A stretch of DNA of 64,000 nucleotides from contig CM075101.1 in assembly GCA_037576195.1 (NCBI GenBank), positions 18,600,001 to 18,664,000 on the forward strand, given 5' to 3'. Positions within the stretch are counted from its first letter, which is position 1; every line of letters starts with the position of its first letter. A program made the translations under genes and the position numbers. Below the pieces are notes generated by a model, which saw only the letters and a program-made list of their open reading frames with translations, searched no databases and was not told the DNA's origin. This DNA is from Phytoseiulus persimilis. Taxonomy: Eukaryota; Arthropoda; Arachnida; Mesostigmata; Phytoseiidae. This document shows, piece after piece, positions 1-64,000 of this stretch.

Positions 1-747
1 TGCAAGCAAGGCGATGCCATCGAGGGATTGTTCGTCGTCCGTGTATCTCAAACTCCTTTTGTGTCTTTGGAGTTCCGCCTCATGGTTTCTGCTGTGACAC
101 AAGGAGCGGTGATTCGCTCTTCATTCTGTCGCTTGGGTGTTACATGAACTGACGCTCGCACCAAACAAACTCAAACACAGCCGGGCGGACGTGCATTACT
201 TCGTTGACGCGAAGCTCTTCGAGTGCAAGACTTCGGCGGCAGATGGTTGCCACTGTTCGCAATGAAAGCAATTAAAGTTGACGAATGATTTTCTGATCGG
301 TATCTAGCTTGAACTCGTGGGTTTTGGATTCTGCACACCTTTAGAACTCCCGTTGTACTTTGCGGTGATCAGATCCGTTCAGATCTCGCCGTTACCCCGG
401 ACTCGCATCCGCTTCGTATTCACGAGTCGACGTCAGCAGCGATTGTGTCTATAATTTTCTGCTTTTTTTTCTCTTCATGCCGTCCTCCCCGTGGACCAGA
501 GAGTTTGGACTCGGCAGAGCCATCCTCCTCTCTGGCCCTGGTTCAACTGTCGGATGACTTCTGTACTCAACTAGCGGAAACTCTGGAGCGAAAAGTTCGA
601 ACTTCCAACGCGGCAGTGCATTCAGTCCGGGATCTTGGAACCCTTCGCGTCGGTCCTTGAATCCTTCCGCGATGGCAATAAATTCTCATTGGGCGCAGTG
701 CAGAGGATCAGACACGGAGCCGGAGCGAGAAGCGGGAGTAAAAACCT
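1..747. other. No gene recognised
   Basis: The only long frame is a 71-codon one at 445-660, which has no splice context and carries a poly-T stretch. No RNA gene or repeat was seen. The segment is treated as intergenic or intronic. Confidence 0.4.
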
Positions 748-929
748 ATGGTGGTCATGCAGAGCTTGCCGGAGCAGTCTCAAAATAAGATCATTAACGA
801 CGTGTGCAATTGGAACCTTTTGTCAATCAGATTCTGCCAGTTGGGGAGCGAGGAGGAGATTCGAAGAGGAAATAAAAAAGGCCATGCCGGGCGAATCGGT
901 CCAGTTACCCTCCGAAATCTCTATGAATG
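748..929 (+). CDS. Candidate first coding exon, unknown protein
   Basis: The frame opens with ATG at 748 and runs 60 codons plus 2 nt to a GTGAGC donor at 930 (phase 2). Codons follow an RNY rhythm and the predicted peptide is mixed and hydrophilic, beginning MVVMQSLPEQSQNK, with a Glu-rich patch (LGSEEEIRRGNKK). A phase-compatible acceptor occurs at about 1029-1030 (TGTCCAG), which would add a short tail and a stop. A 170-codon minus-strand frame overlaps its 3' half and is regarded as the shadow. No family is recognised. Confidence 0.25.
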
Positions 930-2035
930 GTGAGCTACAAAAGGATGAATCCCAAATCCTGGTCCCCATCGACCCCCCGTGCGCCCGTCGCACTCGGCCC
1001 CCTTTGACATCGGTCATACAGTGTCCAGCATGACGCACCATTGGACTCTGAGTTAAATGCCCCCCTTCGGCAAAGTTCATTATCTTTTCGATTGTTTGCC
1101 TCGTGCTCGAGCCAGTTCGCCCTTCGTTTGGAGATCGCATTTTCTCTCTCGTTCTCCATCGTTTCCCATCATACGCTGCGGTCACAAATGCGAGCCGATA
1201 TCTGTGTCGTTCTGTGCCCGTTCGTTCATTCATCCAGGGACCGATATTCGGAGACAGCCGCTCGGCTCGGAGAAGACATTTCAGAACCGGCGATTCCATC
1301 AACGCTCGGTTTTTACAAGCTCCCAAACGCCACAATCGATTCGGAAGCAGTTGTCCGCCCCACCGTCAGGGGAATTCCGAACTGGTTCGAAGTTGTACGA
1401 TCTGAGATCACTAGTGAGGGGCCGGGATCTGGCAGGACGTTCCCGCGTTTCTTGTTCTGGTCGGGCGCCCCGCAGATCATGAACATTTGGAAGACATGGC
1501 GTGCTGGTTCCGCCGTCGACTAGTTCAAGTGCACGGGTACGTTTATGAGCCTCCTCCTCCTTCCTCCTGCCTGAGTTTACCGTCGTTCCACTTCTCCTTG
1601 CGCCGCTACAGCGCACGGGTCTCTCAGCTCGGGAGGAGCCGACGGGACATCCCGCGGGGTCTCCGCGCGAGCTCCGCATTGTTGGTCTGATCGTTGCAGG
1701 TTACGCAGTGCACGGGTGCATGTCTCGCCCGATTGATGGACCAACAGATTGAGGGAAACGAAGCTCCACTGTGTTCGACCTCTGAGAGGTGTCGATTTAC
1801 GATGAGCTCAGCAGCATCGCGACACACCGCTAGTGTGGGCTGAGAATCCGAGAGAGCGGGAGGAGGAGGCGAACGGGACACAGAATCTTTTTCCTGGTTT
1901 CGTATTCTCGTCGTCTGAGGCATTTTTTTCTTTCTCTCTGGCGCGTCGCATCTGAAGAGCTTATTTCTTACAACAGTTCGCTTCATCATTATTGTGAGTG
2001 TGAACGCGCCACTCCGAGTCCTTAGCAATTGCTGA
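930..2035. other. No supported gene
   Basis: Several 60-160 codon frames overlap on both strands here (for example 1041-1523 plus and 1299-1679 minus). None has convincing splice sites or recognisable motifs. There is a short pyrimidine-rich CTC tract around 1550-1570. Nothing else was seen. Confidence 0.4.
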
Positions 2036-2867
2036 ATGCTAATGCTAGCTGGGCTCGAAGACGTCTGTTCGGAATTTCCATATCGTTTAATAATACGACA
2101 AGATCGGCGTGGCCGTCCGCCAGCACCATTACATGAGCAAGCCTTTATGTGGGAACCCTGGCACGCAGGACATCAGGACGGCTGCCTCGAGCGAACGAGG
2201 AAGAAGGTAAGATCTGAGCGCCAGTTAAGGTGTAAATTGGCTCCCATTTGAGAGATCACGAACGGAGCAGCAGCGGCGGTTATGGCGTTTGAGAAGACCA
2301 TACCGAGGAACCGACATCTTCATGGCGAACGGGTGCGAATAAATGTGAACCCTTCGTCGAACCTGTGTCTCGCATGATCCGCAACTCTTTTTATGTCGGA
2401 GTTGAATTATATGTTTTGGGTGCGCTCGACGAGACCTCAGAGCTCTCGACGCGTTTTGGAAGCCCGACTCAACGATCAAGGAAGACCGAGTCAGACAAAT
2501 GCTTCAGGGCAAACCTGCCCAATTCCTCGAACGCTCAGGAGAATCGCGTTTCGAGAACTCGAATATCCAGCAACGGTTACCGGATGAAGCAATGGTCTGC
2601 CTGACACTCGGAACTTTTCTCCGCCGGCCTGACCAGTCCATCAGTGACGTCCAGCTCCGTCCTCTCGGTTCGGTCTGGGTTATAATCGGGAAGAACATCA
2701 GCAGCGAATACCTCGGCGCGTGGTTCTCGGTTCATCGGTTGTGTGAATCTCCTGCCGTGGAAATGTCGGTCGCTATCTCTCAGCTGACGTTGGATGAGTC
2801 GAAAGCACATCTCCGGCTGCATGACTTCGGCGCAGGAGCAAAAAATCGTTTTTTTCCGAGAAACTGA
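2036..2867 (+). CDS. Candidate two-exon gene, unknown protein
   Basis: Exon 1 is 2036-2206: ATG at 2036, 57 codons, ending in AAGAAG before a GTAAGA donor (phase 0). Exon 2 would be 2508-2867 after ATGCTTCAG, also phase 0, and runs 119 codons to TGA. The intron would be 301 bp. The acceptor has a weak pyrimidine tract, so exon 2 may instead be an independent frame starting at the ATG at 2499. Exon 2 codons are C/G-ending for long runs, with the stretch VWVIIGKNISSEYLGAWF in the middle. A 213-codon minus-strand frame (2577-3218) overlaps exon 2 and is the main competing reading. No domain is recognised. Confidence 0.25.
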
Positions 2868-3093
2868 AGCCCATGGAAAGGAGTCCGTTGTGTTCCCGAA
2901 AACCATTTCTCTCCGTAGCGACTGCCAAGAGCACGAAGCTCGAGCTCGGGAGTCGATGTGGTGCGGAATCCGCGCAGGAGCAACGAAACATCCCAAGCAC
3001 AACAAGTGTTCGACTCGTTTGAATGTGGCCGCTTTGTGGCACCCATTCCAGAATGGGTGTTGACTGGCTCCGACTCCGGAGCAATCACCGACC

Positions 3094-3108
3094 GAGAGAG
3101 AGAGAGAG
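3094..3108 (+). repeat. (GA)n microsatellite, short
   Basis: Fifteen bases of alternating G and A. Confidence 0.85.
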
Positions 3109-3382
3109 CCGCTCTTTGAATTGATCATATGCGGACAGAAAGTTGCGGCGTTGATGCGCCGTGTTTGGAGAATGATGATAACGCCGTCGAACTCGTTATT
3201 CCTGACCGAGCAGAGCAAAGCGCTGCCCAGTTGCGGACCCGAATCGGTTTCTCCGTTTTGACTCCTTATCGTTTTCTGAATGGTCGTCTAATATTGGTCA
3301 TGTTGCGATGTTGCTTCTGTTGAATTGTTCGCTTTCGACTTTCACAGCGTGTCATCATACGTGTTCCCGGCTCGCTCCGGCA

Positions 3383-3622
3383 ATGTCTCTTCGTCCAGTC
3401 GAAATCACCGAGAGAAGAGAGCAACGGGCGAAAAGTGTGAGTTATCAGCAGCGGCATGAGTTCGACACAGTGCGCTTTGCGGTAGATTCCGCCGTGTCGA
3501 TGAAGCAGAAGTGCCGACATTCGACAACATTGCGGCTTACAATATTAGAAATTGTTATTATGATTGTCTTGCCGCAGCTTCCCTCCCGAGCTCTCGTTCT
3601 GACTGGCACGCGACGCGGTTGA
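3383..3622 (+). CDS. Small ORF with one hydrophobic segment
   Basis: ATG at 3383 begins an 79-codon frame ending in TGA at 3620-3622. The N-terminal part is charged (EITERREQRAKS). Near the C-terminus is a hydrophobic run, LTILEIVIMIVLPQL, long enough to be a marginal membrane segment. A GTGAGT sits in frame after codon 18 (3437), so only the first part may be exonic. No family is recognised. Confidence 0.18.
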   Translation: MSLRPVEITERREQRAKSVSYQQRHEFDTVRFAVDSAVSMKQKCRHSTTLRLTILEIVIMIVLPQLPSRALVLTGTRRG

Positions 3623-4151
3623 TGTTCAGCCCCAGAACACCTCCCATTCGTTGACCCGCATAACCGCATCGGGTATCCACGAGGCGACAGAGAGGAGCAC
3701 CAAGAGGGAAAACATCTCCTGCATCCCTTGCGCCTTTCCGGCTCGAGCGGCCACGCACGAATTTCGATGCGATCGAATCCCCACGTCACTCGTCTGATGG
3801 CTCCGTCAAGCAATCCAGTCAGAACTTGATTCACGCGCAATCTCGACCGTTTCCCGGCGATCAATCCGCGAGCTGGACCTGGGTGCATCTATTATATTTC
3901 GAGAGCAAACATTCGTAAGGCACTGTCTTTGGGTACGTGAGGAATGGGAAGTTTCTGCCCTTCGGCTAGACAAGAAGGACACCGGAGTTCTTGCCTCGTA
4001 CTCGTGTTGTGTCGCACACACTTCTTTCCATCTTTTATTCCAATATAACTCCTCTCCACTGCCGCCGTGGCGGGCTCCTCAAAACGGGGTGATGCGCGCG
4101 TGATTCTTTCTGGCCCTGACACATTCGGACCACTGGAATCAGAGAAGAGAG

Positions 4152-4156
<5 letters not shown>

Positions 4157-4220
<64 letters not shown>
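4157..4220 (+). repeat. (GA)32 microsatellite
   Basis: Sixty-four uninterrupted bases of GA, flanked by imperfect GA-rich sequence on both sides (about 4141-4232). This is the longest simple dinucleotide repeat in the window and is likely length-polymorphic. Protein readings across it (Glu-Arg or Leu-Ser repeats) are artefacts. Confidence 0.98.
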
Positions 4221-4225
<5 letters not shown>

Positions 4226-4232
4226 GGAGAGA

Positions 4233-5374
4233 GTCGCTGGCCGAGCAGTAGGAAATGTCTCGTGTTTTGTCGTCAACATTTTTCAGGATCCGATCCATTT
4301 CAAATCCGGAAATATAGTCGGATAGGAACTATACTTGCCCCTCTCTGCACACTCCATATCTGGCGAAGTCTTCGGTCTCGAAAATAGTGTCGATGCGGAA
4401 CCACACGTACGCGAGAGAAGAAGTCACCGCCATACAAAATTTGAGGGCTTTTCGAACACGGTGAAGAGGTGCTGTTGACGGAGTCGCGGCTCGATAAGAA
4501 TCGTCTGCAGCCGACTGGAACTCTTCTGCCGATCAGATCGACCGGTTTCTGAACCGCTCGAAGTCTCGTTCCGGATCTCCACTGCCGAGCTCACTCCCTT
4601 GATCGGTTGAACATTCAAAATGAACTGGTCGGATGTTGTATGGCTAACGAAGGATCAGTGGCCCATGGGCGCAGGTATCAGTGATCGTGCGACGAGACAC
4701 TTTAATGAAGCAGTCACAATAGAGGAAGTTAATTGGGGGACGTCAAATGACGCGAAGGAGCTCCCATGGATCTTTCCGCCGGAACAAGAGACTTTTCTAT
4801 TGCGTTCTCGACCGAATTCTCCGACTCCTCCAGAATCACCCAGAGCCTTTGTGTTGCTTCGGAATCCGTGTGCAAGTGGCTTGCCGGGATGAGGGAGTTG
4901 AAGGTTTCGGGTGGCACGGGGCCTTCGCTCTGGACATCCATCCGATCGACTCACTAAGTGGCCGACAACAGGTGCACAGGAAACGAACGCCTGTTAAGTC
5001 AAAAATGTATCTACCTCTGTCCATTCGACTGCCAGTTCATTTGTCTGTCCGCGAGTATGTCCGACTGCGAGTCTGAAGTGAGGGTGATTCTCCGCTGTCC
5101 AACAACGGCAGAGGTCACTAAACTGATGAATGACACGGCTCACTCGCCCGACTGTCGCTATTGTCTCATCCACAGTTCGCCGGATAAATCTGGTCGGCAA
5201 CTACTAACCTGAGAGACTGGATGGACTGCTGAATAGAATTGAAACCGGCCGCGTCGCAGCTTCCAACGGCCCGCTGAACTAAGGTCACAAAATGAGTCAG
5301 TCGAGCACGCCGTCGAAGGCGATAGAGGGACCTGGGGTTTCAGACGACCAGGACCTCTGCCAGCGACGTACCGC
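4233..5374. other. No supported gene
   Basis: Overlapping frames of 60-110 codons occur on both strands between 4424 and 5212, none with convincing splice context. No RNA gene or transposon end was seen. Confidence 0.35.
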
Positions 5375-5390
5375 GGGGGGGGGGTGGGGG
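5375..5390 (+). repeat. G-run (G10-T-G5)
   Basis: Ten G, one T, five G. It forms an inverted pair with the C-run at 5482-5495, about 90 bp away. Confidence 0.9.
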
Positions 5391-5481
5391 TGTCAATAGA
5401 AAAATCAGGTTCACAGGTTTAGAAAGCATAGGGATTCCGTCATGGAGAGCTCGTGACGATGCTGCTCATCATATACTTGCT

Positions 5482-5495
5482 CCCCCCCCCCCTCC
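5482..5495 (+). repeat. C-run (C11-T-C3)
   Basis: Eleven C, one T, three C, complementary to the G-run at 5375-5390. Confidence 0.9.
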
Positions 5496-8282
5496 CATTC
5501 TCTCTCAATCCCACTTCCACGTAGGATCTTCCGCGATTCAGTCTGCCCTGTCCTCTCAATCCTCCCGTACATCTTATTCGAGCGAACAACGGCTCGGTTC
5601 CCGCTTTTCGTGTTTTCCAGCCATCGCTGGATCAGAGTTATCAGGAGCCCATGATGCACTTTTTCACTTTGTCCCAATATGATTGTCTTAGAAAATCGAG
5701 TCGTATCGAGACCTAGAGCCATTTATTGGATGGCTCCGTACATCATCGAGTCGCTCATCTACGAGGGAACGAGCGGAACCCTCCCACTGAAACACGCACG
5801 GGCTCCGGGTTGCTTTCGTCACGGAGTTCTCACCACGATGAGCATCGAGAGCATACTGACCGAGTTCAATTCCATATAAACGAAACCGAAATGCTGATCA
5901 TTCGAATAAGAGCGCGGATTTTCATCTAAGCCGATGATGCACAATCGATGTCGCTCATAACTTTCCTTCGTAGGCGAATTCATCCCCGTCTCGTTTTCAT
6001 CTTGTACATGGCACGTACACATACAAGTTACGGAATCCCGTCGATAGCTCCCTTTTATCATGATAAGCTCCATTCGTTCGTGTAGCTCCTCGGTCCGTAG
6101 CTTCCTCTCGACAAATTGCATCAATGGAGCATTGGAGCGTGCATGCCTGACAACGCAGTAAGTTTCCGGTCAAGGAGATTCGAAAGGATCCGATTTTTTG
6201 AAGCTCGTTTGCCGAAAAATCGAGCTCGATTGAGCGGCCGTCGGTACGAGGGAGTGGCTTCCCGTCCCTTTTTCAACCACACGTGGTCCGATTTCCTCTT
6301 GAATGTGTCCCTAAGTTCATAAGTGTGCGTATCGGCTACGTATGGCTCCGTAGCTCGGTTTTCGTCGGTCACTGTTCATTGCTCCCGAATAGAGATCGCA
6401 CCTGGGGCATCCGGTGTCTGCGTGCGTTGAGCACAAAGGCCTGAAGTCAGCGCGGCTTCGTGGCAAGCCCCCTGGGTACGAGCTTCGTCTCCCCGAAGTC
6501 CCGTTCGTTCCGACCGATTGACTACTGCGCACAACCTTGACAGAGCAGCTCTGAAGTCGAGAAAAGGATGCTGCAGTGCTGTGCGGTCGTCGTTCGAGTC
6601 TTCGTGCGATTCGGAGAGAACAGTTTCGCGTCGAGAAGTCCGTTTCCACTGGGAGTCCACCTGACAACATATCTGGAATTATATTCAGTTCGGATAACCT
6701 CCCGCGATGCTCTCCCGGACGATTCTGGACGAGCGGACTCTCGGCTCGTACAGACCGAAGCGGTTGGGACATCAAAAGCTTCCTCAGCGATGAGACAGTT
6801 TCGGCTTAGTGTTGCTTTAAGTGGTCGGGGCGGGTGGCTATCAATGTAGAATCAAACAGAGAATGAGGGTTGACAGCGGGATAGATTGGGAGATTGATGT
6901 TCTATTGATGGATCAATACAACGACAACAACCGCGCCAGCGATCAATGGAACTCGGAGACTGCCTTTCACGCGTTTTGAGGCGTCACTGCGAGCGAGCGC
7001 GCAGAGACGAGAAAGGAAGTCGAAAACCATGGAGAGACACAGTGACACATCGCCATCAATCAAGTATCGAATTCAGTCCACTGAATCCACCAATCGGTCC
7101 ACAATTAGCGTTACACGCTGATTGATCGTCGGGATGACAAACTGGCTACCGACTGACATTCGATCAAGCGACCGATCGCGCTGATTCGACTACAGAAGTC
7201 ACGAAGCTGTTGATCGCCTACAAAAAAATTGAAATTTCCATCTTTGGCGTTCCTCCTCTCGATTTCTGTTTCTCGAAGGTATCGATCGGGAAATTCCAAC
7301 TGTCATCAGACGAGAGCCACCGAGTCTGTTGTAGAGCGCGCGACTTAGTTGGTTTGGTGGCTATGCGACTAAAAACCCACCCGCGTTTGCCCGTGTCTGT
7401 CTGTACGTCCGACCACCTCCCTTTTCCCCCTACGGCGGGAGGGTTGACTGCGCGCGTTGGATAGCTCCGAAGGGATGTCGAGTACGCCAGCGAAAAGTCA
7501 GGAGGGGCACGAGCCGAAGCAAGAAAAGGGGCTGAACGGATGGGTGGGTGAGCGGGCGACTTCGGGGACAGGGGTTTTTGGTGGGTATTTGTTTATGATT
7601 ATTGTTATTCTCTCTTTGGCTTTATGATCCGTATTCGGACGAGTGAGCGGGCAAACGAACGCCGCATGCGGGCAAGCCTCTGTTATCAGAGGCTCTCAGT
7701 TGCACGAGCTCTTTAACTAAATTAGCCCGACTCATTTTCGCCTTTTTTTCTCCTTTTCTCCCGTTCCCGGCTTTCTCCCCCACCATCACCATCAGCAGCG
7801 GCGGCAATAGTTTCCCCTGAGACTAAGCGTTCGTGGCCGGGCTCCCCCGATTTTCCCTTCGGGCTCCAGATACCCCCAGCCCCTTTTCCCCCAAAGTTCG
7901 GAGCAGTGGCGGGCCCGATTTTCAGTTCGCGAATTCATCCTGAATCCCGGCGGAAGTCCGGACGCATGCTCCGTAAGTCTGCAGAGCTCGACGGTTCTCT
8001 GACCTTGGTCTCCAGCTTGGCTGTACGGGACAGGCACTGAATCGTCGTTGCCGAGACGTTTGCCCCCCAGCGTATGAAACCGCGCGGCTGGACATACATC
8101 CAGTCCGCCGAGTTGGTCGACCGTCGCACTCGGACGTTGGCGTTTTAAGCTCCGCCAGCCATCCAGCAGCGACAGTGATCTGTCCAAGATGTAGCCGTGA
8201 GGGAAAAACAAAAGAGTCCGCGTGATCCAATAGCCTTTGGTGCTCTAGCGATTTCCTGTCGCCTGTGAACCGATTAACGCTG
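5496..8282. other. No supported gene
   Basis: Frames here (for example 6116-6322 plus with a GTAAGT inside it at 6159, and 6317-6775 minus) lack paired splice sites in matching phase. From about 7740 to 8180 the sequence is GC-rich. No RNA gene was seen. Confidence 0.3.
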
Positions 8283-9297
8283 ATGCTGGTGCCGGCTGAA
8301 GCTGCCGCGGTGGCAGTCGCCAGATGCTTTTTCCGCCGAGCGTATTATCATCAAACGTCAGCAGGCGCTCGAGGGGCATCTTTTCAGCATCACATCGCTG
8401 AGCAGGGTGCTCGCTCCCTAGCTGACCAACCGAGCGGCGGCGGTCCGATCTGCATCCAGTGCATGCATGCACGTACGTGAGTGTGTGCTGTGAGCGGCGG
8501 CGGCGACGAAAACGACGTACGTTGTTCTAGTCGTCGTCGTCAACGGCGAGGCAAACCCACTACGAGTTGAGCAGCGAAAGGACGAGCGAGCGAACGCCGT
8601 TCCTCATCGCTGAGCCGCTTGGTCGGCGATAATTCGCTTACGTCTATCACTTCCTCGCACCTGTTTCGACCTCATTGAGCTCAACAACTGCTCAAGCTAC
8701 TACCATTCACTCTTTCTTAGGGCCTTCAGCGGCCGCCGCAGCATTGTACAGCAGTGTTTGATTTTCCCGGCCGGAATACTTTATTTCACTGAGAACGCGA
8801 TTCCGCGCTCCCAGACACTGTGACGCAGGATTCTAGCGGCGAGGACCGGAAGCCCTGCGGAGATCCGGCTTTCGCGAGCGGGTCCCGCTCCCGGTCCGAA
8901 ACCGTCGGGAATCACCGTGGTTCGGGAAAGATCGGAGCTTATCGACGTCGATGTTCGATTACTCCTCTCGAGTCGCCCAGAGGGCCCCCACCAGATGTCT
9001 CGGTGGCTCGCTGACTGACCATAGGACCTCAGGAAGCGGCTCGGCGGGCAGTTCTTTGCCGCTTCGGTGCTGCTGCTGCCGGTGGCAGGATCGGTGATCA
9101 GACAAGTGTACGCGCCTTCGGTCGCTGAAGACGCTGAAGCCGCCGAAAGCGAAGTCGCTGCCGCCGGTCGTGGATGGCTGTTACGTTCATTGAGAGAGGT
9201 ACAAAGTCAATTCGGCGGACGCGCACCGACCCCGATTGTGCCTGCTTGCTCGGCGGCCGGCCGACTGGCTGCTGCCAGCAGCCGCAACCACTACTGA
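8283..9297 (+). CDS. Candidate two-exon gene in a CpG-rich stretch, Ala-rich product
   Basis: Exon 1 is 8283-8476: ATG, 64 codons plus 2 nt, then a GTGAGT donor at 8477. It is Ala-rich near the start (MLVPAEAAAVAVARCFFRRA). Exon 2 is 9033-9297 after CCTCAG, entering in the matching phase. The intron would be 556 bp. Exon 2 encodes a hydrophobic stretch (GQFFAASVLLLPVAG), then an acidic Ala/Glu-rich stretch (PSVAEDAEAAESEVAAAG), and ends in TGA; total about 152 residues. A GTACAA follows GAGAGAG at 9198 and could be an alternative donor. The surrounding 8.4-9.3 kb is rich in CGG and GTCG words, as a promoter-proximal region might be. No family is recognised. Confidence 0.27.
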
Positions 9298-11462
9298 CAG
9301 GTGAATACGACGGTTAGAGCCGAACAAGCAACAGATATCGCGAGCCGGCAAGAAACTTTCACACGCATCCGCGTATACGAAGCTCACCGTACACCCAAGA
9401 TACGCTGGCGATACTACGCCGCGGCTCGGCGGGCTTCATTGACGAAAGGCGCCGCCGATCTGCTTCTCGCCGAAACAATCATCAAATAGTTGGCAAGCGC
9501 ACCTCTGTCCGAGTTCGGATGTATCCGCGTCCGAGTGCGAGACGAACAGATATTTGTTTTGGTGACGTCCATTTGTGTGCTCGCCGGTCGTCGGTCTTCC
9601 GCCCGCTCGGTTGGCTCTAGGGTCAGACTGTGTCAGACCCTGTGGTCTTTCTGCTGGTCTCTGACCAAAAGTCATTTCCTCAATTCTCCGCTTCCTTTTC
9701 GAAACCCCACCGACACCCCCGCGTCTCGCCCTCCACAAACCTAACCCCCTCCGCCCTCCTCAGTGCGAAAAGTGACTTTATGCCAAAGGGAATCGCCTCG
9801 TCGTCGGGGACGGATGGGGGAGCCCGGGTTGAGGGAAGGGGGGGGGGAGCGGACGGATGGGAAAGATATGTGCAGAAACGAATACATACAGAGTTAAGGC
9901 AGGCGGACAGGCGAGAGGACAATAGCGTTGACCTCAGGATCCCATGGGCGTTTCTAAATGAAAAACGGAAAGAAGGTGGGTGCGGCTTTCGACCACCTCC
10001 AGTTGGTCAGGCCGTCGCGAGCGAGCGAGGGAGTACACAGAGTGGACGCTGAGCAAGCGTGGTGATGAAAACACGAAATGGAAGTTGCTGATTTCCTTTT
10101 CGTGATTGAATTCCTTCTTAATGGATTTTCTTTTCGTTTCGTTCGTCTTCTCCACTACGTCGGCCGCACAAGATTGACCATCCGGACTTGAATGCGTGGT
10201 TTGGGTGGCGTTCCTGGAGATGGCTGGCGGGCATTTGAAAACGCTATGTCACTTCGAGTCATCACCACCAAATCATCCGTGAGCGATGCTCTCTGCGTCG
10301 ATGCGACGCGGCACGAGAGGCAATCAGAGAAGAACTCGCGGAACGGTTGAGAACCAGTAGACGAACATGGCGGATCGCCTGGGAACAGTGGGCTCTCGGA
10401 CGGGAAGTGGGTTTGATGAACCGCTGAACGATGATCCGTTCCGCGCAACGTGGAGCGGTTAGCCTGTCGCCTCGTCAAACCCTCGGTCGGTCGCCAGGAC
10501 CAGGGAACCCTCGAATTCCTGGCTCGTCCAGACTCGCATTTCCCTCTGCTCGTGAGAGCAAGCGGATGGATGGCTTCTGTTGGTTTGCAGGCTGCAGCAA
10601 TCCGACATTAGTGGAGTTTGCGACTCGCAACTGGCCACCAGCATTTACTCAGTTTCTATTCCTCACAAAGGGAGCATGTTGTGATAAATGTGTTCTAATT
10701 TCTGTGAGGTCTCACCCCTCGTGTCGTTGGCCCTCGCCAGCGGCAGTGCTGGCGGAAGGCGCTATAACCCTAACCCCTTGCATTCGGCTGCCCCCCACCC
10801 CAGCTCTCTCCTCTGATTTCCTCACTGATAAGCGTCTTGAGCGGTCAGTCAGTTGGCCAGTCGTCGTGCCACAGACTGAAATGACCAAAAATTAGGGAGG
10901 GTAGCCGGTTTTGTGAGTTGTGGCCGGAGCCGGGGGGCTGGGAGCCTGCCCCGGACAGCCATCTCTAACTGTACAGCTCGCCGGTCGGTCAAACTTTGCC
11001 GAAATGAGGATGTTCCGGTCGCATCGGACGATCTATTGCTGACGATTTCGAGCTGCTTTCTTCTGTGAGCTGATGAGGCCAATTCCTTCCCCTCTCCGGC
11101 TATATGGCTCGAACGAGAGGCCAAGCGGCTTTTTCCCGAAATTCTCCACATCAGCAGCGGCAGCAGCAGCACAATAACCAGGACTCATCCCTGAGCCTCA
11201 CTTTCATTCGCAAGACGTGCGCTCTTTTTCAAACTCCAACCGCTACCTAGCTACGGCTCGGGGAAAACGGGGAGGCAAAGAACAGGAGATGCCAAAAAGT
11301 TCGTCTCTGGGGCGAGTGCTTGCTTCACTTTCGTTGGCGCACTCCCTTGGCGTTGATGAGTTTTTGAACGTGATAAATTCGATCGACGTCCTGATGTTCC
11401 CTTTAACAAGCATACCAATGAGTTCGCGAGGTGCTGCCGAGTTCGAGAGCGCCGTAAGCGGC
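9298..11462. other. No supported gene
   Basis: Overlapping frames on both strands (9490-10052 plus, 9436-9738 minus, 10431-10895 plus) have no clear splice pairing. A G10 run lies at 9838-9847. A single AACCCTAACCCC at about 10766 is too short to be telomeric repeat. Confidence 0.35.
9838..9847 (+). repeat. Poly-G run (10)
   Basis: Ten consecutive G inside a GA/GG-rich stretch. Confidence 0.9.
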
Positions 11463-11852
11463 TCAGCGTTGTGAACGGGCGAGGTAGTTGGCATAGAGTG
11501 AGGAATACTTGATGAACCCCCGAACAGTTGCAATTCTCATTGTTATTGTTATGATCGATAGCAGCCGGAGCAGTCTGCTACCACACAGGTCCGCGATCGC
11601 TCGCCTCACCGTACGTGTATTGTCCTTGCGACCCAGGAACGTACTCAACGTCTCACGGATAAGTTTCGCGACGGAAAAAGAGAATACGTGCAGAGGACAA
11701 TTGGTGCTCATCACTCCGAGTTCCCGCAGGTCGCTGAGAGAGCTTCGATAAAGCAGAATCACTTTTGTTCGATTTGTGCTGTTCACGCGCGTGAAATAAC
11801 AATGAAGATGACGCCGATCGGCTCCGAGCTGGGCGATAGACGGAGGGGGCAT
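11463..11852 (-). CDS. Candidate single-exon ORF, 129 aa, unknown
   Basis: The minus-strand frame begins with ATG at 11852 and ends with TGA at 11463, 129 codons. The middle and C-terminal parts look like a folded basic protein: a stretch SVAKLIRETLSTFLGRK, then LLRLLSIITITMRIATVRGF, which is hydrophobic with basic residues. Plus-strand frames (11217-11474, 11509-11751) overlap it and are about equally plausible. No signal peptide or known motif was seen. Confidence 0.2.
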   Translation of the reverse strand: MPPPSIAQLGADRRHLHCYFTRVNSTNRTKVILLYRSSLSDLRELGVMSTNCPLHVFSFSVAKLIRETLSTFLGRKDNTRTVRRAIADLCGSRLLRLLSIITITMRIATVRGFIKYSSLYANYLARSQR

Positions 11853-12172
11853 GACGATAAAGAAAAGGAAAAGGGGGCTGCGTTAAGGCTCAGGGCTGGA
11901 GGGATCCAAAGAAGGGCCCAATATGATGGCGTTGGTGGTTTCGACCGTAGTGATGGTCATCAAGCAGCAGCGTGACCTGACTTTTTCTACTCCACTCTCT
12001 GAGAGATCGCCTGAAGAGATCGTCGCTGTCACGGGGGGTTTTATTTCTACGAAAAGGTCAACCAAGGGTTGACTGACTGCGCTCCCGGTTTGGTCTTTCG
12101 TTTCTCTTTCTTCTCGTCACTTCGACTCGTTTGCGAGTGTTGATTCCCAAGCAGACGGACCCGCAAAGGACG

Positions 12173-12493
12173 ATGAAACCCTATACGAGCTGCTGCTTGC
12201 CCCGGCAATGTGGTCAGGCTCCCAAAAGCTTCTTGGAAAAACCAGAAGGAAGCGAGAACGAAAGGCCTCCCAGGGAAGAAACGACTGCGGCGGAATCAAA
12301 AGTCAGGACGACCGGTCAGGACAACTGCTCATGCAACCGGGATTCCAGGAGAATGCACTCTTCCCCGGATCTGGGATTCAAGACCCCGACCGAGAAGTTG
12401 CCTCGAGCAGAGGAAATGCGGTGGCATGACTCCCGCTGTGGCAGGGCTCCGAGGATGGTTAATGCGAGATGCGATGGTTTCAAAAACGTTTGA
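12173..12493 (+). CDS. Candidate small Cys-containing hydrophilic ORF
   Basis: ATG at 12173 starts a 106-codon frame ending TGA at 12493. The product is charged and has seven Cys in loose clusters (SCCLPRQCG near the N-terminus, NCSCNRD mid-way, SRCGRAP and ARCDG late). There is no signal peptide. Another plus-strand frame (12210-12665) overlaps it; that one ends in a more hydrophobic segment (EINLTLDLSFVCTFNVSF) containing an in-frame GTGAGC. I cannot decide between them. Confidence 0.18.
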   Translation: MKPYTSCCLPRQCGQAPKSFLEKPEGSENERPPREETTAAESKVRTTGQDNCSCNRDSRRMHSSPDLGFKTPTEKLPRAEEMRWHDSRCGRAPRMVNARCDGFKNV

Positions 12494-13258
12494 GGAAACG
12501 GACTCATATAGCTCTCCGGCCGAAGTGGAAATCAACTTGACTCTTGATTTATCATTCGTCTGCACCTTTAATGTGAGCTTCAGACTCGATCAAAAGAGTC
12601 GAGCTCCTCCAGCCCTTATTCACGAGTGCTTCCCTGAAAGATACTCTTTGCCCTGTATCCCGTGAAAAATGCAACCCGCGGCTCGAGCAACACTCGATCG
12701 TTCGAACTTGCTCCACCCTTCTAGTGGAGGGGACGTGGTCATAATATTACTGAGATTGTCCGACATCTTGCCGGTTCTGATAACGGTTCCAAATCCTGCT
12801 CTTGGATAGGAGGGCGTAGGGAAAAAATGTTGCCCCTCCCTTGCTCTGAAAAATGCGCCACACACCACATTTCGAATTGCGACTCGATATTGCTCCACTT
12901 CTTGAAGCTCAACGAAAGAAGAACTTTGGCACAGATACACAGGAAGGCGACGAATGATTTTTTCTTCTGATCCGATCCGAGTCGGTGGAGACGTTGACCG
13001 AAGACCACTCTCGGGTCTTGATCGAACGAACAATGCCCGAACAAGAATAAATATATTGTAGCGAGAATCCGCACTAGCTCCTACAAGAACTGCTTCTTCT
13101 GCCGCGGCGACTATTCAGCGATCGAAAACGTATTATTCCTCGGCCATTCATTCAGTTTGCCTGCTCAGCCAAGGAACTCTTTGAACCGGTCGCGCAACTG
13201 ACTGACTCATGTCGGGTTTCTCGATCTGGAGCTAAGAATCGACTCCATCTCACACCGG

Positions 13259-16200
13259 ATGAATACGCCCATTCTTGAGCGCGATCTGGAATACGAAGAT
13301 GGAAGCTCGACAGAGCGTCTTCAGCTCGAAAACAGCGAGAAAATCGAACCAACACCTGACTACGGAACCGCGATGGTGGAGACTTCTGTGGAACTCGCGG
13401 GCAGGATCCGGTACGGACTCTTCCCAAACATCTCGCAGAGCGCAGAATCGATCGCGACCGTGAGTCTTAGTTTTTTCGAGTGACGTAATCCCGACGAGCT
13501 TCTCGGACGCTCGTGTACAAACAAGGCTGACCTCAAGCAGAGCGAGGAAGAGACAGAAGCCAACACGGTTGTTAAAAGCACGGGAAAAGTTCAGAAAAAA
13601 TTGCGCAGAATTGACCTCTTCGTCGTTGACTCTTCTTCGGCTCCATCGCCTGCGCCCCGAGAAGAGACCCGAGCGCGGAATCGCAACATGCAGGCCGCTA
13701 CTCGAGCGGCCACAATGCTCCATAATTCATTTTGTCTCAAGTCTGCTGAGAAACTCTCATTCGGATCAAGGGACAAGGCGGCGCTTGAATCTTGGTCGTA
13801 TTCATTAGAAAACACCGTTTGGAGGCGAGAGAACACCAAGAAGAATGTTCCTGCGTGGAAATTCACCATATTATCTGACCGAATGTTTTGGTCATCAATT
13901 ATAAGGAGCGACGTTGAAAAGAGGCACTGGACTCCATACTTCTACTGAGGCAGTCTTTTGGTGGTTGAAGCGAGGATTTGCGAGAGCATGGGCTGCTTCA
14001 CGAGGTGTTCGGTTTCGAGAAAGGTAACTGCCTTGTCCTGACGTATTCTGGATTCCCCGAGAGGCAATCCGGCGAATTCCCGAGAACTAGAGAGATAAAG
14101 ATTACAGATTTGACCAGGAGCTGCGAAGAATCGACTTCGCTCGCATGAAATCATTGTTCCGAGAGGGATTCCGATTTTTCTCCGGTCCGGCGCTCAGAGC
14201 AAGGGCATCAACGCGAAATTGGCAGCTGATCGTTCGCGTGGAATTCACGGAGAATTTTTGAATGTTTCACTCCACCGTGATTTCTGGGGAAACGGCGCCT
14301 CCAAAGGTTCCGCCATTCCCGCGCTTCCCCTCATAATTTTCGGGATCAGAATTCGGAACCGAAAAACAGAAATTCGCTATTAATCAATCCTGATGGTCTT
14401 TGTTTCTCAGAGTGCTGTTCCAGCGCCAGCCCCGCTGTTGATGAACAGTTTCAGCGTGAGTAACTAAGGGGAGAAAAAAAAAATCAGATCAGTAATCAGC
14501 CTCACGCCTACTGCAGAAGCTGAACAACATGAGTGATAGATACAACCAGGGTATTTGAGGTCAATACACCGTCCCGTCGTTTTGTGCGCCGAATTTCAGC
14601 TAAAAGTCTATGTACGGCTATCAAACCCGAAGTTCGAACACATGAATACATATACTGAAGCATCTGTCCTTCATTGACAGAATGTGGTCATTGACAATGT
14701 CCGCTTGTACTTCCGAGATCTTGGAGGACTGGGAAAACGTTGAAATAATCGGAAATCGAAGTATCCCAGGGTGAAATGGTAATGAGAATTTACTGTATTT
14801 GGAATCGAAATTATTCGGATTGTTTCATGATCGGAACTGAAATGTTCGAGGTTGAACTTCGATTGAAGTTGAAACAATCGAGGTTAGAATCCGAAGGGTG
14901 AGGAAAATCGAGGTTGTATTGTGCCTATAAATCGAATTTGTCCCACAACCTCCGAACAAGAAGAAGAAGTTCCATTCCACGAAGTTCCACTTGTTATTCT
15001 CGCTTCGCTATATAAAGTCTTCAGAATGTGAAATCTGAATTCTTTTCGATGCTATCCGAGCTAATTCACAGCATCAGGACTCTAGAACGTTGAATCGAAA
15101 CTCCCCTTCGCGAAGCTTTTTCCCTCGTGATCCAGTCCACGGGCGCAGTTACACGATTGCTCCGATGGCGCTGGAGGCTGCAGTCAGAGCGTCGCGAGGT
15201 TTTTGTTTTTATTTTTCAGTGTCGTTTACGGGCAACAACCAGTGGCACTCTTGGACAAGTACTTATCACGAACAATGTGGTGCTCCTCAAACGATGAACC
15301 GGTCAGCCGGCCGGCCGGCCAGCTCGTTCGGTAAGCAGCCAGTCGGTCATGGAGGCAGTATTTCGGATAATAGTATCGTTTAATGATGTGTAGTAACCTC
15401 TCGACTTTATCCGCCATCGTTGTTGTGCTCCCGAAAAATTCGGGGTTGTTACTCTTACCTCTCCTCGTCAGCGCTGTCTTTGTTCGTCGTCAGCGTTTGG
15501 GTCGTTGCTGCTCCAGCCGTTGATTATGATCCAAGGCGCTCATTTTCCCGCTTCGAATCAAGGGTCGCTTCGGACCCGTTGCGGCATCTGGGAAAACGAG
15601 CCGGCGGACCATTGCCGCCGAACTCTCTCATTTCGGATCAGGATGGCTCATTCCGAACTCCGCAATAGCCGGCGATAGAACTCTTACTCCTCCCCCCTCC
15701 TGCGTCCTGGCGGAGATACATCCTTGGAACGGAGTACCCTGTCGTATATACCACGTTTCGTTCATAATGGAGACGAGACAGATTTTTGGTCAACGCAGTC
15801 TGCACATTGCCATGGTTCCTTCAACACATTCGGTTCCAGTCACAGATCAAGGCGGTAACACGTGGCGGTCAAAGGCTGGAGTGATTGCGTCCGATGAATA
15901 ATCCGTTCGCGCCTCCCTACCGATGGTTCACTTCACCAGCGGAGACCGGCGACGCGAAACGTCGGACCGATGTCATCAGGACCAAGCGACACTTGAGAAG
16001 GGCAAGGCACGGCATGTTCTATGTGCTTTTTGAAGAGACCGAAACAAGGATATCTGATGGCGGAATCTACAAATGGCGGAGCCCCCTGTAAGACGTAGTG
16101 ACCAGGCTTCATTCAAGAATGAATTTCTCCACTGGTCGCCGCTGTCGCCGCTCATGGATGTCGCCGATGACGTCGTCGTTTCCTGCAAGCGGTGTTTTCG

Positions 16201-16665
16201 TGCTAAGTCGATGAGACAATGCTAAATCGCCTCAGACTGGGTCAGGCCGTTCGGTCGGCCGGGAGTCAGGCAAACAAGTGAGCAATAAGACAGGTAGAGA
16301 AACACCGAACGTCTGGTAGCAGGTGCGCTTTCGGGGGTCACGGAACCGTCCCCGTCTTGTCATCCGTCGTTTCGTAGACGCTGCCGCGTAACAACGCCGC
16401 ACGACATCCGCTCAACGTCAATCTAGCCTTCGATCTATAGCCGAACAGCGAGCAAGGAAGCAAGATTTTCTCGACTTTGCTTCAGGCTCCGGCCCCAGTT
16501 CGAGTTGCTCAAGTACCAATGGTCAAGTCTCTGCTGTACGTGGCTCTCGCGAGGGAATTCCTGAACGCCTGCCGAACTGAGGGAATCGATCCCAGAAGAC
16601 GTTTCGCCGCAACCGCATTCAGAGATCGGCTTCATGCTGGAGGCACCTGTTTCGATGACGAGTGA
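13259..16665 (+). CDS. Candidate three-exon gene, about 141 aa, unknown
   Basis: Exon 1 is 13259-13459: ATG, 67 codons, donor GTGAGT. Exon 2 is 14411-14455, a 45-nt microexon between a good acceptor (TTTGTTTCTCAG) and a GTGAGT donor, encoding SAVPAPAPLLMNSFS. Exon 3 is 16486-16665 after a strong acceptor (CTCGACTTTGCTTCAG), ending in TGA. All three junctions are phase 0, which is the main support. Exon 1 is acidic (ERDLEYEDGSSTERLQ). Exon 3 begins with another Ala-Pro stretch (APAPVRVAQV), continues with an amphipathic segment (SLLYVALAREFLNACR) and ends FDDE. The frame is open upstream of the ATG back to about 13204, so the true start could be earlier. No domain is recognised. Introns would be 951 and 2030 bp, and the second would contain the separate candidate gene at 15165-15668. 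Confidence 0.35.
15009..15016 (+). promoter_or_regulatory. TATA-box-like sequence
   Basis: TATATAAA in a TATA-poor neighbourhood, about 155 bp upstream of the ATG at 15165. Transcription would be expected to begin around 15040. A short upstream frame (ATG at 15049, 14 codons) would then lie in the leader. This is sequence match only. Confidence 0.3.
15165..15668 (+). CDS. Candidate secreted propeptide with amidation site
   Basis: The better-supported part is the terminal exon 15472-15668. It follows a strong acceptor (TACCTCTCCTCGTCAG) in phase 1 and ends in TAG. It begins with a signal-like hydrophobic core, LSLFVVSVWVVAAPA, then AVDYDPRRSFSRFESR, then a stretch ending HLGKR, then a 23-residue tail. 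Gly-Lys-Arg is the classical signal for dibasic cleavage and C-terminal amidation. A possible exon 1 at 15165-15330 (ATG, donor GTAAGC) has the matching phase with a 141-bp intron. It would put 55 residues before the hydrophobic core, which is unusual for a signal peptide, so another upstream exon may be the real partner. I do not recognise it as any known arthropod neuropeptide. Confidence 0.3.
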
Positions 16666-16947
16666 ACCTGGATCCCGGAACTTGGAGAAAAATGGGAAGG
16701 GGTTGACACCACACTAACGGAAGCGGAGCTGATTCGTGCGCGCTCCCTCTCAACAAAAGTCATCGGATGCGCTGGGTCGAACACGCACTGTCTCGAATCA
16801 TTTTGCAACTTCGATATCGATGGTTCCTTGACGGTTCCAAGTCAGGTCGTTTCTCTCTCTCCAGCTTCAGGTCGACCGAAGAACTCAAGTTTCCTGCTAC
16901 GTTCCGCTCGTTCTGAAATTCGCCTTTGTTACCAATTGTCTGCGACC

Positions 16948-17211
16948 GGAGAGCCCAGATTCAAAACGTCGTGACTCCAAACTCCTCAACGTCGAGTTTT
17001 CAGTCGAAAATACATCGAACTGATTCCGGACAACGTGATTTTGCGTTTTTTTTTTTCCGGAAACGCAAGATATAGAGTGAAAAGTGGAGAGAAGGGTTCC
17101 CGAGAAAAGCGCAAAATAACGTTTTCAGGGACCGGTTCGATGAATTTCCGACTGAGAACTTAACTCAACTTGGAAACTTGGTTCCAAGAAACTTGGAGTC
17201 ACGACGTTTCG
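16948..17211. mobile_element. Foldback (long-TIR) element, copy 1
   Basis: The left arm (about 16963-17057) and right arm (about 17105-17211) are imperfect inverted repeats of roughly 100 bp. The left arm reads AAAACGTCGTGACTCCAA and the right arm TTGGAGTCACGACGTTTCGA. Between them are T11 (17046-17056) and a short centre. A diverged second copy of the same family lies at 54666-54857. The homology with that copy extends the left end outwards to GGAGAGCCC at 16948. There is no coding capacity. Superfamily and target duplication could not be decided. Confidence 0.75.
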
Positions 17212-17233
17212 AGTCTGCTTTCTTCAACCGCAG

Positions 17234-17452
17234 ACAGATACTTTCTCGGATCGCTAGCTGCTGGCCGGTGTGGTCTCCGACAAATGTAGTGGGGAATCCT
17301 CGTCGCTATGTCGGTCCATTGACGGGAAATTTTCACTCGCGAAACATCGAAGAGTCCGAGAACTTTCGAAAATGCGAGGAATGCTACCGAGAACCAAGCT
17401 CGAGGATTTCGAGAAAGATCTCCAACGAGCAGCAGAGTGATTCGCGTACAAG
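17234..17452 (+). CDS. Candidate internal exon, 73 codons
   Basis: A good acceptor (CTTTCTTCAACCGCAG) precedes 17234 and a GTAAAG donor follows ACAAG at 17452. The frame enters and leaves in phase 2, so it is symmetric. The product has a Trp/Pro-containing part (SCWPVWSPTNVVGNPRRY) and a Glu/Cys-containing part (EESENFRKCEECYREPSS). No partner exon is assigned. It starts just outside the foldback element at 16948-17211. Confidence 0.25.
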
Positions 17453-19995
17453 GTAAAGAGACAACGAGAACTCCCCGTGAGGTGCACAAAAGTCTGTCCA
17501 GTGATTCGTCAAAACAAGCCAGGCGGTGGGATATCACGACAAATCAAAGCCAGATCTCGAGCAGGTGAAGATCTGAATCCTCATATCGTGAACCCTCTCA
17601 AGCGTTTTGCAGATCTATTCCCCAGTTCCAACGTCATCGTGCTCGCGCTCCCACTCGGCGCTAGAAAGCCGAGCACAGTCGGTTGACTTCGTGCATCTCC
17701 GTACACGAACACCTAGCCAACACACGAGTACTCGTACAAGCAGCTCATTCAAGCTCCGGGTCGTCCATATCGTGTCGTGGCAGTTGACGTACGATCCCAA
17801 AATTAGACCAAGGAGCGAGGACCGAGAGTGAGGAAGAGGGAGTCGCATCCGTTGTATAATTTCAGGCACAAGCACTCCGCGGCGCTCAACGTTCGGAGCC
17901 TCGTTCCGTAATTGACACGGCAGTGACTGGGAGTTGTTCCGTTTTGGATTTTGCGAACGTCCGTGCTCGAATCACGACGCGAATTGGACCATCTCAGCCT
18001 CAAAAAAAAACGGCGCTACCTTGAACCGATCTCAATGGTTTCCGGGGCAGAGCTGTCCGTGAGCCCTCTCACACTGCACAACCTTGCTCATCCTTCCGTC
18101 CCCGCGAGCGGCGCCCAGGTCGACCCACCGACCTCCCGGCCTAACGTGGGCAATCGAAATAATGAGAACAGAAGTTGAAGCATCGGACGCTCAAATGATC
18201 GGATGGATGAGTGAATCGGTGAACTCGCAAATGAGCTGCTCTGTCAGCGTTGTCGGCAGAGAATCACTTTGGTCGCCGATGGTTCAACGGCAGGTGCGTA
18301 AGGTGGCTCCGATACACCGGACATCCTGAACTGATGAACACTAAGTCCCTAATTGGCCGCTCAGCCGACCGACTGGATGGACGAGCGGACGGACGAGTGG
18401 AGAAAGACAGCAGAGAAAAAAAAAACAGAAAGAGAGAATAAATGCCCGGATAACTTCGGCTGCTCCCAGAGCCGGCTTTGAGCTTAACGTCGGAGCAAAG
18501 CGGAAGCCGATATCATTTGACCATTTTTGAATCGGTGCCCAACGCCGCGACAGGTGGAAAGCACTCTAGAGAACGTGTGATGTTACTGCATTCAACACGA
18601 TTCAAGGCTCCAGGAGGTCGATTTTTCATCGGATATGTGCGCATCGACTCTCGATTGGAAGTGTTCCATGATCGGGCGTTCGAGCCGAAATCACAAAGAG
18701 GCTGTGACTCGTCCAAGAAGTGCTCATATACATCTAGTCACGAAACGTTCGCCAGCTACCGGGTGGTGATTTTTGGGAGGAATCCTCGCAGCGCGGCCTG
18801 AGACAGTTACTTATTATACTAACTGGCCGGAACCCCCTAGCATTTCGCTCGTTTCGTACTCGGTAAGTTTCTATGTGATATATTAACGGGACACAGAGAG
18901 ATGGTATGGAGCGGGCCCGTCAGACAAGATTACAAATTGCTCAAGAAGTTGGGGGCGTCTTGGAACACTTACTTAATCGACGCGTCCGATGGGACGATGA
19001 GGGAAGGGGACGGACGACAGGACCAGCTTCCTCGATTTCGCCCAGCTCTATATTCCCAACTCTTGCACACCGAAATCCTGAATGCTTCAAAAATCCTCAG
19101 GGACAGAGACCTCGGTAATTTCAAAGAACCTTGAGCTTTTCCATCCAGCAGTATCGAATGCCCTTATCTTCGCGGAGGGAAACACTGCGAGCTCTCGGCG
19201 GCCGTCAGCGGTTTTCCTCTATTTTTGAGCCTTTATTCTCTCTATTTTTGCATCGTTCATCATCTCTTCGCTCAGACAAAGGTAGACGCCTTCGCATCAT
19301 TACTTACTATGAGTTGTTTTCTGCTTTCGGGAGACAGACGCAATCGTCACCAACTCGATGTCTTTTTTTCAGCGGAGCCTTATCTTCTCTCATCGATGTG
19401 GAAACTCGACAGGAAGGAGCCGGGTCTGGTTTCGCTGAGCCCGTGCGTCTCCCGTCGCTCTCAGCTCCGCTTCCCAGGGAAAATCGTTTAGCCGTGCGGA
19501 GGTCCCATCGCTGTTCGTATACAGCCTCTCCGCGGCGCTGCGTCGATCATACGGAAAAGTCGCTGAAAAGATCCAGCGAAGGGTCAGTTTTACTCTGAGC
19601 GGAGTGTTCAAGCAGGTCTGGATGCAATCGCCACTTGAGATTCCTCTTTCGTGGGGTTTGTATCATCCTTTCGCTCTCTTGCTCGCTAGCTCTCTCCCCT
19701 TTGATATCTCTTACTTTCTCTTTTTGTTAAAGTGGTCTCTCCGTGTGCACTGTGGTGAAGGGTGGCGTAGGGTGCGGGGCGGTGCAGCGGACACTCGTCT
19801 TGATCGCGCCATTTGCTGCTCGCTCTCTGTTCCTTGTAGCGTGAACTGAGCTTTCTCTCATTTTCGGTGTTGGTTTGTACGGCTGACCATTCCCATTGTC
19901 TGACTCCTGGTATTCCTTGGCTGTCCTCTGTCGCGGATTCATGTTTTCCGTCCTCATTCGGAGTTCTCGAGCCGGATTCCAATCGTGGATTCCGA
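17453..19995. other. No firmly supported gene
   Basis: Frames at 17477-17686, 18478-18801 and 19131-19598 on the plus strand have protein-like composition but unmatched splice sites. A GTAAGT at 18863 follows a short open stretch beginning near 18793. An AATAAA at 18437 has no assigned gene. Confidence 0.3.
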
Positions 19996-20067
19996 ATGAC
20001 GTTTCTCGTTCTCCTGGAGAGCCTTGTTACCAAAGTCCTGACATTTCCAGTGGCGATACTAGCCTCC
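19996..20067 (+). CDS. Candidate first exon encoding a hydrophobic N-terminus
   Basis: ATG at 19996 followed by 23 further codons, then GTGAGC (phase 0). The peptide, MTFLVLLESLVTKVLTFPVA then ILAS, looks like a signal peptide or first membrane segment. Codon third positions are mostly C or G. No in-phase downstream exon is assigned. Confidence 0.22.
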
Positions 20068-21652
20068 GTGAGCGTAGTTGGGACGATTGCTGCTAATTAT
20101 CGCACATCATCAGCATCGGCTCCCGATTCTAGAGTTCAGTAAAATACTCGACACAACAGACCTCTCAAAAAACCAAGGGTGGAGGCGGAAGTGAAAAGAT
20201 ACCGGAAGGATGGTACATCAGAATAGGCCGGGCTTCCGCAGGCTCAAGAAGCCATCGTTGGGGTGACGTTACCCGACGGAACTCAAGGAAGAGTGCGCCT
20301 CACGGTCCCTAATGCGAGGAGACTAGAACTGCGCTTCGATTCGGAATGACTGGAAAAAGACTTGACATCCAGTCCAGTTCTGACAGGGGCTCGTCTCGGT
20401 ACCCTCATCTGATTCGAGGCCTGGCTCCGCCGATTCGAGGAAGACTATCGGCACTTATGATTCAGATTTCGGCTCGGTGGTCACTTCTCCAGCCTGTCGT
20501 TCGGTGGTTGGCGCTTGCTCTAGAGATGAATCGTCGTGAACGTCAAGCGAACGAACGAACGAACCAGCCGAAGATTTGTGCTACACAATGATGTTGCATG
20601 ACTCGAACAGATCGCTCGAGGCTTTTGAACAATCGAATCTATCTCTCGCCGAGGCTTCATTCTTGTTCATCACTTATGCTCCTCTTGATTCTTCTGCTAG
20701 TTCTTCGGATGTTGATTCCGTCGCTTCTGCTGTTGTTCCTCGCCTGCGTCTGAATCTGCCGGTGTCCGTCCGTTCGCTGGTTCGTCCGTCCGCTCAAACA
20801 ATGGACCGACGTCCGAATCGTTTCCGATGGCCAAGTGCTTTTTCCTTTTTTCTTTTCCCTTCATATTTAGAGACTCGGGAGCTTTCTGCACAAGTCTCGT
20901 TTCGCTGCCGCCCGTTTCCCTGGCACGAACAAATCAATGCCCGCAGATACACAATAGAGAAGTGGCGTTCTGTCCAACGATCTCTCTACGATTCCTGCTC
21001 TCCTATTGCTGGCCACTTATTTGGGAAGTGGCGGCTGCGGGAGTAAAAGATGGCGCCGCGACTGCGCGAGGTTTCCGCCATGTGAATCGAACGAGAAAAC
21101 GCTGCGACACCGAGGTTCAGAGATCGGTTGATTGTCTGAGTCCTTCGGAGACGAAGTCGATCTTCCCCGGGTTTCCGACAGAACCATGCCAGAGCTACAT
21201 CCATACAGATAGATCCAACTAGCGCAGGGCGATCAGATCTGAGTGAGAATCTGGAAGGGCCCGAACGATCGCTCTGGACGTGCGACTTGGTCGAATCAGC
21301 CGCTGACACACAATGACCGCAGTCAACATTTGTCCCTTCGGTCGTCCGTCGCCATGGCGGTCAGTCGGGGTTTCGAGCAGCTTCTTTTGTTTCGATGTTG
21401 ATCATTTGAATTGAGCGTCATTGTTTCTCTTCTGCCGCTCGGCTACCTGACTTGCTGCTTGACTGACCGGCGGCGAGCTGATTATGTCTAGCTCGATGGC
21501 AAGCTAAAACGGCCAGCGCCGGTGGCAACAGCGATTCGGGCTTCATCTCTCATTGAAGTGACAGTTGGGAGAGATCCTCCTTCTGTTTCTCGCTTTCTAT
21601 TCGTCGCTGCTTCCGAGAGAGAGCAGGAGAACCGTGTAATTATGAAAGCGTC

Positions 21653-21941
21653 ATGTTCGAGTTTTCGGCCGCTGCGTCGCATCCGATATCCGCCGATCCA
21701 TGCTCCCCGAGCTGTCGGGATTCCGATGTTCTGAGGGCCCCGATGAGACGGATACACACGAAGCTCCGCCTCGCGGAACGGTGCCAGGGTTTTCGGAACT
21801 CGATTCTGGACGAAAATCTCGAGAGGCACGAAATCCTCCACTCGGATCTTGGAATGGGCTCGAGCGGTGGACTCGGACCGATCGCCCGCTCTTCTCCAGG
21901 CCCGACGCATCCATCGGAACTTCCTCCGGGAACCAGGCTGG
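21653..21941 (+). CDS. Candidate first exon, 96 codons
   Basis: ATG at 21653, open for 96 codons plus 1 nt to a GTGAGG donor at 21942 (phase 1). The N-terminus has Ser/Pro/Cys (SADPCSPSCRDSD). The middle is basic then acidic (RRIHTKLRLAERCQGF, LDENLERHEILHSDL). A 140-codon minus-strand frame with its own ATG (21910 down to 21488) overlaps it and is about equally good, so the strand is uncertain. Confidence 0.22.
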
Positions 21942-22975
21942 GTGAGGTCCGATTGTGAGGAGGAAAGACCTTTGCTCAGAAGTTGCCAAACTAGGGAGGA
22001 ACAAGCCGAGGCATCAATCAGCCCGACCTAGCACCTAGTGCTGCATACTGCTCCTGAGGTAATTAATGATAGATGGTCACCGAAGCGTCATCTATCAGGA
22101 TTCGTCTTCGCAGATTCACACAGAGACGCGCGCACTGACACTCACAGTCGAATGGAGGAGATTCGAGCGGGCAGCGACCGGGTGAGAAACAGTGACCAGG
22201 AGATAGAGACAGGAGGAAGACCGATCCCGCGAACGAATGGGCTCGAAGCGGGCGACTGGAGCAAACCGGAGCGTTGCAATAGCAAACGCTACAAGTGCAC
22301 AGCCCGCCTGCTCCATTATAGAGCGTCTGGTGTTCGGCGGCTACGTGACAGATCTTCTGGGAGAAGACTCTTTTGGCTTTTCGGTTTGAACTCGGCAAGT
22401 GGACCCATTGCTGGGGTGTTTGCTGTGTATGTTTCATGTGTTTGAGGTTGTCTGTGCGTCGTCTCGATGTGTAATTGTCTTCTTCTCGCAGCGAGCTCCG
22501 TGAGGTGGGTAGGCAGGCAGGCCGGCCCGTCGGCCGGCGCTCAGGCAGACGTTCGGTCGGACAGGCAAGCGCCCTTCGGCCGAACTTCTGTTGTGGTCAG
22601 CGGTCCGGAACGGCCTTATCTCTAGCTGGATGGATTGCGCTGGCTGAATTGTAGCTCGCCGCTGGTGCCGGCAGAAGACTTCAGCTCAACAGACGTAGCC
22701 GCAACCATGTCTCCAGAATGGGATGAATTCGCTCACCGAATCAGTCACTGACTGGACGTCGTCAACGAAGGAACAGCGAGAGGAGTTCGGGAGGAGCGAG
22801 TGACCGGAGCAAAGGAACGAACTTCTGGTCGGCGATGCTATAGACGCAATTATCTTCACGCCAGGGTCGAAGATTATGAGACATCACGTCCGTTTGTCTG
22901 ATCTCTTTCCTCGCTTGCTCGCTCGTTTGTGTTATTTACCTCTCGGCCCGGCTCTTGTTCCGACGCTTCATTCAG

Positions 22976-23189
22976 AACCGGGGCCCCAAGATTTCCTGCT
23001 CAAGCTCGGAGGGCTATAATCATCATCATCGACGTCATCTTCATCTTCGTCACCCTGATCAACTTCGCCGCCATCTTCGTGCAGAACTACGACGTCGTCG
23101 GGAAGATCAGCGTCGTCATTGCAGCACTGATCGCCGCACCGGACGTCTGTCTATCGTTCCGTGGCAATGCATGCTCACTTCGCTGCTGA
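22976..23189 (+). CDS. Candidate terminal exon with two membrane segments
   Basis: A long pyrimidine tract and CATTCAG precede 22976; the exon enters in phase 2 and ends in TGA at 23187. From about 23017 the frame is almost entirely ATC/GTC/TTC/GCC/AAC/GAC codons, the clearest coding-type codon usage in the window. It encodes AIIIIIDVIFIFVTLINFAA, a short polar turn (FVQNYDVVGKI), and a second hydrophobic stretch (SVVIAALIAA). Read antisense the same DNA is only an Asp/Glu low-complexity stretch, so the plus strand is preferred. No AATAAA was seen shortly downstream. The family is not recognised; it could be part of a small multi-pass membrane protein. Confidence 0.38.
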
Positions 23190-23984
23190 GTTCCCCGCTG
23201 TTTGGAAATCTCGGATACCGAGTCCTGGAGTCTATCCGTCCCGAATACTCCAGGCGCGACATAAGCGGGGCGGTCGCGGTTAATCTGCGGTGCTGATTTG
23301 GGCTGATCTCATGATCAAGTTCCTTCCCTTTCCCGCGGTGCTCGCTGGGAGTCAACGTGACTCCAGCGCGTTTGGCAACAGGTTCACGCCAGATACGATC
23401 TCGTGGGACTTGGTCAGTGGACTGGCTGCTGAAAGACGTGACAACTGTGTCGTTTCCGTGGGAGTTTTTTTCTTTTCAATTCAGTCCTCAGCTTTATGCC
23501 TTTTTTCTTCCTCACCTCTCCTCCTCCGGTGGGGGGAATTAGCGCTATCCCCGACGACGACCTGGATATCTATTTGATCCCTCTCCCGATACAGCTCCGA
23601 ATTTTCTCGTGCTTCAGAGTCTCGATGAGGCCGGTGTCCTAATCACCGATCGACGGAGCCATGAGCAGTTCATAGTTTCCTCTCCTGGTTCGAAATGATC
23701 CGATCTATGGGTTAAGTTAGAGGCAGCAGAATACGAACATCTCTTCGAGGAGCACAGCCCACTTTCGGCGCCATTGATTCGCTGTGCACCGATTGAACGT
23801 TACTCCCGCGTGAGTCTTGCAGTGTCAATTAGAAAACGGTCGCGAGCCAGACTGGAAGGATGAGTGGCTGCCAGGCCAAGGTCCAGCGAAGCGGTTCGTT
23901 ACAAATAGAATAAAATGTTGGCACGCTCCGACACGCAACTGGTCGTAATGTTTTGCTTATGCTCCTGATACGACCGCTGCCGCC

Positions 23985-24002
23985 AGCACCACCACCACCA
24001 CC
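23985..24002 (+). repeat. (CCA)n microsatellite
   Basis: Short tandem ACC/CCA units. Confidence 0.8.
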
Positions 24003-24125
24003 GCAAGCTCTTCCAGTAGTTCTGGCTCACTCTTTCCTCATTTTGGTTTTCCGACCCGCCACAACGTGACGTGCTTATGTTCCTAGATATGGATGAGACT
24101 TGTTCCGAGTAGGTAATGGTTTCAG

Positions 24126-24423
24126 CATTATCTGCACGATGTTCTTCATGATTCATCGACGTTATGAACCCAAGAAAGAAGATAAGTCGGAACAGATCAA
24201 TTGCACCGATCCGAACCCGAACAGCGCTGATCCACAACATCGAAAGTGTGTCGCGGGAGGATCGCCTCCTCGGGATAACTCTATCCTGGAAAACGTGGTC
24301 CTCGACTCGTTTCTCCGACGGGCATCCCTTGAATCGAAGAATAAAGGGAAACTACTCAGTTCGTCCTCGAATGGCGGATATCAGAGAGCGCTTGAGAATA
24401 TCTGCCAGAAGGAAATCGGTTGA
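24126..24423 (+). CDS. Candidate terminal exon: membrane stretch plus cytoplasmic-type tail
   Basis: The frame opens at 24097. A TTTCAG acceptor gives an exon from 24126 in phase 2, ending in TGA at 24423. It starts with a short hydrophobic run (IICTMFFMI), then a basic stop-transfer-like stretch (HRRYEPKKEDKSEQ), then a polar tail with Asn/Ser/Pro. This resembles the end of a membrane segment followed by a cytoplasmic tail, which is inference only. A GTGAGT lies just after the stop, so the exon may end in another phase. Confidence 0.25.
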
Positions 24424-25881
24424 GTGAGTATGGATGTATAAATATTTTTGACCACACGGAAGTCATCGTAGATGTGGATTGCTGCCCTGAAGTTCGATTT
24501 CCGCATCCTCGCGCTGATTCAGGGTCGACTTGATTAGCACTCCGAGAACGACTGCCTGCTGCAAGTTGTTAGCTTTTGAGATTCCAGTTCGAATGTTTCT
24601 GGATTTTCTCAGACTTATTTCGGGATGATACAACTCCGTTTGCTTCGGAGAACCTGGCTCTCCATCACCGTCATCATCAGCGAAGGCGCGGCGGCCGCCG
24701 CCGCCGCCACCGTCTTCGTCGTAAACATCTGAATCCGTGTTCTTATAATTATTCTTGTTTTTGTGTGTTTATTATTATCCTCGTTACTAGCATTCTCCCT
24801 AGATGCGAGCGGGGATGATGGCGATGCAGCTGATGATCAGCAGCTTAAGTTACCATGCCGAACAGTTCACAGAACTTTCGGCGTCGAAACTCAAGTGCAC
24901 ATTTCGCTCACAATGATTGATGGCTTGCTGCATAAAAACCCTGGTGAATCCGCGTTCAGTAAATGAATCAAGGTTGGGAACAAACGGGAGACCGGGCTAT
25001 TCATTTGAACACCGACTCCGGGAAGCGCTGGAGTCCCTGATGGATTGGGGCCGGAACATTTCTGGAACAAAACTACGCTCTCGACGCGATTCGATTTCGA
25101 CCCGAACGAGCATTGTTGACGCAGGGACCCCATTTCGTTCCCCAGTTTTCCCCGAGGTTTCACCAGAGTCGATAGTATTGGGTTTGAGTTTCGACTTGCA
25201 GTGGATATTGTTTGATTGTGATCCTCCTCGGGCGAGAACAGGCGCTCTCGAGGAAACTCATTCCGTGAGAATGGTTGTGATGGCCAGCTTGTTAGCTGAG
25301 AGAGAAGGGGAAGGAAAACAGCAGAAAAATGGAGCGGGAGAAAGCGAGATCAACGAACAGCAGGCAATAAAGAAGACAAGTGCGGCAAGCAGGCGGGCAG
25401 TCTGAGCGGCGACCACTCAAAAAACCGGGATAGCTATTAGAAATCCGGTGTTTATCATCAAAACTGAAGACATTTTCCGATGCGGGGAGAGCGTTCCTTA
25501 TTCCCGATGCGATGAGCGCGGGTTCAGTCACCAGATAATCAGTCGGCTCTCGAATCAACGAAATCCTTGACGAACGAAATCCCATGATGCTCGCCATACG
25601 AATCCCGTGGTGGTGATTGTGATTGCTGCAGGGTTGGTGTCGCAGTTGACTCAGAGGACAGTTGAGCCGATCGAACCGAAGGGTTATACAAACAGATAGT
25701 TGGGCGGTCGGGTTGCTTCTCGGATGGACAGCGCCTCGGCTGGTTGGCTTGCCGTCCGAAATTTCGAAGTGCTCCAGCTGCTGCCACCGCGGCGTTGGGT
25801 GAAGCGCCGACCAGCGTGAAGGGATAGGCGGACCTAGTGGCTGGCTGGCTGGTAATTATCGCTCATATACGATAGATATAA

Positions 25882-25895
25882 CGCGCGCGCGCGCG
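25882..25895. repeat. (CG)7 tract
   Basis: Fourteen alternating C and G bases, a sequence able to adopt Z-DNA. Confidence 0.9.
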
Positions 25896-26340
25896 TTTTC
25901 CAACACTCGGCCCGCCGGCAGACCGAAGCAGCGGCACCGAACGCGGCATCAGCTACCTCTACGAAGAGCCTTGATTTTCTGTTGTGTAACTTCTGTTTTA
26001 CGGGAGCCCGGCGGGCCGACGCACCGACGGCTTGACGACCGCCCATCGGACTTCGGTTCGGCTAGTGATAACGGAGTCTACAGCGCGCCATTGGTCGCCA
26101 CGTTCGACCGAAGGAGGCGCCAAACAAACCAAAGAAATCGTTCGCCGCCACTTAGCCCTTCAACCAGGCAGCCAGCCGGGCGGGCCGGCGCTCCGATGCC
26201 CGCGGAGTCGCACATTAAACGTAGCACTTCCATTCCATACTCTTTCCAGCTGTCTCCAATGAGCATTGAGCGACCCATCACCGAACAAACGAATGAGCCA
26301 ACCAGCCGAGCGACGGATAGACCGACCGAGTACCCGACAG

Positions 26341-26360
26341 TCCATCCATCCATCCATCCA
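26341..26360 (+). repeat. (TCCA)5 microsatellite
   Basis: Five tandem TCCA units. Confidence 0.9.
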
Positions 26361-28243
26361 CACAGCCAGGCGGCTAGGTGACCGGGGAACGCTCACACCA
26401 GACAAGCCGAGGTTTCTGAACAAGTCGTTCGTTCGCCGCTCGCTTCTATCGAAACAATGAGCGTCTTAAACTCATCAACGTCAGCCCACCGAATACGCAG
26501 CCAGCCGGAGAATGAACGAGCACAGCAAAGTGAAGCCCAGCGACCGAGGGACCAACGTATCTCTGAACAGCCAGGGTGATACGACTCTGTTCTGAGTAAT
26601 CGCCAGAATTCTCCTCTCGGAACAGTGTCACTTCATTGAGCTCCATCATTTCAATATCCACGCTCCAGGAACCAGGTCTAGCTCGTGGTGCATTGGAAAA
26701 ATCACCTCAACTTCCAGGCTCTAGTCATCACCGCCGAACTCGCTGCGCACGGACGTGGAAGCCCAGAAAGCAAATCAAATAGGTTCGTAGGAGGTTCTCG
26801 GTCTCTGGAGCTTTTCCAGCTCCTGTACTTCGAATATGTTGGAAAGGGACGACGATCGATATCATGGACTTCGACTCTGCTTTCGCATTCCACACGTCCC
26901 GCGATTTTTTTTGAGAAATCGTTTGGGGACTACGAGTTACTGATCACGTTCCTAGCAGGGCGTCATTCAGTTCGATCTGATCGGAATACAGCTGCTGTTT
27001 GATCGAAGAGAGCGGCGAGCCATCGAGTGTGCGCCAATCAACTAGTGATTAAGTTGAATGACGAAGGTCAAACAGCGACCCTGACTGTTGTTGAGACGAG
27101 AACGAAGCTTGAAAAAACGCGCGATTTGAAATTGAATCAGCTCACTCGCCCATTTGTTTCGCTCTCCGCTCGCTGGTCGGTCGGCTGGCTGACGGGTGGT
27201 TTGATATTTAGTTTACCATCCAATGCGAATACCCAGCGATGCATTTGGTTGACTCTGAATCACCTTGGGAACTTCCTCGATACAAACTGAATTCGCTCAC
27301 CGCGGAAACGGCTCCAAATTCCGAAAACAATAGATTGGAACCTAATCAGAATATTCCAGGACCTTGAGGGCATCGCCATGGGAAACCAAATGGCGTATAA
27401 TGACAGGAAATTTTCGCGCCGGTGAGCGCTAAGCGAGTCGAATGAAATTTTGAATCTGATCCAGAACATTAGTCGACAGCCTCCACGTATTGATCCCAGA
27501 GTCGGCCGAGAGAATAAATCCGATTCAGGACGAAACGTGACGTTCCGAAGGATTATATGCAGGGAGTGGTTTGCTCGTTGGCTCGACCTGGCTGAGGGAG
27601 AGGTGCCAACGGCGGAGAGTCTCGGAAGGATTTTGAGCGGAGCGATGAAAAAATTGAGAACAAAATCTCAATGGATGCTCCCAAAACCTCGCCATGGCTG
27701 TGTTTTGTTTGTCTGAAAGTGTGCGAGAGAGTGTGTGAAGGTTTGTGAGGCAGATGCAGTTGTGCGTGAGGTAGTCGATTAACGAATTGTGCTACTAGCT
27801 ATTCATCAAAATCGCCTACATAATTTGCCATATTCGCAATCTTGTAGCGTTGTTGTCAAATTCTTGAAAGAAAAATCACGATAAATCTACATTCAATTGC
27901 CACAGCCACGCTAAGGCCATCGCCCATGTGCGTCAAGGGTTGGACGACGCTTCGAAATCGCTATTAGTTGCCACCGTCGTTGCTGCTAAGGGTTATGATT
28001 GTGATGATCTTGACGATGATGGTTCTGATCTTGATTGCAGTCGCAGGGTGGGAAGAATAGGAAGGGAGCAAACGCTACGAGACGGGTAAAACAGGAACGA
28101 ACTAGCCGTGAGAAAGGCACAGGACCAACGTTACTGACGAAGTGGCAACGACAAAGACCGTGACGATTCGGGGTGAGACGTTCGCTTGACAAAAAAAAAC
28201 ATGGAGACTTATTCAGAGGAATCCGTTGAGCAATAAAGTCGAG

Positions 28244-28756
28244 CTATGACGGATGGAGGGGACTTTTGTACCACGATGAAAACTTTGATTCGGCGTCTTT
28301 CTCCTGATTTTCCTCAAACGCCCCCGCCGTGCCTAAGATAGAGTCGCGACTCTTCAGGAGTCCTACGAATTCTTCCTCCCGCTTGTTTCCCATCCGTCTG
28401 GATCTGAAAGTTTGCGTGCCATCGCGAGAAGACGAACGGAAGGTCAAAAAACGAGCTGCCTCACTCCGCATACCGTCGCACATAAAAGGCCCACGCACAA
28501 CGACCACAGGAGCTCCGCGATGAGCACCACAATGGATTCCGAAAGGAGATGGGGCCAATTCCTTTGAGATGAGGGAATTTCGAGGAGAAAAAAAGCTCAA
28601 GAAGAGACTGGAGCCCGAACTGGTCTCAGAGCGGGATGTGGCTCTGGTCGGAAGAAGGGTTCCCGAAGGCGGAACGTCGTGTACGAGATTTCCACGGTGA
28701 GCCTGATCAGGTCGAAACTTGTTCACGGAGACCGAACTTGAGAGTCCAGAGGGCAT
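28244..28756 (-). CDS. Candidate ORF, about 170 aa, unknown
   Basis: The open frame spans 28837-28244 on the minus strand; the first ATG is at 28756, giving 170 codons. Composition is Ser/Arg/Gly-rich in the middle. The last 50 residues are more protein-like (VGLLKSRDSILGTAGAFEEN, KFSSWYKSPLHPS). No splice sites, signal or domain were seen. Confidence 0.18.
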   Translation of the reverse strand: MPSGLSSSVSVNKFRPDQAHRGNLVHDVPPSGTLLPTRATSRSETSSGSSLFLSFFSPRNSLISKELAPSPFGIHCGAHRGAPVVVVRGPFMCDGMRSEAARFLTFRSSSRDGTQTFRSRRMGNKREEEFVGLLKSRDSILGTAGAFEENQEKDAESKFSSWYKSPLHPS

Positions 28757-28837
28757 CTCCTGCAGGTTCCCCGAGCTAATTTCTGTGAGACGGCCCACAA
28801 AACCCCGCTGTAAAGGAATTTCTCGCAAATTCTTCAA

Positions 28838-31546
28838 ATGATGAGAAACTATCGCAAGCCAACACCACGATCGCGAACGTCTCGGCAGGTCTGACAGAGA
28901 CGAGATCCTGCAATGCGCAACTTGATGAGACAGAGATGAGCGCTAAAACTTTTTGACTGGAAAGCCCGGTGTCATTATTTTTTCCTTTTATTCCTGATGC
29001 CGCCGTGCTCCTCCCCTCCCGCGAAGTCCTCAAAACTCTAGTTCCTATTCCTTCCTCTCGTCTACTTCTGCGACGAGTGCAACCGCCGCCTTTGCGGCAA
29101 CGACAACCCTTGGGGATTAAACTTTATTTATTAGCATATTTTCTTTCTAGGGTCGCCGAAGTGATGGTGTGAGTTGGGTGTCTGTCTCCTCGTCTACACT
29201 CAGTCAGTCACCACCATAAGATGGATGACTTTCGAATGGGTGTCGGGGGAGTACCGAGGAAGCGGAAGTGACGTCATAGAAATACATGGCGGAGTTCTCG
29301 ATACAAATGGAACGTCGGCGGTCGAGTCGCTGACAAGACGTCGCGGTATCCTCGGACAAACGGCGCAGCTCTCAACGACCCTGCCCGAATGCACGAGGCT
29401 GCAGCGCGAATATTTTCAGGCGATGGGTTGGCACGGGTAGACCCAGTGTGGACGGGCCTGATGCAACTATGTGGGAGATATACATCCCGAGAATTTTCGG
29501 AGCCTTAGCTCGCTCGTCAGTCTCTTCGTTCGCTAAGCCGTTGGATTGAAGATCGTCTAGGAATGGAAGCACGATTTGACATCACCGAACTACGGAAGGA
29601 AACTCCGGGCAAAGTAGGGAAGCGAGAGCGGAATGGGAAAATATGTCGGAAAATGATGCGCAGGGCGAGCCGAATCGAGCTCGACCACAACGAGGAGAGA
29701 AGGAGTATCTCGGTCGAAGGAACATACGAGGAGCGCTTTGGGCCCCATCTCCCATGTCGTTCACTTGGCTCCGTCGTAGTTGCCCTAGATCTCGTGACAG
29801 TGTTGCTAGCTGATGGAACGATGTCGGCCAACAGGAGATTCAGGAGTTGCATTGTGCCGTAAAGATAACGTGGCGAACACGTTTCCGCTCAAGATAAACA
29901 ACGACCGTATTGCCTGTGCTTCTCGTGGCCTTCCATCTTCAATCCCGGTCCTCGCGGGGAACACCTCAGCCTGCTGTTTCTTCCTCCTGAGAAGGTGCAG
30001 TGCTGAGCAAGGCCCCGGGGACGCTATCAGGCAACTCCTGATTCCCGGGAAAACGAGAGCTTCCAACGGCAGAGACCCTCCTCTGAACTGAGCTCGAAAT
30101 ATTTAGATTGCCAGAGCACGATCGCGTCACCCGGCCGTTGTCTGAGAAACTAGAAGCGTACCATGTTCGCTTCATCGAGGGATCCGGTCAGATCGTTCGT
30201 CTGAGCACATAAGCTTTTTCGCGGATGATTCGCGAACGGCGTCGGTCCCGAGATCGAGAGCAATGCGTTATCATAAAGAACTTTCCATCGCTTCGGTGTT
30301 TCATTACAGGCCATGAACCACCATCTGGACGAACGAACTAAGTGAACAAGTTCAGCCATACTGCCCACATTTTCTTTGGGCTTGTTTCTCTCCGGTAGAG
30401 TCTCCGGCTGGCTAGCGGGCCCGCGCATCAACTATCCACTACAGACCTTCACTATCGGATAATTCATTGGTTTGCTCTGCTGTTGGCCCTCTGGTCGGTT
30501 GACGGGCCGCGCGAATCCCATCTAAACAGAATCCACACAGTGGAACAGATAGAATTCAAGTCAGAAATGATCACGTAGCCGAATTTCACAAGATTTTGGA
30601 TCATGATATATGGAATCAATAAAACCGTCCGTCGGCACTCGCTGTACCGGCCACGGAACGTGATCAACTCGGACAGACTCTTCACACGTACGTTTTCACC
30701 TACATTCGGAATTTCTGACGGACCCAGTCATGGGGTAGGCGTTACGATCTTTCGCCTGAGCGCTACGAACGGTTATCGGGACTCTGGCCGAGATCGATCG
30801 TCGGACGGTTTCCTGGAGACGCGAGAGAAGTCCTCGGAGGTCGATTGCCATCTTGAGTCGCTTTCTCGTCGAGTGAATCCAGGAAAATTGCTGTGCGCAT
30901 AGAATAGACGTCTTTCTCCGGGCTGGTGTCACCAGAGCAGCGCAGCCATGCAGCGAAAGCGCCCAAGAAAGTTGAAAAAATAAGCTCTAAAAACCGAACG
31001 TAGTCCTTACGATAGGGCGGGGCGGTACTCACGCGATCTTTCACGTGGTCGCGGAGTGGTGGTGGTGAAATCGGCATCTTCGACTGACGCACCAGGCACA
31101 ACGGCGCGACCGAGGTCCAGCGAGCCACCTGAGCTGGTGAGTAAGGCCGACTGACCCTTGGCCCCTCGTGGCGAATCCACTGGTCGCTAACGAATCGGAT
31201 GAGTGCATGTCAAGTGAGGGCTCCTCGTGTTCCGTCAACCAGTTCGTTCGAAGTTTCTGCTCGACTCAGGGATTGAAGATTATATTTTCAGACACTGCGA
31301 TCCTCGATCACGAGAGCCTTGGTGGACGAAGTTACAACCTTCTTCAAAAAACAGGGGCAGCCATAGTTCGAGGCACGGAACAACCGGATATCGCACATCG
31401 AATAAACTATCCTGACAGAATGCCGCGAGCCCGGCTTGAAGCCATGATATGGAACTGCAAGTATTGTATCGTGATAATGCTGTTGCTGTTTCTGAGCTGA
31501 CTTCTCGCCACCTCGTCCGGACGACACTCGTTCCACACTGTCCAAG
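28838..31546. other. No supported gene
   Basis: A very good acceptor (TATTTTCTTTCTAG) at about 29151 is followed by a 22-codon frame to a stop, with a GTGAGT 18 nt in. A GTGAGT on the plus strand at 31136 and another on the minus strand at about 31037 flank one 100-bp stretch and contradict each other. No model was built. Confidence 0.3.
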
Positions 31547-31554
31547 GATTGTAC
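31547..31554 (+). repeat. Target-site duplication, left (GATTGTAC)
   Basis: Eight bases immediately left of the hAT-type element, identical to 32380-32387. Confidence 0.88.
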
Positions 31555-31834
31555 CAGAGTTGGGCAGATTCGAATCACTTTCGATTCGAATCAAGTTGAT
31601 TCGAATCACCTGATTCGAATCGAGAAACATCGAATCAAAAGTGATTCGAATCAAAAACCGTCGAATCAGGCTGATTCGAATCAAAAGTGATTCGAATCAT
31701 TTTGATTCGAATCAGGATCGATCATCTGATTCGAATCACACGATTCGAATCACTCTGATTCGAATCAGAAAATGATTCGAATCAAAATTTGATTCGAATC
31801 AAAGTTTGATTCGAATCATTTTCTGATTCGAATC

Positions 31835-32089
31835 CTTACTACATATACTCGGCTTAGTCCGGGACCAGTCTGACCATACTTTTCAAAAGCTGGAGGGGTG
31901 ATTCCGAGACCAATCTGAGCATTACTTCCCAGTTGTTCCCAGAGTTGGGAAGTAATGCTCAGATTGGTCACGGAATCACCCCTCCAGAGTTGGGAAGTAA
32001 TGGCCAGATTGGTCTCGGAATCACCCCTCCAGAGTTGGAAAGTAATGTGCGGACAAACTGACAAACTAAGCCGATCATATATAGTAGGG
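31835..32089. mobile_element. Nested TIR insertion inside the hAT-type element
   Basis: The centre of the larger element has its own imperfect inverted ends: CTTACTACATATACTCGGCT on the left and, on the right, the complement of CTACTATATATGATCGGCTT. Both ends lie at a TA next to the GATTCGAATC arrays, as expected for a Tc1/mariner-like TA duplication, though this could be chance. Inside are a hairpin (31890-31931 with 31946-31987) and tandem 45-bp units. This is a separate insertion, or else the original core of the outer element. Confidence 0.5.
31941..32045 (+). repeat. 45-bp tandem repeat, 2.3 copies
   Basis: Units start at 31941, 31986 and 32031 with AGAGTTGGGAAGTAATG (the third reads AGAGTTGGAAAGTAATG). 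The first unit is also the right arm of a hairpin with 31890-31931. Each unit with its preceding C reads CAGAGTTGGG, identical to the outer element's terminus. Confidence 0.85.
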
Positions 32090-32379
32090 ATTCGAATCAG
32101 AAAATGATTCGAATCAGAACATGATTCGAATCCTCTGGTTCGAATCAAAAATGATTCGAATCAGGATCATCGAATCACTTGATTCGAATCAGAAATGATT
32201 CGAATCAGGATGATTCGACTCAGAAGCTATCGAATCACGTGATTCGAATCAAAAATGATTCGAATCATTTTGATTCGAATCAGGACGATTCGAATCACAT
32301 CTGATCCGATCTGATTCGAATCCAATGATTCGAATCAGAGGAGATTCGAATCAAAATGATTCGAATCTGCCCAACTCTG

Positions 32380-32387
32380 GATTGTAC
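32380..32387 (+). repeat. Target-site duplication, right (GATTGTAC)
   Basis: Identical to 31547-31554. Confidence 0.88.
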
Positions 32388-34030
32388 CATGTCCACACAA
32401 TTCCCCGCTAGTGAAATAGTGTTGGCCTAATCACTGATGACGTATCGCCCCCATGAACACGGCTGGTGGTGATTCTCTGAGTAGGGTTAAGGATTGAATT
32501 TTCTTTCAAAAGCAATTGGCATCTCACAGTTGTGCACATTATCATGTGACCTACTTTCAACACTGTACTCTTCCCATCATCGTATATCTGTATCGAGTTT
32601 TTTCCCCGAGTTCGATCGTTGCCTCAGTCTCCTGTGGTCAACACCAAACTTTGAAATTCGATTGGAACCTCAGATGATTCCAACGCCAACTCGGAAAGCA
32701 GCTCATGGGACCGCGAACGCCTCTTACAGTATTGATGGAAGTCGTCGTTGACGACTCCGAGGCACGTCATTCGATCGAAAGAAGAACCAACACCCGGGGA
32801 GTCGATCAATTTGGGCGCACTGCTCATTAAATGAGCACAGACATTCTCTTCTCTGCCTCCTCCTTCATTTTTTAATCGAAACTATTTCCGATTTTGGACA
32901 TGTCCGGGTTGCTGCGGCCGGCCGGCGGGCGGGTGGGCAGCCAGCCAGCCATCTCAGCGAAGCAGGTCGACATCCTGGCTGATACATGGATGGGTCGAAG
33001 CTACGGGTGTTTACGCCGGGATCCGAAGTGACGGACGGACAGACGCTCAAAAACAGCAACAGACACCCTTGGTCGAGCTGTGGGTGGAGGAAGAGATGTT
33101 CGATGGCATCGCGGGGAGCAGCAGGTGCGATGCTATTGGGATCGGACGACCAAGTTCGGCGATCAGGTCTGTCGGCCGCCAGTCACTACATCGGTCTGTC
33201 CGTCATTCAGTCGAGTGAGCAACGCTCAGGCCACACCTCTTCCATGTGTGATCCGAAGAGCACTTCGAAGCTTCTTGAAGGGCAAACCCTGACCTCGTAC
33301 GGCTGCCGATGAGAGAGCGCGTTGCTTTGTTCTAGCTCGCCGGATCCACTGCCTGGATGGCGGGTGAGTTCGCTATCTGGCGGCTTAGATGACGGACACG
33401 CTGATGGTCCGAGCGGCTATTAAGGCGTTTTGTCTTAGCGCGTGGCCGCCCGACCAGCTATTCAATTGAGAGGCCCAGAACAAAACCGAAGGCTCTAATA
33501 AACGCTAATAATAGGAATTCAAAGGACAGGACACATCGCTTTGCGCCACTTGCATTTCCTGAGAACATTCCGAAGGTTTTCCGCGGAGGGCTGGAAAATC
33601 CCTCCGTTTCATCGAACCTCCGAGTGGATAGTCTTGCGGTCGCCACATTGCCGCACGGCAACTATCGACCCTGACGAACCTTAGCGATTCGGAGGTTGAT
33701 TTGATGGGAGGAATCCGTAACGATTTCAGCAAGAAATTACCGGCTGCGAGTCGCGGCGACCTAAGACTCTGTTTATAGGTGTAACCTTTAGGTTTGTATC
33801 GTGACTCGCGCCGATCGTGATGGGTGTCGCCGTATCGAAGAGCAGACCATTCAATCTTAGGATCGCGACCTCTTGCACTAAGATGAAAACATCACTCCGT
33901 GTTCGTTTGTTAGCTAGCTTGCTGAACTGGCTTCACTACAAACCCGAAACCACGACACGATATCAGCGCATTCCCCGAGCCTTCCACTCAAGCTTGGCTT
34001 TATCAGGCGCCATTGATTTGCTCACCCCAG
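32388..34030. other. No supported gene
   Basis: A strong acceptor (TTGCTTTGTTCTAG) at 33335 and a GTGAGT at 33364 delimit a 28-nt interval that could be a microexon, but nothing links to it. Frames at 32986-33312 and 33817-34140 have no splice support. Confidence 0.3.
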
Positions 34031-34316
34031 CTCGAACTTGTCTGACGGCGGTGACGGAGAGGAGAAGGGCAAGGACTCTAACCCGAGAACTCGGACCTGG
34101 AGCCCGCCCAGAACACACGCGACATCCGATTGGAAGATGAACAACGAGAGGGAGCTGCTGCAGAGCATCAGGAACAACCCGGCAGAGTCCGAAGATAATC
34201 GCTTTCCGCTCGCTCGAGACTCCGTATTGAACGGCTCCCCATCATCACTGATTAACCTCCTGAGCGATGAAGCGTCGATTTCCTTTAAACGAGAGTCATA
34301 TCTGAGGCTCAAATGA
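34031..34316 (+). CDS. Candidate terminal exon, hydrophilic C-terminal tail
   Basis: Acceptor TTTGCTCACCCCAG, then an exon in phase 2 of 94 codons plus TGA. Codons are strongly RNY and C/G-ending in the first half. The product is polar: acidic/Lys (DGGDGEEKGKDSN), Arg/Pro (RTRTWSPPRTHATSDW), a possible short helix (NNERELLQSIRNN), and a Ser-rich end (SLINLLSDEASISFKRESY). This would suit a cytoplasmic or nuclear disordered tail. The upstream exon is not found. Confidence 0.33.
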
Positions 34317-37300
34317 ATCAGCACCGACCGACGCGGATCCAATACAACTGATAGCAATCGAGGAGATGATTAGAGGCTGACTTTGGCCACTCGGGATCCG
34401 GATGTCGGAGCTTGACCGACACGAAATTCCAAAAGCAGAGCAAGGAGAGGAAGATCGACCCGTTCTCGGAGCCCTTGGCTTCTTCTCCCGAATGACAACT
34501 CCATCCCACGATGGATGAACTTCGGAGGGGCTCAATGACCGAATCATCAAGAACACGACGCAAAGCTTCTAGGGGTGTATCAAACGGAGTTCCATGTCCT
34601 GGCGATCGGATCGTTTCAGAATTGGACATTCCCTATCTATTCGTCTGAATTTTGAGGCTCGAATAGGACGCATAGGACAGTCTCGAATGTTTCGGAACTC
34701 TGTGGAGTCGGAATCGCTCTTGACCTTGATTGAGTTTCCGAGGTTTATCCCGATTCTTCGGATTCGGTTTGGCGACGGTGAATCGAATAGTTGAGAGAAT
34801 CGGAGCTTCCGGAGGTTCTTCTTCCTTATAAGGGAAAATGTGTGCTCATTTGAGATTTTTGATTGATAGTTCGAGCTTGGGAGTCCAGGTGCTTTTTTTT
34901 TCGAAATCATCCACCCATTGCAACGGATGTATCCCAGGTGATTGATGGAATAATTTCGAAAAATCAGCCATACTCCAAGGCCCAAGTGACAAAGGCAAAT
35001 CTCCATAATTCCTCAGCGTCGATGTCAAAGATATCCAGAAATGGTCCCAATGTCCTCCTGAGGATTGCAAATTGATTGTATCGGGGGAATAGCGGACACC
35101 GTTCGAAACGATCCGGCTCAAACGAAGAGCTACTTGACTGCCCGGAAGTCCGTGCTCCTCGCGATCAGAAAACTTGGAAAACTAAATCCCAACGGGGTAG
35201 CCGACAACCGGCAGTCGTGGAAACGGACCGTGGGCTCACTCGACGACTGTTCACATTTGATGCGGGACGCACTGAGTACGATTTGATAGTTCAGTCGACA
35301 GGAGGTATGGTGGTCTCGCTATCGATGAGTTGGCCACTGCGGTCATTAGCGAGAGGTTACGCCCCTGCAGTTTGGGGTTGAAAACACGCGACGAAACTGC
35401 CCCCATAAACGTGTCTCATCGCGTCGATATGGTGCCATTTGTATCGGCCATATCAGATACAACCTTGCGCTGCACGTTTCTATCACAGCCGATCATTTCG
35501 ACTCCCGGATTCGACGCTCTGATGGCTTCAATGATTCGCTACAGTTCGCCCGTGGAGTCTCGCGAGCGCAAAAGAGAGATCGGGACACTGGAGATAGAGA
35601 CAACAGGACGGAGGGAGTGCATACGTCAATCTTTCCATCAATCTGCATAATGTTCATCCCGTTAGTGCGGAACTGAGCTCTAATTTGGCCGAAGGGACCT
35701 CACAACCTGGAATTAATCGACGAGAGTGAAAAGTTCAGCGCTGCTTTGTTGAATTCAGAATCTGCGCGAAGAACTCCGAGATCCTCGAGAACCATATGTC
35801 AATGTATCATTGAATCATGATACAATCATCCAGTCCATCATCATGAAAAGATCCGTTACATCAGCTCTTGGACTCCGAGGGTTCTCCCGGAGTCTGAGTG
35901 CCGAGAAAAGACGTCGAATTTACAGAGACTCGTTCTTCTGTCATCAGTTCGTGTTTGGAAGCAATATGGGACGGACGAACGAAAGGATTCAGCGCTCTGA
36001 CGTCGTATCTGAAGGCTCTTATTACGGATGCGTTTCTGAACGCCATTCTGCAGGAAGGTCTCGTTTTCGACCGTTTGCCCGGTTCGAGGTTGAACCCTTC
36101 ATTTCTGGGCACGCGACTGCTATGATACCGCGTCCACTCTGCATTCACGCAGGACGCAAGTCAGGTCGCTCAGTTCGTGATTAAAGACTAGAGGAATGAG
36201 TCTCGGTCTCCAGAGTGCCGAGGAAGCGCTCTCTTCACCCCTGTCCAGCTCCCGGGAAAACTCACTCCTCCGTTCGCCAAGAGTCGGATGACTCGGAATC
36301 GTGACAGGTTCCGAATCGGCTCGGCCGATGATGATCGCCCTCGAGTTTCACGTTGGATTCCGCTGCGTAGCTCCGGCCCACGGCCTGTTCTGCAGATGTT
36401 CAAGTGCGTGCGTGCACGGGTGACACCGGAGGCGCCGTATTGCGTTTAATTATTTTTGCGTTTCGAAAACGCAGGAGTATCATCACAATGGAATCGCTCG
36501 CAAGGCCATCAGCGGCTGGGATTTTCATAGAAAATTTCCGTTCCTCCTCCTGTATCCCGCGAGCGGCAGCGCCGCTACTTGTGGTCCCGTCTGCTCGTCT
36601 CGGTGGCCAGACGAAGAACTGAAGGAGGATAATTATTAGTAGCTACCACTGCCCTTCGCAATTTTCTTTGTTTCGGTGGCGGTGGTAGCTCACAGTCAAA
36701 CTGTCCGGTAGTCAGCCAGGCCGGCCGGCACTCCATCGCTCGACCAGCTCTTATGACCTCTCGGGCTATCAAAGGTCCCCTTCGGAACATGTGACAGGTC
36801 AGCGACTAGCCGAAGTAGCCGCCGCATCTTGCGAATTAGGGTCAAGCTACGCGGCAGAAGCCAACAGCTCGGACCTACAGACGACAAACGGGCCGCAAAC
36901 CCCGGACCTAGACGGACAAGTGCTGCTCATAATCAGTGCCGGATCCGCATCTCACTACACACGCAGACACACAAACACACTTACAGTCGGTCACACACAA
37001 GCACAGCGTTAAGCACAATAAAACGGCCTTTATCTCGCGAACGCTGCCTCCTGTCAGAGGTACTTCGTTATGTTCGACGGCGGTTCATGACATCTTTGAC
37101 AGCGCAGAAATTCTCTTCACAGCTCGCTGGAGGCTGCGGTCTCGCAATTACCCCTCCTCACTGATACCTGAGTCTTCCCGCGCGCCGTTTCCTCTCAAAC
37201 TCCCTAGAATGTCCATCGCGCAGCCTGGAGAAGGGCGAGTCGCCATCTCGAGCGCGGCTTCTTCATATCGCGCGGCTTATCATCACAGCATGCCCGCTGC

Positions 37301-38040
37301 CCCGACGCGGGAACAACTCGAACGAACAGACACTCCGAGTCGAGGAATTCGTCAATCTGGATCATCATCCTCCACTCGCTCAAGATAATCCTGTGCAGAA
37401 CACAAAGCGGTACCAGGTGGAACAACGAGAGAAGAATATTCAAAGGTTTGACTCGGCAAGATAACGACGCTGTCTAGAGGAAGGTTATCAATGTTTTCTG
37501 GAATGGAAGATTTCCTCGTGGTTCGCTCGACGCTATCTCTCCTTCCAAGAGTTTCTGGCTCGCTATTAACTTTTTGTGGGAAATCTCCTTCACAATTGTC
37601 CGATTCAAGGTGACTCAACGATCCCAAAGATATCTTGCCCCCGGAGAGAGCTCCGTCATCTATCGCGGACCAGCTACGTACATCGAGAGGACAGTGCCTC
37701 TGTTGGGACTAAACCACGTCAGCGGAAGCTCCCGAAGTGGCATTGCTCCCGAAACACTCGGAACGGGACGGGCAGCGAATTCCAGGCGCGATGATGGAGC
37801 TGGCATCGTGGATTTTCCGTCCAATTAGCTCCAGGAACGGTCGATACCCATTCGAAACTTGGCAGAAATCGGAGTAAGCAGATCCCAGCAAAAGCTTCTC
37901 GATTCCTGCCAAGCTTCTGGACAGAAAGCAGGATGAGAAGAAACGATCGGAACGTATATATTTCATTCTCTTCTTCCTTACGGATACATCAAATCACCTC
38001 CCGGACCACCCGCCCTAAGTCATCGAAACCCGAATGTAGG

Positions 38041-38054
38041 AAAAAAAAAAAAAA
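38041..38054 (+). repeat. Poly-A run (14)
   Basis: Fourteen consecutive A. Confidence 0.9.
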
Positions 38055-39094
38055 CACGATAATATCGTCGAGGCGTTTTTCATTACAGCACAAAGCAACA
38101 ACAACATCGCCACAAAACACATGGACGATCCGCGTCGCTTCTACGGTTTCTACGCTGATGCCGTACGGGTTCTCGTCGCACAGCACATAAAAAAACTCCC
38201 TCAATCCGAGCTTCGCGGCCCCTGATGAGTTCGAAGTTTCCGTTCGTCATCATCTGATGACAGAGGCCTTAAAATCGGCGCAGCTTTCCCCTACTTCTCA
38301 TCCGAGCGATGACACTTTTGATAGAGCGGATTACTGCCCCGCTTGTCGAACAGCTCGCGACTCGTTCCCGAATCCACCAAAACGAGCTCTTCCCGCACTC
38401 GAAGTTCGAAAAAGGACGTTCGAACGGAGGCGGGGTGGCGGAGCTTGAACGAAGAGACACCGACGAAAATTCCACTCGAACGCGCGTTCGATCCGGATTC
38501 CAGAGGTGGAGTCGGCCAGGAAAATCATCCCGCAAATCCATGACTGGCTCAGTCAGTTCCAGGGAGGGCCCTCTAGGTGGCAGCTCTTCTCGGATGACGC
38601 TCGGAGGAGGGCGCGAAATAACTCCAGGGAACGAAGTTCGAGGCGGCCAGGGTACTCAACAGAGTGTGGAGATGTGATTACTGTGCGACCAGCTAGGAGG
38701 ATATGTTTATTCATGAAAACTTCTTCGATGCCCCTCCGTGGGCGTCCATGAGCCTCTTCATGTTCGTCCTGGGGGCGCCCGACCGCCGTCCCGAATCTCC
38801 ATCGCTCCCCGCTTATTCTTTCGACTCATTTTCTTCCCTAGGCCAGTTTCCAGGAACGTCTCGCAACGAACACGGGCGGGCACGAGACGAGCATGCGGTT
38901 TGTTTTGGCATTCGCAAGAGATGGCAACGAGGATGCGAAAGCCTACGGGAAGCGGACGGGGAGAGATATAAAGAAAATGATGCTCCTCTCTCGCGGGCAC
39001 CGAGTCGTAAAAGCTGAAAAATTCGATATGGTCGGAGGCTCTATTGCTCGAGCGAGGAGGCTTGAGAGGACGGACGGTCGGGAGGGCAAACCGA

Positions 39095-39112
39095 CCGACT
39101 GACTGACTGACT
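39095..39112 (+). repeat. (GACT)n microsatellite
   Basis: Four and a half GACT units. Confidence 0.9.
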
Positions 39113-40129
39113 AGCGCTCGGTGTTTCTGCATACCACCACAACCTCGACGCCGCGCTGCTATAAGAGGTTCAATGAGGTTTTCGGCGAAATTCAAAATCA
39201 CCTTTTCCACTTTCCCCCGTTCTGCTGCCGCCGCGGCCGCCTCTTGGCCGTTTTCCTGAGCGACTCAATGCTTCTCTCTAAGCCGCCAAGTCATTCCGCT
39301 CGTTCGTTCGTTCGACTGCCGGATCGCTGGCTGCCAACGGACTAGAGGGTGCTGGTGGGGAACAATCGGTGAGGTTGGTAAACGAGCATGCGAGCGAGCG
39401 AGCGGGCGGGCGGGCGTGTCCCCAGACCAACAGAAACGCCAACGCCACCTGATGCCGTTCGAAGAAAGAATTACCTAACCCTTTCGTTCGACAAATCGCC
39501 CTCGAGTCTCGGGCTGGCGCGAGGGTGGATTTCGAAACCATGAACCCCGTGGTCGGTGTTTGTGGGAGAACTCGGGCTGGTCGCTGGAAGGAGCCTCCGC
39601 CGTCGGTTCTCGGTGAAGGAAGCCGCAGCCTTCTCACGCTCCTCGCTCAAAAGCGTCAGACTGACGTTGGAAATTTTAACCACGCGGAGGGTCGTTTCAC
39701 TTCCAGTTCGCTGTATCGTTCAAATCATATTCATATCCGAGTCGTAGGATTACGTCATCCGAACAGGTTCCTGGAAGCGAACTAGAAATAAGCGGGATTG
39801 GGGGCCCGATTCAGAAAAACGGCGGATTCTCGGAAAAATCAAAACTTCCCGACTCGGTCAACCCGAAAACTGGGAACTTCACGGGTCAGGAAATGCAGAA
39901 GGAATCATTGAGAAGTGCCCACAGGTAAATTTGGCCTGTCCTTCCGGCACACGCCCGAAAAGTGCCAAATCCTCTGTAGCGAATGCCGGAGGACGGACCC
40001 GAGCGGCAGGCTGCAGCGTTGGCGGTGAGAATCGAGTGGAGCGCTCGGGCTCCTACCTCTCACTTGAGATAGCGTCAAACAACAACGATATCAATTGGCA
40101 TCGGTAGTGCAGGCCCTTCTGACTCTCAG

Positions 40130-40434
40130 CAATATTTCCAAAGGCCAGGCAAATGATGCTCGATTCCACGAGAGAGTCATCGATCTGGATCATCCTGCCG
40201 GGCTCGTTTGCTCGAAATGTTGGTAGAATCAGCGGCGCCGATTTCTGCTCTTGGCTCGCCCATGAATACGTGGATATCTCGCTCCCGAAAAGAAAAACAA
40301 TACACATGAGGAGGTGGGTGATCAAGAAGAACGGGTTGGCATGGATGGGATTTCTATGTAGTCGGTCGGCTCCTCGTGTGAGAAGGAAGGAAGGAGTTGT
40401 TGAGCACGGGAGTGAGTGTGTTTGTGAGCTGTAA
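40130..40434 (+). CDS. Candidate exon, about 101 codons, unknown
   Basis: A strong acceptor (CCCTTCTGACTCTCAG) precedes 40130 and the exon enters in phase 1. It is open to a TAA at 40432-40434; a GTGGGT at about 40313 could be a donor. The product includes SSIWIILPGSFARNVG and DFCSWLAHEYVDISLPKRK. The overlapping minus-strand frame (40325-40053) starts with a signal-like stretch (MCIVFLFG) and is the competing reading. Confidence 0.25.
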
Positions 40435-41043
40435 ACAGCGCCTATCAGAAATTATGAGATTGTCTCGGTTGCCGGTGTTACAGCGAACCAACGAAGCTCC
40501 GTTGTTGTTGCTGTTGGCGATGTTGTCCCTTCCCAGAGGGGCTATTCTAGCTGCTGCCCGGCGTACGGCGTGGCCTAACAACATTAACCGCTAGGCGCAG
40601 CGGCGGGAGAAAGCCCGTAATGGAAATCTATGGCATGCCGTTAACCAAAGTTTGCGTTGGGAGCAGCGCCGCTGTCGCCCACGCAAAAAAAATTAGACTT
40701 TCGCTTTATACCTGGCTCTGGTGGACGACAACAGCGGCGACGCTATAAACCCGCCGTTTTCTGCTGTTTTTCATTTGTGGTTTTCGACATCGGAAGAATT
40801 TCCATCTTAATCGGGAGCTGTCCGCAAATTGCTCGCCCGGCGGACGACGACACCATTCTCTTCCGGAGATCGTTTTGGAGTGTGTGGTTTCACCAGAATA
40901 ACACAATCAGAGATTCCCGACGCACAGGACGGAAGCCACCACCAAGAGGAGGAAATTGAAGATGGAGTTCCGTTCTGGCATCATAGACGACGGCGTTTGC
41001 TTCCTGATCAGGACATTTTAATTGTCCCTTCTGTTTTCGCAAG

Positions 41044-41128
41044 GTTCGCCGCGAGCGTCATCAGCGCCATTATCCTCGTGTTCGCTGTGAACGTGATTAA
41101 CGGAGATGCAGTCGAAGTCCTTCTGTAG
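41044..41128 (+). CDS. Candidate terminal exon, hydrophobic C-terminus
   Basis: A strong acceptor (TGTCCCTTCTGTTTTCGCAAG) precedes 41044 and the exon enters in phase 2. It encodes FAASVISAIILVFAVNVING and seven more residues to a TAG. Third positions are mostly C or G. An AATAAA at 41628 would fit a 0.5-kb 3' UTR. No partner exon is assigned. Confidence 0.28.
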
Positions 41129-41591
41129 ACGTTATTATGCACGTGGCAGTTCAAGTATAGTTTCGGGTCATCTGTCTGAAGCTCCTCACGTGATTCACAG
41201 ACGGCGCTGCTTTTACCGACCCCACGTTTGAATAATGTAAATGGTCCGCGAGAGTTGACCGAGCAGTGCATCCTGATACAGTACGTTTTTATTTGTCGCT
41301 TCGAGGAAAATTCTTCAGCAAACAAAATGAAGATAAAACACCAAGTAGCAGGAGCTAGACCGCGAGAGAAAGCTATAATCCAGCGGCGAACTCAACAGTT
41401 TTATGGCACGACGAAGCCACGATGCGCGAATGCAAAGTCGGAGAGACTGCGTTGCTCACTCAGCAGTCGCCCGCTCGCTCCGCTCAACTTAGTTCGGCAA
41501 TTTCATGGAGCACTTCTAAGGTCCCTGTTCGACTATAATTACTGACTGACCGACGAGGTTGTTGTTGCTGGTGGACGTATATATATATCTG

Positions 41592-41602
41592 TTTTTTTTT
41601 TT
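41592..41602 (+). repeat. Poly-T run (11)
   Basis: Eleven T following an ATATATAT stretch. Confidence 0.85.
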
Positions 41603-41627
41603 GTTTCACGCGCTTTCTTCTTCGAGA

Positions 41628-41633
41628 AATAAA
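41628..41633 (+). promoter_or_regulatory. AATAAA polyadenylation-type signal
   Basis: AATAAA in the plus sense, about 500 bp beyond the stop of the candidate terminal exon at 41044-41128. Single hexamer only. Confidence 0.2.
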
Positions 41634-43473
41634 ATCAACTAGGCAACGCTTCGCCGCTCCAGAAAATATTGTTGCGCTTTATTCTCTCTGTTTGACGCGT
41701 TTTAACGCCCCTGAGTATATTCGGTGTTTCCCTTCGAACGGAGGAAAATCATATATATGTATCCTCTGTATACGATGCTGAGGGAGACGGAAAATCAGGG
41801 ACTGTGTCGTGAATCGCGACGTCAAGCCTCTGATGCCACGCTGTCAGGAACGTTCGGAAGCCTCATGTCAAAGAAATCTGATATGCTCGATCCGTCCACT
41901 ACACACGCAGTGTAATCAACGAAGCGTTTCATTGCAGAGCTCAAAGAACCTTTCTCAGAAGTTTTTTGACGAGAGAGTGCATACCGTCACGAGCCCGAAA
42001 ATGGTATCAACTCGAACGGTCGCGCAACAGACATTCGAGAAGTCAGGGATCGAAGACGACAGAACCATGCAATCGGCCCTGGTTTTTCCGAGACGCGTTC
42101 TCCACGAACAGGTCGTGATTTGCTCCTTCCATGCTCTGTGTTTCTCCAGCAATATGTCCGCTCGGGAGTTCGGATCGAGTTCAGCTGAGTATCTGAGGTT
42201 CTGGCGGCGATAAAGTTGAAAAACGCCAACTTGCTAAAATCACGCCAACAAGATCTGCGGCAATGCGAGAATTCCGCGTGGTAATTCCAAGATCAGATAA
42301 ACGGGATGGTAACTGTCTCGGACGAGTAGTTAACAACTTTTTCACTTCTCATGCTCCAAAAAATCTTGCAACTTCTCTTCAATGGTAACGCATGTTTGGA
42401 AATTTCTGTCCGAACACCGGATAGAGACGAGCATTCGAACGTGATGACGAAAGCCAGAAATGCTGTATTCGGACATCGTTTCATGGTTGAAATATATATT
42501 TGACAACGGTCAAATCTCCCTGCTTTATTTGGTGGAGTTTTTCTGATGAAACTTAGACCCAAGAATATTTGAGCGGGCTCGTTGAGGAACCTGAACTCAT
42601 TCTCCCTCTTCTTCCCGCGTCCCGCACCGATCGGAAGAAATGTCCGGATCAGTGATCAGAGACAGTTCACAGACCGGACTCAAAATACGCTAATCAACAA
42701 TTAAATCATTGATAGAGTATTTCATGGCCAGCACCAGAGTCTCTTTTTGACTTGTCACTCCCCGATCGGCTGATTCATCAACGACACAGTGCTGGCAGAT
42801 CGTTTGACTTCGACATTTCGTTTGAAGAAATGTCGTCTCAAAACGGATAATGTGAGTGTCTATTTGTATGTAGCATTGAATGACAGGCGACAGACAAACA
42901 GGATCATCGGCGACAAAGAGCATTACGAGATTATCTTTCGCCTGGCTGACTGACTGACTGACTGGCCGTCCGGTCCGGTCGCTCGTTCGTTCGGGCGCAC
43001 AGACATACGGACGGACGAACGGATAGTCTGACTTTAGCCTTCTGAAGAGGCTCGTTGTGCTCTAGTACCGACACGTTACCGCGAAACGAAACACGGGATT
43101 TCAGATCCATGGCACGCATGAGACCGAATGCAAGCTAGGAAAACCCTCAGCATCCAAACCACACCCTACGACACCTTTCAAGTGGAAACTGTTCTTCCCC
43201 ATTACAAGTTCGGATCTCACAATTTGCAACCCGCTGTCGGTAGCTCACTCTGTCAGCCGCTTGGCGAGTAGCCGCTCCCTCAGCGTTTGGAGGCCATGAA
43301 TTTGTCACCTGCAAAAGCAGTTCAACAAACCTGCGAAGACGTCAAACGCAGCCAAACCGGCTCAGATGACCGTTATTCCACCGGATCCTAGCACAAATCA
43401 TCTAAAATTGATTGCCCGTAATAGCGAATTGCTCTCGATGCCGATTCTGACTGAGTATCTCTTGACGGTTCAG
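41634..43473. other. No supported gene
   Basis: A plus frame at 41809-42213 (134 codons) and minus frames at 42293-42562 and 42690-42923 lack splice context. A (CTGA)n tract lies at 42946-42963. Confidence 0.35.
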
Positions 43474-43621
43474 GATCCGTTCGTCTCGAGCGAACGTTCG
43501 CGAGTCCGTTCTCGCTCGGATCACCCGAAAATTTGAAACTGTTCTTCGCACAAAGGATCGGGAAGGTGAGCTGGTTTCGCTGTTAGTGAGACGAACAGCC
43601 AATTCACCCGGTGAAGCGTAA
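43474..43621 (+). CDS. Candidate exon, basic helical segment
   Basis: Acceptor TATCTCTTGACGGTTCAG, then a phase-2 exon. It encodes ANVRESVLARITRKFETVLR, predicted amphipathic, then TKDREGELVSLLVRR, to a TAA. A GTGAGC donor after GGGAAG (43566) would give a shorter 92-nt internal exon instead. RNY codon rhythm is strong. The family is unknown. Confidence 0.27.
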
Positions 43622-44699
43622 GCCACGCTATCCGTGCCGTCGCCGGTGCCAGTGCGTGATCGTGCGCTCAGGAAAAATCCAACCTCTGCTCGAGTGGACT
43701 CACGCGAATCGCGTTTTAATTTCCCTCGACTGTAGTGTTCTCATCGGTAACTGTTGAAAAATCATCGATACCCCGCTCAGAACCACCTTCGTGCCACGTA
43801 CTCCTCGCTTGAGGAGCTCGTAGTGAAGCAGGAGTCGGCACTACCACCTACAGTGGATTGTCAAAAGTTCGAGCGTCGGCGATATTTAGACATCGAAACG
43901 AGGATTTGCATTGTTATATTGTTTGACTGGTGACACTGCAGAGCTATCGATTCCCGTTCTGCGCGTCTGAGAGCTACGGACTCCAAGCTGACGTCGTGAA
44001 CTGAAGATCAACGGAGACGTCAACTTCGATCAAATTTTTCAAAACAAGGGAAGAAAACTTCAGCGCTTCGACCGGACCCACCATTCGGCCAAATCTGCTC
44101 TGGCACTCTGGGTAGGTCCGAGATTTTCCCGCTGTTCGCACGAGTCTGGATCGAACGAGCAATCCATTCTAGTTTTGCGAGGGAACGCCGCGAGCTTCTC
44201 ATCGCAAGGAGTCCTGTGAGAGACAGGGACAGCGGGCCGCCGGGTTCGGGGCGAAATTCGGGGCGCATTTCCGGCACCTAGAAATCCAGTGCGCTCCTGG
44301 CTTAGTCTGTGCTCCAAAATGGGGGTCTCGCACTCCTTGGGAATCTGTTTTCGGGACGCTTGTCCTTCTCACCGTCGGGACGGCTGGCCACTCTCCCACT
44401 TGATCTCTTGTGCTCCCCCTCCCCCCTCCTTTGATGAGGATTCTCGCAATGAGGGGGGAGTTCTCAATTGCTCTTAATTGTCGTTCTGTGGTGCCACTGT
44501 TGTTCGAGGAGCCGAGGAATCCAGCCGGCCTGCTATCTGACCGTCAGCGTTCGAGAGATAGAAAGAGAAGAAAAAAGAGATTTGGTCGACTTCCGTTAAC
44601 ATATCCGGCTTTGGAGTATTTCCCGAGTCCGGTGCTTCTCGATTGTGTTCCCTCTGCTGCTGCCGCGGCGGCCACTTCCCCAAAATTCTATTCATCTTG
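43622..44699. other. No supported gene
   Basis: Minus frames at 43974-44399 and plus frames at 44289-44700 overlap without splice support. The last 60 bp are rich in CTG/GCC triplets leading into the next model. Confidence 0.35.
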
Positions 44700-45496
44700 A
44701 TGATACCGGGGTCGGCGTCGCCACTGCTGCCGCCGCCGCCGCCGCCACCGAATAAGCGAGTCAGAGAGAAAGAGGAAGAGGTAATAGAAAATCAAAAAGC
44801 TGAGCTTCAAGAATCAATTAACACAAAACACAAGACCGCGAACAAGAAGCAGTCGAGGCTCCGCATGAGACAATGGCCGCGGTGATGAGCAACTTCGCTG
44901 AGGCGTGCAGAAAAGACATCGCCCATCCCTTTTGCCACTTGTCCCCCAACTCCCCCGGCATTGCACCTCCTCAGCTGCGAACCCCTTGCACCCCCAGGCC
45001 ACTGAAAACAATGAGAGTGCGGGGTTTCCTGCTTCCACTCCAATGCCTGGGGTTGTGAGCAGCGCTTCCGATAAACTTCGAGCGGATGCTTTTCTCTCAA
45101 CAACGGCTGACTCGATAACCAGAACGACTTTGCGGAGATCTTCAGCGGAACCTCGCTCAGCTGTCCCGGAAGTCTCCCTGGAAAGGGTTGCAGGGAATCT
45201 TATTCCGGAGTTGGGCTCGCTGCGTAGGAGTCGCTGGTGAGACCCGGGATGCGTCAGGATCGGCGCCCGAGGTCTCCCCTCCGCGGCCGCGAAGGAATTC
45301 TCGAACGGGCTCTAGGAAAGCTGTGGTCGTTCCGGGTCTGGAACGTACCGCGGGAAAATCGCAGCTGAGCTCCTTGCTGAGAGCCGACATGCGAATTCGT
45401 ATTTGGGAGGAATACGTCGTCAAAGAGGACGTGTGCCTGAGCGGTCGAGGGCGAACTCAACGCCTGTCCAGATGCATCCAGCTGCTGGGAGGTTAG
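44700..45496 (+). CDS. Candidate three-exon gene, 166 aa, proline-tract N-terminus
   Basis: Exon 1 is 44700-44780: ATG, 27 codons with a run of seven Pro then NKRVREKEEE, donor GTAATA (phase 0). Exon 2 is 44998-45236 after a strong acceptor (CCTTGCACCCCCAG), phase 0 in, donor GTGAGA (phase 2). Exon 3 is 45316-45496 after CGGGCTCTAG, phase 2 in, ending TAG. Introns are 217 and 79 bp. All phases agree. Exon 2 is Ser/Thr/Ala/Arg-rich (ADSITRTTLRRSSAEPRS). Exon 3 has SQLSSLLRADMRIRIWEEYV and ends CIQLLGG. No signal, membrane segment or known domain is seen. The weakest junction is the first donor; without it exon 1 reads on to a stop at 44885 as a Lys/Glu-rich helix. Confidence 0.38.
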
Positions 45497-48492
45497 CACC
45501 AAAGGCCATTTAGCAAAGGATATGGCCGTCACTTGCTCGCTTCGTTGGCTGACTGGTCGTCGGTTCTCCTCCTTAGAGATGCGTATCCTGTCTCCTGAAT
45601 CCTGCTAGCAACATTCTGCTTGCCATCTGCCACCCCCGCAATCATCAACAACGGCAGCCAGTCCTGCTGGCGGCTCGCCGGGTCGGAAGCACCTCGGACT
45701 CCTCCTGGAGCTAAGAGCGGCCCGTGTGGAGCATATTGATGCGAACATCGACTACGGAGCCGACTCAGACGAGGGGAATGACAATCTTCACTTTCCCCAC
45801 TTCTTGGAAGGAATTCAAACGAAAGCCACTCATCTGTCAAAAGGCATTCAGCGAACGTTGTTATGAAGAAAAACGACAAACTCGACTTCAGCTGCCCTCC
45901 AACTCACCTAGGCTCTATGAACGTCGACATCTTTTGTGACTGACCCGGAGAGCGCGGCGATTCGTCGAAGTAGGCCGCTTTTGGAGACCGCACGTCTCCA
46001 CGATCCAGCACGTCCGCGAAAATCAACTGTTCGTTCGATAAGGACGGGAAGAAACAAACTTCTCAGACTTCTGTTGATCAAGGATTGTTTCCGATGCGGG
46101 AAAGCTCCGGGAAGTGAGGACCGTGATCCTCCGCCGATGGAGGAACCACGAATTCCTTTTTGAGCGATCGACACCTTCACCGCGGTCTCACTGCTGAGGT
46201 GAACGAGGGGTTCAAGTGATCGCGAACAAGAGGAGGAAGCTTGCCATCCATGGTGAGAGTCAATCGGCGATCCCTGAGGGAACAATCTTTGAAAAAAACA
46301 CAACGGAAGCCTAGCCACGGATCTTCACTCTGGCAAATTAACTCCAGCAACTTCCGCACGGACGTAAACTCCTCCGAGACCCGGGTCTGAGAAGTGAGCG
46401 GGAGCGTGCCGGCGGCTTAATTCCACCCTGCTCCCTCATTCATATCGGAGTCTCGATGAACTGTCGTTCCAAGGAATCTCGGACAAGCAGCAAGACGGGA
46501 GCAGGATCAGAGAAGACGAATGCACACCGAGTGGATTCGCCCGGGAATCCCACGACGAACTCCCGAAATACACAGCTCGTATTGACAGAGGGCAGCGTGC
46601 GGGATTCCGGATGCTGACCCGATCGTTTCTCTCCGAGCGGTGTTTTCTGATTTTTCTGGCCATCGGGATGTGCGCAAGTCTGAGATGCAACGACGGAACA
46701 CGGACGCAGCTTCTGATCGATCCCGGCCAGCCAACGCGGGGTTCTTATTCAATGGGTTTGTTTTAATTCCAGGCAAGCAGTGCGATACTCTCGGCTAGAC
46801 GTCTCAGCGAGACTAAGATGACTTGTACAAAAAACGCTTTTCGCATATCAGAGTGTTATGAACGAGCTCGAAGTTTGGTAGCTCTGGGGGGCCCGCTCCA
46901 AAGCACTCGACCGAATTCAAAAGACAGCCATCCAGCGAGCAATCAGGCGGCCAGGCCGAGCAGCCGGTCGGTGTTGGCTGCCCGAGCTGCCCTTAATCCA
47001 TCTACGGAACTATAATAACAAATATCGAGTTATTCCGTTTACCTGCTCTCTTCTGGCCACCTCCGTCTGTTCACCATGGCCAGCGCTGGCGGTAGACGGT
47101 GCTACGGAGCAACCGATACGATCCATCAACAAATTCATTGACGGATAGGTGGCTGCATCAATGAATCTATCCTGGCCCCCGATTCAACAGCTCTCATCGA
47201 GGTGCTTGATCATGCTCGCTTCAGGGAATCAATCAGATGTGAACAAAGTCCGATGACTGCCTTGCTCTCGAGAGAACTTCATCGAGCAGGATTCTTCCTC
47301 CTATTCCATGAATACCGGCCGGTCGACCAGGATTCATCGACTCGAGTGTTATCACGAAGTGGTGTTCATCAATAGTTCTTCAGACAAATTTCATTTCAAA
47401 AGTGCGTGATCTGAAGCGAGTGCCGGAGTCGCATCCTCTCAATCCCAATCGTTAACGCAATCCATTGTCACCGCCGTTCCGCTCTGGCGATAGTAGTAGG
47501 AGGTACGTGAAGAAAATCCCCTTCGCCCCGATATGGACTCCGGATGTTATGACTGGTCCATAGGATACCGTACTGAGGAGTTATCTCAACGGCCAGCACT
47601 GCCGTAGCACAGTGGGACTCTCATCATACGCATCGCACTTTTGGAAATAGCATATGATCCGTTTCATAGAACCCGGGCCACAGGATCAACTGGCAAGAGC
47701 GTCGCAGGAGTCGAGAGTTTCCCGGCGAACAGAGGAGGCAACGCCCGCGGTGGGCGCTGCTTTCGCAGTCGCGGAGGGCGGTTGGCGTCTCAGATCCGAT
47801 CCTTAAAGCGGCGGGAACTTTTGGTATGTTCGGCTTGCGCCATAATGGAAAAATCATCATTCAGCAGGCCGTGATTTTACCTTTGCCAAAATCGAGTTGG
47901 CCTAGGAGACTATGGGCTTGCTCGGGTAGATGGACGAAGGTTTCCTCAGTTACTTCCATGCAGGTGAAGCCGGTCAGATGTTGATTCTGAGAGCGAGAAG
48001 AGTGTCATCTTTCTGATTGAAGGCGATCCGAGAGCACCGTGTGATTGGAGGGGCAGTCCCAGATTCTGCCGCTCCTGAGCTTTATTAGATACACCATCGG
48101 CCGGAGTGTTATGATGTCGAGTCTCTACAGATGGGAATCAGGAGTTATCTGTGGTTACGTGCTGTAGAGGAGGCCTTCCAGCTATCTTGAGAATCACTAT
48201 CACAATGTGTTCAACATCAACAAACTATCAGACACCTTGGCTCATCAGCTGGAGCCTCCGCGACGGTGTTTTTCTGGCCGAGAGCTTCTAGCTCGCTGTT
48301 ACTTTCTTCGAGTGAACATTTGTGGCCGTGGACATTCCGGGGTTTGTACGAAAGGTGACTCGACGATCCTCACCCGATCAGTGAGATATGGGTTCACCGG
48401 AGATATTCAAAATAATCTCGTTACCCTGTGGATGGGTCGAGAGGGGAGAGGAGTTGATCAGTTAGCACTAGGTCAACCCCTTGCTCTTCCAG
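45497..48492. other. No supported gene
   Basis: Frames on both strands (45529-45879 minus, 45908-46318 minus, 46436-46776 minus, 47641-47874 plus) have no phase-matched splice sites. There is no RNA gene and no repeat of note. Confidence 0.35.
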
Positions 48493-48599
48493 GTTTCCCC
48501 CCGAGAAGCCTCCGCTTCCACGATTCGAACTGGCACTTCCCTGATTTCCAGAACTACAAAGTCATTCGTTCATTCGGGGGATCGTTTCTTGTTCATTAA
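48493..48599 (+). CDS. Candidate terminal exon, 34 residues
   Basis: A good acceptor (CCCCTTGCTCTTCCAG) precedes 48493; the exon enters in phase 1 and ends TAA. It encodes aromatic-rich FHDSNWHFPDFQNYKVIRSF, with C/G-ending codons for the first two-thirds. The frame also continues open upstream to 48207 without the acceptor. No family is recognised. Confidence 0.25.
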
Positions 48600-48619
48600 A
48601 CGTCTCCTCTTTTCCCCTA

Positions 48620-48630
48620 TTTTTTTTTTT
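48620..48630 (+). repeat. Poly-T run (11)
   Basis: Eleven consecutive T. Confidence 0.85.
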
Positions 48631-50455
48631 CGAGAGCGATGCACATGTCCCGGAAAGCTAGCTCTTCGTTTCAGTGAGGCGAAAACAGGGGGCCGCAATC
48701 GAGTAGTTGTTGGAAGAACACTAAAGATGAACTCGAGGGAATTCTCGTCCATTCGTTCCATGTGAGATTCGACTCTTTCCAGTCAGCTAGTCGGTTTGTG
48801 CCATCTCCCTACACCCTAAAGATTTCGAGCGAGGGAAATTTTCAAAATGAACCACTAAGTGGAGTGCCTCTTCTTCATCTTCAACTGTTCCCCATGATGA
48901 TCAACGAGATATGTATAGTCCTGTTCCTTGTTGAGATGGCTCGCACACAGGTCGGCATATTTCCTCCTCCCCCTCCCACTCGCTCACGGAGTCGTTCTCG
49001 AGACCCACCCAGACATCATGGCTCGCAATACCGAACACTTTTGACATCTCGGGAACTCGTCGTGTGGAGAAACAGGTAGCTCGTTGGACGTGAAAACCCT
49101 TCCTCGTCCTCCTCCCTGACGAGGCCTTCGGGGCTTCCTGGCGCGATCGTGTCTTATATATGATGATCTCAGGATGTTGCGCGACGCGGGGAAACTTCCT
49201 TCTACGTCATGAGAGACCGAATCAGGTCATTGGAATGTGAAATTCGCGGAGGAGGGAAACCATCGCACGAATGCATCTAGTGGCGACGAAAACCACTGAT
49301 AGGGCTCGGCTTACAGCGAGAACTCGCGCGACGAACTTAATGAAGTGGCAAGTTGCAGACCGGCGCTGGTCGCGCTATTGATTCCCGTCGAGTTTGTTCG
49401 TAACGATTCGGGAAATCAGCGCGCTTTGTTGGATCGCAGATGGCCAGCCTCTCGATGATACCAGAAGAAGACGGAACAGCGATCGTAGTTGTATGAAAGA
49501 AACTCATTTCGGCATGCTTGAGAAGTTTTGACGACCAACTATTTCTATTTCAATTTTTCTCACTCGTTTGATCATTTGATCGCATTTGATCAACGGAGTT
49601 CCGCCGACACACGCTGACGGCTTCTGTATATTTCGGATCATTTTGCGCGCGGTTCTACTTCAGTACGCAGTCTAGAACAAGCGCCGTCGGCCGAGCCAGC
49701 GCGGAGAGCGGCTGTCCGGAGAGGCGACCAGACTTCCAACAAGTTCGACCTTCAAACGCTCGTTGAGTGAGTCCGTCACGGGCCATTTTTCCGTTCTATT
49801 CGTCGTTTGCTGTTCGGGACCATTCGGCGAATATTACGGAAACATCATTGATGCGATAGACGGCATGCAGCAGCGCCTCGGCACTTTCTCCCCCCGCCGA
49901 CAAAGCTATCCCGCACAACGAAGCTCTCGTGCTGCGGAAACGATCGAGCGACAAAAATGAACTTTCGCCGACCCCCTCCATCGTGAAGGGCGGCCGGTGT
50001 CCGGCATTGCCGATCAGAGCAATCGCCGTGATAAATCTAGGACGACTTGAAAGTTTCCAACGGAAATCTCGGCCCGAGAAAATGTCGTCCACGAAGTATC
50101 GTACGCACGAATTACGGCGGGGACAACAGCGCAACAACGAGAAAAGACCAGCGAACGATTGATCTGATTTCGAAAACGCCATACGAGGAGCGCGACGTTT
50201 AGTGGACTACCTCTGTCCTTGTGAGGCAGTTTCCGGTGACCATCTGGCCACGAAGACGTCCCAGGACACTTCGATACGACACCTGTGAATTCGGCAGCGC
50301 GCGTCTTCCTCTCAATGAACGTGAGCTGCTCATTAAATGAATGATATGGACCTGGCGAGCATCGAAGCACCTAGGCGTCCGAAGTTCGCTATCCGAGCGA
50401 GGCGGACAGCTCTTGAATCGGAAATTTGCCGGACACTCGAGTTACTTCCTCTCAG
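48631..50455. other. No firmly supported gene
   Basis: A minus frame at 50182-49796 (128 codons, ATG) and a plus frame at 49763-49960 overlap. A second minus frame, 50370-50014, overlaps these. No splice evidence separates them. Confidence 0.3.
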
Positions 50456-50778
50456 TTTTATTACGAGTCTTCAAAGACAAACGTGCACTGACTATCGCAA
50501 CCGTCATGTACGAAAACGAGGAGAATTCCGCAGAACGGCATCGAACCGACTCCGTTGAGATTGTAGAGAACTTGGACGGATTGCTCATTCGCGGCATTTC
50601 TCCGAGAGTCAAGGCAGATGTTCGAAGACACGAAAGTTCGTCCATCTTCCGGGAAACCGGCGATGACGAATGGGGTGGTCTGACCACTCTGGGAGGAAGT
50701 GCTGGTGTGGGGGGGAATAATGAACCGAACTCTGAAAAAGTATTTTGCAAGTATCATACCACCGCAAAATTCCCTTGA
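50456..50778 (+). CDS. Candidate terminal exon, 107 codons
   Basis: Acceptor GAGTTACTTCCTCTCAG, phase 1 in, stop TGA at 50776. RNY rhythm is strong. It encodes LLRVFKDKRALTIATVMYEN, an acidic/basic middle (SVEIVENLDGLLIRG), a polar stretch (RRHESSSIFRETGDDEWGG) and a Gly-rich end. The frame is also open back to an ATG at 50341. Antisense frames (50787-50461, 50941-50609) are also protein-like, so the strand is not certain. Confidence 0.27.
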
Positions 50779-51629
50779 CGGTATCACATAACTGCTCGGC
50801 GGGACGGGAATTCGACCAGTTCGGTAATGATAATCGATATGTTTTTCGAATCAACAGGTCCGCTCGTTGAGAGAAACGACACTGCCCATACAATTCAGTT
50901 TCAACGTTCCGAACAGCGTCTGTCGCGCCATCTGTCGGCAAGGTCGCGAGTCACCTGTCACGCATAGCGGCTGCTCCGACATGTGCTTTCGAAGCTATCG
51001 AGGATATTGACAGGAATCGCTACTGCCTATCATTCCTTCCTCAGGGCCAACGTAATCAAGAACATATTCCGTTTGGATATCTGTGCGAAAACGCCGAAAT
51101 TTCGATTCTTCGAGATTCCCTGAAGGCTTCGCTTCGCAGAACATAAGGGTCTGTACCGCTGTCTTGTGTCGGTCATGTCCACTTTCTGTGAGAAACAAAA
51201 TTGCTAATCTCCATCGTTTCGATGAGCGATGGTGGTACTGACTCACTTCACTGGCAGGGGGCAGCAGGGTTAGCCCTTAAAATCCAAATCAACCGGAATC
51301 AAGGCAAGCTCATGGAGCGGGGTTCTTTTTCGGAACACAACCAGAGCGCCATGGTGGTCTTGAATTCCCGTTTGTTCGACGTCGCCGTGTTCAGACACCT
51401 CGTTGTCAATCTAAAGGGTCTTCTCGGGTGACGGTTGAGACGGGGGAATGGTACTCGGGATGGTCCGAATCCGCACTTCAGAAATCACCGATCATATTGG
51501 GCGCTGAGTTTGTGCGGGAGTGCCTCCAGATCCCTCCGGATTCCGGAAGAGTTTTGCTGCTAGAATCCCCGGGTTTCCGTTAGCAGTTTTATCGTAACAT
51601 GACAGAACAGCTCGTCGAGATTTTGTAAG

Positions 51630-51858
51630 ATGGTGCACAAGTCGCGCGTCATCGAAGCCCCGAAAAATATCAGACATGCTAGCTCGGTAGACGAGGCTAT
51701 CCAGTCAGTCAAGAATTGTGTGCTCAATTCCTTGAGGATCGGTCGATTTCGGGAGCGAACCGCGATTGGTCACCGCGTCGAATCAATCCCCACCGCTGAT
51801 TCTATGGGGAAGTACTTTTCTTGGTTACCCTCCGACCGAGACATCCACGCCCGACTTC
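51630..51858 (+). CDS. Candidate first exon, 76 codons, strong donor
   Basis: ATG at 51630, 76 codons plus 1 nt, then a consensus GTAAGT donor at 51859 (phase 1). The product is basic and mixed: MVHKSRVIEAPKNIRHASSV, NCVLNSLRIGRFRERT, FSWLPSDRDIHARL. A pyrimidine-rich acceptor (TCTCCCGTTC...TTCGCAG at 52093) lies downstream and gives an open frame in phase. No family is recognised. Confidence 0.28.
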
Positions 51859-52351
51859 GTAAGTGATTGTGTGCCCGAGGTCGATGCGTTCTTGGGAAAA
51901 CTGGAAAATGAGTTTTCCGCAAACCGGTGATTCGGCTGGTGCTCTATTTTCCGTATTTTTCTGTTTCCCTTGTGATCGAACAAGAAGCGGATATCCGTTC
52001 CATCAGATCAATATCTGAAAACGATAGACGCGGCGATGATCTTCTGTTGTTGAGAGGTTTTCTATTTTTCTCTCCCGTTCAAAACGTTCGCAGCACAAAC
52101 GTCATTCTGGGCGTTAGCGGGGTGTTCGCTCGTCTTCAGTAAGAGGGATCGATCTTCAACGTCGGCGCAGAGTTGTCGGGGCTGTGTGATTTGATTTGAA
52201 CGACGGCCGCCGCCGGACAAGGAGCGCCCTTTGAGTTAAACGGGCACGCGTAGAACCGAAGTGTAGAAGAAGTCGATGGAAGAAAAAAGAAACCCGTGAA
52301 ACTATTGCTGATGGTGGTGCATTTCACCCGCAGCACTCCTCCGTCTGAAAC

Positions 52352-52984
52352 GTGCAGTCACCGATCATCACATCCGAGGTGTCAAGTCGCCGCTGCGTCT
52401 TCTCCGTCCATTCAACTTCATCGATGATACAACACGAGCGACAAGAACTACTTCAACGCGTGACAGCCACAGAGTGGAATCCGTGTCGTCACGGGTTCTT
52501 CAAAGCGGAGTCGATTGGTGCGCAGCCCACCGGCTCCTCTCGACCGACGGGTTCGATTCCTTCGCGAAACGCTGTTCTTTTGGTGTCCCCATGGTCGGCA
52601 TTCAGTTCAGAAGAAGGCAATCCTTCCAGAGCGGTCGAGACTCGAAGCCGGGAGCGATATCCTCCTCCCCGTCTCCAGGTCGGGGCTTCTCCAAACACGA
52701 ATATCTTCCAGAGATGCTTATTCGCGAACGGCCCCGTCATCGTGACGAGGCAATTCGTCGCGGAGCTCGTTTATGAGCGAGACCGGGACACGATTGACAG
52801 TTTTTCGCTCGCTATCGGGAAGACTCCGATCACAGTTTGGCTTGAGTTCAACCGAAAGCTTCATCCATCGGACGAGACAAAAGCGCTTCGGCACTCTCAA
52901 CTTCTTATCGCATTGTCCTCCATCCAGCTGCGTCACTTTACGAGTCGGCGAGTTCTTTTCCGGGCCGCACGGGCTGGGCCTTAG
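52352..52984 (+). CDS. Longest plus-strand open frame in the region (210 codons)
   Basis: The frame is open for 210 codons to TAG at 52982-52984. The first ATG-type start is not decisive. The second half is the more protein-like: GPVIVTRQFVAELVYERDRD, then IGKTPITVWLEFNRKLHPSD, then SQLLIALSSIQLRHFT. It overlaps, by about 210 bp, another long plus frame in a different register (52773-53396). The two could be one gene with a frameshift or an unrecognised intron near 52.95 kb. No transposase, polymerase or other family motif is recognised. Confidence 0.25.
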   Translation: MQSPIITSEVSSRRCVFSVHSTSSMIQHERQELLQRVTATEWNPCRHGFFKAESIGAQPTGSSRPTGSIPSRNAVLLVSPWSAFSSEEGNPSRAVETRSRERYPPPRLQVGASPNTNIFQRCLFANGPVIVTRQFVAELVYERDRDTIDSFSLAIGKTPITVWLEFNRKLHPSDETKALRHSQLLIALSSIQLRHFTSRRVLFRAARAGP

Positions 52985-53396
52985 AGGTTGGAATCATCAA
53001 GTCTCGGAATTTTTCCCTGAGAAGTTTTCCTTCGAGAGCCAACGGATTCAAGGGCGCGTTGATTATGACGATGATGATCGGATGCTCCGCGACGGTTGTT
53101 CTCTGAAAAGTCGTAAAGTTATACAATCCGATGGGGTTTTCGTCGTCTTCCAGCTGCCGTGGCCGACGACGAAAGACCCCGCCGACTTTGTTCCATTCGG
53201 CTCACAACTGTCGTTCCGTATACGGTGTAAGCGAACGAGCCGACGGAAGAGTTCCATGCCGCTTTCGAGAATTTCAAAACAGGGTGTCCAGTCAGACTAC
53301 CGAGGTTGCAGTCGCACCATAAATATAAGCATGACTTCCGTAGACTCGCGGAAGGCTACCCGAAACTGGCACGACATCGAGCTCTCATTATTCTGA
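52773..53396 (+). CDS. Second long plus-strand open frame (207 codons)
   Basis: Protein-like content begins near 52990 with EFFPEKFSFESQRIQGRVDY, an Asp run (DDDD), then GVFVVFQLPWPTTKDPADFV and PFGSQLSFRIRCKRTSRRKS; it ends TGA at 53394. RNY rhythm is clear from there on. It may be the continuation of 52352-52984 after a frameshift or intron; a possible acceptor (GGGCCTTAG) at 52985 has a poor pyrimidine tract. Confidence 0.25.
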   Translation: MSETGTRLTVFRSLSGRLRSQFGLSSTESFIHRTRQKRFGTLNFLSHCPPSSCVTLRVGEFFSGPHGLGLRGWNHQVSEFFPEKFSFESQRIQGRVDYDDDDRMLRDGCSLKSRKVIQSDGVFVVFQLPWPTTKDPADFVPFGSQLSFRIRCKRTSRRKSSMPLSRISKQGVQSDYRGCSRTINISMTSVDSRKATRNWHDIELSLF

Positions 53397-53978
53397 GGTC
53401 TAATTTCTTTCCGTGTGAGTTTTGTCCACTCGTGCTGGAAAGGTGCCGGCAGAAGGATCTCCAACAATGACCGTCGTGAGGGCGAGGAGCAGGGTGTTGA
53501 CGTCCGACAGAAATGGGTGTCATCGAGAACTATTACCAGATCGGTCGCTCGCCCGGCCCGCCTAGGCTCGGCGACTCCAAACGAAGCTGGAAAGCTCGAG
53601 ACGAGACTTATTTCAATCAGAGGGCATGCCCGTTCGCTCTACGAACCTCGCTAGGGTGCCCGCTTTTCAGAAGTATGACCGCTTAATAGCGCCTGCCCAT
53701 TTTAGTCCCTCTATTCCTGGACGATGACCCTGACATTTACGGAAGAGGTCGGACTTTTTCGCGATGACCACCGTGTAACCCTTCTCGGCTAACAACCGAC
53801 GATGCATTTTCAACGATACACAGTGCTACTCCTAGCGCCCCTAGTGAAGACAGGGGCATACACGAGAAAGCTCTGAGCGGATATTTTCAATCGAAATGTG
53901 CCGAACTTTGACTCGAAGCTGAAGATATTGGCGTTCCTTCCCTCCTTGGTGCCACCGGCGCTATCGTCAGTTTTAAGC
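53397..53978. other. No supported gene
   Basis: Contains one 79-codon plus frame (53415-53654) and a GTGAGT at 53414. Nothing else was seen. Confidence 0.35.
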
Positions 53979-53986
53979 TGTTAGAG
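53979..53986 (+). repeat. Target-site duplication, left (TGTTAGAG)
   Basis: Matches TATTAGAG at 54394-54401 in 7 of 8 positions. Confidence 0.7.
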
Positions 53987-54393
53987 CAGTCATTCTCAAC
54001 CTTCCCTCCGCCACACAGCCTCAAGTGGACGAGAGAACAATCATGCAACCCCCACATTCAATATTAGGTCTTCAATGGTAACATGAGTGATTCAACTGCC
54101 GGTGAAAGTTTTTTATTAAAAGAACCAGCCTGAGTTTAGAATTGAATTTGCACACGACCAGAATAAACAAGAATATCATGAGTGAGAACTTTGTGCTTTC
54201 CACATTTCGACGTTCTCCGCGTTTCATTCTCTGAACATTGCACTTAAACAAGAGCGACAGCCGAGAAAAGACGCCAGATACCCAACTCCCTCGCAAATAT
54301 CCCATGCAGGCCCGGAAATTCTCCATGCTCCCCCCCCCCCCCCCCCCCCCCCATGCAAAGAGAGCGCAAGTGCACCCCCTTCGAGAATCACTG
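53987..54393. mobile_element. hAT-like non-autonomous element, 407 bp
   Basis: The left end is CAGTCATTCTCAACC and the right end, read on the other strand, is CAGTGATTCTCGAAG, matching at 11 of the first 13 bases. CAGTG-x-TTCTCAA ends are typical of many hAT elements. It is flanked by a 7/8 matching 8-bp duplication. It contains C23 at 54330-54352. The 84-codon minus frame inside (54326-54072) is hydrophobic and shows no transposase motif. One mismatch in the duplication suggests an older insertion than the element at 31555. Confidence 0.78.
54330..54352 (+). repeat. Poly-C run (23)
   Basis: Twenty-three consecutive C, near the right end of the hAT-like element. Assembly length may be unreliable. 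Confidence 0.95.
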
Positions 54394-54401
54394 TATTAGA
54401 G
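54394..54401 (+). repeat. Target-site duplication, right (TATTAGAG)
   Basis: 7/8 match to 53979-53986. Confidence 0.7.
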
Positions 54402-54665
54402 GATTCATTCGACAGAACGATGTGTCGAAGAGTGTTTTCACGCTCAAAACATCATAGTGTTTGTCGAATACTGGAAGCTCGATCTTTGGAGGTTGCCCGT
54501 GGATCTCTCAAAAATGAGTTATTCAAGTTAGAGTGAATACGGATATTCTTTCATTCAGTCTTCTTGATAGTTTCGAGTTCACCGGCAGATCTGGCAGATG
54601 GTTGGATCCGCAATCACGAATGAAAAGCAGAATATCTATATATGGAAGTCGCTTTATCACTCAGA

Positions 54666-54857
54666 GATTCATCGGACCGATTTCCGACAACGTTATTTTG
54701 CGTTTTTTCGAGAAACGGAAAAATTGAAGACAAACAAGTAGCGAAGCGTTTCCGAGAAAAGCGAAAAATAACGTTTCGGAAGTCGGTTTGATGAATTTTC
54801 GAGTGAAAATTGACTTTGAGAAATATTGGGTTGCGACGTTTTGAGTCAGGGCTCTCC
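54666..54857. mobile_element. Foldback (long-TIR) element, copy 2, left arm truncated
   Basis: The right arm (54755-54857) is homologous to the right arm of 16948-17211, including AAAATAACGTTT, GATGAATTTTCGAGTGAAAA and the end GACGTTTTGAGTC. The left arm is recognisable only from about 54666 (GATTCATCGGACCGATTTCC). The end GGGCTCTCC at 54849-54857 is the complement of GGAGAGCCC at the left end of copy 1. This supports a shared family. Confidence 0.68.
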
Positions 54858-56397
54858 AATACAAGAATGCGGTTTGGATGTTCGGAGGAAAAAAAATTGC
54901 CTGGCATATACGAACTCCTCTCTTCCGCGCAGTCTTATCTGTATGACACGGCATACTTTTCATATCTGGCACCTCTGTACGTGTGCCTCGAAGAGCGATG
55001 ACTACACTCTCTGATATGGGAACTAGTACGTTCGACATCGTATACAGAGCTGATCCCTTGAATTCCCCGCAGATTCCCCTTAATGATCATTGCTGCTCTG
55101 CTGTCGTGCTCTCGCCACGGGTGTTGAGCCAAGGTGCAAGCGCGGTACAGTTGCAGCACCGATGCGCAGGAATGCCGTATCAGGCGGTGTTCGTATCGCG
55201 CCATGTACTCCTGCGGGTGTCGAAGTCGGTGTGACAACTGTCGCTAGCTTCGTCCGTGTGACATATTTGACGTGGCTCATAAACGTGCTCACGCACCAAT
55301 CGTATATCTGTTTACAGTGCGGCTTCGGACGTGTCGCGCCGCTTTGCGTGCGACAACTAGAATCTCGCGGCTCCGTTCGGACGGCGTGTTCGTTGCTAGG
55401 TCGCCGGTTCGTTTGTTTGGTGAGCTCGGGACGAGTGGAACGGCAGAGTACGATGCCAGAGGAGGAAAAAAAAGACAGCGGTGGGCGTTGAACAGCGTCG
55501 ATACATTAGCAGTGCGATCACAAGCAAGCAACCAACCCGTTTGTTATCGCATCGCCTTATCGTGGCCTTATCGGCGTCGGGCGGGTGGACCGGTCGGTCA
55601 CTCCGCTATCAGTTAGTCCCTGTACGGAGAGCACACCGCGACTTATTTACGATTCGTAGTGTGTTCACTCTCGCCCCGCACAACAGAAAACGAATGGAAG
55701 GACAGGCGGAATCACACACTGAACGGCGCTTGCGTCGTCGGTACTCTGCTTCGCCGACTGATAAGGCCGGGGGTTCACGCATCAACGACTCCGACGACAC
55801 CACGACTCATCCTTCGGCTGAGAAAGAAACGCGCGCTCCCGCACGAGCGCCGAGCCCGAGCTGTCGAGCTCGATCCAACAGCGTTTGCGCTCTAGAGCAT
55901 CGGCTTTCCACTAAAGGGCCTCCGAAGCAAAGATGTTGTCGATCGTGAATCGAGCATTGGAACTAATCGTTCCAATTCTCCGAGTACCGATTGAGTACCG
56001 GTTGCTTGCCGACGAGAGCGCTCCGTGTTCGATTCGATTGACCCAATCTCCTCTTCCGCAGACAGCGACACAACAACAGTGCGAGGGTTCGGTGAAGGTC
56101 ACTAATCGAGCATTGTCAATGGTCCCTGATTCAGGAGGGTCGACAAACAATCGGCCCGTTCCCAATCGGTCTGCCAGTCAAGATTCAGCAACGACAATTC
56201 GGAACGGACGCCTCTCAAAGGCGGCTATAACCCGTAGTCTCGTTTGGTTCTGAACCGCTGAAAAACAGTCCACGAAGCAGGGCTTGATCAGATCATCGGA
56301 GCCATTCAATCGCAATCCATCTTAACCTATCTCGGCGCTTGTCAAATTATAACAGTTCAGCCGTCCTATTGCCATTACCTTCGATTGTCACCGTCAG
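54858..56397. other. CpG-rich stretch, no assigned gene
   Basis: From about 55.05 to 55.95 kb, GTCG and GCGC words are dense. A plus frame at 55090-55491 (133 codons) and others overlap. A TCAGTT near 55606 resembles an arthropod initiator but has no TATA box. It might be a promoter or first-exon region; no model was built. Confidence 0.25.
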
Positions 56398-56760
56398 AAA
56401 AGCACGATGCTGACTCGACATCGCGATAATGACTTCTCGAAGCTTTGGGACGAATCCTTCGGGACGCGATTTCGTCAGGGACCAATCACGCCCGTAGGAA
56501 GTGGACATCCTTCGAGCTTGGAAATTTCGCCGCGTCTTCCAACCGGAGCTCAGAACCATAGCCTGACCACTCCGCTTGTCTCGAACCAGGGAAAACCGTC
56601 AGCATTGGCTACTGGCTCGATGGAGATTCCCTATTCGTCTGTGATCATCCCGGATCGCGGGCAACAGCGAACTCGAAGGTCGCCGTCGACTTCAGACAGC
56701 GCGAATCGTCGAATCTGTCGTTGCACACAAGATTTTCGAGAGCACGATCCCACGGATTGA
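56398..56760 (+). CDS. Candidate terminal exon, 120 codons
   Basis: A good acceptor (ACCTTCGATTGTCACCGTCAG) precedes 56398; the exon enters in phase 0 and ends TGA at 56758. It begins KSTMLTRHRDNDFSKLWDES, continues Ser/Pro/Gly-rich (PITPVGSGHPSSLEISPR), and ends with a basic Ser-rich and Cys-containing part (RRSPSTSDSANRRICRC). It looks like a disordered regulatory tail. An ATG lies at 56407 if it is instead a start. The family is unknown. Confidence 0.27.
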   Translation, partial: KSTMLTRHRDNDFSKLWDESFGTRFRQGPITPVGSGHPSSLEISPRLPTGAQNHSLTTPLVSNQGKPSALATGSMEIPYSSVIIPDRGQQRTRRSPSTSDSANRRICRCTQDFREHDPTD

Positions 56761-57246
56761 ATTCAAGCTCATCTGGCATTCGAGAACCTACGGTAGATAC
56801 GGCTGCGGGTGATTTCTCCAGAGATCGCACCATTCGAACGAGCCGGTATGAGCTCAAGTTTGGTCATGGAAAGGGTTTCGTCAAGTTTGATGGTCGATTG
56901 TCTGATCGTTCGCGACGAGATCGAGCTGCAGGTCTCCCCCGAATGTTTGTTTGCTCTTTTGGATGATTAGTCGTCCGCGAGCGCACGCCGACTGAGGGAT
57001 GAGTCTCGCGTCGGTTGGATGAGAACATTTTTAGCAATGGATGTCCCCTCTCAAAGCTATCGAGTGGGTCGCCGAAGAGAACAACGATGAGCGAGCGAGG
57101 GAGGAGGTTGTTGCTGCTACTGCCCGCCACTGCTGCATGCCGCTATTAGCGAATTAAACGATGCTGATGCTGCATATTCGTTCCTAACGCCCCTCCTTTC
57201 CAGCCCCTTCCTCGTTCGAGACCCGCCGTTTCGTTCTCCCCTCTCA
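56761..57246. other. No supported gene
   Basis: Frames on both strands (56721-56966 plus, 57130-56864 minus) are unresolved. No polyadenylation signal for the minus-strand model was found here. Confidence 0.3.
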
Positions 57247-57814
57247 TCATCGTCCCCACAGAACTCCCAAGCCCTCTATGGGTGGCGTATCTCCTCGTGA
57301 TAAATGGCCACTACAAAACATGGCGACACTCGTCGCAAATGCATAGATGGATGCTCCTTCTCCGTCCGAGGGATGGACGGATGAGGGCGGGGTAAGCGAC
57401 GAAATCATCAGATTGCTCCCGGGACCGAAACCGCCAAGGCCTTCGCGACAGACCGGCGGCGGCTCCGTCGCGAGGACTAAGTGAGACCGATTGATCCGGC
57501 GTCCGAGCCAACGGTTCCGCTGGAACTCGCAGCTATCGCCATTTCCGTCGAACTCAGATCTCGGCTCCACTGAGAGCACCTCGTCGATGATTGCTTCGGT
57601 CCGGGAGGACGCTCGATGCACCTAGAGACGCGAGCAGCTCGCGCCGTGAGGGAAGAGACTTCGAGAGGTCAGACGAACTCGGACAGCACATCAGGGCGAT
57701 TCTCAGCTCCATGGAGAGCTTCCTTATTGAAAGTCCATTAGCACGGGATTCGCTTACCTGCGTCGGGAGGCGTGAAGCACAAATGGACTGTGTGGGATTT
57801 CCGCCAGCCGCCAT
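57247..57814 (-). CDS. Candidate two-exon gene on the minus strand, 143 aa
   Basis: Exon 1 runs from ATG at 57814 to 57758: 19 codons (MAAGGNPTQSICASRLPTQ), then a consensus CAG-GTAAGC donor (phase 0). Exon 2 runs 57621 to 57247 after CTGCTCGCGTCTCTAG, phase 0 in, ending TGA. The intron is 136 bp. Exon 2 codons are strongly RNY and C/G-ending at first (EAIIDEVLSVEPRSEFDGNG, CEFQRNRWLGRRINRSHLVL), then Gly/Ser/Pro-rich. A plus-strand frame (57591-57896) overlaps exon 1 and the intron. No family is recognised. Confidence 0.36.
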
Positions 57815-60800
57815 GCGTGGCTACCGAAGAGCGAACTCCCGGGATGTCCTCACGAGATCAACTCAACCCGCGTTCGACTCCGCTCCGGATAGGTAACGAG
57901 CTCCATAATCCGGAGCTCTCCTTGCGTTTGCTGACTTCGCGTGAACCCGTGACCTCCGCCCCGCTCGCAAGACTTACGCTCCGTGGCTTCCGCTCGGATC
58001 TCAGGAGGATTTTCAGACTCGTTCCTCGTTAGCAGAACATCCCCGATGAAAAATAATCACTTGCCTTGAGTCGCCGTTTTTCGAAGCTTCAGCGCGACGT
58101 CGTACTTTGCGGTTATGAGTACATCGTGCAGTCGCTCCTTCATACTCGCTAAATTAATTACTGGCAAAACAGCGTGGACGCGACGTGGAACCGATGCGAT
58201 CTCGAAAGCTGTCACTCACCGGGCGAACGATGTGCACCACTGCGATCAGCTGATTGCGTTCGGCCTGTTTCCATCCAAACTCCGTTAATTCTCGTCCGTT
58301 CTGTGTACATCCAGCTGCTCGATCCGACGATCTCGAAGCCGAGCCCCAGTTCGCTCACGCTCCGAGTCGCCGCGCTGATAATCGGCGCTATGGCTTCAAA
58401 TCGTAATCAGCGCGTTCATCGGCACCGGATCCCAGCCGTGTACTCGATGCATGAGCGGATTGAAATTCGCGACGAGCACTTGGAAGCGCGCGTCCGCGAT
58501 TAGGGTAAGCGTTGTCAAGAAACGCCGGGAAGCGCAATCCGCTATTCCTTCCGACCGCTCTCAGCGGAGAGGTGAGCCCACTCCTCCGTTTTCGATTCAC
58601 CCAAGGTCTACGGAACTTAGCTAACGAGGGATCCCCAGGATTTTTTCGATATCCTCAAAGCTTGGAGGGAGGTTTCGACCTCATCCAGGTTGCACTCCGT
58701 GGTCGGCAACGACTGTCAGCTCCTGTGGCCTGCTGCGCTCAGCTGAACGATGCTCTCTCCGGGGGCTGGTTGGGGAGATACCGCAGGAAACCTATGTTTT
58801 CAGCGGGGCAGTAGCTGCGGGAGTTCAGTAACATTGGTTGAGGTGGTGGAAAGCAGAAGTTCTGATGCCAGCGACTCACATCGCGTGTGCTTGTTAATGA
58901 GCTAATGTTTAGAGAAGCACAAAAGCTATAAATGTTGTGTGAGACGACAGCTTCTATTATGACTGGTCTTATGATGAGCATAAAAGTCGAGTAGTCTCGT
59001 CATAAACCACCTTTATTCCCTACAAGTCCAATTACAGAGCGTAATTGTAGTGCTGTGTTCTCGCTTGTAGTCTTGGACTCTATTTTTCTCTCACTTTGCT
59101 TCCCTGCGGCGTTTCCCCTCCTTCCACGGATTCGCACCCAACGGGAAGATTCTTCAGCGGGACGCTGCCGGGAACAGCGAAAAATTTCGAATCGTAAACC
59201 GGGATCCCCGCCGGAGGTGTATCATATCCATGGGCTCGAAATTTTCTGAAAAAGTACGATTCTGGCTCTCAGTGCCCAGCGAAAGGACTCGGGTGTCCTG
59301 ATCCTGAGCTGACAGCAGCTCGACATTCTTCCTGTCTGGAGGCTCGCTCAGCCATTCACGATCGCTTCCGGCGATGACCAAGACAAAAACGTTGACAACA
59401 AGGAGCGTCACGACCTGCATCCCGCAAACGGATTCATGAATCTGGTCCAATGGCTGCTTGACTGCACGACAAACTTCATCGTCCATCATCATGAAAAGCA
59501 CGGATCGCTGATCAACTCGTACGCACTCTTGTCGCTACATTTTTAATAGTTGATAATATATTGTCGGGAGCGAAGGCTTCTTCGTGCCGACAGGCAAAAC
59601 GGACGACGAGCGGATCTACGGCGCGTCGTCGGCTGTGAATGAGCATACACGTTTGGGGTACATCCACATCGGCATGAGGTGAGCGACCGACGCGGGAAAC
59701 GGACTGATACCTGGCAAGTGGGAGCCAGGAGAGGAAAGAAGTTTCGGACCGACCGCCCGGTAAGGTATGAATATTCTGGTAATCTACTTAGTGAACATAA
59801 AGAGAAGGCGAACGAACGGCCTAACGCTTGGGATCAGGGACACGCCCAAAGTATATCGTTTTCGGCCAGCTTCTCGCTATCTGCCGCTGTTCTCTGCTCT
59901 ATTATTGCCGGCCTGCCGGCCTGGTGAGCCGAGCCCAGTCGGGCGAGCAAGCGAACAGTTCGGATTCACAGACGGACCATGAGCCGAGAGCGAGGTTTCA
60001 CAACACCGCACTCGGGAATGATCGGAACACTGACGTACTCTCATCGACTGTCCAGACCTGATATGACCTCCCCCAACGTCTCCAAGCGGCGCGGCCAGTC
60101 CCGTTCAATTGAGCCCTGTTCAGATCTCCTGCATTGCACGAGCTGTGAGCCATCCTCTATGGCTGCATATTGACACCGGTGATGATTTATTCCCGCTGCA
60201 GCTCCGGGGGCTGGATGCGGAACGTGCAATTCAACGTCCAGGTCATGGGCACGCCGAAACAGCAAATGGCATCTGAGGAATGCATCACCGTTCGAAACAT
60301 TCAACAGCGAACCGAGAGGGATTCATGGAGAAAAATGGCAAGGCGAAACGGGGGGACGGGAGTCGAGAGATTGAGCTCAAAGGCTTGCCATCTCCCGCGC
60401 TGCGAATCGTGCCCTGTCTGTTGTGCGCGTATGCGTGAATGCGCAAAGCGACTGAGCCATGACACTACATAGGTCATTTCCGATGGTGTGGCAGCCAGCG
60501 AGGCAACCGCAAGCCGTTGCGATGTTCCACAAGTATGTGGAACGAAGGGCTCACCAGTGGCCAACCCGCTGCAACTTTGATCATACCGCGCTCAATCGTC
60601 CTGGATCGAGCCGATCTCGAGACGCAGCTCCGCAGTCGCGGCACGAGACCCCGAATAGGGGCGAATGCCATCTTCTGTCCGGCTTCGGAAGTGGCTCGCC
60701 CTGCCTGGCGATCTGCTTGCATGCTCACCCGTCCGTCTGTGAGCCTAGCTGCGTAACTCGAGAAGCGGGCAGGAAATCGTAATTGGCGAGGCTCGTTTTC

Positions 60801-61030
60801 GTCGCTGCTGCCTCCTCCACGAAAAATGTCCTTTTTATGGAAATCTGCAGCTTAAGGCTATTGCCGTCACCGCCACGACTTGCCATATGATCCATAGATC
60901 TCCGCGGAAAAATATACCAATGAATATTTGGATTATCCGAACGGCCACCAATCTTGCCTTTCCCCAGCTCGTGTGGTCGGGTTACCCATGCCAGATGGGC
61001 ATTGCTACCGCGATTGCAGCGATGAGGCCT
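57815..61030. other. No supported gene
   Basis: Plus frames 57772-58032, 58174-58503 and 58512-58814 follow each other in different registers, with a GTAAGC at 58505 between the last two, but no consistent exon chain was found. The part from 58.8 to 60.7 kb has only short overlapping frames. Confidence 0.3.
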
Positions 61031-61264
61031 TTTTTTCCCTATGCGCGATTTCGCCGAGGGGATCTCGCGGGGAGGAAACGCATCGAATCCCGCAGGAGCC
61101 GGACTGAGCCAAGTAGGCTCCGGTGCCGCCGGGAACCATTCAGGTGGCCCGTTTTCAACCTCCTTCGCTGGATCGTTCAGGGTCCCGAGTTTTCCTGCGG
61201 AATTCTTTCCGAATCTTCGTTCTGCTCCCGTGAACTGCTCAGCGACTTCGGGAAAGGCGTCGAA
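61031..61264 (-). CDS. Part of a 246-codon open frame with a repeated FDAFP motif
   Basis: This segment lies in the longest open frame of the window (61465 to 60725, minus strand). Residues 68-87 read FDAFPEVAEQFTGAERRFGK and residues 127-146 read FDAFPPREIPSAKSRIGKKR. Both start with FDAFP and end in Arg-(Phe/Ile)-Gly-Lys after 10-12 residues, resembling two diverged copies of an amidated-peptide unit. A candidate acceptor lies at about 61269. There is no signal peptide in this frame. The rest of the frame is not protein-like. Confidence 0.15.
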
Positions 61265-61323
61265 GTCACTTCGAGAAAGGAGAGACCGGGGACGGAAGCT
61301 TCGACGACTAAGTATAAGTCCCG

Positions 61324-61836
61324 TCAACTCGGCCCCCTTTTCAGCACGTTTCCACCAGCCGGTTGAATGAGTGGGCGTCTGCGAGAACCCGCCGGATTCC
61401 CAACCAGAAACCGTTGACAGCGGAACCACATGAACGTCCGAAAGAGTCCGTTCCCATGATCGCACACGAATCGTGTGATGACGAGTTCCGGGCAGGAGAC
61501 AGAAGAACAGATCACAGGGGAGTATGCAATCAGAGTCACGGATTGGTGAGGCTCGAAACGCGAGTGAGAAGTCAGAATTTCGAGTCGCGAAATTGTCTGT
61601 CGTGAAGTTTTCTGAACCAGACCAGCGGGTCGAAAGAAGCAGAGAGCCCGGTCGTCGTGGGATTCCGAGGATTCGACATCCACCGAAACCTCCCTGAAAC
61701 GATTCGGATGATTCCGATAACGCTCGTGATAACCGGAGCTGGCCTCTGAATCGCGGTTATCTATTTCTTGGCCTCTCGCTAAACGAGGTGATGTGACGAA
61801 AAGGAAAAGTAGAAGAACAAGGGGGATCATCATCGT
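61324..61836 (-). CDS. Candidate secreted protein, 170 aa, with N-terminal signal peptide
   Basis: The frame is open from 61935 to 61324; the best start is the ATG pair at 61836/61833. It begins MMIPLVLLLFLFVTSPRLAR followed by GQEID, a good signal peptide with likely cleavage after Ala-Arg-Gly. The mature part is hydrophilic (NRDSEASSGYHERYRNHPNR), then has six Cys spread over the C-terminal half (including ICSSVSC and FVCDHG). It ends TGA. No family is recognised, and exon 1 could end earlier at an unrecognised donor. Confidence 0.3.
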   Translation of the reverse strand, partial: TMMIPLVLLLFLFVTSPRLARGQEIDNRDSEASSGYHERYRNHPNRFREVSVDVESSESHDDRALCFFRPAGLVQKTSRQTISRLEILTSHSRFEPHQSVTLIAYSPVICSSVSCPELVITRFVCDHGNGLFRTFMWFRCQRFLVGNPAGSRRRPLIQPAGGNVLKRGPS

Positions 61837-63571
61837 CCACGAGCGAATCGTAAGAATCGTTGGAAAGCGACCGAGAGTCGATGCGATAGTGTGAGATAGA
61901 GAGCGAGCCGCCGTTAGAAAAAAACGGATCTCCATAGATTGCTATTGTGGAAACAGAACAAGGTGGCTGAGTGGTCGCTGCTGGCTCCTGTCATGTCGGC
62001 CCCGCTGTTTGTCTAGGAACCAGTAGTCGCTATCATCGTTACCAGAATCAAACACGCTCGCGGCGCATCAGCGCGGAATGGAAACACACAGAGCTCATGG
62101 GAGAGCACGGCCCGCGGAGAACATGCAGAAACGAACTCACAGAGACACATGGAAGAGAGGAAGGAGAAACAAACAGTGATCTACGGGCAGAGGCGATTGT
62201 GTGTTGGTCGCTTGGAGGAACGTCAAGGGCTGTTGTCATGTTCTGTGGAAAAACGGAAGGAACAAAAAATTATAATGAAAGATGCCTGACGGCTATCCAG
62301 CTCGCCCGCCTGCCGATTCCTAATGATAATTGACTGCTCGAGACATTAACCAGCGAGCAGAGTCACTCGTGAGATGAGTACGAACACTGAGCTCTCTGAC
62401 GTTTCACCGAGTCACTGCGCTTCCAGCTCGATCAAGTCGTTCACCGGGCACGTTAACGAGAATCTGCTGATTCCAATCCTCTCAAAGAGTGGAGTTGGCG
62501 GATGGGTGAGCAGGGAAACTCCAACGTGCAGCGTTCTCCAAGTTTCGGGAGCTATACTACAAGTGACCTCCCCGCTAGTTCAACTTACTAGCGGTGGCAT
62601 TTGAATGTTCGGAGCTTTCGGGTTAGCATAGTTTCGAAAATCGCGTGAGAAGTCGATCTGCTGAAAATACGGGATGGAACTAGCCCGCCGGACTTGCTGA
62701 CGCGAGGCTTGACTACTTCCATAATTCCACAAATTTCAGGATGGCGTGTGTCCAAGCTGTGAGCCAAACAATGTGAAATTGTCCCAACGAGGGTCATCAG
62801 TCAATTATTGTACCGGGTGGTGTAGAAATCGTGTAAGTACGAGAAGATGAGTGGCAACCTGATATCGCCTGGAGTTTCCCAATCAAAAAGAGCTGAATCC
62901 AATGGGAGGCATCTGAAGAAAGATTCACGATCGAAGTATCTCTGCGATGAACCTCCGCAACGTTCCGATCGAATGTGGGGAGGAACGCGATTGACGCTCT
63001 GTCCCGATGCGTCCTACGCGAAGGATGGCCCTGACAGACAGTTCGCTGAAAGAGAAGATCCTCAAGAATCCGGGACCAGAACGCGTTCGGAGCGTGGATC
63101 GCCGCCAAGTCCAAGCCAACGCTGCGTGAGGGACAACGGATTTCTTCGGCGACGAGGAGCTTCATCCAGGCGCACTTGCCTGAGGCGTTCGAGCCATCAG
63201 TTGTCCCCGATTTTGGCAAGAGGTCGCCAAGACGATGATCATGAACACTAGTGAGGCGGACGGACGCACGAGCGACGCCAGAGATAGTCGAGGAGGAAAT
63301 GCGACGGAACATAACGCGGAATAAATCTTGGGGATAATTTTTAATTGTGTTCGCTCGAAGTCAAAACACGGGAGGAAAACGGCTCTGCTGACAGAATGAG
63401 GTAAACCCTTCGTCAGCAAAGGTCAACGAGGTCATCGATGGTAGCTTGCTCGTTCAAGCTCTTCTGTCTTACTGCACGTTCGCTCGACCGTCCGTCCGAC
63501 GGAAAAGGGTAGCTCGACACTTTTGAATTTTAAGATCGGTGCTCTGAGCCGCCTCTCTCTCGCCTTTTCAG
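61837..63571. other. No supported gene
   Basis: A minus frame at 63312-62797 (171 codons) and a plus frame at 62847-63251 (134 codons) overlap with no splice evidence; neither has a recognisable motif. Confidence 0.3.
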
Positions 63572-63717
63572 TTCAAGTTTTGATCGCTGTTTCACTTGTG
63601 CTCCTATCCGTGTGGGTTCCAGCCGCCTCGGATCCAGGGTCAGAAAATCTACCAATTATGCCGTCGTTTTGCAGCAAACGAAACTCAATCTCGTTCTGCT
63701 ACCAGTCCGAAACTTAG
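63572..63717 (+). CDS. Candidate terminal exon of a small secreted peptide
   Basis: A very good acceptor (CCTCTCTCTCGCCTTTTCAG) precedes 63572; the exon enters in phase 1 and ends TAG at 63715. It encodes a hydrophobic core QVLIAVSLVLLSVWVPAAS, then a short mature part with one Cys pair (FCSKRNSISFCYQSET). The phase and the core SLVLLSVWVPAA resemble the exon at 15472 (SLFVVSVWVVAA). The first exon is not found. No known peptide family is recognised. Confidence 0.28.
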
Positions 63718-64000
63718 TTGTCCAGAATGCCATCGTTCATCGTGCAATTTGAAGACTTAAAATGAAGACTCGACCGAAAGGGACCGCGCTCACACAGACG
63801 AGCCGACTCAACCACCGATGGGAACGGTCACCGAGAACGACAAATTCGTCAGTGTGAATTCCGATGTCGTTGCGCGGACCACTTCGAATAGGATCAAGTT
63901 TTCGCTCCTGTCCACCGCGATGTTCAACTTCGTCTGGGGCTCGACAAAGGAGTGTTCTGACACTACCATAGACATGAACCTACGGAGCAGCGGGTGGGGG

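Follow-up and report, generated by a model that had tools for sequence, protein, structure and literature searches.

The 64-kb stretch of DNA analysed here (the window) contains at 31555-32379 an apparently non-coding, small hAT-type miniature DNA element, whose two arms are arrays of the palindrome TGATTCGAATCA. We consider it probable that the element derives from a transposase-bearing family and that its palindromes are both sites for pairs of BED domains and joints for recombination. The element is filed as a hAT-derived miniature with hypertrophied palindromic subterminal repeats.

The window element is bounded by a perfect 23-bp terminal inverted repeat (TIR; 31555-31577 on the plus strand, 32357-32379 on the minus strand) and flanked by exact 8-bp target site duplications (TSDs), GATTGTAC, at 31547-31554 and 32380-32387. 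The left TIR consists of the 12-bp end CAGAGTTGGGCA and the first palindrome. At both ends, the first palindrome abuts the 12-bp end; it occupies bp 13-22 and is centred at 17.5. The left array (31567-31834) contains 15 perfect 8-bp cores and the right array (32089-32367) 14. Between the arrays lie an inner inverted repeat and stretches of a 45-bp repeat, which has inverted orientation on the left side and direct orientation on the right. The copies of the inner inverted repeat pair with each other, the left one containing ACTACATATACTCGGCTTAG (31835-31858) and the right one CTAAGCCGATCATATATAGTAGG (32065-32088); its CGGCTTAG recurs in the loci L078, L079, L070, L080 and L009. The inverted stretch of the 45-bp repeat (31858-31931, minus strand; element positions 304-377) matches the 45-bp units of locus L040 on the minus strand. 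The direct stretch (31939-32047, plus strand) has 2.4 units of CCAGAGTTGGGAAGTAATG..., identified by TRF and a genome count, and is a genome-wide satellite as well. No stop-to-stop frame of at least 180 amino acids overlaps the element at 31555-32379. Folded as a single strand, the element forms one hairpin over nearly its whole length with -301.2 kcal/mol, versus a mean of -112.4 kcal/mol for 20 shuffles, in agreement with the internal folding of the arms proposed in an earlier note on this DNA. Elsewhere in the window, an (AG)n run of 47 units is located at 4141-4233.

The source genome (181 Mb, 127 contigs) was searched for further copies. The first 21 bp of the element have 107 exact copies genome-wide and the reversed control has none. 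The 100 exact ends listed were grouped into at least 64 loci, part of which were read. Other copies with the same boundaries, on which the earlier note had made its interpretation depend, thus exist. Complete hAT members have short terminal inverted repeats and a whole length of 2.5-5 kb. The TIR here has 23 bp, and copies with two exact ends, present at 36 of the 64 loci listed, are 60-1441 bp long (median 687.5 bp). The element has the features of a miniature inverted-repeat element: multiple copies, ends common to transposase-bearing relics and, for the window element, the lack of a frame of at least 180 amino acids.

An 8-bp duplication, for which the earlier note wanted other copies checked, flanks most copies. 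In 22 of the copies read, both 12-bp ends are exact; of these, 19 have a perfect TSD, two a TSD with one mismatch and one a TSD with two mismatches. A further 14 loci had a single exact end; seven of them gained a second end that was chosen with the help of the TSD, so these are not independent tests. The other seven (L023, L071, L073, L075, L076, L078 and L079), in which a second end was not found, and the decayed copy L091 were left out of the count. Flanks compared across elements, among 29 copies, matched perfectly in none of 812 pairs. The symmetrised target of 28 copies has a T at position 2 and an A at position 7 in 41 of 56 sites; at the middle positions, T at 4 and A at 5 occur in 19 of 56 sites each. 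The consensus nTnnnnAn is as in Ac-type hAT elements, for the hAT Ac group has this target motif. Ac and Buster differ in target choice, according to the part of the source available (PMC3942097). TSD, ends and target consensus identify a hAT-type insertion and uphold this part of the earlier interpretation. The window copy and copy L002 differ in two of 813 aligned bases and have different TSDs; the element has therefore probably moved recently, judging from these sequences.

The arms are dominated by the palindrome. All 18 matches of the perfect 12-bp TGATTCGAATCA in the 64-kb window are located in the element, compared with a mean of 0.04 and a largest value of 1 in 100 shuffles of the window. 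Likewise, all 29 perfect copies of the 10-bp GATTCGAATC and 29 of 30 occurrences of ATTCGAAT lie inside it. The earlier count of about 27 perfect cores thus needs a small correction to 18 perfect 12-bp and 29 perfect 10-bp palindromes. Of the left array, 71% is core or half-site sequence, and of the right array 70%. The spacing between core starts within the arrays is mostly 14-17 bp, more regular than previously described; the remaining distances are 24-31 or 44 bp.

Cores and spacers behave differently. The 31 cores of the window element have a mean pairwise identity of 0.936, a value inflated by their selection for similarity (at most three mismatches), and the inner 8-mer is perfect in 29 of the 31. 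Inside the element, equally long spacers are 0.333 identical, versus 0.331 expected from composition. Because the spacers are at composition level and the cores nearly identical, the arms give the impression of numerous separate binding sites. The simplest reason for the constancy of the cores is sequence-specific binding, for which they are candidates; alternatively, gene conversion may have acted on the cores alone. Different copies have spacer words in common, and in the same order: the spacers mark descent while the cores stayed alike. Of 16 index-matched spacer pairs from the left and right arms, 0 are complementary, and the longest word order that both arms have in common is two words, a length that 255 of 500 shuffles also reached; neither arm is therefore a reverse copy of the other.

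Genome-wide, the 12-bp palindrome occurs 715 times versus three times for its reversed control. Of the first 50 places listed, 35 are in copies with an exact end, 10 in the decayed copy L091 and five are unplaced. L091 (C1:2706040-2706520) has an array step of 26-29 bp over long stretches, other spacers and an altered right end, and is perhaps a distinct subfamily.

The arrays differ strongly between copies, as the earlier note had suspected: 29 copies have from 2 to 29 perfect 8-bp cores. With spacers treated as words, comparison of these copies yields 389 steps in order, 93 unit skips and 62 segments left without a place, the last including point-mutated cores, imported blocks and off-register indels (e.g., in L033 and L020). 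After omission of two terminal-copy polymorphisms, which reduces the steps from 93 to 73 and their kinds from 49 to 47, the 73 unit-skipping steps of 47 kinds retain a core or half-site at the joint; tokenising sees only joints of this type, and steps inherited together do not count as independent. In 58 of the 73 steps, the joint retains a palindrome at least 10 bp long. Whole palindrome units have often been lost and occasionally gained, imported or inverted; such unit-precise change is frequent, not exclusive. L008 lacks the entire left array, and its end runs directly into the centre, with the joint inside one core. Inspection by eye revealed gaaaa units in series in L012, a doubled caa in L003, a block of the right arm within the left arm in L007 and L018, a block of the left arm within the right arm in L005 and inverted units in L009 and L031.

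Two further observations concern the arms of single copies. TGATCA sites in L009, L033 and L077 look by eye like palindromes that lack the central 6 bp, resembling the product expected from a deletion at the centre of a hairpin. In L037, about 279 bp have been inserted into the right arm; this sequence has a tRNA-like head (GGTTCGATCCCCGGCC) and lies between repeated copies of agaagctaTCGAATCA. It is possibly a SINE; ARAGORN found no tRNA in L037.

Relics with transposase frames carry the same end. L078 (C4:1744320, minus strand) has, from the end inwards, nine 8-bp cores, 13 inverted 45-bp units, at about 1.2 kb a zinc-finger frame, and then a frame of 340 amino acids. The four best PDB matches of the 340-aa frame (E 0.0011-0.0025) are over the catalytic region. 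Two are chains of the Hermes transposase and two are named only transposase, which we take to be Hermes as well. A Pfam search with this frame had no match, and the weak PDB match points to a Hermes-like catalytic region. The D of the VTD motif, present in Hermes, L075 and L071, is replaced by N in L078. For the zinc-finger frame, the best Pfam family is a C2H2 family (16.9 bits, cut-off 27, E 0.0048), followed by zf-BED (16.5 bits, cut-off 20.6, E 0.009); a BED finger is possible.

A C-terminal frame of 403 amino acids in L075 (C3:24198092, minus strand) points at its end. It matches hATC (PF05699) with 15.5 bits, below the cut-off of 21.4 (E 0.015); a PDB search with it found no transposase, the best match being Atg5 (E 0.71). 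A genome-wide search with this frame detected three other places at 70% identity or more. C4:1740813-1742017 is L078 and C3:15227541-15228232 is L071, each with its near edge 2.3 kb inside an exact end; C3:23225499-23226709 has none of the listed ends nearby. About 0.15% of the genome lies within 2.5 kb inside an exact end. L075 and L078 were first spotted by reading inward from ends, prior to the genome-wide frame search. Matches of the zinc-finger frame adjoin all four places. The earlier note envisaged an autonomous relative with the same end; transposase-bearing relatives with this end exist, but all four close relatives, read without introns, have stops or frame breaks. L070 (1441 bp, perfect TSD) and L075 have a stretch of 508 bp in common at 94.5%, as would be expected of a form midway from partner to miniature copy. 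Among the listed relatives, the longest frame that is open has 722 amino acids (C1:9073853-9075856); it is about 50% identical over the C-terminal part and could be a present source of transposase. No P-type family was among the Pfam and PDB matches of the partner frames; by transposase type, the family appears to lie outside the Foldback/Galileo group of the P superfamily.

The centre connects the element with an abundant genomic satellite. A 26-mer of the 45-bp repeat (window 31977-32002) has 6,872 exact occurrences genome-wide, 3,596 on the plus and 3,276 on the minus strand, and none for the reversed control. Within the 100 places listed, the longest arrays extend over about 10 kb (e.g., C1:165231-174934). 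These first 100 places are all on the plus strand and form several separate clusters in C1:0.165-2.017 Mb; a variant of the repeat forms minus-strand clusters further along. In the stretches read, L075 has 12 units, L078 13 and the long end-bearing locus L079 30. The 45-bp unit starts with CAGAGTTGGG, the first ten of the twelve transposon end bases. In L023, from C1:18128808, a palindrome arm and 45-bp units continue in frame into a frame that presumably resembles a LINE-type reverse transcriptase.

In the mechanism we propose, the small element arose from the transposase-bearing family by internal deletion, an origin that stands alongside the observed sharing of the end, the palindromes and the 45-bp centre between element and transposase relics. 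Each TGATTCGAATCA would serve as a subterminal repeat to which two BED fingers of the transposase bind as a pair, and both arms would form long ladders of paired sites that recruit the transposase. The transposase would then cut at CAG/CTG and insert the element with an 8-bp duplication. The palindrome may serve both for binding and as a joint for recombination. When the excision gap is repaired, slippage or template switching could re-join any two units in either orientation with the site intact, because every unit is self-complementary.

A paired BED-domain site is the best reading of the palindrome, a putative assignment drawn from its position, its sequence constancy and the analogy to Hermes. 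In the part of the Hermes study available (PMC10368747), two BED fingers cooperatively bind the STR1-STR2 quasi-palindrome at bp 11-27 of the left end; its centre, computed from these positions, is bp 19, compared with 17.5 here. Several points count against the proposed mechanism. Gene conversion from core to core could hold the cores alike without selection, the Hermes sites need precise phasing according to the same text, whereas the copies here have 2 to 29 cores, and the Pfam and PDB matches of the partner frames are weak. A perfect palindrome would also suit any homodimeric factor, and the link between palindrome and transposase is putative. The palindromes may be acquired sites of a host DNA-binding protein (a transcription factor, insulator or replication factor), with transposition needing only the 12-bp end. 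This is improbable in view of the 715 genome-wide occurrences versus three for the reversed control, with no widespread host site among the first 50 places listed, and of the first palindrome abutting the 12-bp end on both sides, at the place of the BED site in the available account of Hermes.

The hairpin energy of the window element, far below the mean of its shuffles, would fit arms acting by structure alone, where hairpin extrusion or foldback favours slippage or strand transfer and the sequence is irrelevant. Self-complementarity would suffice for this, yet one 10-bp core recurs 29 times and the spacers of one arm do not complement those of the other; we regard a purely structural role as distinctly unlikely. 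Even less credible is a passive tandem satellite that grew by slippage and has no role in transposition. The arms are repetitive and variable in copy number, and gene conversion restricted to cores could give the same pattern without selection, but tandem duplication would copy spacers and cores together and only the cores are nearly identical. The earlier suggestion of subterminal repeats turned into satellite-like arrays, if taken as tandem duplication, is not supported by the same comparison. The palindrome is also far below satellite numbers genome-wide; the true satellite link is the central 45-bp repeat, of which the earlier note makes no mention.

The preferred reading as binding sites and joints can be extended. 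Tentatively, and with considerable doubt, the palindrome could be a built-in joint through which the ends evolve as shuffled modules, while the inner repeat, with ten bases of the transposon end at its start, escaped as a satellite whose units act as decoy ends. Any order and orientation of units would still give a working site, because a unit is its own reverse complement. With the 45-bp repeat, the interior of a hAT element may have supplied a satellite. The spacers are bar codes, and the joints reveal the rebuilding of transposon ends. The 29 copies offer a natural dose series, from 2 to 29 cores, for the subterminal sites that a hAT transposase needs. According to the available text (PMC10368747), truncated ends of Hermes, Ac and Tol2 have been used to study this question of site number.

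Subterminal repeats of transposase sites in hAT elements (Ac, Herves and Hermes) and variable repetitive ends in Galileo are already known; the comparisons here refer to the available parts of the sources. The element resembles Hermes, a housefly hAT, in the weakly matching catalytic region, a palindromic site just inside the TIR and many sites further inward; Hermes has 17 AAG(T/C) motifs on the left and 14 on the right (PMC10368747). Unlike the single quasi-palindrome at the left tip and one palindromic pair far inside in Hermes, up to 29 near-perfect palindromes are present here and both ends are dense. With Ac/Ds of maize, it shares the 8-bp TSD, subterminal motifs bound by transposase and non-autonomous deletion derivatives (Ds) (PMC3260210), and with Herves the subterminal motif repeats bound by transposase (PMC3143072); binding is putative here in both comparisons. 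The Herves motif C(G/A)ATTCAT and the half-site have GATTC in common, which may be a lead. The motifs of Ac/Ds and Herves have 6-8 bp, and palindrome arrays and unit shuffling are not described in the parts available (PMC3260210, PMC3143072). Galileo and Foldback-like elements have long, internally repetitive, length-variable ends, and their arrays were proposed as secondary transposase sites (PMC3573991). Galileo differs by its P superfamily membership and, in the F group, a repeated region of about 210 bp in up to three copies (PMC3573991); the present element has a 12-bp palindrome with unrelated spacers, and its TSD and transposase point to hAT. A literature search, with most subscription journals outside it, found no hAT family with dense long-palindrome arms and unit shuffling. 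An exact-sequence literature search matched one paper, through a single 12-mer; judging by its title, this paper is unrelated.

Several other candidates for a transposase partner were rejected. Near C3:23465080, a hAT frame is located 2 kb off and apparently belongs to another family that begins with CAGGGGTGGGCAA (by eye); the copy itself is a 154-bp element with its own TSD. C2:11127731 has an end-like 13-mer without family sequence behind it. None of the 30 loci with hAT frames L039-L068 has an exact end, and the 45-bp repeats of L040 are outside the part common with L039. In a PF05699 profile search, with 150 of 444 candidates scored, the partner was not among the matches. The matches included five open frames of 647 amino acids (C1:34723098, C3:12964062, C3:17510684, C3:29332262 and C1:3964261), which are perhaps one recently active family because their scores are near-equal. 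The frame near L089, which matches PF05699 over the span of these five frames, begins with CAGGGGTGGGCAA.
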